A DNA stretch of 35,990 bases from assembly GCF_002843425.1 (NCBI RefSeq), contig NZ_NKXO01000034.1, forward strand, positions 1 through 35,990, in the 5' to 3' direction. The DNA is from Raineya orbicola (GTDB taxonomy: Bacteria > Bacteroidota > Bacteroidia > Cytophagales > Thermonemataceae). Below the pieces are notes generated by a model. That model searched no databases. It was not told the DNA's origin and was given only the letters and a program-made list of their open reading frames with translations. Each line of letters starts with the position of its first letter. Within the stretch, counting starts at the first letter, position 1. Positions 1 to 35,990 of the stretch are shown one piece after another. The position numbers and the translations under genes are program-made.

Positions 1-1
1 C

Positions 2-118
2 AATTTGTGGTCTGGAATTATTGCCTACAAATTCCTAGATAAAAAGCCCACTATTAGAGATTTTCAAGAAAAAAATCTACTTACAAATTTTGAACTTTTT
101 CAAGATATTGCCGCTTAA
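2..118 (+). CDS. C-terminal fragment of a protein, possibly a transposase
   Basis: An open frame enters from the left edge of the window and ends at TAA 116-118, giving 38 residues that contain SGIIAYKF and KKPTI. A hydrophobic GLIAY-like segment followed by a KP-containing stretch close to the stop resembles the C-termini of several Bacteroidota DDE transposases; this is a recollection of family style, not a search result. The frame is convergent with, and overlaps, the 3' end of the damaged lipoprotein gene at 77-404. That is what would be seen if an insertion sequence had interrupted that gene. The alternative is the end of an ordinary unrelated gene, and too little is visible to decide. 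Confidence 0.35.
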   Translation, partial: NLWSGIIAYKFLDKKPTIRDFQEKNLLTNFELFQDIAA

Positions 119-404
119 CTCACGTAATACACTATTTCCATTCGGTAGTTGACTAATTTCTGCTTTTTGCCAATCGGGGTAAAAAGTTCTATACTTGGGG
201 TCAAGCCGGGCATCATTGTTTCTTTGAATGGGGTTGTTTTGCAGAAAAAGCTTTTTCTGCTGTGTTTCAAAGTAGTCTTTGGCGATGCTCAAAAAGTTAG
301 ATTGGGGTCGTATCTCAATTGGTTTCTTACAAGCCCAAAAAGGTAAGCAGATACCTAAAATCGCAATCCACTTTAATTTTTCAAGTGAGGGGGGGGTAAT
401 TCAT
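77..404 (-). pseudogene. small lipoprotein gene, frameshifted at a G8 tract and probably truncated
   Basis: The long frame, from codons near position 390 to the stop at 77-79, encodes a short basic start, a hydrophobic stretch (WIAILGICLPFWAC), a lipobox-like FWAC cysteine, then a soluble part with SIAKDYFE and a W..A motif. No ATG, GTG or TTG occurs in this frame before the hydrophobic stretch. An ATG at 402-404 lies one base out of register. With 7 instead of 8 C on the coding strand it would read MNYPP-SLEKLKW and join the signal peptide exactly; with 8 it stops after seven codons. The soluble part resembles the N-terminus of larger Bacteroidota surface lipoproteins (AKxxFE followed by W..A), but here it ends after about 100 residues inside the transposase-like fragment, which suggests truncation. 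The function is unknown. Confidence 0.55.
389..396. repeat. G8 homopolymer tract in the start region of the lipoprotein gene
   Basis: Eight consecutive G on the plus strand, equal to C8 on the coding strand. It lies five to six codons after the ATG at 402-404 and immediately before the signal-peptide codons. Loss of one base would bring start and body into one frame. It could be a slipped-strand phase-variation switch or a sequencing length error. Confidence 0.6.
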
Positions 405-550
405 TGATTTTCTCTGTTTTAGCATAAAAATCAGGCGTTTGAGTTAAAACTGGTGCGAAGAAAATCTGTGTAAGAAAAAAAGTCAAATACTAGGCGTTAA
501 GAAATTGTTAAGTTTTAGGCTAATAAATTTTGCCCTTAATAAAACCAAAA

Positions 551-581
551 CGACCACATTCAGTCTGTGTGAATATGGTCG
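551..581 (-). terminator. terminator downstream of dnaJ
   Basis: A 12-base stem (551-562 with 570-581, one mismatch) with a 7-base loop lies directly after the dnaJ stop. The minus-strand continuation is T-rich, and the plus-strand side also has a T6 run, so it could work in both directions. Confidence 0.7.
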
Positions 582-592
582 TTTTTTATGTT

Positions 593-1768
<1,176 letters not shown>

Positions 1769-1785
1769 TTAATTTCAGATTTTGA

Positions 1786-2388
1786 TTATGCTCCTGTAAC
1801 CACTTTGGCAAAACGCAAAACTTTCTCACCAAGCATATAACCTTTCTCAATAGTATCTATCACTTTTCCTTTCATCTCTTCACTGGGAGCAGGCACTTGT
1901 GTAATAGCTTCGTGCTTGTCGGGGTCAAAGGATTCGTGGGTAGATTTAATTTCCGCAACTCCTTGCTTTTCCAAAAATTTAGCAAACTTCTGATGAATCA
2001 GCATAATACCTTCTTTGAGGCTTTCAAAATTGGCTTCAGTACTTTCAAAAGCCTTTACAGCACGTTCAAAATCATCAAAAATAGGTAATAGTTCCAAAAG
2101 AAGTTTGGCATTAGCTTGTTCTATAAATTCAACTTTTTCTTTGGCAGTTCTACGTCTGAAATTTTCAAAATCGGCGTACAAGCGAATGTAATTATCTTTT
2201 TGCTCTGCCAAAGCAAACTCCAACTTCTTAACTACTTCTTCCAGGTTAGAAACATTATTACCATCTGTCGTTGATTTTTCGGAGTTTTGGATTTCTTCTG
2301 TCAAAACCTCTTTGTTTTCAGCATTTTCGTTAGAATGGCTATTCTGCTTTTCTTGCTGGTTTTCGTTTTTAGGGTTTTTGCTACTCAT
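1786..2388 (-). CDS. grpE: nucleotide exchange factor GrpE
   Basis: Adenine nucleotide exchange factor for DnaK. About 200 residues: a highly charged Asn/Glu/Lys-rich N-terminus (1-60), a long helical coiled coil (about 60-110, with YIRLYADFENFRRR typical of the family), and a C-terminal beta domain ending GYMLGEKVLRFAKVVV-like. The ATG at 2386-2388 was chosen as the start; a GTG two codons upstream (2392-2394) is an equally open alternative. It precedes dnaJ by 35 bases, the usual Bacteroidota pairing. A short palindrome at 2447-2459 lies upstream, of unknown relevance. Confidence 0.95.
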   Translation of the reverse strand: MSSKNPKNENQQEKQNSHSNENAENKEVLTEEIQNSEKSTTDGNNVSNLEEVVKKLEFALAEQKDNYIRLYADFENFRRRTAKEKVEFIEQANAKLLLELLPIFDDFERAVKAFESTEANFESLKEGIMLIHQKFAKFLEKQGVAEIKSTHESFDPDKHEAITQVPAPSEEMKGKVIDTIEKGYMLGEKVLRFAKVVTGA

Positions 2389-2460
2389 AGTCACAAAAAT
2401 TTTTGCAATTTACGAAGGTTCAATTTCTTTGCCAAATTAAAAATACTGCCATTTTGGCAT

Positions 2461-2493
2461 AAAAAATAAACGAACACTTGTGTTCAGTGTTCG
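2461..2493 (-). terminator. terminator of the 2525-3157 gene
   Basis: Perfect 8-bp stem (2471-2478 with 2486-2493) with a 7-base loop. On the minus strand it is followed by a T-rich run (complement of 2461-2470). It sits 31 bases after the stop of the minus-strand gene and separates it from grpE. Confidence 0.65.
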
Positions 2494-2524
2494 TTGAAAT
2501 CGTATTGATTATTTGTGTAAAAAT

Positions 2525-3157
2525 TTACTGTAACAATAGTTTCAAAAAATCCTCATCAATTATTCCCGAAGGATAGCTTTGCTTTTCTTGTTGAATTTTC
2601 TTGATTGCCTGTTCGGTTTCATCACTGAAAACACCATCTATTTGTATGGCTTGCCATTTTTGGCTGATGAGTTTCTGTATTTCCCAAATGGCTCTATCTT
2701 TATCTCCTTTTCGGAAAGTTTTACCAGCTATAAGTTTATGCAAAGAATAATTTTTTTCGCTAATTCCATTTTTCTCAATATAGGCAATGGCTTCGTTATC
2801 AAACCCTTGCTGTTTGAGTTTTTTGGAATGGATAAGTTTGGCTTCCAAGAATTTTACTCTTGCCAGCATAGTTTGATAGGTTTGTGCGGCGTTTTTAGCT
2901 TGCGGAATCTCTATATCCGAAGAAAGCACGTCTATACCATAATTAGTCCATTGTTCGCGAGCAAAATTTCCTAAATAAGTAGCTGTTTCAAAATATTCTT
3001 TTACCAGAGCAGGTTCGTGATAGTTTACGTCAATTTCTTGCGTATTTATTACATAGTCATAAGCATTCGGGTAAGAGAATTTACGATATTTCTGGTATTG
3101 AAAAAAAGTAAGCAAACCCAAAAAAACAAGAATTAAAAAAACGACTATACGTTTCAT
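2525..3157 (-). CDS. membrane-anchored protein with a C-terminal peptidoglycan-binding-like domain
   Basis: 210 residues. An N-terminal hydrophobic segment (about 4-20) with no lipobox or clear cleavage site suggests a single-pass anchor with the bulk outside the cytoplasm. A helical middle part (about 50-150) has no recognised family. The last 60 residues have the PG_binding_1 pattern: DGVFSDETEQAIKKIQ followed by a short linker and a terminal LLLQ helix, close to the usual DGxFGxxTxxAVxxFQ. A role in cell-wall binding is inferred from this domain alone. The gene is transcribed alone, with its own terminator, and is divergent from the small plus-strand transcript at 3208-3318. Confidence 0.7.
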   Translation of the reverse strand: MKRIVVFLILVFLGLLTFFQYQKYRKFSYPNAYDYVINTQEIDVNYHEPALVKEYFETATYLGNFAREQWTNYGIDVLSSDIEIPQAKNAAQTYQTMLARVKFLEAKLIHSKKLKQQGFDNEAIAYIEKNGISEKNYSLHKLIAGKTFRKGDKDRAIWEIQKLISQKWQAIQIDGVFSDETEQAIKKIQQEKQSYPSGIIDEDFLKLLLQ

Positions 3158-3207
3158 AAGCGGAGAACAGAATTTTATAGTTTTTGAAAAATTTTTTACA
3201 GAAAAAA

Positions 3208-3239
3208 TTTGGTAGATTTTGAAATTTATATTACATTTG
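3208..3239 (+). promoter_or_regulatory. Bacteroidota-type promoter for the 3268-3318 micro-ORF
   Basis: TTTG at 3208-3211 and TACATTTG (TAnnTTTG) at 3232-3239, separated by 20 bases. This matches the -33/-7 consensus of the Bacteroidota primary sigma factor, with transcription expected to start about 7 bases downstream. Apart from the fragment at the left edge, the only plus-strand gene before the tRNA at 11612 is the micro-ORF. Confidence 0.6.
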
Positions 3240-3267
3240 CAAAGTCAAACTTAAACAGCAAACTGAT

Positions 3268-3318
3268 ATGAAATCACCATTTGGAAATCCTTTTGGAATG
3301 CCTTTTGGCACAAAGTAA
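3268..3318 (+). CDS. 16-residue PFG-repeat micropeptide
   Basis: ATG 3268-3270 to TAA 3316-3318 encodes MKSPFGNPFGMPFGTK. Three PFG units spaced four residues apart occupy almost the whole peptide. The ORF begins about 20 bases after the predicted transcription start of a consensus Bacteroidota promoter, behind an A-rich leader as expected for these bacteria. It ends 3 bases before the stop of the convergent Rid-family gene, with no clear terminator. I do not recognise the peptide. Either it is a real microprotein, or the transcript acts as an antisense or non-coding RNA towards the Rid gene. Confidence 0.45.
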   Translation: MKSPFGNPFGMPFGTK

Positions 3319-3321
3319 AAG

Positions 3322-3747
3322 CTAATCAATCGTAGCTATTACTTTGAGCTCGATAGCAATGGGCGTAGGCAAAGCTGTAATGCCCAACGTAGTTCGGCAA
3401 GGCTGATTATCTTTGAAATACTCAGCATAGATTTTGTTATATTTAGGAAAATCCTCTTTCATATTGGTCAAAAAGACCGTAACATCTATAATTTTATCCC
3501 AAGAAGAGCCTGCCTCCTCTAAAATGTAACGAATATTCTCAAAAACAGAATGGCATTGAGCTTCAATGTCATAACTAATAATATTTCCATTTTCATCAAG
3601 CTCTACGCCGGGAATTTCTTTGCTACCTCGTTTGCGAGGTCCTACCCCTGAAAGAAACAGCAGATTTCCTACTCGTCTTGCGTGAGGGTACAAACCCACA
3701 GGTTCAGGAGCTTTGGAACTATGTATCAAATCTTTGTTTTCAGACAT
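3322..3747 (-). CDS. Rid family deaminase, 2-aminomuconate deaminase-like
   Basis: 141 residues of the YjgF/YER057c/UK114 fold, which hydrolyses reactive enamine/imine intermediates. The key Arg is R118 in PCRTTLG, and the conserved Glu is E133 in IELKVIA; both match the active RidA pattern. The N-terminal part (SSKAPEPVGLYPHARRVGNLLFLSG, plus IPGVELDENG) is closer in style to 2-aminomuconate deaminase than to classical RidA, so the substrate is uncertain. The start is the ATG at 3745-3747. It is the last gene of the aspS-hemL-Rid run, 11 bases after hemL, a PLP enzyme; a clean-up role for PLP-derived enamines is a reasonable inference. Confidence 0.85.
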   Translation of the reverse strand: MSENKDLIHSSKAPEPVGLYPHARRVGNLLFLSGVGPRKRGSKEIPGVELDENGNIISYDIEAQCHSVFENIRYILEEAGSSWDKIIDVTVFLTNMKEDFPKYNKIYAEYFKDNQPCRTTLGITALPTPIAIELKVIATID

Positions 3748-3758
3748 ACATTTGGGTT

Positions 3759-5048
3759 TTAATGAATTTCGGCTAAACTTTCTTCATTAGCTTGTAAAAT
3801 ATGCTCAATATCACTATCAGAAAGAGCCACCGAAACAAATAAGCTTTCAAATTGTGAAGGTGCCAAATATACACCTTTTTGAAGCATCTTATGAAAATAT
3901 TTTCCAAAAATTTCGGTATTGGAAGTTTTAGCAGTCTGAAAATCAATGACTTGTTTATTTGTAAAAAATAGGCTATACATTGAGCCAATTTGATTGATAG
4001 TATAAGCTAAATTCAGTTTTTGCAAAGTTTTTTTCAGTCCCTCTACAATTTTTTGTGTGATTTGTTCTAACTTTTGGTAAATTTGAGGGTTTTCGTTGAG
4101 CTCGGTAAGCATAGCATAGCCTGCAGCCATAGCGATAGGATTGCCTGAAAGTGTACCCGCCTGATACACCTTGCCCACAGGCGAAACGCTATCCATAATT
4201 TCTTTTTTACCACCATAAGCTCCCACAGGTAAGCCACCTCCAATGATTTTTCCTAAGGTAGTCATATCGGGGGTTACCCCAAAAAGTTCCTGTGCCCCTC
4301 CACGAGCCAAACGAAACCCTGTCATTACTTCATCAAAAATTAAGATGATACCCTCTTGGTTACAAATAGCTCGTAAACCTTCTAAAAAGCCTTTTTGAGG
4401 TAAAACGCAACCCATATTACCCACGACTGGCTCTACAATAATACAGGCTATTTGTTTAGGATTGGCCTCGATGAGCTTTTTTACTGCGTCCAAATCGTTG
4501 TAAGGAGCGGTAAGTGTATCATTAGCAACTCCCTGCGTTACGCCAAGACTATCAGGAGACCCCATTGTGTAAGCTCCGCTACCTGCCGCAATCAGAAAAC
4601 TATCGCCGTGTCCGTGGTAGCACCCTTCAAATTTGATAATCTTGTTTCTGCCCGTATAACCACGAGCTACCCGAATAGCACTCATACAGGCTTCGGTACC
4701 CGAATTTACCATTCGGACTTTTTCAATGGAAGGCACCATTTGACAAATCAGTTCTGCCATTTCTATTTCTTTACGAGTAGGTGCCCCATACGAAAAAGAA
4801 TTAGGCAGAGCTTCTGCAATAGCTTTTTGAATTTTAGGGTGAGCGTGTCCGAGTATCATTGGACCCCAAGAGTTAATAAGTTCAATATAGCGGTTGCCAT
4901 CTTCATCATACAGGTATGCCCCTTCGGCTCGTTTGATAAACACAGGCGTTCCGCCCACCGACTTGAAAGCCCGCACAGGTGAATTTACACCCCCGGGCAA
5001 GAGTGTTTTTGCTTTTTCAAAAAGTTCTTTGCTTTTGTGAAAATTCAT
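3759..5048 (-). CDS. hemL: glutamate-1-semialdehyde 2,1-aminomutase
   Basis: Converts glutamate-1-semialdehyde to 5-aminolevulinate in the C5 pathway of haem synthesis, using PLP in the cytoplasm. 429 residues, normal for HemL. Class III aminotransferase features: the N-terminal [13 protein letters not shown] signature, NSGTEA at about 115-120 (phosphate binding), FDEVMTGFR with D239, and [10 protein letters not shown] with the PLP lysine K267. Its ATG overlaps the aspS stop by four bases (ATGA), indicating translational coupling. A Rid-family deaminase follows after 11 bases. HemL rather than another omega-aminotransferase is supported by the VNSPVRAF and GTLSGNP motifs. Confidence 0.96.
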
Positions 5049-6808
5049 AGCTGTTTATTTTTTACCAACCTAATTCCTAATTCCTCTAATTGCTCTTGGA
5101 AAATTTCAGAAGGGGCATCAATCATAACATCTCTGCCCGAATTGTTTTTAGGGAAAGCAATAAAATCACGAATGCTATCGGCTCCGCTGAAAATAGCACA
5201 AAGTCTATCAAAACCGAAAGCTATGCCCCCGTGAGGAGGTGCCCCATAGCGAAACGCATTCATCAAGAAGCCAAATTGTTTTTCGGCTTGTTCCGCTGTA
5301 AAGCCTAAAACTTCAAACATTTTTGCCTGCAAGTTTTTATCAAAAATCCGAATAGAACCACCGCCTACCTCTGTGCCATTGATAACCATATCATAAGCAT
5401 TAGCCCTTACTTTGCCTAACTCGCCGTTTTGCAAGAAAGTTATATCTTCGGGTTTGGGCGAAGTAAAAGGGTGATGCATTGCAAACCAACGTCCTGCCTC
5501 CTCATCATACTCAAAAGCAGGAAAATCTATCACCCAAAGACAAGAAAATTTATTTTTATCACGCAAGCCCAATCGTGTTCCCATTTCCAAACGCAATTCA
5601 GAAAGTTGTTTGCGAGTTTTGGCTGTTTCACCACTCAAAATCAAAAGCAAATCACCCGCCTGAGCCTGCATTGCTTCTGCCCAAGTTCGCAAATCATCTT
5701 GCGTGTAAAACTTATCTACCGAAGATTTAAACGAGCCATCAGCTTTGCATTGCACATATACCAAACCCTTTGCCCCAATTTGAGGCTTTTTGACAAACTC
5801 CGTAAGTTCATCAAGTTGCTTGCGGGTGTATTCAGCACAACCTTTGGCACAAATACCAACTACTATTTCAGCATTATCAAATACCTGAAAACCTTTACCT
5901 TTTGCCAAATGTGTAATTTCGGTAAATTTCATTTCAAAGCGTGTGTCAGGTTTATCAGAGCCGTACAAACGCATAGCTTCCTCGTAGCTCATTCGGGGTA
6001 AAGTAGGGATTTCTATGCCTTTTACACTACGAAAAAGATGTCTGATAAGCCCTTCAAACATTTGCAAAACATCTTCTTGCTCTACAAAAGACATCTCACA
6101 ATCTATTTGCGTAAATTCGGGTTGGCGGTCGGCACGAAGGTCTTCATCGCGAAAACATTTGACAATCTGATAGTATCTATCAAAGCCTGCTACCATTAGC
6201 AATTGCTTGAAAGTTTGTGGCGATTGAGGCAAAGCGTAAAACTGCCCTTGGTTCATTCGGCTGGGGACAACAAAATCTCTTGCCCCTTCGGGAGTAGATT
6301 TGATAAGTACAGGCGTTTCTACCTCAATAAAATACTGACTATCCAGATACTTACGTGTTTCTTGTGCCATTTTGTGGCGAAGCTCTAAATTTTTACGAAC
6401 TATATTCCTACGCAAGTCCAGATAGCGGAATTTCATACGCAAATCATCGCCGCCATCGGTTTCGTCTTCTATTTTGAAAGGAGGTACTTCGGCGGGGTTG
6501 AGAATAGCAATTTTTTCAGCCCAGACTTCAATTTCGCCTGTGGGAAGTTTAGGATTTTTGGACTCTCTTTCGGCTACTTTTCCCGAAACCTGAATAACAA
6601 ATTCCCTGCCCAAACTGCGAGCAGTTTCAAAGAGTTCAGCGGGGGTCTTGTTTTCTACAAGGGTAATTTGTGTAATGCCATAGCGGTCGCGTAAATCTAT
6701 CCACAAAATAGAACCTTTGTCGCGTATCGTTTGCACCCAGCCTGCAAGAGTTACATTTTCATTTTGATTGGAAAGCCTTAATTCGCCGCAAGTATGTGTT
6801 CGGAACAT
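5045..6808 (-). CDS. aspS: aspartyl-tRNA synthetase
   Basis: Charges tRNA-Asp with aspartate. 587 residues, the bacterial-type length with the GAD insertion. N-terminal OB-fold anticodon-binding domain (about 1-105), class II motif 1 region ([18 protein letters not shown]), motif 2 ([18 protein letters not shown]) and motif 3 ([10 protein letters not shown]) near the C-terminus. The start is the ATG at 6806-6808. Its stop overlaps the hemL start as ATGA. The gene lies 60 bases downstream of uvrA. Whether it also acts on tRNA-Asn (non-discriminating type) cannot be judged here; no gatCAB genes are in the window. Confidence 0.97.
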
Positions 6809-6868
6809 AACTGATTGATTTTTGAAATGGTGTGCAATTTAGGCAAATTTGCGGGTTGTGCAAAAAAC

Positions 6869-9670
6869 TTATAATTCCATTTTCAGGAACTTACCTGTAT
6901 AACTTTGGGGGTGAGTAGCGAGTTCTTCGGGAGAGCCTTCGGCAATGATATAGCCACCCGCTTCACCTCCTTCCAAACCTAAATCTATGATATGATCGCA
7001 AACTTTGATAACATCAAGATTATGCTCAATGATAAGCACCGTATTGCCCTTTTCTACCAACTTATTCAAAAACAAAAGCAATTTTTCAATATCCTGAAAA
7101 TGTAGCCCCGTAGTAGGTTCGTCAAGAATGTAAAGAGTTTTGCCCGTATCTTTGCGAGAAAGTTCGGTAGCGAGTTTTACCCTTTGAGCTTCCCCGCCTG
7201 ATAGCGTAGTGGCAGGTTGCCCCAATGTTATGTAACCCAAACCTACTTCGTGAATAGTTTTAATTTTAGAAAGAATACGAGGCTGATTTTCAAAAAATTC
7301 TAATGCTTGCTCTATGGTCATATCCAGCACATCGGCAATGGATTTCCCTTTGAAACGTACTTCCAGCGTTTCTCTGTTATATCTTTTTCCTTTACAATCG
7401 CGGCAGGGAATATGGACATCGGGTAAAAATTCCATTTCAATCGTAACCACGCCTGCACCTTCGCAAGTTTCGCACCTTCCGCCTTTTACGTTAAACGAAA
7501 AACGACCAGGTTTATACCCTCTAATTTTGGCTTCGGGGAGTTGTGCAAACAAATCCCGAATATCCGTAAAAACTCCTGTGTAAGTAGCGGTATTGCTTCG
7601 GGGCGTTCTGCCAATGGGAGATTGATCAATTTCTATGACTTTATCTAAATGTTCCAATCCTTCTATGCCCTCGTAAGGCAGAGGCTCTTTTTTAGCATTG
7701 TAAAAATGCCGATTCAGAATAGGAAAAAGTGTATGATGAATTAGCGAAGACTTTCCAGAACCCGAAACCCCTGTGACGGCAATCATTTTCCCAAGCGGGA
7801 GCGTAAGCGTGATGTTTTTAAGATTATGCCCTCGGCAACCTTTGAGCAAAAGAAATTTGCCGTTGCCTGCTCGTCTTTGCTCGGGAACTTTAATTTGGGC
7901 AATACCTTTCAGGTACTGGGCTGTCAGGGAGTTGGGGTTTTGTAGAAAAACTTGGGGCGAACCTTTGCCAACAATAGCTCCGCCGTGCCTGCCTGCCTCG
8001 GGACCAATATCTATGATGTAATCCGCCTGCAACATCATATCTTTGTCGTGTTCTACCACAATCACCGAATTGCCAATGTCTCGTAAATTTTGCAAAGATT
8101 GAATAAGTTTCTGATTATCTCTTTGATGCAAGCCAATGCTTGGCTCATCAAGTACGTACAAAACGCCTGTGAGTTGCGTGCCAATCTGCGTAGCCAAGCG
8201 TATGCGTTGCGATTCGCCTCCTGAAAGGGTTTTTACGGCTCGGTTGAGCGTCAGGTAGTCCAACCCAACATCTATCAAGAACTGCAATCTCTTGCGAATT
8301 TCCTTCAACACTTCTTCGGCAATGCGTTTTTTTATACCTTGCATACGATTTTCCAGACCCAATAGCCATTGAGCAAGTTCTGCAATGCTCATAGCCGAAA
8401 GTTCGGCAATATTTTTATTATCAATTTTGAAATGTAAAGCCTCTTTTTTCAGCCTTGCTCCATTACATTCAGGACAAATACTACTGCTTAAAAATTCGCT
8501 GTAATACTCTCTGACCGATTCTGAGCTTTCACGCATCATTTTTTGTATGAAGGGAACGATTCCTTCAAAAGTTGTGTGCCAATCGGTGCCTGGGTATTTG
8601 GTGGAAGCTACCTGAATCGTTTCTTTACTTCCGTAAAGAATAATATCCAAGACTTCACGAGGAATTTCGGCAATAGGTTTTTTGATAGAAATTTTGTGTT
8701 TTTTGAGAATGCTTTCTATTTTCTTGAAAATCCAAATATCCCGAAACTCACCCAAAGGGGCAATAGCTCCTTTTTCAATGCTTAAATTCTTATTAGGAAT
8801 GATACTATCTTCGGTAAAATTTTCAATCACGCCCAAACCCTCACAAGTAGGACACCAACCATAAGGAGAGTTAAAGGAAAAAGTATTGGGAGCAGGCTCA
8901 TCATAACTAATGCCCGATGTAGGGCAAGTGTAAAATTTGGAATAAAATCTGATTTGTTCTTTTTCATCAAGAACCATTAGCGTTCCCTTGCCCTCTTTGA
9001 GGGCTTTTTGAATAGTATCAGCAAGGCGAAAATCGTCTCTTACTTGCAGGCGGTCAATGAGTACCTCTATATCGTGAATTTTGTAGCGGTCAAGCTCTAA
9101 TTTGGGTGAAATTTCTTGAATTTTTCCATCAATGCGAGCTTTCAGATACCCTTTTTTGGCAATTTCAGCAAATAGCTCTTTGTAATGTCCTTTTCTACCT
9201 TTTACCAAAGGGGCAAGAATAGAAATTTTTTGATTTGCATACGTTTGCAAAATGCTTTCACGAATTTGGTCAGGGGACTGCTGAATCATTTTTTCACCCG
9301 TAACATAAGAATACGCCTCACCTGCCCGAGCAAAAAGCAAACGCAAGAAATCATAAATTTCTGTAAGCGTACCTACCGTAGAACGAGGATTTTTAGAGGT
9401 TGTTTTCTGTTCAATGGCAATAACAGGGCTTAAACCTTCAATTTTATCTACATCAGGGCGTTGCATTTCGCCGATAAAGCCTCTTGCATACGCCGAAAAA
9501 CTTTCCATATAACGCCTTTGGGCTTCGGCGAAAATGGTATCAAACACAAGTGAGGATTTTCCACTACCACTTACACCTGTTACGACTACCAATTTCTGAC
9601 GAGGAATAGTAAGGTCAAAATTTTTCAAATTATGTTCACGAGCCCCGTAAATCTCTATTTGCTCTTCCAT
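6869..9670 (-). CDS. uvrA: excinuclease ABC subunit UvrA
   Basis: Damage-recognition ATPase of nucleotide excision repair. 933 residues, full length. Two ABC ATPase modules, each with Walker A GVSGSGKSSL (first at about 32-41), LSGGE signature helices and Walker B with LDEP (VLDEPSIGLH, ILDEPTTGLH). Cys motifs for the structural zinc sites are visible: CPTS...CPTC in the first half, CPECNGARL, and CETCEGAG...CRDCKGKRY in the second half. The start is the ATG at 9668-9670. It lies 51 bases after the end of the upstream membrane glycosyltransferase gene and may be read with aspS-hemL-Rid. No LexA box was recognised. Confidence 0.98.
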   Translation of the reverse strand: MEEQIEIYGAREHNLKNFDLTIPRQKLVVVTGVSGSGKSSLVFDTIFAEAQRRYMESFSAYARGFIGEMQRPDVDKIEGLSPVIAIEQKTTSKNPRSTVGTLTEIYDFLRLLFARAGEAYSYVTGEKMIQQSPDQIRESILQTYANQKISILAPLVKGRKGHYKELFAEIAKKGYLKARIDGKIQEISPKLELDRYKIHDIEVLIDRLQVRDDFRLADTIQKALKEGKGTLMVLDEKEQIRFYSKFYTCPTSGISYDEPAPNTFSFNSPYGWCPTCEGLGVIENFTEDSIIPNKNLSIEKGAIAPLGEFRDIWIFKKIESILKKHKISIKKPIAEIPREVLDIILYGSKETIQVASTKYPGTDWHTTFEGIVPFIQKMMRESSESVREYYSEFLSSSICPECNGARLKKEALHFKIDNKNIAELSAMSIAELAQWLLGLENRMQGIKKRIAEEVLKEIRKRLQFLIDVGLDYLTLNRAVKTLSGGESQRIRLATQIGTQLTGVLYVLDEPSIGLHQRDNQKLIQSLQNLRDIGNSVIVVEHDKDMMLQADYIIDIGPEAGRHGGAIVGKGSPQVFLQNPNSLTAQYLKGIAQIKVPEQRRAGNGKFLLLKGCRGHNLKNITLTLPLGKMIAVTGVSGSGKSSLIHHTLFPILNRHFYNAKKEPLPYEGIEGLEHLDKVIEIDQSPIGRTPRSNTATYTGVFTDIRDLFAQLPEAKIRGYKPGRFSFNVKGGRCETCEGAGVVTIEMEFLPDVHIPCRDCKGKRYNRETLEVRFKGKSIADVLDMTIEQALEFFENQPRILSKIKTIHEVGLGYITLGQPATTLSGGEAQRVKLATELSRKDTGKTLYILDEPTTGLHFQDIEKLLLFLNKLVEKGNTVLIIEHNLDVIKVCDHIIDLGLEGGEAGGYIIAEGSPEELATHPQSYTGKFLKMEL

Positions 9671-9721
9671 AGCTGATTTTTTTCCAAAACGCTAAATTAG
9701 GAAAAAAGTTTGAAGGACAAG

Positions 9722-11443
9722 CTACTCTCTTGCATAGAAACGTAAGAACCAAACGTCTTTGTAAGGTTTTTGACAGGCGGGTGGGGGTTCAGGAATTTCT
9801 TGCACGGCTACATCTGCTCTACAAGGGTTTGAGCGTAGCAATTCTTTTTTTCCATAATATTCTACCCAAAAGCGTACATAAAAAGCTTCTTCCGAAAGGT
9901 AAATGTTCTGATTGTTTTTTAGCATTATTTTTACCTCATCAGCTATTTTTTGATGATGCACGTATGACTTGGGGTCGTAGAAATCTTGTATTTCTCGCCA
10001 AAACTGAAAAAATGAACCTGCAAAAATTAGCACTGCTATCAAATAAAGCCCTGCAATTTTTATTTGGGGTAAAAAATAGCTCAATACCATTGCCACTGCC
10101 CAGGCAAAGAAAATAGCATAGTACGTCCAGACACGATAAAACGGAAAAGCTCGCATCAGGCAAATAACCCCGAACGTAACCGCCATAGAAATTACTAAAA
10201 ATTGCCAAATTTGTTTATGTGTGTAGTTGGGTGATTTTTTCCAAACAATCCAACTCCCCAGCAGACTTACTACTGCAAAAAAAATAAAAGAAACATATTT
10301 CGGTAAGCTCACGACATACCAAACAGATTCTCGCAAAGCAATAGGCAAAATGTAGCTAAAAAACCACCTGCTATCGTAATCTTTGGGTGCAACGTTTTCA
10401 TTACCTAAAAGGGCATTTTTGCCACTATACGCCAGCACACCTACATACGCTACATATACGCAAGCCAAAATCAGCAAACCAATCCCAGCAAAGCGATAAA
10501 GTGCACCGAGTGGTATCTTTTTTCGTAAAATTTGCCAAAGCAAAAAAGCATAGAATGAAAGCATTGCATACAAAAACACAGGCACAGCCCAAAAACCAAA
10601 CACACAAGCAAAGCCAAAAAGCCACAAATACAAAGAATGGTAGTTTTGCAGATACATTAACAAAGCAAAAAAGGCAATAAATATGCACAAAGCCTCAAAC
10701 ATATATGCCCTACCTTGTACCGAAAAAACGGATTGGCTAAACCCTAAACCTGCCAGTAGAAGTGTTAGGTAGGCTACCTGAAAATTACTTTTACGCAAGA
10801 AAAAGGCAAATACTATAACAAGTAGCCCCCAGAATGATAGGAGGGAAGTTAAACGTAAGGCAAGAATGTTATCAGAAACCAAAATGTTCCAAAAACAGGT
10901 TGTCAGGTTGTAGAAAAGATGATTATTAGGCACAGGATAATGTGTAAGTGTAACCGAAGCCCCCTGTGAGGCAAAAAATAACCACGAAAAAGCCTCGTCC
11001 ATTGCCAAAAATATATTTTGATACATAAAAACCTGATGAACTGCAATAGCAAGCAAGGTAAAACCCAGTAGCCACTTTTGATTTTTTGAAAGAGTATTTA
11101 AATCTTTCTTAAAAAGTGTATAAAGGCGGTTTAATTCTTTGATACTTTCTTGAAAATGCTTCAGAATGGTTTTAAGTGAACTCCAAAAGATGATTTGGAG
11201 TGCCAAAATCAAACAAAGGGCAATAGATAACCATATTTTAGCTTGCTCGTAGGTTTGAGGGGAGAAGTGGTGTTTAGCAAAGAGGTGATGTCTAAAAATT
11301 CTTTGGTGTTTCTGCAAATAAGTGCTTAAAATTTCAGTGTAGCTGGCTTGCCAAAACCAAAGCCACTCCCTAAATAAATACCAACTAATGAGGAGCGAAA
11401 AAACTGCAAAAATGAAAATTTTGAGGAAAAATAATTGTCTCAT
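9722..11443 (-). CDS. multi-pass membrane glycosyltransferase, GT-C / ArnT-PMT-like
   Basis: About 573 residues with roughly ten or more hydrophobic segments. After two N-terminal segments and a charged linker (about 30-130) comes AMDEAFSWLFF, then about 20 residues later HYPVPNNHLFYNL. An acidic pair in the first external loop followed by an NH(P/L)xxY motif is the arrangement of lipid-sugar-dependent GT39/ArnT-like transferases, which use polyprenyl-phosphate sugars at the periplasmic face. The C-terminal ~90 residues are soluble. The ATG at 11441-11443 is preferred over a TTG five codons upstream. Substrate unknown; it is not next to the WecA/WbaP genes and probably has its own promoter at 11498-11527. 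Confidence 0.65.
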   Translation of the reverse strand: MRQLFFLKIFIFAVFSLLISWYLFREWLWFWQASYTEILSTYLQKHQRIFRHHLFAKHHFSPQTYEQAKIWLSIALCLILALQIIFWSSLKTILKHFQESIKELNRLYTLFKKDLNTLSKNQKWLLGFTLLAIAVHQVFMYQNIFLAMDEAFSWLFFASQGASVTLTHYPVPNNHLFYNLTTCFWNILVSDNILALRLTSLLSFWGLLVIVFAFFLRKSNFQVAYLTLLLAGLGFSQSVFSVQGRAYMFEALCIFIAFFALLMYLQNYHSLYLWLFGFACVFGFWAVPVFLYAMLSFYAFLLWQILRKKIPLGALYRFAGIGLLILACVYVAYVGVLAYSGKNALLGNENVAPKDYDSRWFFSYILPIALRESVWYVVSLPKYVSFIFFAVVSLLGSWIVWKKSPNYTHKQIWQFLVISMAVTFGVICLMRAFPFYRVWTYYAIFFAWAVAMVLSYFLPQIKIAGLYLIAVLIFAGSFFQFWREIQDFYDPKSYVHHQKIADEVKIMLKNNQNIYLSEEAFYVRFWVEYYGKKELLRSNPCRADVAVQEIPEPPPACQKPYKDVWFLRFYARE

Positions 11444-11497
11444 TTGTTTTTTGCACAATGATACGAAAAAAATGTTTCCATCAAAATCTAAAAACTA

Positions 11498-11527
11498 TAA
11501 ACGTATTTTATACAACTGATTAACAAA
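11498..11527 (-). promoter_or_regulatory. possible promoter of the membrane glycosyltransferase gene
   Basis: On the minus strand, TTTG (complement of 11524-11527), an 18-base spacer and TACGTTTA (complement of 11498-11505), one mismatch from TAnnTTTG. It lies about 55 bases before the ATG. Confidence 0.4.
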
Positions 11528-11564
11528 TTTTTACAAAATTTCAGAAAAAATTTTTTCAAAAAAA

Positions 11565-11597
11565 TTTGGCAAATACTTGAAAAGTGCGTAGTATTGC
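11565..11597 (+). promoter_or_regulatory. promoter of tRNA-Asn
   Basis: TTTG at 11565-11568, a 21-base spacer and TAGTATTG at 11590-11597 (one mismatch to TAnnTTTG), ending 14 bases before the tRNA. Confidence 0.5.
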
Positions 11598-11611
11598 AGT
11601 CCGAAAACACT

Positions 11612-11685
11612 CCCGAATAGCTCAGTCGGTTAGAGCATCTGACTGTTAATCAGAGGGTCGCTGGTTCGAGCCCAGCTTCGGGAGC
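11612..11685 (+). tRNA. tRNA-Asn (anticodon GTT)
   Basis: A complete cloverleaf can be drawn: acceptor TCCCGAA (11612-11618) pairs with TTCGGGA (11678-11684), with discriminator G at 11685; D arm GCTCAGTCGGTTAGAGC; anticodon stem TCTGA/TCAGA around the 7-base loop CTGTTAA with anticodon GTT at 11646-11648; and a T arm containing GGTTCGAGCCC. The 3' CCA is not encoded (CTT follows). It is an isolated single tRNA on the plus strand between two minus-strand genes, with its own promoter and terminator. Confidence 0.97.
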
Positions 11686-11704
11686 TTCAAAATCAACTAC
11701 TTAC

Positions 11705-11730
11705 AAAGCCCTTACAAAAAGGGCTTTTTT
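11705..11730 (+). terminator. terminator after tRNA-Asn
   Basis: AAAGCCC (11705-11711) pairs with GGGCTTT (11721-11727) around a 9-base loop, followed by further T. It lies 20 bases after the tRNA. Confidence 0.75.
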
Positions 11731-11785
11731 ATTTGCATAACAATTTGTAAGAAATTCGGTGAAAGAGCGTTTTAGAATGTGAAAA

Positions 11786-12376
11786 TCAGCCAATTTTTTT
11801 CTTTACAACAATATAGCCGGGATATTTGATATAACCTTTCCCAACAGAAATAGAAGGTTTTACACGTAAAGTTAGATTTTTGGGTTGATTATTTTCGTCT
11901 TTAATGCCGATGGCTTTACCAATCAGTTCCCTGCCTTCCTTTTGTGAAAAAATTTTATACAGGTCGGAGCTAATTTGCAGAGGCATCACAATATTTTCGC
12001 CTGCGGGTATTTCGTATCGCTGATTAACCACTCCTCTGGCAATTTCTACTTTATCAATTTCTGCAATCCATTCCAAATAATTGAGTGCGGCAAGTTTATC
12101 ATTCGGGTTACTGATATTGATATTGAAGGTGAAATTCAGCGGTAAAGTTTTTTGAGAAAAAGATTTGAGCAGAGAAGCGATATCTAAAACATTCACCTCG
12201 CTAATATCTGTTTTTTCTTGCAAATTGATACCTGCCAAACGCAAATTATCAATTCCTGCACTTGTGAAATCGCATTGAGCAAGATTTTTTAACTCTCTAA
12301 AAGTACGACAAGAAAAAGTGAATAAAAGCAAAAACGCCAATAGACTAATTTTTTTCGTAGTGTGTGGTAAATTCAT
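11786..12376 (-). CDS. lipoprotein with a LEA14/WHy-like domain
   Basis: 196 residues. The N-terminus is basic, then hydrophobic (ISLLAFLLLFTF), ending in a lipobox-like FSC cysteine at about residue 23, so it is predicted to be a lipid-anchored envelope protein. The rest shows the LEA_2/WHy pattern: alternating beta strands, an ISNPND motif in the middle (family N-P-N), a strand with IPAG, and a C-terminal YPGYIVV. The molecular role is unknown. Its first 32 bases overlap the 3' end of the WecA-like gene, an unusually long overlap that suggests coupled expression; no later ATG is available that would keep the signal peptide. Confidence 0.65.
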   Translation of the reverse strand: MNLPHTTKKISLLAFLLLFTFSCRTFRELKNLAQCDFTSAGIDNLRLAGINLQEKTDISEVNVLDIASLLKSFSQKTLPLNFTFNINISNPNDKLAALNYLEWIAEIDKVEIARGVVNQRYEIPAGENIVMPLQISSDLYKIFSQKEGRELIGKAIGIKDENNQPKNLTLRVKPSISVGKGYIKYPGYIVVKKKIG

Positions 12377-13463
12377 AAGGATACGAGGCGATTGTTTGTG
12401 AAGGATTGTTGAGTGATTTTTGAATATTTCTTTTTTTACGCAGTACTAACAATGCTTGTGTGAAAGAGAGCATTATTGCAAACAAAATGGCAAAATATAC
12501 ATATACATTAAGTAAGTTGGCAAAATAAGCGGCAATTATTACAAATATGTTAAGAGCATACAAAATAAAACTGGCTTGCAAATGCGAACAGCCCACGTCA
12601 AGCAATAGGTGATGTAGATGATTTCTGTCACCTGAAAAAGGCGATTTCCCTTGTGCCGCTCTTACCAAAAACACTCTCAGGGTATCAAAGAGTGGTATGA
12701 CCAAAACCGCAATAGCAAATAAAGGAGCTTTACCACCTACAAAGGAAACTTCGGTCTTGTTCATTTCAATAAATTTGATAGCAAAAACAGCAGAAATAAA
12801 ACCCAAAATTAAAGAACCTGTATCTCCCATAAAAATTCTGCCTGTAAAATTGTAACGTAGAAATCCCAGAGTTGCTCCGCAAGTAGCTATAGCCCAAATA
12901 GCGAGGCTTTCTTCGCTATGTCTGAAAAACCATATTCCAAAAGTAGAAATCACGATACAAGCTATGCCACCTGCCAGCCCATTGATGCCATCAATAAGAT
13001 TGAACGCATTGATTATCACTATCATCGTAAAAATAGTAGCGGCATAAAGCACCAATGGGGGGGCATCGTAGGTAAAAAAGAAGCCGTACAAACTGCTTAG
13101 CTGAACATCTCCCCAAAATACCACAATACAAACAGCTAACATCTGTGCCAAAAACTTTTTGTAAGGGGTAAGAGGAATAATATCGTCTTTGATACCCGTG
13201 AAAAACAAAATGGTGATTGCTGAAAGGAATGTTCCTAAATCTAAATTTTTGCTCTGATGAGCAAAGAATGTAGCAGAAATCACGGTACCAGCGAAAATAG
13301 CAATGCCTCCAAGGGTAGGAACTTTTCGGATATGAATTTTCCGTAGCTCATCAGGTTCATCGTATAAATGTTTCTGCTCAGCAACCTTAATAATAGCAGG
13401 AATACTCACCCACGCAATAGCCAGCGAGGCAATGAAAGTAACAATAAGGATAAAAATCATCAT
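12345..13463 (-). CDS. undecaprenyl-phosphate N-acetylglucosamine-1-phosphate transferase, WecA/TagO-like
   Basis: Polytopic enzyme of the MraY/WecA family that transfers a sugar-1-phosphate from a UDP-sugar to undecaprenyl phosphate, starting surface glycan or wall polymer synthesis. About 372 residues with roughly eleven membrane segments. Visible motifs (numbered from a GTG two codons upstream of the chosen ATG): KVPTLGG at 49-55, the DD pair at 95-96 in GIKDD, NAFNLIDGINGLAGG at 154-168, GDTGS at 215-219, and the histidine loop DRNHLHHLLL at about 281-290 that marks WecA/TagO rather than MraY. Downstream it overlaps the LEA-like lipoprotein; upstream it is 80 bases from a WbaP/WcaJ-like gene. 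Confidence 0.9.
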   Translation of the reverse strand: MMIFILIVTFIASLAIAWVSIPAIIKVAEQKHLYDEPDELRKIHIRKVPTLGGIAIFAGTVISATFFAHQSKNLDLGTFLSAITILFFTGIKDDIIPLTPYKKFLAQMLAVCIVVFWGDVQLSSLYGFFFTYDAPPLVLYAATIFTMIVIINAFNLIDGINGLAGGIACIVISTFGIWFFRHSEESLAIWAIATCGATLGFLRYNFTGRIFMGDTGSLILGFISAVFAIKFIEMNKTEVSFVGGKAPLFAIAVLVIPLFDTLRVFLVRAAQGKSPFSGDRNHLHHLLLDVGCSHLQASFILYALNIFVIIAAYFANLLNVYVYFAILFAIMLSFTQALLVLRKKRNIQKSLNNPSQTIASYPYEFTTHYEKN

Positions 13464-13543
13464 AAACACCTGTTTTCACGTTCGCCTCAACCTTGCAACA
13501 TAATTTTGGTTCAGGAAAAAAACACTTTTTCAAAAAATAAATT

Positions 13544-14929
13544 TTAGAAGGCATTTTTATCGCCTTTGAAAATCGCCTTGATTGTCCAGAAAATAATGAG
13601 GATATCCAACCAAAACGACCAGTTTTCTATGTAAAACACGTCCATTTTTACTCGGTTTATCATAGAGCGAACATCACGCGTTTCGCCTCGGTAACCTTTC
13701 ACTTGGGCAAGTCCTGTAACACCCGGTTTTACCAAATGCCTCACCATATACTTTTCTACAATGTGTTGAAATGTATTATTAAGTTCCAAAGGGTGAGGAC
13801 GAGGACCTACTACGGTCATATCTCCTAAAAGTACATTAAAGAACTGCGGTAATTCGTCTAAACTTGTTTTTCGTAAAAATTTACCAATTTTAGTTACTCG
13901 GCTATCATTACGGGTGGCTTGCACAAATTCAGCATCTTTTTGGTAAGTCATTGTGCGGAACTTGTACACCCAAAATATTTTGCCATCTTTTCCTGCTCGC
14001 TTTTGCTTGAAAAAAACAGGTCCTTTGGAGGTTAATTTGATAAGCAAAGCGATAATAGGAAACAACCAAGTAAAGATAAACAAAATTACGAAAAGAGAAA
14101 AGAAAATATCAAAACTTCTTTTCAAAAACTGATTGAAAGCATCATTGAGAGGCTCCCTACGAGAAAGTACCACAGGAACATTCCCGAACTGCTCTACGGC
14201 GACTTCAGCGGCGGTAAAATCTTTTAGGTTGGGAAGCAAACGTATGCGTTTGAGTTGATTATCAGCAAATTGGGTAATTTTTTTGAGTTGCTCACGGCTG
14301 ATGCTATCCAGAGAGCAGTAAATTTCATCAATATTGTTTTCTAAAACAAACTTTTCTAAATCTTTTAGTTTGCCTTTTACTAGCGAATTATTTTCTTCTT
14401 TCTCATCAAAAAAGCCCCAAAATTGATAGCCCCTGTCTTTGTTTTTGGTAACAAAATTATATAAATCTAAACCTGCCTTTCCATATCCTACAATGACGAT
14501 TCGGATTTGGTTGTAGCCCATTTTTCGGTAAACCCGCAAGAGCCACAAAATTAACACTCGCCAAATAGCAATAAGTGTAGTAAAAGTAGAATAAGAAACA
14601 ATGAGATGAAAGCGTGAATAGGCTTTTTCTTGAATAAGTACTAAAAAAATAGCCATAAGAGCAAAATGCCAAGCAATTGCTTTAAGCATTTTACGGATAA
14701 TTGTCCAATATTCTTCTAAACGCGAAATTTGATAAGTTTTAGCAAAAATAGCTATACCAATCCAAACCACATTAGCATAGATACCTACATACCAATAAGG
14801 TTCTTCAAATACTCCTCTGAAGCTTTTGAAGCGAATGAGATAAGCTATCAAGAAGGCTAAATTTAGAGCAAATATATCTCCCAAAGAATAGAAAAAACGT
14901 ACAAGCCTTCTATATGAAGATTGCTCCAT
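13544..14929 (-). CDS. polyprenyl glycosylphosphotransferase, WbaP/WcaJ-like
   Basis: Exopolysaccharide initiating sugar transferase moving a hexose-1-phosphate to undecaprenyl phosphate. 461 residues. The N-terminal half has about four membrane segments (to residue ~115), then a nucleotide-fold domain (IRIVIVGYGKAG). A further membrane or re-entrant helix precedes the catalytic C-terminal domain: KRSFDIFFSL, FFKQKRAGKDGKIF, VYKFRTM, TSLDELPQFFNVLLGDMTVVGPRP, KPGVTGLAQVKGYRG. All core motifs of the bacterial sugar transferase family are present. It has a well-formed promoter at 14951-14982 and probably leads the transcript into the WecA-like and lipoprotein genes. Confidence 0.93.
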   Translation of the reverse strand: MEQSSYRRLVRFFYSLGDIFALNLAFLIAYLIRFKSFRGVFEEPYWYVGIYANVVWIGIAIFAKTYQISRLEEYWTIIRKMLKAIAWHFALMAIFLVLIQEKAYSRFHLIVSYSTFTTLIAIWRVLILWLLRVYRKMGYNQIRIVIVGYGKAGLDLYNFVTKNKDRGYQFWGFFDEKEENNSLVKGKLKDLEKFVLENNIDEIYCSLDSISREQLKKITQFADNQLKRIRLLPNLKDFTAAEVAVEQFGNVPVVLSRREPLNDAFNQFLKRSFDIFFSLFVILFIFTWLFPIIALLIKLTSKGPVFFKQKRAGKDGKIFWVYKFRTMTYQKDAEFVQATRNDSRVTKIGKFLRKTSLDELPQFFNVLLGDMTVVGPRPHPLELNNTFQHIVEKYMVRHLVKPGVTGLAQVKGYRGETRDVRSMINRVKMDVFYIENWSFWLDILIIFWTIKAIFKGDKNAF

Positions 14930-14950
14930 AAATATTACAAGATTTTAGCC

Positions 14951-14982
14951 CAAAAATACAGAAAATTCTTTTTTTATTTCAA
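14951..14982 (-). promoter_or_regulatory. promoter of the WbaP/WcaJ-like gene
   Basis: On the minus strand: TTG (complement of 14980-14982), a 21-base spacer, then TATTTTTG (complement of 14951-14958), a full TAnnTTTG match. The ATG follows about 22 bases further on. Confidence 0.55.
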
Positions 14983-15086
14983 GATTAAATTGATTTTCAA
15001 AATTTTCAGGATTTTGTTTTTTTTGATTTTCAAATGTTTATAAAAAAGTCTTTCAAAGTCGATTTTTATTGAGTGTATCAAAAACT

Positions 15087-15111
15087 AAAACTCTACTTGA
15101 AGTAGAGTTTT
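15087..15111 (-). terminator. terminator of the lipoprotein gene 15142-15723
   Basis: A perfect 11-bp inverted repeat (15087-15097 with 15101-15111) with a 3-base loop lies 30 bases after the stop. The T-rich minus-strand continuation supports factor-independent termination; it is nearly symmetric and may act in both directions. Confidence 0.7.
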
Positions 15112-15141
15112 AGAATAGATATTTGAGTAGCGAAGTTTGAA

Positions 15142-15723
15142 TTAGCGTCCTTGGCTTAATTTTTCCATTTCAGCCTCAAAGGTTTTTTTGAATTTTTCGT
15201 AGTCATAATCAATTTTGAGGCGTTCCTCTTGGGAAAGTTTTTGCATACGCTTGTTGTAAGATTCAAGCAAATCGTCGGTAGTCAGTTCTATGGCAATATA
15301 GTATTTGTAGGTGCCTTCTTGAGTTTTTACCAGTTTTTCACAAATAGTTTTAGTTCCAGCGATTTCTTGGTCAATTACTTCGCGTGTGAGGTTTTCGTAG
15401 CGTTCTTCAACCTCTTCTTTGTTGTTGAACTCACGTGAGTTTACGTAGTTGTCTGTAACTGCTTTGATACGTGTATTGATGCTACGAGCCAGTTCATCAC
15501 GGCAGTTGCTTAATGCTTTACGCTTAGCAACCATTTGGTCTTGGCTTTCACCCATAGCATTGGCTCGGAATGTTTTTTTATCCGTAAAATACTGCGGACC
15601 TGAGCAAGGCACTACTACCTCTTCTTCCCCTTTGGGAAGTTTTACTTTTTCTTTCTTTCTACAAGAAAATGAAACAGAGGCTACGAGAACTATAAACGTG
15701 AAATAGATAAATGACTTTTTCAT
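15142..15723 (-). CDS. small lipoprotein of unknown function
   Basis: 193 residues from the ATG at 15721-15723, preferred over an upstream start at 15747 because it begins directly with the signal peptide (MKKSFIYFTFIVLVASVSFSC). The lipobox is VSFSC, followed by a charged RKKEK stretch. The mature part has a PCSGPQYFTDKKTFRANAMGES segment and a helix with MVAKRKALSNCRDELA. A segment of conserved-looking small/charged residues (FRANAMGES, AKRKALSNCR) recalls LPP20/FlgT-type domains, where a gene product's own repeated 'A...G.S..A...A' pattern occurs, but I would not assign it. It is transcribed alone, with a promoter and a terminator. Confidence 0.7.
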   Translation of the reverse strand: MKKSFIYFTFIVLVASVSFSCRKKEKVKLPKGEEEVVVPCSGPQYFTDKKTFRANAMGESQDQMVAKRKALSNCRDELARSINTRIKAVTDNYVNSREFNNKEEVEERYENLTREVIDQEIAGTKTICEKLVKTQEGTYKYYIAIELTTDDLLESYNKRMQKLSQEERLKIDYDYEKFKKTFEAEMEKLSQGR

Positions 15724-15770
15724 AAAAACAGTTTTTTGGTTACACATTACTCGTAAAGCACGAATAATGC

Positions 15771-15778
15771 CAAAGTTA
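15771..15778 (-). promoter_or_regulatory. -7 element upstream of the lipoprotein gene
   Basis: TAACTTTG on the minus strand, an exact TAnnTTTG match, about 48 bases before the ATG at 15723. Upstream is a T-rich region without a clear TTTG at -33. Confidence 0.4.
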
Positions 15779-15858
15779 GAAAAACTTTCTAAAAAAAGTA
15801 AATTTATTTTGTAAAATTTTAAAAATTAGTGATTAATTGTGTTTTCGATCTGATAAAA

Positions 15859-15885
15859 AGCAACATCAGTGATGGTGATGTTACT
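15859..15885 (-). terminator. terminator of the SDR-like gene
   Basis: A 10-base stem with one mismatch (15859-15868 with 15876-15885) and a 7-base loop. On the minus strand it is followed by CTTTTTA-like sequence. It lies 12 bases after the stop at 15897. Confidence 0.6.
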
Positions 15886-15896
15886 TTACTTACAAC

Positions 15897-16832
15897 TTAC
15901 TTTTTGCTTTTCAACTTTTCAATGGTTTGTTTTACAGCGGTTCTGTTATCAGTAGGCTGATACTTGAATGTTTTATTAAATTTGGAGCTATCAAAGTAAT
16001 AGTCTCTATCGTATTGGTAACGCATTTCGTACATTTCTTTCAGAATGGGTACAAAAAGCCCAAGGACCTTCATACCCCAAGCAGGTAAAACTTGGTATTT
16101 GTTACTTGTATTCATTTCTTGGGCAAAAAGGTCAATCCATTGCTCACCAGTAATTTTTTGGGGGTCTGTTGGTAAGTTCCAAACTTGATTATAGGCTTCG
16201 GGTGTATTGCCCAGCATCGCTGTACCTTTTGCCAAATCGGGAGCGTATCCTGTTGTGTGAATAACCTTGGCGTTACAAAACCATTGGGCTTTTTTACCTT
16301 TGGCTAAATTATCATAAACCAAGTTCATCAAAAGGCTTCTTTCCTTAAATTCACTAAAAAAGTCAGGAGCACGTGCTATAATGGCTTTTAATTTATTAGC
16401 TTCAATAGCGTTGAGAATAAGTTTATCTACTTCAGCTCTAACTTCCCCTTTTTTACTAGTGGGGCTAATAGGTGATTCTTCTGTGATGTGTTTTACGTTG
16501 TCGCCGCCAATTGCATACACATTATCAAAAAAAACGAGTTTAGAGTTGAATTTTTGGCAAGAAGCTATTACATTTTGTATAAGCGGCACCCACATTTTTT
16601 GCCAAACTTTGGTGTCGTAAGTAAATCCTACTGTGAGATAGACAATTTCGCTATCTTGTACTGCTTTTTCTACTTGCTCTTTTACGGATAGGTCAGCACT
16701 CAGTAGTTCATCATTGGGATTTACTTTTTTTGGATTTCTGCTAACCAATCTGATATTATCTGTATAATTGGACAATAATTTTGCCAATTCTGTTCCAATA
16801 GCTCCACCTGCACCTAAAATTGTTTGCTTCAT
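15897..16832 (-). CDS. NAD(P)-binding SDR / epimerase-like protein
   Basis: 311 residues. A Rossmann nucleotide-binding motif GAGGAIG at residues 7-13 follows the first strand, with RLVSRNP after the second strand. An acidic ADL and an IVYLTVGF segment replace the common hydrophobic-AA strand. FFDNVYAIGG occupies the place of the YxxxK catalytic region, but no clear YxxxK follows, so this is an atypical extended SDR. The C-terminal half carries a substrate-binding part with NLPTDP and ITGEQW. A sugar, steroid or isoprenoid substrate cannot be decided from the sequence. It is transcribed alone with its own terminator; no partner enzymes are adjacent. Confidence 0.75.
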   Translation of the reverse strand: MKQTILGAGGAIGTELAKLLSNYTDNIRLVSRNPKKVNPNDELLSADLSVKEQVEKAVQDSEIVYLTVGFTYDTKVWQKMWVPLIQNVIASCQKFNSKLVFFDNVYAIGGDNVKHITEESPISPTSKKGEVRAEVDKLILNAIEANKLKAIIARAPDFFSEFKERSLLMNLVYDNLAKGKKAQWFCNAKVIHTTGYAPDLAKGTAMLGNTPEAYNQVWNLPTDPQKITGEQWIDLFAQEMNTSNKYQVLPAWGMKVLGLFVPILKEMYEMRYQYDRDYYFDSSKFNKTFKYQPTDNRTAVKQTIEKLKSKK

Positions 16833-17004
16833 ATTTAGAATATTTCGGATAGCTCTCTATACAAATTGCCAATATTAAAATTTTGCACTTCAAGAAATGA
16901 AAGGCAGTTCCTAATATTTTCTATCTACCACTAAAACATAATTAGCAATGGCTTCAAAGGTTTGAGAATTTTATGTTTAAGATTTACATACTTTTTCGTG
17001 CTTT

Positions 17005-18537
17005 CTAATAAACCCTAATTTTTTGTCCTATAGCAAGGCTTTCACCTTTAAGGTTAGGATTTAACTTGCGAATTTGCTCAACAGAGCCGTTGTAGCGTTT
17101 GCTGATGCTCCATAGCGTATCACCTTGTTTGACAACGTGATACACCTCTTTGCTTGTAGAGAGATTATTTTTACTGCTTGTTCCTGCTATTGCCCCTATG
17201 AGTGGTTTTTTTAAGGCTACCTTATGGAGAGGAACTTTTACTTCTTGGTTGTTTAGAGGTTCTTTTTCACTGTTTTCTGTTTGTTTATTATTTTGTGCTA
17301 AATTTTCTTCGCTGTTTTCAGAGTTTTCTTTCTCTTTCTCCTCTTTTTCTTTGGATTTTTCATCTACCCACAATACCAAGCGTTGCGAAGCTATTAGATT
17401 TTGAGAGCGAAGTTTGTTCCAGAGCATTAAGTCGCGAGTATGTACTTGATACATCTGAGCAATTTGAGTAAGTGTTTCACCTTTACGTACTGTATGCGTA
17501 ACCTTCTTTTTACCTTTGGTGCTAGCAATAGCTTCGTTGTAAGTAGCAGGGTAGGGAATGTACTGATAGCTTCTTTTGCTGGCGGCTTTGAGAATATCTT
17601 CGCGGTGTTCGTTGAAATATTCTATTTTATCTTTGGGAATACGCAAAGCATAGTCTTTGTAATGGCGAGGTACAACATTTTTCTTCAGTTGAGGATTAAG
17701 TACTTGCAAAACTTCAAAATCGATATCCAATTGTTTAGCAAGTTCTTTCACATTTACAAATTGGTTTACTACAATTGTATCGGCAGGAATGTAGGTATGC
17801 ACCTCTTCGGGAAGTTCGGCAAAATGCTCGTGATGGTAGTTGAAAACGTAAGTTACAGCAATAAAAGTAGGCACATAGGCACGTGTTTCGGCAGGAATGT
17901 AAGGATAAATATCCCAAAAATTTCTTTTACCTCCTGCCCGTTTGATAGCTTGGTCAATTCTACCCGGACCTGCATTGTAGGCGGCAAGAACCAGATGCCA
18001 GTCTCCAAATCTTTCATACAAGTATTTAAGGAAGCGAGCCGCTGCTTCTGTAGATTTGTAAGGGTCTATGCGTTCATCAATGTAAAAATCTTGTTTCAAG
18101 CCATACATTTTTCCCGTGAAGGGCATAAACTGCCATAAACCCACTGCCGAAGCCCAAGAAGTAGCTTTGGGAATAAGAGACGATTCTACGACAGAAAGGT
18201 ATTTGAGCTCATCAGGCATATTGTATTTAGCCAAAATTTCCTCAAAAATGGGGAAGTAGCGGTCTTTTCTCATCAAATAGTACTTAATTTGCTTGCGTTG
18301 TTTTACACAAAACCGCTCAATCTGTTTTTTTACAGCATTATTGTAGGTAAGAGGAATTTCATTTTCAATACACTTCAAACGCTCTGCAACAAGCTCGTCG
18401 TGAATTGCAGGGATATAATCTTTGAGTTCAGTATCAATTTCTGAATTTTTAGCGGTTTCCGGCTGCCCATAAAGTTTGGGGCTTACACAGGCAAATGCTA
18501 AAAAGCCAAACAACAGAACCTTCGCTACTTTTTTCAT
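17005..18537 (-). CDS. MltD-like membrane-bound lytic murein transglycosylase with LysM domains
   Basis: Cleaves peptidoglycan glycan strands to 1,6-anhydro products in the periplasm. 510 residues from the ATG at 18535-18537, chosen over an upstream start at 18579 because it starts the signal peptide (MKKVAKVLLFGFLAFAC). Cleavage could be by signal peptidase I near LYGQ or at AFAC as a lipoprotein. The SLT domain lies at about 90-220: VVESSL with the catalytic Glu (E118), then SAVGLWQFMPFTG and LAAYNAGPGRI. At least two LysM repeats follow: one starting THTVRKGETLTQIAQ and one at the extreme C-terminus starting YHVVKQGDTLWSISKRY. A Glu/Asn/Lys-rich linker lies between them. A degenerate third repeat may precede them. 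Confidence 0.92.
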   Translation of the reverse strand: MKKVAKVLLFGFLAFACVSPKLYGQPETAKNSEIDTELKDYIPAIHDELVAERLKCIENEIPLTYNNAVKKQIERFCVKQRKQIKYYLMRKDRYFPIFEEILAKYNMPDELKYLSVVESSLIPKATSWASAVGLWQFMPFTGKMYGLKQDFYIDERIDPYKSTEAAARFLKYLYERFGDWHLVLAAYNAGPGRIDQAIKRAGGKRNFWDIYPYIPAETRAYVPTFIAVTYVFNYHHEHFAELPEEVHTYIPADTIVVNQFVNVKELAKQLDIDFEVLQVLNPQLKKNVVPRHYKDYALRIPKDKIEYFNEHREDILKAASKRSYQYIPYPATYNEAIASTKGKKKVTHTVRKGETLTQIAQMYQVHTRDLMLWNKLRSQNLIASQRLVLWVDEKSKEKEEKEKENSENSEENLAQNNKQTENSEKEPLNNQEVKVPLHKVALKKPLIGAIAGTSSKNNLSTSKEVYHVVKQGDTLWSISKRYNGSVEQIRKLNPNLKGESLAIGQKIRVY

Positions 18538-18587
18538 CGGTAGAGTATTTGGTTTTTTACAAAACATTTGTCGTGCCAAAGCAAGTC

Positions 18588-18623
18588 GGCAGTGTAAAGG
18601 TATAGAAAGTTTTTTACACTGCC
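18588..18623. repeat. perfect 11-bp inverted repeat between the phosphatase and MltD genes
   Basis: GGCAGTGTAAA (18588-18598) pairs with TTTACACTGCC (18613-18623) around a 14-base loop, between the stop of the phosphatase gene and the start of the transglycosylase gene. There is no T tract after it on the minus strand, so a terminator is possible but not typical; an operator for the MltD-like gene is the alternative. Confidence 0.45.
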
Positions 18624-18677
18624 AAAATTACATAACAAAAAGTTGAGAAAAGATGCTGTAAGTTATATGAGCTTTGC

Positions 18678-21140
18678 TCAAACTTTGATACCCATTAGCA
18701 AAATATCGTCTCTTTGCATAGTTCCTCTTTGATACATATCCAAGAAGTTTTCTAAATGCTTTTGTTGTTCGCTCATAGTGAGGTTACAATTTTGCGAGAG
18801 TAGATATTTGAATTTAGCCTCGCCTAATTTTATTCTTTCTGCATTATTCTGGTCTGTGAAGCCGTCGCTACCTAAATAAAGCAAACTACCTGATTTGAGT
18901 CTAAGCTCTTGATTAGTAAAAGGAACATTTTCGTTTTGGAAACCGCCAATAGAGCGTCTGTCGCCTTTGAGCATAAAAACTTGGTCGTGTCCAGCTTCTA
19001 TGTAATAAAGCGGTCTTTTAGCCCCTGCATAAGTGAGTTTGGTGAAGCCATCGGGTTGTTTTTCCAAAACACACACCGATAAATCCATTCCATATTGATT
19101 TTCCGTTTTGTCTTGTTGGAGGGTAGAACGGATTTCTTCATCCAATTTTTTTAGAATTTCAGCAGGTTCAGTTATCTGATATTGTTTTACTACTTTGGTA
19201 AGCATTGTGCTGCCAATAATACTCATCAAGGCACCGGGTACGCCGTGTCCGGTGCAATCTACGGTAGCTACAATCACCTTGTTATCAACTTGTTCTACCC
19301 AGTAAAAATCGCCAGAAACTACATCACGGGGGCGGAAAATGAGGAAATATTCCCCCAACAGGGCTTTCATTTTATCTTCGTGAGGCAAAACAGCCTGCTG
19401 TATAGTCATAGCGGCATTGATACTTTTTTCAATTTTCTCGTTTTGTTCAGCAAGAATAGCATTCTTTTCGGCAATGGCATCTCTTTGAGCCATAATTTCC
19501 TCTTGGTTCTGGCGAAGTTCTTCGTTTTGAGCGGCGATTTGGTTAGATTGCTCCTGAATAGCAAGGGATTGTTCTTGAATTTCTTTGGACTGCTTTTCAA
19601 TTTCTTTAGCTTGGCGTTCAATAGCATTTTTCTGTTTGCGTATGCGTATGTAAGTGTAGATGCTGTATGCCAAACCAATAATTGCCAAAGCAATGATAAT
19701 CATTAGGAGTTGGTTGATGAGTTCATTGGCACGGGCTTCTTTTTCGGCAGCTTCTTTTTGCTGTTTAGCCACTTTTTCTTTTTCTCTTACTTCGGCGAGT
19801 TCTTTTTCTTTAAGTACTTTTTCTTTTTCTTGGGCATCTATCTTGATAGCTTGGAGTTCTTTTTCACGTTGTAATAGTTCATTTTCTTGTCTTTGTTTTT
19901 CGGCTTCGGCTTGTTGTTTGGTAATCAAGAGAGCTTGCTCAATTCTTTTCCGTTCCAATTCTTGGTTCAAGGCACGTGTACGGCTAATTTCACTTTCTTT
20001 GCGAGCTAAATCCGCTTCTTGGCGAGCTTTTTCTTTTTCCAAAGCGAGCTGTTTTACGGTCATTTCTTGCTTTTCTTTTTCAGCAATATCTTGTTTGAGT
20101 TCATTTTCCTTTTTTTCCACATTGATTTGCTCTTCAAGCAGTTTTTGCTGATTTAATGCTTCACGTTGCCTGATTTTTTCACGTGTATCTTGGTAGAGTT
20201 TATTATACTTTTGATATTGAGCAAAATCCTTTTCTTTCTGATAGATTTGAGCCAAAATATTGTAGCTTACTTCTAAAATATTATCACCATTAGGTAAATT
20301 TTGAGCAATGGAAATAGCTTTTTCAGTTTGGGCGATAGCTACTTTACTTTTACCCGAAACGTAATTGTTGGCGGCTAAATAATTGGAAAGATTAGCCACT
20401 TCATATTCATTTTTCTGGTTTTCAGCAAGTTTATAGGCTTTTTGGAAATACTCTCCTGCATCATCAAATTTTCCAATGTAGCTATATGTAACACCCAAGT
20501 TGGTGTACATAGTAAGTTGTTGCTGAGGACGCAGACGGCTCAATTTGCCATAAATAGCGAGAGCTTCCATAAAATGGTCCATAGATTTTTGTGTATTTCC
20601 GAGCTGTCGGTACAAAAATCCTAAATTGTTGTGGGTGTCAGCAACTGCCATCTCATCACCTAGTTCTTTATTAAGTTGCAAACACTCCAAAGTGTAGTTT
20701 AAGGCATCTTGATTTTTATCAGCCGCTTCGCAAATTTCAGCAAGTTTGTGAAGCGTATTTACTTCATCTTTTTTACGATTTTCTTTCTTTTGCAAACGCA
20801 AAATTTTATCATAGGTTTTTTGAGCATTGTTGTAATCTTTCAGAGCTATTTGCGAATTTCCAATAGCATTCAAAATGGCGATTTTTGCCGAATTGCTTTC
20901 GTTATTTTGCTCTTGCAACTGATAAACTTGCTCAAAATATTCAATAGCCTTTTTATGAGCATTTTGTCTTTGATAGGTAAGCCCCAGACGCTCTAAAATA
21001 TTGATACGTTCAGGCATATCTTTGGCTTTGTTCAGCTCGGCAAGTAGCACACTGATACTACTTTGGCTTTGAGCTTTTACTATCATATTGAAAGCCAGCA
21101 AACAAAGAAATAAACAAAGAAGTTTTTTAACAGGTGTCAT
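18678..21140 (-). CDS. TPR / coiled-coil / transmembrane SpoIIE-type serine phosphatase
   Basis: 820 residues. A signal peptide (1-23, ending VKAQ) leads into about six TPR-like repeats (about 30-315, e.g. HNNLGFLYRQLGN and YTNLGVTYSYIGKFDDAGEY). A very long Glu/Lys/Gln-rich coiled coil follows (about 320-473), then one membrane segment (476-497), a second coiled coil (500-572) and a PP2C-type SpoIIE domain (about 590-820). Metal-binding acids are visible in RDVVSGDFYW (D611), VDCTGHGVPG (627-636), GSDGFTDQ and RDDILLMGI. The layout predicts a receptor with sensor outside and phosphatase inside, acting on an unknown anti-anti-sigma-like partner. It starts 12 bases after a TonB-dependent receptor gene on the same strand, so receptor and phosphatase are probably cotranscribed. 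Confidence 0.9.
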   Translation of the reverse strand: MTPVKKLLCLFLCLLAFNMIVKAQSQSSISVLLAELNKAKDMPERINILERLGLTYQRQNAHKKAIEYFEQVYQLQEQNNESNSAKIAILNAIGNSQIALKDYNNAQKTYDKILRLQKKENRKKDEVNTLHKLAEICEAADKNQDALNYTLECLQLNKELGDEMAVADTHNNLGFLYRQLGNTQKSMDHFMEALAIYGKLSRLRPQQQLTMYTNLGVTYSYIGKFDDAGEYFQKAYKLAENQKNEYEVANLSNYLAANNYVSGKSKVAIAQTEKAISIAQNLPNGDNILEVSYNILAQIYQKEKDFAQYQKYNKLYQDTREKIRQREALNQQKLLEEQINVEKKENELKQDIAEKEKQEMTVKQLALEKEKARQEADLARKESEISRTRALNQELERKRIEQALLITKQQAEAEKQRQENELLQREKELQAIKIDAQEKEKVLKEKELAEVREKEKVAKQQKEAAEKEARANELINQLLMIIIALAIIGLAYSIYTYIRIRKQKNAIERQAKEIEKQSKEIQEQSLAIQEQSNQIAAQNEELRQNQEEIMAQRDAIAEKNAILAEQNEKIEKSINAAMTIQQAVLPHEDKMKALLGEYFLIFRPRDVVSGDFYWVEQVDNKVIVATVDCTGHGVPGALMSIIGSTMLTKVVKQYQITEPAEILKKLDEEIRSTLQQDKTENQYGMDLSVCVLEKQPDGFTKLTYAGAKRPLYYIEAGHDQVFMLKGDRRSIGGFQNENVPFTNQELRLKSGSLLYLGSDGFTDQNNAERIKLGEAKFKYLLSQNCNLTMSEQQKHLENFLDMYQRGTMQRDDILLMGIKV

Positions 21141-21152
21141 AATAGTAAAGTT

Positions 21153-23750
21153 TTATTGGATTGTGTAATTAAAACTTATCATAAACCTTCTGCCAAAATC
21201 AGGAAGTTGATTAGGTTTATGGTAGATAGCACTATTCCAACCCTGTGCGTCAGAGTTGAGAACGTTCCATACAGGGCTATTGAGTACGTTATTGATTTTT
21301 AGTTCCATAAACAGCCCATTTATGTTGAGCAATTTAGCAAAATTTTGTCTAAAATACAAATTAAAATACAAACTCGCAGGAACATTGTGTTTGGTGTAGT
21401 TATTAGGGTTGGCGTTGGGGTTTTCTATAACTTGATTTCCCTGTACAATAATCGCTTCGGGTCTTGCTTCTCCTAAATTGTTATTTGCAGGAGCAAGCAT
21501 TAAAATCCTGCCATTAAAATAGCCTTCCAAGCCTATGGTAGTTCCTTTTTTGAATATGTGGCTTGCTCCGCCTTTTATCATCAAATCAGGCGAATCCAAA
21601 GGAAGTAACATATTGGGCAGAGGGTCGTAAATAGGTGCAACCCCACCGGAACCCACCGTGCCTAAAATTCCCGTACCTTCGCGAGGATTTTTGTAATCTC
21701 TCATAAATGCAAAAGCATCGGAAGGGCGGCGAAGAATGTAGTAAGTTGCCGCTCCCCAAAAGTCAGTGTCTTCTAAGCGATGATAGGCTGAAAGCGTAAA
21801 ACCAATATTGCTCCAAGCACTTCCCGCATTGAAGGCTTGTAAAGCGGGGTTAAATTGATACAAACGATTGTTTTGCAGATAAAATGCATTGAAACTGGCA
21901 TTGCTTTTTTTCTTATTAAAGCTATGACTCACAATTAGCTCGTAGTTGTCAGTTATCTCCGACTTTGCTTCTATATCCAAAGGCAGACGGATAATTTCTT
22001 GGGGAGGTACGGCACGGAAGGCACGAGCAAAAATGGCTCTTACGTTGGTATTTTCTGTAAAACGATAATTTACAACGGCTCGGGGCGTGATGTTTTGGTC
22101 TACTTTATTCTGAGCTCGGATAGGAGAATATCCCCCCGTATTAGCATTAAAAGTATAAACTACTTGGTTACCGAAATTTCTATAAGCATCTTGAATAAAC
22201 TGATAGTCGTAACGCACTCCTGCGGTGATAGTAAGTTTGGGAATAGGTGTATAAATAGTTTGCAACCATAAACCATAATACCAACCATTATCAGAAATCC
22301 CCCCCGAAGGACGATAGAACAGAAACATATTATTTCTTGCAGAAATCCATTGAATATTTTTGTAATCAGCTATTTCAATGTTACCACCCAAACTCACATT
22401 TACTTTTTCATTTTTGAAAGGCATCATCTGAAACTCCCCGCCCCAAGACTTGGTAATCCCTGCATAATTGATACGCAAACCGCCACCATTGTAAGCTAAA
22501 GTACTATCTTTGAGTACTATGTTGGCGTCTAATAGGGTATTGTACCTTACAAAGTTGCCATCTATAAGTAAAAATCTATTTGCATTAGCTCCTGTGAAAG
22601 GGTTGAGAAAAGTAGTTAATGCAGTATTTGCTAAGGTTTGTCCATTGGTAGGGTTTCTATCGGTAAGGCTGAAATCTTGTATTTCTCTATTGGTGCTTAA
22701 ATTATAGCTAATACGAGCCGTAATTCCCCATTTTGTGATAGGTTTAAGCTCTAAGTAAGCGGCACCGTGGCTCCATTGGCGGTCGTTATCGGGGTGGTTG
22801 AAAGTTACATTATCTTTGGGTTGTACCCAAGAAACAGCTCGGCTATGCATAAATGCCCCAACAGAAAAATATTCACTATTGAAACGAACATCAAAGTTAG
22901 GAAAATCATAGCCTCCATTAAAACTGCCGTCATTGGGTACGTCCCAATAAACTTGGTTGCGGTAGATGATGTCAGCAAGCCCTGCTCCCTTTTTAGTGAA
23001 ACTACTTTGCCAAGGACGTTGGGTGTGTCCTGTTTTGGTATCATACTCCAAGCCACCTGAAAAACGGTATAAAGTAAGTGAAAGGTTAGATTTTTCAGAA
23101 ATACCAAAAGTCAAGCCCGTAGAAAAGCGTTGAACAATAGAGTTCCTACCCAACTCTTCAAAGATTGCAGAAGTGTAAAGTTTTATCCGATTATCGCGAT
23201 TCAAAAACACAGGGTCGGCGTTACGCGTAATAATATTGACCACCCCTTGAACCGCCACACTACCATACAAAGCACCCCCAGGACCTCTCAACACCTCAAT
23301 TCTCTCTACATTATTTAAATCTCCAATAACATCAGCGTAAAAATCTCCAAAATGGAAACGTTCATTGATACGATGTCCGTTGATAAGGAAAAGTACATTT
23401 CGTCGAGTGTTGTTGGTGAAAAAGCCCCTGAAATCCGTATCAAAATTGTTGCCTGTATAGTGCGTATAAACTTCGGGAATACGAGCTAGTAGCTCGGCTA
23501 AATTACGATAACCGTAACGCTCAATATCTTCGCGGGTAATTACCGTGATACTTGCAGGAGCATCACTCAAATTTTCTTTGATACGGGAAGCCGTTACTAC
23601 TTGGATTTCTGCTTCTACATCTTTTTTAAGCTGTAAGATTTCCTCTGCCGAAGAGGTAAATAGCTTAATTCTTGAACTATCTGTCTGAGCGTTCAACATA
23701 CTAACACTTACTATACCTGTAAGCATTAGAACAGAAATAAAGAGTTTCAT
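21153..23750 (-). CDS. TonB-dependent outer membrane receptor (first of two, 865 aa)
   Basis: Outer-membrane beta-barrel transporter energised by TonB. The signal peptide (MKLFISVLMLTGIVSVSMLNAQ) is followed by a short linker with RIKLFTSSAEEILQL. The plug domain follows: ASRIKENLSDAPASITVITRED, then VERIEVLRGPGGALYG and GVVNIITR. A barrel of about 650 residues with aromatic-rich strands ends at FMISFNYTIQ. There is no carboxypeptidase-regulatory-like N-domain and no SusD partner, so a siderophore, vitamin or metal substrate fits better than glycan uptake, but the substrate is unknown. It lies between a second receptor gene (40 bases upstream) and the SpoIIE-type phosphatase (12 bases downstream). 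Confidence 0.95.
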   Translation of the reverse strand: MKLFISVLMLTGIVSVSMLNAQTDSSRIKLFTSSAEEILQLKKDVEAEIQVVTASRIKENLSDAPASITVITREDIERYGYRNLAELLARIPEVYTHYTGNNFDTDFRGFFTNNTRRNVLFLINGHRINERFHFGDFYADVIGDLNNVERIEVLRGPGGALYGSVAVQGVVNIITRNADPVFLNRDNRIKLYTSAIFEELGRNSIVQRFSTGLTFGISEKSNLSLTLYRFSGGLEYDTKTGHTQRPWQSSFTKKGAGLADIIYRNQVYWDVPNDGSFNGGYDFPNFDVRFNSEYFSVGAFMHSRAVSWVQPKDNVTFNHPDNDRQWSHGAAYLELKPITKWGITARISYNLSTNREIQDFSLTDRNPTNGQTLANTALTTFLNPFTGANANRFLLIDGNFVRYNTLLDANIVLKDSTLAYNGGGLRINYAGITKSWGGEFQMMPFKNEKVNVSLGGNIEIADYKNIQWISARNNMFLFYRPSGGISDNGWYYGLWLQTIYTPIPKLTITAGVRYDYQFIQDAYRNFGNQVVYTFNANTGGYSPIRAQNKVDQNITPRAVVNYRFTENTNVRAIFARAFRAVPPQEIIRLPLDIEAKSEITDNYELIVSHSFNKKKSNASFNAFYLQNNRLYQFNPALQAFNAGSAWSNIGFTLSAYHRLEDTDFWGAATYYILRRPSDAFAFMRDYKNPREGTGILGTVGSGGVAPIYDPLPNMLLPLDSPDLMIKGGASHIFKKGTTIGLEGYFNGRILMLAPANNNLGEARPEAIIVQGNQVIENPNANPNNYTKHNVPASLYFNLYFRQNFAKLLNINGLFMELKINNVLNSPVWNVLNSDAQGWNSAIYHKPNQLPDFGRRFMISFNYTIQ

Positions 23751-23790
23751 AATTGCATAGAGTTAAAAAATTACGCATACAAACAAGATT

Positions 23791-26004
23791 TTACCATTTC
23801 AAACGCAGTGTAGCCCAAAAAGTCGTAGTTTCCCAAGCAGGTGTACCGGGAGAAACATCGGGACCACCTGCATTGCTATTCATCGGATATAAATTTGTAT
23901 TGTTGGTTAAATTTTTCGCTTGTAAATCCAAAGAAAATTTTTCAGAAAAATCGTATCCAACTCCTGCATTGAGTATGAAGCCTCCTTGTGCCACAGTACC
24001 TGCGGGTGAATACCATTTAGAATAATACATTGAATGAACTCCTGCATAAAATTTACTTACAGGCTTAGCTATTATGCTCAAACGAGTAACATTTTCAGGA
24101 AAAGCCTTGTAACGTAATTTTTTATTCTCATCTGCCGCTAGGTACATACTATTGGCATTGATAGCCAAATCCTTCTGTTCTTCGGTTGCTTCCATTACTT
24201 TTACCAAAGCATTGCTTAATGTAATGCTTACTTTTTCGTGATTAAAATTCAGTACTGTTTCATTGCCGATTTGAGAGAACGTACCTGGTGTATTTTTGAA
24301 AAACCAGTACCCATTCCAGTCGCCGGGTATATCTGATCCTATATTTACCATATTAAAATCGTCAGGGTTTTGGTAGAATACTCCCACGTCAATCACATTT
24401 TGAACAATATTGTAAAAAACTACGGTATTGAGCGTAAGCGAAGATAGAATATTCCAACGGAAGGCAAGCTCAATATTGTTGATACGTTCAGGGGCGATAA
24501 GGTCAATGTTACGAGCATTGGGGATACCTGCGGCATCTACAAGCGTATAATTTTCAGCACGTAAGAAACCATCTCGTCTGTACCCTCCTGAATAATGCAA
24601 ACCTACTGCTCCACGGAAACCCGCTTGATAGGAAGCTCGTACCGAAAAATTTTTGTTAGGGGAGAAAATCACTCCCAAGCGAGGCGAAATATTTTGCCCC
24701 CAGAAAGGGTGTTGGTCATAGCGAAAGGCGGCAAATAGGTCTAACTTTTCGGTAGGGCTGAAATAGTTTTCTCCGAAAATACTTAACAAAGTTATATTTT
24801 CGCGATAAGACATTGTGAGGTCTTGGTTGGCAGTGGCAGGGTCAAAAGAACCTACTACATTGGCAATGTAGTTGTTGCCTGCTCGGTTCGGTAGCCCCAT
24901 CGAGAAAATTCTGTATTCTATGCCAATAGCCGTTTTGTTATTTTTCCAAAGCCCATCAAGATTGAAAACGCTTTTTGCTCCATAGCGTTGTTCTGCTGTT
25001 CCTCCCATAGTAGTTCCTGTAAGTGAATATAGCCCATAATCATCATTGATAAAAGAAACGCTACTTACATTGCTCACCTTTTCAGAAATTTTGAAGTTAT
25101 ATCCCAAAGTAAGTGAGAGTAAATCTTGACGAATCACTTCCCTGTCGCGGTAGAAATTATACAGGTCTCTGCGTTGCCCCGCTTTAAGTAGATTGATTAC
25201 CAGGTCATTGATTTGAGTAGTATTGATGATAGTTGTATTCTGACTACGGCGAAGACGATGCCCCATATCAGCTACTTTACCTCCTGCAAAACCCTGATTA
25301 CCTTGCTGTGCCGCCCAACCTTCGTTTCTTAGTGCTTGTCCGTGATAAGAAAGCCCTGAAATATAGGTGTAGGAGCGAATACCTTTAGTATTTATCTTTA
25401 CACCAATACTGCCATTGTAAAAATCATTCAGTCCTGCTGATGTACTCACTTCAAATGCTCCATTTTCGGCATCTTTGGCATCTTTGGTTACAATATTGAT
25501 AACCCCCAGCAAAGCCCCCTGCCCCAATGTAACCGAACCAGGACCACGTATTACCTCAATACGTTCAATATATTCCAAATTAGAGCTATTCAGAACAGCA
25601 TCGGGTGGTCCCCAGAAAAATTCAGTATTCAGGTTTTGCCCGTTGATGAGCATTAAAACTTTGGAATTATTATCGGGTGCCAAACCTCTAAATCCTGCGA
25701 TTAAATCGTCTTGGTCTTCAATAGCAAAATAACCCGGAGCAAATAAGGTAAGGGCTTCAGAAAGTGTTCTTGCACCACTCAATCGTATTTGCTCTTTGGT
25801 AATTACTGTTACGGAAGCAGGTTGCTTGCTGATGTCTTTTACAACGTTAGAAGCGATACTTACTTCTTGAACTTCTTTTACGGGAATTTTCAGCAATTCA
25901 TCGGGCGAGGCAGTAAATAATTTCACTTTGGAAGTGTCACTGTGCTGGGCATAGCTTTTCAGAATAATGACACAAAAAAAAGCTATTGATAAAGTAATTT
26001 TCAT
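23791..26004 (-). CDS. TonB-dependent outer membrane receptor (second of two, 737 aa)
   Basis: Paralogue of the downstream receptor. The signal peptide (MKITLSIAFFCVIILKSYAQ) is followed by a linker with KVKLFTASPDELLKIPVKEV matching that of the partner. Plug motifs: KDISKQPASVTVITKEQI, IERIEVIRGPGSVTLGQGALLGVINIVTK. The barrel ends in TTFWATLRLKW, a typical aromatic C-terminus. It is first in the three-gene unit receptor-receptor-phosphatase. The linker pattern LFxxSxxELLxI before the plug is common in receptors lacking other N-terminal domains. Substrate unknown; tandem paralogues may handle related ligands or form a larger complex. Confidence 0.95.
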   Translation of the reverse strand: MKITLSIAFFCVIILKSYAQHSDTSKVKLFTASPDELLKIPVKEVQEVSIASNVVKDISKQPASVTVITKEQIRLSGARTLSEALTLFAPGYFAIEDQDDLIAGFRGLAPDNNSKVLMLINGQNLNTEFFWGPPDAVLNSSNLEYIERIEVIRGPGSVTLGQGALLGVINIVTKDAKDAENGAFEVSTSAGLNDFYNGSIGVKINTKGIRSYTYISGLSYHGQALRNEGWAAQQGNQGFAGGKVADMGHRLRRSQNTTIINTTQINDLVINLLKAGQRRDLYNFYRDREVIRQDLLSLTLGYNFKISEKVSNVSSVSFINDDYGLYSLTGTTMGGTAEQRYGAKSVFNLDGLWKNNKTAIGIEYRIFSMGLPNRAGNNYIANVVGSFDPATANQDLTMSYRENITLLSIFGENYFSPTEKLDLFAAFRYDQHPFWGQNISPRLGVIFSPNKNFSVRASYQAGFRGAVGLHYSGGYRRDGFLRAENYTLVDAAGIPNARNIDLIAPERINNIELAFRWNILSSLTLNTVVFYNIVQNVIDVGVFYQNPDDFNMVNIGSDIPGDWNGYWFFKNTPGTFSQIGNETVLNFNHEKVSITLSNALVKVMEATEEQKDLAINANSMYLAADENKKLRYKAFPENVTRLSIIAKPVSKFYAGVHSMYYSKWYSPAGTVAQGGFILNAGVGYDFSEKFSLDLQAKNLTNNTNLYPMNSNAGGPDVSPGTPAWETTTFWATLRLKW

Positions 26005-26030
26005 AAATAATAAGCATTAGCGTTCCAACT

Positions 26031-26038
26031 CAAAAATA
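26031..26038 (-). promoter_or_regulatory. -7-like element upstream of the receptor operon
   Basis: TATTTTTG on the minus strand (exact TAnnTTTG) 26 bases before the ATG at 26004. No TTTG is present at the right distance upstream, so the call rests on one box. The remainder of the gap up to 26171 is AT-rich without other recognisable features. Confidence 0.35.
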
Positions 26039-26171
26039 AATATCTGCCAAAAAGATAATAAATAGCAACGAAACTTCCAAAAAAAATGAACGAAAAGTTT
26101 TGTAAATATTAAATATTTATGATTTTTTTTGATTATTTATTTGCAATAAATTGATTGTCAAATTTTTGTAT

Positions 26172-26204
26172 AAAAATAAAAATGGTTGCTGTACTGAGCA
26201 ACCA
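26172..26204 (-). terminator. terminator of the ispH - H-NOX - crtZ operon
   Basis: Perfect 8-bp stem TGGTTGCT (26183-26190) with AGCAACCA (26197-26204) and a 6-base loop. On the minus strand it is followed by a T-rich run (complement of 26172-26182). It lies 46 bases after the crtZ stop. Confidence 0.7.
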
Positions 26205-26249
26205 CTTTTACTGATAATATTTGCTTAGGGATAGATTAACTGCGAGTTT

Positions 26250-26726
26250 TTATTCCAATTCTACCTTTTCGTGTATATCTTTGGGGGCGTATTTTTTAGG
26301 AGCGTACAGGAAACCAAAGGCTTCGGCACCCTCTTTGCCTAAATGTTTATGATGAATCTTGTGAGCTCGTATCATTCGGCGGAGATAGGGGTTCTTAGCG
26401 ATAAATTTAATTTTCACCCTTCTATGTACCAAAATATCGTGAAAAAGTACATAAAAAATACCATATCCTAAAATACCAAAACCAATCCATTTAAGAAAGC
26501 CTACATTCTCAAATTCAAAGCCTGCAACAATAGTAGCTATGGAAGGAATGCTAAAAACGACTGCAAAAAGGTCATTTTTTTCAAAAAAACCTTTGTGGGG
26601 TTTGTGGTGAGACTCGTGCCAACACCACAAAAATCCGTGCATTACGTACTTGTGTGTTGCCCAAGCTACTCCTTCCATTAAAAAAAAAGTGGTAACCATC
26701 AGTATTATGTTGATAAAAAGTTCCAT
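26250..26726 (-). CDS. crtZ: beta-carotene hydroxylase, CrtZ-like
   Basis: Membrane di-iron hydroxylase of the fatty acid hydroxylase superfamily adding 3-hydroxyl groups to beta-ionone rings (zeaxanthin formation). 158 residues, normal for CrtZ. The histidine boxes are all present: HKYVMH at 25-30, HESHH at 37-41, HDILVH at 96-101 and HKIHH at 122-126, set among membrane segments. GFLWCWHESHHKPHKG and FGFLYAPKKY are typical CrtZ sequence. It is the last gene of the ispH - H-NOX - crtZ unit, 12 bases after the H-NOX gene. Other carotenoid genes (crtB, crtI, crtY) are not in the window. Confidence 0.92.
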   Translation of the reverse strand: MELFINIILMVTTFFLMEGVAWATHKYVMHGFLWCWHESHHKPHKGFFEKNDLFAVVFSIPSIATIVAGFEFENVGFLKWIGFGILGYGIFYVLFHDILVHRRVKIKFIAKNPYLRRMIRAHKIHHKHLGKEGAEAFGFLYAPKKYAPKDIHEKVELE

Positions 26727-26738
26727 AGATACAATATT

Positions 26739-27272
26739 TTAATAGTGACTAAAAGTCATAATTGCTTTATTTTCTGAAATTTTTTCAATATGGATTTGAT
26801 TATTGAAATACACATCTAATCCCTTTACAAGAGATATGTATAAATCAAAGAGTTTGCGTTGAGATATATACTCAACTTCGTATTTATTAGGTGCAAGCTC
26901 TTTGTATTCAAAGCGAGGGGGCTGAGCTGTTTCACGTATTTTGCCAAACATTTCGTGAATTTTGGTGAGTTTAAGCACCATATCTTTGGTGGTATTTGCA
27001 CCCTTATAAAAAGCTGAATACAGTTTGGGAGCATACTCAGTACACCAATAGATCCCAAAATCATCGAATAACTGTTGTAAGGAAATTCCCAATATTTCGG
27101 CAGATTTGAAGATGAAATCAATCGTTAAGGCTTCATCAATATCTTCTTTTATCTGTGTAATAAAAGAATGATTTGGCGGTAAATTAAAGGCTTTCAGGCA
27201 TTCTTGCCACTTTTCTCTGCCATATTTATGGATAATAGTTTCTTCAAGACAATAGTGAATAGTACCGTGCAT
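26739..27272 (-). CDS. H-NOX (haem NO/O2-binding) sensor protein, stand-alone
   Basis: 177 residues, a single HNOB domain. The start is set at ATG 27270-27272 (MHGTIHYCLEE), because H-NOX proteins begin MxGxI and the second residue packs on the haem; the frame stays open upstream into ispH but that part is not H-NOX. The proximal haem ligand is H106 in LTKIHEMFGKIR; P118-P119 lie near the haem; the YxSxR propionate-binding motif is Y135-S137-R139. Counting without gaps from these anchors, the place of the distal Tyr of O2-binding H-NOX holds L144, which predicts NO rather than O2 binding. Partners are usually histidine kinases or cyclic-di-GMP enzymes; here the neighbours are ispH (8 bases upstream) and crtZ (12 bases downstream). 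Confidence 0.9.
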   Translation of the reverse strand: MHGTIHYCLEETIIHKYGREKWQECLKAFNLPPNHSFITQIKEDIDEALTIDFIFKSAEILGISLQQLFDDFGIYWCTEYAPKLYSAFYKGANTTKDMVLKLTKIHEMFGKIRETAQPPRFEYKELAPNKYEVEYISQRKLFDLYISLVKGLDVYFNNQIHIEKISENKAIMTFSHY

Positions 27273-27280
27273 AGCTTTTA

Positions 27281-28126
27281 TTAAAAATTTTCTATTATTG
27301 TTTTGACTTGTTCCATTAGCCACATAGGAGTAGAGGTTGCTCCACAAATACCTACGCTTTCGCCTGCATTAAACCATTCTTTTTTTACCTCTTCGGGGCG
27401 AGAAACGAAATAAGTATTAGGATTGGTTTGCTTGCAAACCTCATAAAGCACTTTGCCATTGGAAGATTTTGTTCCTGCTACAAAAATAATTTTATCAAAC
27501 AATTTGGCAAAATCTCGCAATTCGGCGTCGCGGTTAGAAACTTGCCTGCAAATGGTGTCATTGGCTTCTACTTCTATGCCTTGGCTTTCTAATTTTTCCT
27601 TGATTTGGTAAAATTTGTCGGTACTTTTAGTGGTTTGGCTGTAAAGAGTGATTTTGTGAGGTAGTTTATCAAGTTCTAGTTCGTCTATATCTTGAAAAAC
27701 TACGGCTTCGTTATGTGTTTGTCCGAGCAGTCCAATAATTTCGGCGTGTCCGTGTTTGCCGTAAATATAGATTTTCTCATTTTTATCGTAGGAGTTTTTG
27801 ATGCGATTTTGCAGTTTAAGCACCACAGGGCAAGAGGCATCAATGAGTTCCAGATTATTATCAAGAGCAAGCTGATAAGTAGAAGGCGGTTCGCCGTGAG
27901 CCCGTATAAGTACCTTTTCGTTCCGTAAGCCTTTGAGTGTATCGTGATTGATAATTTTCAAGCCTTTGGCTTGAAGGCGTTTTACTTCCTCGTCGTTATG
28001 CACAATATCGCCAAGGCAATAGAGCTTGCCTTCTTGTTCAAGAATTTCTTCTGCCATTTCAATAGCATACACTACGCCAAAGCAGAAACCTGAATGTTTA
28101 TCAATGGTTACGGAAAGGTTGAGCAT
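27281..28126 (-). CDS. ispH: 4-hydroxy-3-methylbut-2-enyl diphosphate reductase (IspH/LytB)
   Basis: Last step of the MEP pathway, reducing HMBPP to IPP and DMAPP with a [4Fe-4S] cluster. 281 residues, normal for the family. The three cluster cysteines are C15 in GFCFGV, C99 in DASCPVV and C193 in TICRQVSNRD. Substrate-binding motifs are present: the HGE loop in IRAHGEPP, KHGHAE, and SSN (TKSSNGK) and the C-terminal GATSTP. It is first in the unit ispH - H-NOX - crtZ with gaps of 8 and 12 bases. IspH clusters are known to be oxygen- and NO-sensitive, which makes the neighbouring NO sensor notable. The upstream gap of 90 bases separates it from the ABC-F gene. Confidence 0.96.
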   Translation of the reverse strand: MLNLSVTIDKHSGFCFGVVYAIEMAEEILEQEGKLYCLGDIVHNDEEVKRLQAKGLKIINHDTLKGLRNEKVLIRAHGEPPSTYQLALDNNLELIDASCPVVLKLQNRIKNSYDKNEKIYIYGKHGHAEIIGLLGQTHNEAVVFQDIDELELDKLPHKITLYSQTTKSTDKFYQIKEKLESQGIEVEANDTICRQVSNRDAELRDFAKLFDKIIFVAGTKSSNGKVLYEVCKQTNPNTYFVSRPEEVKKEWFNAGESVGICGATSTPMWLMEQVKTIIENF

Positions 28127-28147
28127 AACACAGCAAAAAATCTTTGC

Positions 28148-28155
28148 CCAATATA
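28148..28155 (-). promoter_or_regulatory. possible -7 element upstream of ispH
   Basis: TATATTGG on the minus strand, one mismatch to TAnnTTTG, 21 bases before the ispH ATG. There is no convincing -33 box, so this is weak. Confidence 0.25.
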
Positions 28156-28216
28156 CGAAAAAGAAGGTAAAATTGTTTAGAAAAAAGCTACTTTTTTATC
28201 CGAAAAATTACACAAA

Positions 28217-30100
28217 CTACTCTGCAAGCATATTTTCCCATACTTGCATTTTTTCGTTAAGTTCTTTGCAAATTTGTTCGTATTTTTGCTGTATTTCTTG
28301 AAGTAAGTTTATTTGCTCATAAACTTCGGGATTAGAAAGTTCATTTTCAAGTCGGGATTTTTCCGTTTCTAAAAGGGTAATTTCTTGCTCAATTTTTTCA
28401 ATAGCCTTTTGTTGTTGCTTTTGGGTGTTATTGGAAGGTGGTTGAGAGGTATTTTTGGTTTTGGAAAAAGATTCTTTGGGGTTTTCTTGTTGAGATTTTT
28501 TGAGGCTTTGCTCCTCTTGCCATATTTCGTATTCATCAAAACCGCCTAAAAATTCTTTGATTTGCTCATTTTCAATATACCAAATTTTGTTGGCTACTTT
28601 ACGAATAAAATTTCTATCGTGAGAAACCACTACAAATGTACCCTCAAAATTTTTAAGAGCTTGGGCAAGAATATTTGCCGAAATCATATCCAAGTGATTG
28701 GTAGGCTCGTCCAAAAGCAGGAAATTAGCATCTGAAAGGAGAGTTTTGGCAAGAGCCACTCGCGATTTTTCCCCACCCGAAAGCACCCGAATTTTCTTGA
28801 AAACATCTTCGCCTGAAAATAAAAAGCACCCCAAAATAGTTCTCAATTCTACTTCGGTGCGTGTAGTGCCTGTCTGACGAAGTTCTGTAAGCAAATCATT
28901 ATCCAAAGTAAGGGCTTCTATCTGATGTTGGGCGTAGTAAGTGCTTTTGACGTTATGCCCCCATTTAATTTCCCCTTCATAACTTTCAGAGCCTTGCAAA
29001 ATACGCAAGAGGGTTGATTTCCCTTTTCCATTTGCCCCGATAAAGGCAATTTTATCCCCTCTTTCTATGGCGATAGAAGTATTTTTGAAAATTTGTAAAG
29101 AACCATAACTTTTAGAAAGATTTTTAAGCTCTGCTACTTGCCTGCCTGAATTTTGAGAAAAAGTAAAGCGAAAATGTAGTTTTACGTTTTCGTCTTTCAC
29201 TTCTTCAATGCGTTCCAAGCGTTCTAACATTTTTATCCGAGATTGTACTTGACGTGCTTTGGTAGCTTTAGCACGAAAGCGATTGATAAAACGTTCTGTT
29301 TGGCGTATCATTGCCTGCTGATTCTCGTAGGCATTTCTTTGTATTTCTTCTCTTTCGGCTTTTTGCTCTAAATAATCGGAGTAATTGCCTACATACACAT
29401 TCAGTTTCTTTTGAGCTACTTCTACAATGGTTTCGCAGGTATTATCCAGAAAATCTCTATCGTGAGAAACTACTAAAATAGCTCCTTCATAGTCAGCCAA
29501 ATACTCTTCCAACCACTCAATAGAAGGCAAATCCAGATGGTTGGTAGGTTCATCAAGCATCAGCAGGGCGGGTTTTTGGAGCAAAAGTTTGGCAAGCATT
29601 ACACGCATACGCCAGCCACCCGAAAATTGTTGTAGCGGTTTCTGTAAATCTTCGGTACGAAAGCCCAAACCTTCCAAAACTTTTTCTGCTTGCGATTGCA
29701 GGTTATAGCCATCAAGCATTGCAAATTCTTCTTGCAAAGTGCTTAATTTATGCAAAAGATGTTCGCTATAATTTGTTTCCATTTCCGAAAGAACCTTCTG
29801 AATTTGCTCTTGCAGAAAATTTTGCCGTTCAAAAGCCTGCATTGCAACTTTCAGAATAGGCTCTTGACTTTGGTACGAAAGCAAATCTTGATTTAGAAAG
29901 CCAATGGTACATTCTTTGCTTCGGCTGATAGTTCCGCTCTCGGGCTGATACTCGCCAACAATTAAGCGTAAAAGCGTAGATTTGCCTGTTCCATTCAGTC
30001 CGATGAGTCCGATTCTATCTTTGGGTTTGATTTGCAAAGAGGCACTCTCATAAAGTATTCGCCCTCCAAAAGCAAAAGAAAGATTATGAATAGTAAGCAT
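28217..30100 (-). CDS. ABC-F family ATPase (translation factor-like)
   Basis: Soluble protein of 627 residues with two ABC ATPase domains and no membrane segments. Walker A motifs: GLNGTGKST (34-42) and GANGKGKST. Signatures: FSGGWRMRVMLAK and LSGGEKSRVALAK. Walker B: LLMLDEPTNHLD and FLLLDEPTNHLD. A charged interdomain linker (about 240-310, with RFINRFRAKATKARQVQSRIKMLERLE) is the P-site tRNA-interacting motif region of ABC-F proteins. A Gln/Lys/Ser-rich stretch and a C-terminal coiled coil (about 560-620) resemble Uup/YdiF-type members. Such proteins act on the ribosome; some give antibiotic resistance, but nothing here marks that. It lies 34 bases downstream of the 724-residue gene. Confidence 0.9.
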   Translation of the reverse strand: MLTIHNLSFAFGGRILYESASLQIKPKDRIGLIGLNGTGKSTLLRLIVGEYQPESGTISRSKECTIGFLNQDLLSYQSQEPILKVAMQAFERQNFLQEQIQKVLSEMETNYSEHLLHKLSTLQEEFAMLDGYNLQSQAEKVLEGLGFRTEDLQKPLQQFSGGWRMRVMLAKLLLQKPALLMLDEPTNHLDLPSIEWLEEYLADYEGAILVVSHDRDFLDNTCETIVEVAQKKLNVYVGNYSDYLEQKAEREEIQRNAYENQQAMIRQTERFINRFRAKATKARQVQSRIKMLERLERIEEVKDENVKLHFRFTFSQNSGRQVAELKNLSKSYGSLQIFKNTSIAIERGDKIAFIGANGKGKSTLLRILQGSESYEGEIKWGHNVKSTYYAQHQIEALTLDNDLLTELRQTGTTRTEVELRTILGCFLFSGEDVFKKIRVLSGGEKSRVALAKTLLSDANFLLLDEPTNHLDMISANILAQALKNFEGTFVVVSHDRNFIRKVANKIWYIENEQIKEFLGGFDEYEIWQEEQSLKKSQQENPKESFSKTKNTSQPPSNNTQKQQQKAIEKIEQEITLLETEKSRLENELSNPEVYEQINLLQEIQQKYEQICKELNEKMQVWENMLAE

Positions 30101-30134
30101 AGCTTTAGTATTTGGAGGGCAAAGTTCGGAAAAT

Positions 30135-32309
30135 TTAGAAAACTCCCTTACGATTTAGAATCTTATTTTCTTGCACTACTCGGATTTTCCCTTGTTCATT
30201 GAAGTAGAAAGCAGTTTCTACTTCAGCTTGGTAGGTTTCTTGTCCGTTGTGTTGCCAACCGAATACAAGCGGAACAATCGCTAAATCGCCATAAACTTTT
30301 ACTTGCAGATGCTCCATTTTTGCCGAATAATGGATATTTTTTCGGTCTTTGAAAAAATTTTGAAGATTTTTGATGATATGTTCGGGGCTGTGGTCGTAGA
30401 GTTTGATGTACAAATGTACTGAGTCAGCAAAAAGTAACTTCCAATTGTCCCAATCTTGCAAACTTAGGTACTGACAATAAAGCAAGATACTTTTCCGATA
30501 ATGCTCAATTTTTGCTAAGATTGGGTTTTGTTGTTCTTCTGTTACTAACACAGGTTCAGCGAATTGAGTGATTTTTTGAGTTCGTTTGGAAATGTTCAAT
30601 CCTTCTTCAAAAAACCACAACATCGCTTGCTCCAAAAGCCCTTCGGGGGCAGTTTGGGCGAGTTTTTCTTTACCTTTCTGATAAGCCTGTGAAAGCGTTT
30701 TTTCGTTTTTTCGCAGGATGTTTCGGATAGCTTCCTGAAAAGGTTTTAGTTCATAATTAGTACGTCTTTGGAATTTATCAACTTCTTTTTTGACGATACT
30801 CTCCACTTGGATAAATTCTTTTTGCTGATAAAGTAATATACCCGCCATTAGTTTCAAATCTACCCAATAGTTGGGATATTTTTTATCAAAGTTAGGTTGA
30901 AGGCACATCTGCTCTATGCTATCCAAGCATTTTTTCTGATTTTCTTCGTTATTCTGATAGATACACAGCCGAAAATTGAGTAAGATATTATTCAATTCAA
31001 ATCGCCAAAGCAAGTTTGAAATATGTTTTTGTGAAAATATTTTCAAGTTTTCGGCAATTTGAGTGGCTCTATATTCTAGAATATCTGCTTCACTCCAATC
31101 AGGATTTGTTTTGAGTTGCTCGCTGATTTGGCGATGTTCCAAAGCAAAAATCAAGTTTTCCAAAAAATAGCCAAAACTTGTATAGAGCAAATCTTCGTTA
31201 TACTGAAAAAAGCGTTTTTCTTTACGTATCAGCTCTAAAATTCGCTGGCTTTCTTCAAAATCAGCTTTTTTGAGAGTGTCAAAAAAATGTCTAATCAGTA
31301 AGGTAAGACTAAACAAATGCCCAATCGGATTAGCTGTAAAGGTATCATACTTTTCTTTGTAAATATCCATCAAGTCTTCAATTGCCCTAATACGTACATT
31401 AGCTTTTTCATTTATCTGTAAGAAAATCAGTAGCAAATTGTAAAACGAAAAGCCAAAAAATCCATCTTGGGAGTTATTTTTCCAGTATTCATATTCTGCT
31501 TCTTCATATATCTGTTTCAAACGAAAATTTACAAAATCTTTGAAATTGCGATAAATGTCTTCCTCATAAGTTTCTTTCTGAAGCATACTGAGTAATTCGT
31601 TGCGTTTTTTTTGTAGAACCTCATACTCTTTATCGCCTATGCGTTCAAATTCTTGTCTGATTTGCTCAAAGGAAGACTCTTCTGCTGATATAAGCCCATT
31701 TTGAGACTTTTTTTGGTAAAAATAAATCCCCGTTTCAAAAAAATCTCTTAAAATGCCTTTTAGTTGTTTGTAATTGATGAGGTGTGGAGTATGAACGATT
31801 TTGAAACTCGCTAATCTCATTTCTAAATCACATACTTTGCCGTAGAGATAAGTAATTTTATTTTTCTGCACGACTTCCTTGATTTGCTTAAAGAGCTTTT
31901 CAACGAGCAGAAAAAGTCTCTCTTCTAAAAGAAACTCGGCTGTCCAAATCATTTTAAGGGCTTTTTGGGCAAGAAGTTCTTGTTGTAGATTTTCAGGAAG
32001 TTTTTCTATTAGTCCTTTGGGAATATGTTCTGTAAGCGAAAAAATAGTTTCTTGTAACTTTTCTAAAAGTTTTTCAGTGGCATCATCAACCAAATCTGAA
32101 AAATTTTTGGTAAAATCTTTTTGCTTTCCAATCCATTCAAAGGCTTCTTCGGCGGTTTGTTTTTGCTCAATAGTCTGACAAATTTGGGTTAGTAGTTTCT
32201 GTTGCTTGTTTTCTTTGCCATTACTAAGCTGGGTCAGGTCGCCTATGATAGGGGCATAATCTTTTAGAAACTTACACAAATCAAACAGATTTTCAAAGTT
32301 TTGTGTCAT
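30135..32309 (-). CDS. large helical protein of unknown function with a C-terminal NTF2-like domain
   Basis: 724 residues without signal peptide or membrane segments, so probably cytoplasmic. Residues 1-590 are strongly helical and rich in Lys, Glu, Leu and Gln, with no recognised motif; the periodicity might hide TPR-like helical repeats. The last ~125 residues look like an NTF2/SnoaL fold: YCQYLSLQDWDNWKLLF, then HIIKNLQNFFKDRKNIHY, then alternating strands (LQVKVYGDLAIVPLVFGW and AEVETAFYFNEQGKIRVV). NTF2-like domains serve as binding modules or small enzymes, so function cannot be assigned. It precedes the ABC-F gene by 34 bases and is divergent from the plus-strand HTH gene at 32436. Confidence 0.7.
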   Translation of the reverse strand: MTQNFENLFDLCKFLKDYAPIIGDLTQLSNGKENKQQKLLTQICQTIEQKQTAEEAFEWIGKQKDFTKNFSDLVDDATEKLLEKLQETIFSLTEHIPKGLIEKLPENLQQELLAQKALKMIWTAEFLLEERLFLLVEKLFKQIKEVVQKNKITYLYGKVCDLEMRLASFKIVHTPHLINYKQLKGILRDFFETGIYFYQKKSQNGLISAEESSFEQIRQEFERIGDKEYEVLQKKRNELLSMLQKETYEEDIYRNFKDFVNFRLKQIYEEAEYEYWKNNSQDGFFGFSFYNLLLIFLQINEKANVRIRAIEDLMDIYKEKYDTFTANPIGHLFSLTLLIRHFFDTLKKADFEESQRILELIRKEKRFFQYNEDLLYTSFGYFLENLIFALEHRQISEQLKTNPDWSEADILEYRATQIAENLKIFSQKHISNLLWRFELNNILLNFRLCIYQNNEENQKKCLDSIEQMCLQPNFDKKYPNYWVDLKLMAGILLYQQKEFIQVESIVKKEVDKFQRRTNYELKPFQEAIRNILRKNEKTLSQAYQKGKEKLAQTAPEGLLEQAMLWFFEEGLNISKRTQKITQFAEPVLVTEEQQNPILAKIEHYRKSILLYCQYLSLQDWDNWKLLFADSVHLYIKLYDHSPEHIIKNLQNFFKDRKNIHYSAKMEHLQVKVYGDLAIVPLVFGWQHNGQETYQAEVETAFYFNEQGKIRVVQENKILNRKGVF

Positions 32310-32404
32310 AATGTTGCTTATTTACTTTGCTTTTTAAAGTTGATTTCCTCTCTTAATGTTTTAGGTGTTAAATTTTTTTTGGCACGCCGCATAGGTTTTG
32401 TAAA

Positions 32405-32424
32405 GGTTTAGGCGAAACCCTAAA
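32405..32424. promoter_or_regulatory. inverted repeat, candidate operator upstream of the HTH gene
   Basis: GGTTTAGGCGAAACCCTAAA contains two overlapping inverted repeats: GGTTT/AAACC (32405-32409, 32415-32419) and TTTAGG/CCTAAA. It lies 11 bases before the ATG of a small HTH-like protein in a divergent gap, a place where autoregulatory sites occur. The rest of the 126-base gap is T-rich. Confidence 0.3.
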
Positions 32425-32435
32425 TTCAAAAAACT

Positions 32436-32768
32436 ATGCACCCTAAAATCAAAGAAAAAATTCAAAAGAAAATTTTAGAAAAAGCATCTAAGCAAGATAA
32501 ACGTTTTGACGAAATTTTGCAAGGGAAAACAAAATTTTTGAGAAAAGATTTAGTAAAACTTGCCGATTTAGTTGGTATAGACGAAAATACGATTTTCAGA
32601 TTTTTCCATTACGGCTCCTGCAAGCCAACGCATCAACTCCAACCTCACAACGAACAAGCCATCGCCGAATTTTTGGGATTTCACAGCTACGAAAAACTCA
32701 TGGAAATGATAATGATAGAATTTGTTTTTGAACAAATCTGCAATCTGCTTCAAAAAATCAACTCTTAA
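32436..32768 (+). CDS. small HTH-like DNA-binding protein
   Basis: 110 residues. The N-terminus (1-30) is Lys-rich and helical. Residues about 36-62 (RKDLVKLADLVGIDENTIFRFFHYG) have helix-turn-helix character: a positioning helix with Leu/Ala, a GI/V turn, and a recognition-like helix. IAEFLGFHSYEKLMEM follows as in Bacteroidota phage-repressor-like small regulators. It is the first gene of the plus-strand block and is followed after 23 bases by a DUF4258-like protein; an antitoxin or regulator role is possible. It has no recognised named family. Confidence 0.55.
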   Translation: MHPKIKEKIQKKILEKASKQDKRFDEILQGKTKFLRKDLVKLADLVGIDENTIFRFFHYGSCKPTHQLQPHNEQAIAEFLGFHSYEKLMEMIMIEFVFEQICNLLQKINS

Positions 32769-32791
32769 CTCACCTCCAAATTTACACTACT

Positions 32792-33133
32792 ATGGGCAAA
32801 CACTTCATCAGAACCAGCCATTTCAGGCAAAGATGCCAAGAAAGGCAGATTTCCGAAACTCTTTTGGGAATGATAGAACGCAACCTTGCTCAAGATATAG
32901 ACTTTCAACTTCAAAAATTGCTCTACGAAGAAAATAAAATCATCATCACACCGCCATTTTACTTTGTCCCCAATACTCGGACTCCTCATTTAATTATTGT
33001 CAGAAACAAAAAACTTTTCATAACCGCCTACTGGATTTGTACCGAGAAACTCATCAAAATCATTCAACAAGAACCTTACTTCTACCTAAACCTTGATAAA
33101 CCCAATGAAAACAGCCCTTATATTATCCTTTGA
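32792..33133 (+). CDS. DUF4258-like small protein
   Basis: 113 residues. The N-terminal HFRQRCQERQISETLL fits the HxxxRxxERxIS pattern of DUF4258 and related BrnT/RelE-type small proteins. A C-terminal strand LIIVRNKKLFITAYWI matches their common V...iiTAYw ending. Several members are suspected RNase toxins or accessory proteins; that is not shown here. It follows the HTH gene by 23 bases and overlaps the radical SAM gene by 29 bases, so all three are probably cotranscribed. Confidence 0.55.
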   Translation: MGKHFIRTSHFRQRCQERQISETLLGMIERNLAQDIDFQLQKLLYEENKIIITPPFYFVPNTRTPHLIIVRNKKLFITAYWICTEKLIKIIQQEPYFYLNLDKPNENSPYIIL

Positions 33134-34358
33134 CCTCATCAGAGAAGGCGAACTGCCTAAATCTTTGGCAGTTGCCTCTCTACTCGCTTATTTGAAGCAA
33201 GATGCCCGCTACGGCAGTGAATTTACAGCTGAAAGCAAAAGTGTAAATATGTGGTATTATCGCAATAGTATTTCAAATGAGTTTTTGTGGCATTTGCTTG
33301 AGGAATTAGACTTACATCGCTACGATACACTGGCTATTTCGTGCTACATTTGGAACGAGTATTTTATCAAAGATTTCCTGCAAGTCATTCGCCGAAGTGG
33401 CTTTCAGGGTAAAATTGTTCTTGGGGGGTATCAGATTTCTTACACAAGCAAACCCGAACAACTTTTTGATGAATATCCCGAAGCCGATATTTACATCAAA
33501 GGTTACGCCGAGAAAAGCCTTTTGGAAGCTATCCTGATGCCACGCCCCGCCGAAAAGAAAATCTTAAAAGGCGAAGTAGATTTCTCACTAATCCCATCAG
33601 TGTACTTAACAGGAGAGTTTCCTATTGAGCAAAATATGAAAATGATACGTTGGGAAACACAAAGAGGTTGTCCGTATGTATGCAGTTTTTGTGCTCACCG
33701 AGATTTGGAAAAAGGAAAAGTCTATAAACACGAATTGGATAAGATTTTTGCAGAACTAGCTTTTTTCAAGGGAAAAAATGTGCAAAAGGTCAATGCTTTA
33801 GACCCTATATTCAATGGTGGAAAAAATGCGGTACTGATTTTGGAAGAAATTGCCCGTTTGCAAATGAATACACTTTTTTCTTTTCAAGTTCGCTTTGAAA
33901 ACTTCAAAAATGTACTTGGTAAAAAGTTTTTGGATTTTGCTGAAAAAATCAACATCAATTTAGAATTTGGCTTGCAAACAATTGTAGAGAAAGAGTTTTA
34001 CACGATTGAGCGTCCTAATAATTTGCAAGTAGTTGAAAGTGTTATTCAAGAACTGAATGAAAGAGGCATTTCCTACGAAATCAGTATGATTTACGGCTTA
34101 CCACACCAAACCTTAGAGAGCTTTCAGTATGGTATTGATTGGCTTTTGCAAAAAAACGTAGAAAACATTGCCGCTTTCCCGCTGATGCTTCTAAAAGGCA
34201 CAAAATTGTATGACCAAAAAGAAGAGTTTGGCTTTGTTGAAAAAGTATTGGGCGATTTCAATATCCCAACCGTAGTGAGCAGTAATACCTTCTCCGAAGA
34301 TGAGTGGTGGGCAATGAAAGAAATAGCCAGCCAACTTAACCCCAAAGTTAGGTTCTAA
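33105..34358 (+). CDS. B12-binding-domain radical SAM enzyme
   Basis: 417 residues from the ATG at 33105-33107; a TTG 12 bases upstream is the less likely start. N-terminal part (about 1-150): a cobalamin-binding-like Rossmann fold (YDTLAISCYIWN, GKIVLGGYQISY, ADIYIKGYAE) without the DxHxxG histidine motif, as in several class-B radical SAM enzymes that bind cobalamin base-off or not at all. The core follows with CPYVCSFC: C189, C193 and C196 hold the [4Fe-4S] cluster that cleaves S-adenosylmethionine. EFGLQTI and YEISMIYGLPHQT are the later TIM-barrel strands. Possible reactions are methylation of unactivated carbons or peptide modification. It overlaps the DUF4258-like gene and is followed, after 229 bases, by a 2OG dioxygenase. 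Confidence 0.88.
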   Translation: MKTALILSFDLIREGELPKSLAVASLLAYLKQDARYGSEFTAESKSVNMWYYRNSISNEFLWHLLEELDLHRYDTLAISCYIWNEYFIKDFLQVIRRSGFQGKIVLGGYQISYTSKPEQLFDEYPEADIYIKGYAEKSLLEAILMPRPAEKKILKGEVDFSLIPSVYLTGEFPIEQNMKMIRWETQRGCPYVCSFCAHRDLEKGKVYKHELDKIFAELAFFKGKNVQKVNALDPIFNGGKNAVLILEEIARLQMNTLFSFQVRFENFKNVLGKKFLDFAEKININLEFGLQTIVEKEFYTIERPNNLQVVESVIQELNERGISYEISMIYGLPHQTLESFQYGIDWLLQKNVENIAAFPLMLLKGTKLYDQKEEFGFVEKVLGDFNIPTVVSSNTFSEDEWWAMKEIASQLNPKVRF

Positions 34359-34416
34359 AATATACTCAACAAAGAAAGAATGAGTTGCGAAAATTCCGGC
34401 GAGCAAGCAAAAGTAC

Positions 34417-34457
34417 CTTTCTCCTTTTGGGAAAAGGATTTAGGGATAGGGGCTTTT
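34417..34457. repeat. Bacteroidota-type intergenic palindrome relic
   Basis: The stretch has CTCCTTTTGGGAAAAGGAT with the inner inverted repeat CCTTTT/AAAAGG, followed by TTAGGGATAGGGGCTTTT. This resembles the GGGAGAGG/CCTCTCC-type repeats scattered through many Bacteroidota genomes. It occupies part of the 229-base gap 34359-34587. A second copy was not seen in this window, so the assignment is by style only. Confidence 0.35.
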
Positions 34458-34556
34458 GCAAAGATTAGCCAAAGTGTGAATAAAAAAGTCTGAATACAGC
34501 TCAAAAACGCAGTTTTACCCTTCAAATGTTGATGTCTTTATTAGCCAAAAGCACTC

Positions 34557-34564
34557 TACCTTTG
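34557..34564 (+). promoter_or_regulatory. -7 element upstream of the dioxygenase gene
   Basis: TACCTTTG is an exact TAnnTTTG match, 23 bases before the ATG at 34588. The nearest TTG (34529-34531) is 25 bases upstream, longer than usual, so the -33 part is uncertain. It suggests the dioxygenase and GRDP genes can be expressed separately from the radical SAM gene. Confidence 0.45.
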
Positions 34565-34587
34565 TAACAGATAATAAGCAAAAGATT

Positions 34588-35205
34588 ATGCAAGCAAACG
34601 CCCCACTTAGAGGTCTTTATGAGCAAGGCTTTTTACACTTACCCAAACAAAATGAAAATACACTTCAAGAAATACTTACTGCTTTGGGCGAGGTTATTCA
34701 GATTACTGATGTAACTCCCAAACCCGATAGCAGAGGATTGATTACTTCTACAAGGGGGTTGGATTTTCACACTGACCACCACAAAGCCAAATTCATTGTT
34801 TGGTATTGCTACAAACAATGTAATATTGGAGGCGAAACTCTTTTACTTGATGCCTTTGAAATTTACAAAAAACTTTGCCAGCCTTATCAGAACGAATTAC
34901 AAAAGATAGAACTTTTTGAGCATAAAGTATTTCCTGATGACTACGAAAAGTACCCTTTGGTAAGCATAGATAGCAACGGAAATACAAAGTTTTACTATTC
35001 TTTTTGGCTTGTGCGAAGCCAAGACAAGCAAAATCCTGCTTTGAGAGCATTTCAGCAACTTATTCGTGAGGCAGAACCTGTAAAGCTCAAACTACAACCC
35101 ACCGATATTTTGATAGTAGATAACCATCGGATTTTTCACGCCCGAACGCCTATTGAAGGCAACCAAGACCGATGGCTCAAACGATTTTGGCTTTCTGAAA
35201 AGTAA
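34588..35205 (+). CDS. small Fe(II)/2-oxoglutarate dioxygenase, TauD/TfdA-like
   Basis: 205 residues, shorter than usual TauD (about 280). Iron ligands: H61 and D63 in LDFHTDHHK, and H184 in DNHRIFHARTPI; the 2-oxoglutarate-binding Arg is probably R195 or R199 in RWLKRFW. The pattern HxD...H...R with a GLDFHTDH opening is typical of the TauD/TfdA and clavaminate-synthase-like group, whose members hydroxylate small molecules, amino acids or carrier-bound residues. It lies 39 bases upstream of the GRDP-like gene on the same strand, with its own -7 box; the neighbouring radical SAM enzyme suggests a shared substrate. Confidence 0.85.
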   Translation: MQANAPLRGLYEQGFLHLPKQNENTLQEILTALGEVIQITDVTPKPDSRGLITSTRGLDFHTDHHKAKFIVWYCYKQCNIGGETLLLDAFEIYKKLCQPYQNELQKIELFEHKVFPDDYEKYPLVSIDSNGNTKFYYSFWLVRSQDKQNPALRAFQQLIREAEPVKLKLQPTDILIVDNHRIFHARTPIEGNQDRWLKRFWLSEK

Positions 35206-35244
35206 GCATATACCCTTTTGTTTGACCTTAAAATTCTAAAATGT

Positions 35245-35781
35245 ATGGAAACTACGCTTTTAATTTACCCCGACCCTATCAGTGTGGAGCGTATCTCCTA
35301 TCTGATAAACCAAAAAGGCATAGACCCCGTTATTGCCGCTATTGACCTTGAAATGGTAAAAATGAAACTCCAAGAGCCTAACGAAGGCGAAGGTTGGACA
35401 GCCGAGCAGTGCGATACTGCTGAAATTGAATACAAACGCTACTTGCATCTATGTAAAAAGTATGGAAAAGGAATAGTACCTAATGGAATTATGGATATTT
35501 TTTGGCATTATCACATTCTTGATACAAGGGCTTATCATAAAGATTGCGAGGCAGTTTTCGGGTACTATTTACATCATTTCCCTTACTTTGGTATGAGAGG
35601 TGAGCAAGATGCTCAAAATCTTAAAAATGCTTTCTACAAAACCAAGCAACTATACTTGGAAACTTTTGGTGAAAATATGCTAAGAGAGAACTTAAATATT
35701 TTTGATGATGATGACGACGATGAAAGTGATTGCTGGCACGACTGCGAAAATAGATGTTGGCACGCTTGTTCTGATGAGTAA
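35245..35781 (+). CDS. GRDP-like protein with an acidic run and a Cys/Trp/His tail
   Basis: 178 residues from the ATG at 35245-35247, preferred over a TTG nine codons upstream. The main part (about 30-145) has the glycine-rich-domain-protein-like (DUF1399) pattern: PNGIMDIFWHYHILDT, then AYHKDCEAVFGYYLHHFPYFG, with conserved Trp, His, Cys and Pro. The C-terminus is unusual: DDDDDD at 154-159, then two CWHxC units (C163-C167 and C171-C175) separated by ENR, ending SDE. Cys, His and acidic side chains suggest a metal-binding tail or a modifiable core peptide. It follows the dioxygenase by 39 bases and is followed by a terminator hairpin. Confidence 0.75.
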   Translation: METTLLIYPDPISVERISYLINQKGIDPVIAAIDLEMVKMKLQEPNEGEGWTAEQCDTAEIEYKRYLHLCKKYGKGIVPNGIMDIFWHYHILDTRAYHKDCEAVFGYYLHHFPYFGMRGEQDAQNLKNAFYKTKQLYLETFGENMLRENLNIFDDDDDDESDCWHDCENRCWHACSDE

Positions 35782-35783
35782 TT

Positions 35784-35819
35784 AAAACTGCTCCCTCTCT
35801 AAAAAAGAGGGGGAGTTTT
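35784..35819 (+). terminator. terminator after the GRDP-like gene
   Basis: An imperfect stem, AAAACTGCTCCCTCT pairing with AGAGGGGGAGTTTT with a small bulge around an A-rich loop, starts 3 bases after the stop. Confidence 0.6.
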
Positions 35820-35887
35820 ACTACAAGGTATAAAGTAAAAAATCAAGCAAATATCCTCAAATTATCCACCTAAAAACTGCAAAAATT

Positions 35888-35990
35888 ATGAAAAAACAAT
35901 CTAATCATCAAGCTGACATCAAAAATCCTAACAAGGGTACAAAAGGCACAAACATTACCTACGATAAAAATCAAGGCAATCGTGGCAAAC
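35888..35990 (+). CDS. small Asn/Gly/Lys-rich conserved-looking protein, cut by the window end
   Basis: The ATG at 35888-35890 opens a frame that runs off the window with 34 codons visible. Composition is very hydrophilic: NHQADIKNPNKGTKGTN, then TYDKNQGNRGK. Short peptides of this pattern (HQADIKN.N.GT.GTN..YD...GNRGK) are, as far as I recall, common annotated hypotheticals in bacteria, with a total length of about 40-50 residues. The function is unknown and no domain can be named. It is preceded by an AT-rich leader without a clear -7 box. Confidence 0.55.
   Translation, partial: MKKQSNHQADIKNPNKGTKGTNITYDKNQGNRGK

Follow-up and report, generated by a model that had tools for sequence, protein, structure and literature searches.

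The window, a 35,990-nucleotide stretch of the Raineya orbicola genome (contig NZ_NKXO01000034.1, positions 1 to 35,990), contains three minus-strand genes in the order ispH, H-NOX, and crtZ (Table 1). The spacers are 8 bases between ispH and H-NOX (27273-27280) and 12 bases between H-NOX and crtZ (26727-26738), which confirms the tight spacing from which an earlier note on this DNA proposed an operon. The H-NOX frame begins with an ATG at 27272 and stops at 26739; a longer frame with a TTG start at 27347 overlaps ispH. Outside the trio, beyond crtZ and ispH, lie genes for a TonB-dependent receptor and an ABC-F protein. Open reading frames and Pfam matches of the window revealed no kinase or c-di-GMP gene adjoining H-NOX, and a genome search identified the trio copy as the sole H-NOX of the 3.07 Mb genome. 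An assembly artefact was ruled out by the identical gene order in two more genomes of the genus.

Table 1. Features of the ispH, H-NOX, and crtZ locus, with positions in the window.
Feature	Positions	Strand	Evidence
Carotenoid-linked ispH paralogue (copy A), 281 aa	27281..28126	-	PF02401 (LYTB) 291 bits; NF002187 and TIGR00216 above cut-offs
Stand-alone H-NOX, 177 aa, HNOB domain only	26739..27272	-	PF07700 105.9 bits, residues 2-163
crtZ, beta-carotene hydroxylase family, 158 aa	26250..26726	-	50% identity over 87% of length to Pantoea carotenoid-cluster gene
Hairpin with T-rich minus-strand tail, plausible trio terminator	26183..26204	-	Stem scan (plus strand only) and sequence reading

Downstream of crtZ, the minus-strand tail of the hairpin reads TTTTTATTTTT. 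The terminator common to the trio that had been proposed earlier is plausible: the hairpin and its T-rich tail are present, although the terminator scan returned the stem for the plus strand only and not for the minus strand. Two further genes of the window deserve mention. Positions 18678-21140, on the same strand as the trio, encode a TPR protein that carries a SpoIIE phosphatase domain by Pfam, and positions 30135-32309 encode a 724-aa protein for which Pfam and NCBIfam searches at 1e-3 both gave no match; a similar frame adjoins the ABC-F gene in a relative of the same genus (G070).

The trio IspH contains the cysteine motifs GFCFG, DASCP, and DTICR, whose cysteines we take to be the ligands of the IspH cluster. 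A second ispH, 58-63% identical to that of the window, occurs in all of the eight genomes sampled from the family except G111, which has a completeness of 81%. The window genome has this second gene as an intact 299-aa frame that also scores above the IspH cut-offs. We rejected the idea that it is broken, as a TGA noted there falls just ahead of the start codon. Because a second intact ispH exists elsewhere in the genome, we take the crtZ-adjoining ispH (copy A) to be the pigment-linked copy, and the other is presumably the housekeeping one.

Neither Pfam nor NCBIfam matched the crtZ product at 1e-3, nor did Pfam at E 1. The Pantoea gene that it resembles lies on a plasmid beside crtB, a phytoene desaturase gene, and crtY; the Pantoea record labels this match as a member of the sterol desaturase family, and we presume it to be crtZ. 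In the window genome, dxs also adjoins a crtI-type desaturase gene, which is another grouping of a precursor gene with a pigment gene. Passages of a report on Echinicola describe carotenoid clusters that include an ispH (PMC8683446). The window ispH copy likewise keeps company with crt genes, but here the partner is crtZ with an H-NOX in between, and those passages make no mention of H-NOX.

The PF07700 match of the middle protein (cut-off 25.5 bits) covers positions 1-162 of the 163-position profile, and no match to NCBIfam was obtained at 1e-3. Its best solved-structure match is 1u4h (55 bits), the O2-binding H-NOX of Caldanaerobacter, which serves as the reference for residue roles and numbering. 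The alignment shows that the axial His106, Pro119, and Y135-x-S137-x-R139 are retained in the window protein; the axial His, the conserved Pro, and YxSxR, presumably the H-NOX heme motif, are also retained in L033 and L034. The distal-pocket tyrosine is missing, with Leu144 aligned at the Tyr140 position of 1u4h. Also unlike 1u4h, the window H-NOX does not belong to a methyl-accepting chemotaxis protein.

According to a review (PMC8738867), H-NOX proteins need the distal tyrosine to bind O2, and those of facultative anaerobes exclude O2. With the heme residues retained and the O2-binding tyrosine absent, the window H-NOX is predicted to be an NO sensor, and this assignment is likely. The same review treats bacterial H-NOX proteins paired with histidine kinases or c-di-GMP enzymes (PMC8738867). 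The window protein shares with these the heme domain, the axial His, the Pro, and YxSxR and, like them, is a small protein in need of a partner; unlike them, it sits inside an ispH-crtZ pair with no such gene adjoining. As HNOB is the only domain found in it, some partner would be required.

We placed this arrangement in context with eight genomes of the family, among which the window genome, G070, G097, and G041 belong to one genus. Copy A of ispH and crtZ lie close together on one strand in all eight genomes; three of these (window, G070, and G097) have H-NOX between the two genes, and five do not. H-NOX is therefore not part of the core unit, and on this point the reading in the earlier note is not supported. 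The outer neighbours in G070 are ABC-F and TonB receptor genes as in the window; in G097 the trio is the same and the outer flanking genes are different. In G041, ispH and crtZ are 7 bases apart with no H-NOX between them, and its only H-NOX, located on another contig, is 25% identical and has genes for a large kinase and a receiver protein as neighbours.

The IspH of G041 is the most distant among the four genus members (84-86% identity, versus 87-93% among the others), which makes a single insertion after its split the simplest history. H-NOX was thus probably added once to a pre-existing ispH-crtZ pair, judging from these comparisons, and loss of H-NOX from the G041 operon would be the alternative history. 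As the three species with the trio belong to one genus, its conservation is shallow. Moreover, the outer ispH-crtZ pair is kept anyway and would carry a middle gene along, so the persistence of the trio argues less strongly for functional coupling than it may seem to.

The identity of H-NOX among the three trio genomes is 79-89%. Between the window and G070, dN/dS is 0.052 for H-NOX, 0.038 for ispH, and 0.041 for crtZ. The other two H-NOX pairs show pN of 0.11-0.14 and pS of 0.81-0.83; synonymous sites are saturated in these pairs, so no dN/dS ratio is given for them. Amino-acid changes are strongly restrained in H-NOX. The G+C content of H-NOX in the window is 0.333, versus 0.394 for ispH and 0.371 for crtZ, a difference that does not date the H-NOX gene.

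Sigma-70 promoter-like sites in the window were found at chance frequency (8 found versus 8.2 expected). Scanning with a consensus that we take to represent Bacteroidota-type promoters gave 8 matches versus 3.06 expected, and 0 of 100 shuffles reached 8. One of these matches lies within ispH (27481-27511) and has a counterpart at the corresponding position of both G097 and G041. Its presence in G041, where H-NOX is lacking, and its absence from G070 mean that it does not track H-NOX, and we rejected it as evidence on this gene.

We then surveyed H-NOX genes more widely. They were found in 135 of 390 genomes sampled from the order and in 27 of 395 sampled from the phylum, the two samples overlapping. 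After deduplication, we compared the surroundings of 172 distinct H-NOX genes; the weakest matches in the order, including the only matches of G236 and G305, were left out, and a fragment beyond the 172 (L221) gave no H-NOX frame. The flanks ranged from 28 bases (contig end) to about 6 kb, with less than 2.5 kb on one side at 22 of the 172 loci. Both ispH and crtZ were present at three loci, those of the window, G070, and G097, and neither gene was detected in the fetched flanks of the remaining 169. Outside the genus, inspection of coordinate tables by eye showed no H-NOX closer than 25 kb to an ispH match, and the smallest distances seen were about 28 kb, in G024 and G040.

A search for ispH outside the family matched 123 of 130 genomes, many only through the other copy or a distant relative. 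We examined the best 50 loci, all of copy A, with roughly 1.5 kb of flank. In eight of these (L098, L099, L101, L104, L105, L106, L108, and L110), which span four families (f15, f20, f5, and f9), crtZ lies on the same strand at most 0.5 kb from ispH; no crtZ was found in the roughly 1.5 kb flank of the other 42, one of which (L097) is cut by a contig end. None of the 50 loci contains H-NOX. The wider conserved unit is ispH-crtZ, and H-NOX is outside this core.

In a FastTree phylogeny of the 172 H-NOX proteins, for which the program warns of long branches, the window protein falls into a set of 16 Cytophagales genes with local support of 95. A kinase was detected within 2.5 kb of H-NOX at only one locus of this set (L035, in G056 of the same family), with less than 2.5 kb of flank on one side at four of the 16 loci. 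At three loci a CHASE3-GAF-type protein is encoded upstream, with Pfam scans for two of them; at three there is a small protein from a recurring cluster that has no above-cut-off match in Pfam; and the remaining neighbours are unrelated. A careful tree of 18 rows united the three operon H-NOX proteins in one clade (100/99) that has no supported sister. The inner branching of the group is not settled in this tree and the larger tree carries the long-branch warning, so neither points to a source of the inserted H-NOX copy.

Across the survey, a kinase lies within 2.5 kb at 79 of 172 H-NOX loci, a lower bound given the rough detection by an iterated home-made profile; six more loci have a receiver domain only, and at seven further loci a neighbour belongs to a kinase-containing cluster. 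The absence of a neighbouring kinase, which the earlier note had considered unusual for H-NOX, is usual for the window's group. Homologues of the G056 kinase occur in all eight family genomes, including three that lack H-NOX. These homologues thus occur both with and without H-NOX and provide neither a co-occurrence signal nor a pointer to a partner acting in trans. Beside the kinase homologue in G025, a search for an H-NOX remnant gave nothing beyond one 13-residue match (E 0.40).

The survey also revealed other recurring neighbours of H-NOX. In another large kinase-less group, mostly of the genus g16, H-NOX genes lie downstream of, and on the same strand as, genes for an ECF sigma factor and an RskA-type anti-sigma protein. 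The anti-sigma gene is directly upstream at 31 of 172 H-NOX genes (for example L167, L176, and L195), with gaps of 7-154 bases, and the sigma gene is present too at 30 of these 31, as assigned by a Pfam check of one member per cluster. The available parts of the literature that we examined contain no description of this pairing. Small proteins of 132-192 aa recur beside kinase-less H-NOX genes in clusters of seven and six members (for example L038:5481-5888, L041:6403-6843, L042:2053-2523, and L222:4564-4980); one gave a SpoIIAA-like match just below the cut-off, and three more that were scanned had no Pfam match over it. They are a possible H-NOX partner family. A globin-cluster gene is directly downstream of H-NOX at three loci (L043, L067, and L068; L068:6573-7028 matches PF00042). 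A FIST-domain gene of about 365-396 aa, identified by scanning one member, is the second gene downstream at 15 loci (including L228:7239-8372), all with a nearby kinase; L149 was left out of this count owing to a spurious 77-aa frame.

Our preferred explanation, in which we place moderate confidence, is that the window H-NOX senses NO, acts on an unlinked partner, and is co-expressed with carotenoid genes. It would be a diffusible, single-domain heme protein from a mostly kinase-less Cytophagales group that entered the space between ispH and crtZ, probably in a single event, in the ancestor shared by three of the four members sampled from the genus. The ispH-crtZ pair would already have been kept together, presumably for carotenoid synthesis, and H-NOX would since then have been transcribed together with both genes. 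Binding of NO to ferrous heme on His106 would yield a five-coordinate complex and a change in shape, and the protein would then act in trans on a signalling partner whose gene lies at another locus, such as a kinase or other regulator. The tie to carotenoids would be one of shared expression, with no dedicated circuit. Running counter to action in trans, the trio is intact in G097 despite different flanks, which functional coupling would also explain.

Such coupling could take the form of a dedicated NO or redox control of isoprenoid or carotenoid flux, which we consider unlikely. NO can inactivate Fe-S enzymes and may damage the IspH cluster; H-NOX would bind or shield IspH, or tune the O2-using CrtZ, and carotenoid output would follow NO. 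The tight spacing in three species, one with different outer flanks, argues for such control, although conservation of ispH-crtZ would in any case bring H-NOX along and only three of the eight genomes with the pair contain H-NOX. The grouping of dxs with a crtI-type gene and the need of a protein with HNOB as its sole domain for a partner are also consistent with it, whereas the fetched flanks of the other 169 H-NOX genes hold neither ispH nor crtZ. The second, intact IspH counts against dedicated control as well and weakens the direct protection of IspH suggested in the earlier note. What stands of the proposed control over isoprenoid flux is the co-location, which is all the positive evidence for it. 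It is quite unlikely that a captured one-domain NO sensor directly gates the pigment-dedicated IspH (or CrtZ), with neither kinase nor c-di-GMP.

The literature examined also bears on dedicated control. In the accessible text of open-licence papers on H-NOX or HNOB with carotenoids or isoprenoids, and on crtZ with ispH in Bacteroidetes, no paper connects the H-NOX proteins of bacteria to genes for carotenoids or isoprenoids, in agreement with the earlier view that the pairing is undescribed; in the accessible parts of PMC6696476, PMC8387589, and PMC7232146, both terms appear only in reference lists or separate contexts. Nor did a statement that NO inactivates IspH appear in the accessible open-licence text, including that of PMC11192765.

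We regard it as decidedly unlikely that H-NOX merely uses the operon as a handy promoter, with a function unrelated to pigments and a neutral position. The neighbours of the 16-gene group do vary by genome (a kinase with a receiver-phosphatase, CHASE3-GAF proteins, or unrelated genes), but the same exact spot has been retained in three species over large synonymous distances. Sequence makes this possibility hard to tell from action on an unlinked partner. A role as an NO or heme buffer (scavenger) is very improbable: the heme domain stands alone and no NorB-type NO reductase was seen among the two COX1-type genes of the genome (an aa3/caa3-type and a fused cbb3-type oxidase), but the retained heme motifs are those of known sensors, and one-for-one scavenging of NO by one small protein would be weak.

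A sensor acting on an unlinked partner thus remains our preferred reading, and a link of H-NOX to pigments is possible. As ispH and crtZ are adjacent without H-NOX in other relatives, H-NOX looks like a latecomer among the pigment genes of one small lineage. The known context of H-NOX consists mainly of kinases and c-di-GMP. If functionally coupled, a conserved H-NOX in a metabolic operon would give NO sensing in bacteria a new output and would connect NO with pigments. Should there be no coupling, our survey still suggests that many H-NOX proteins of the Bacteroidota have no neighbouring kinase, which raises the question of what they act on.
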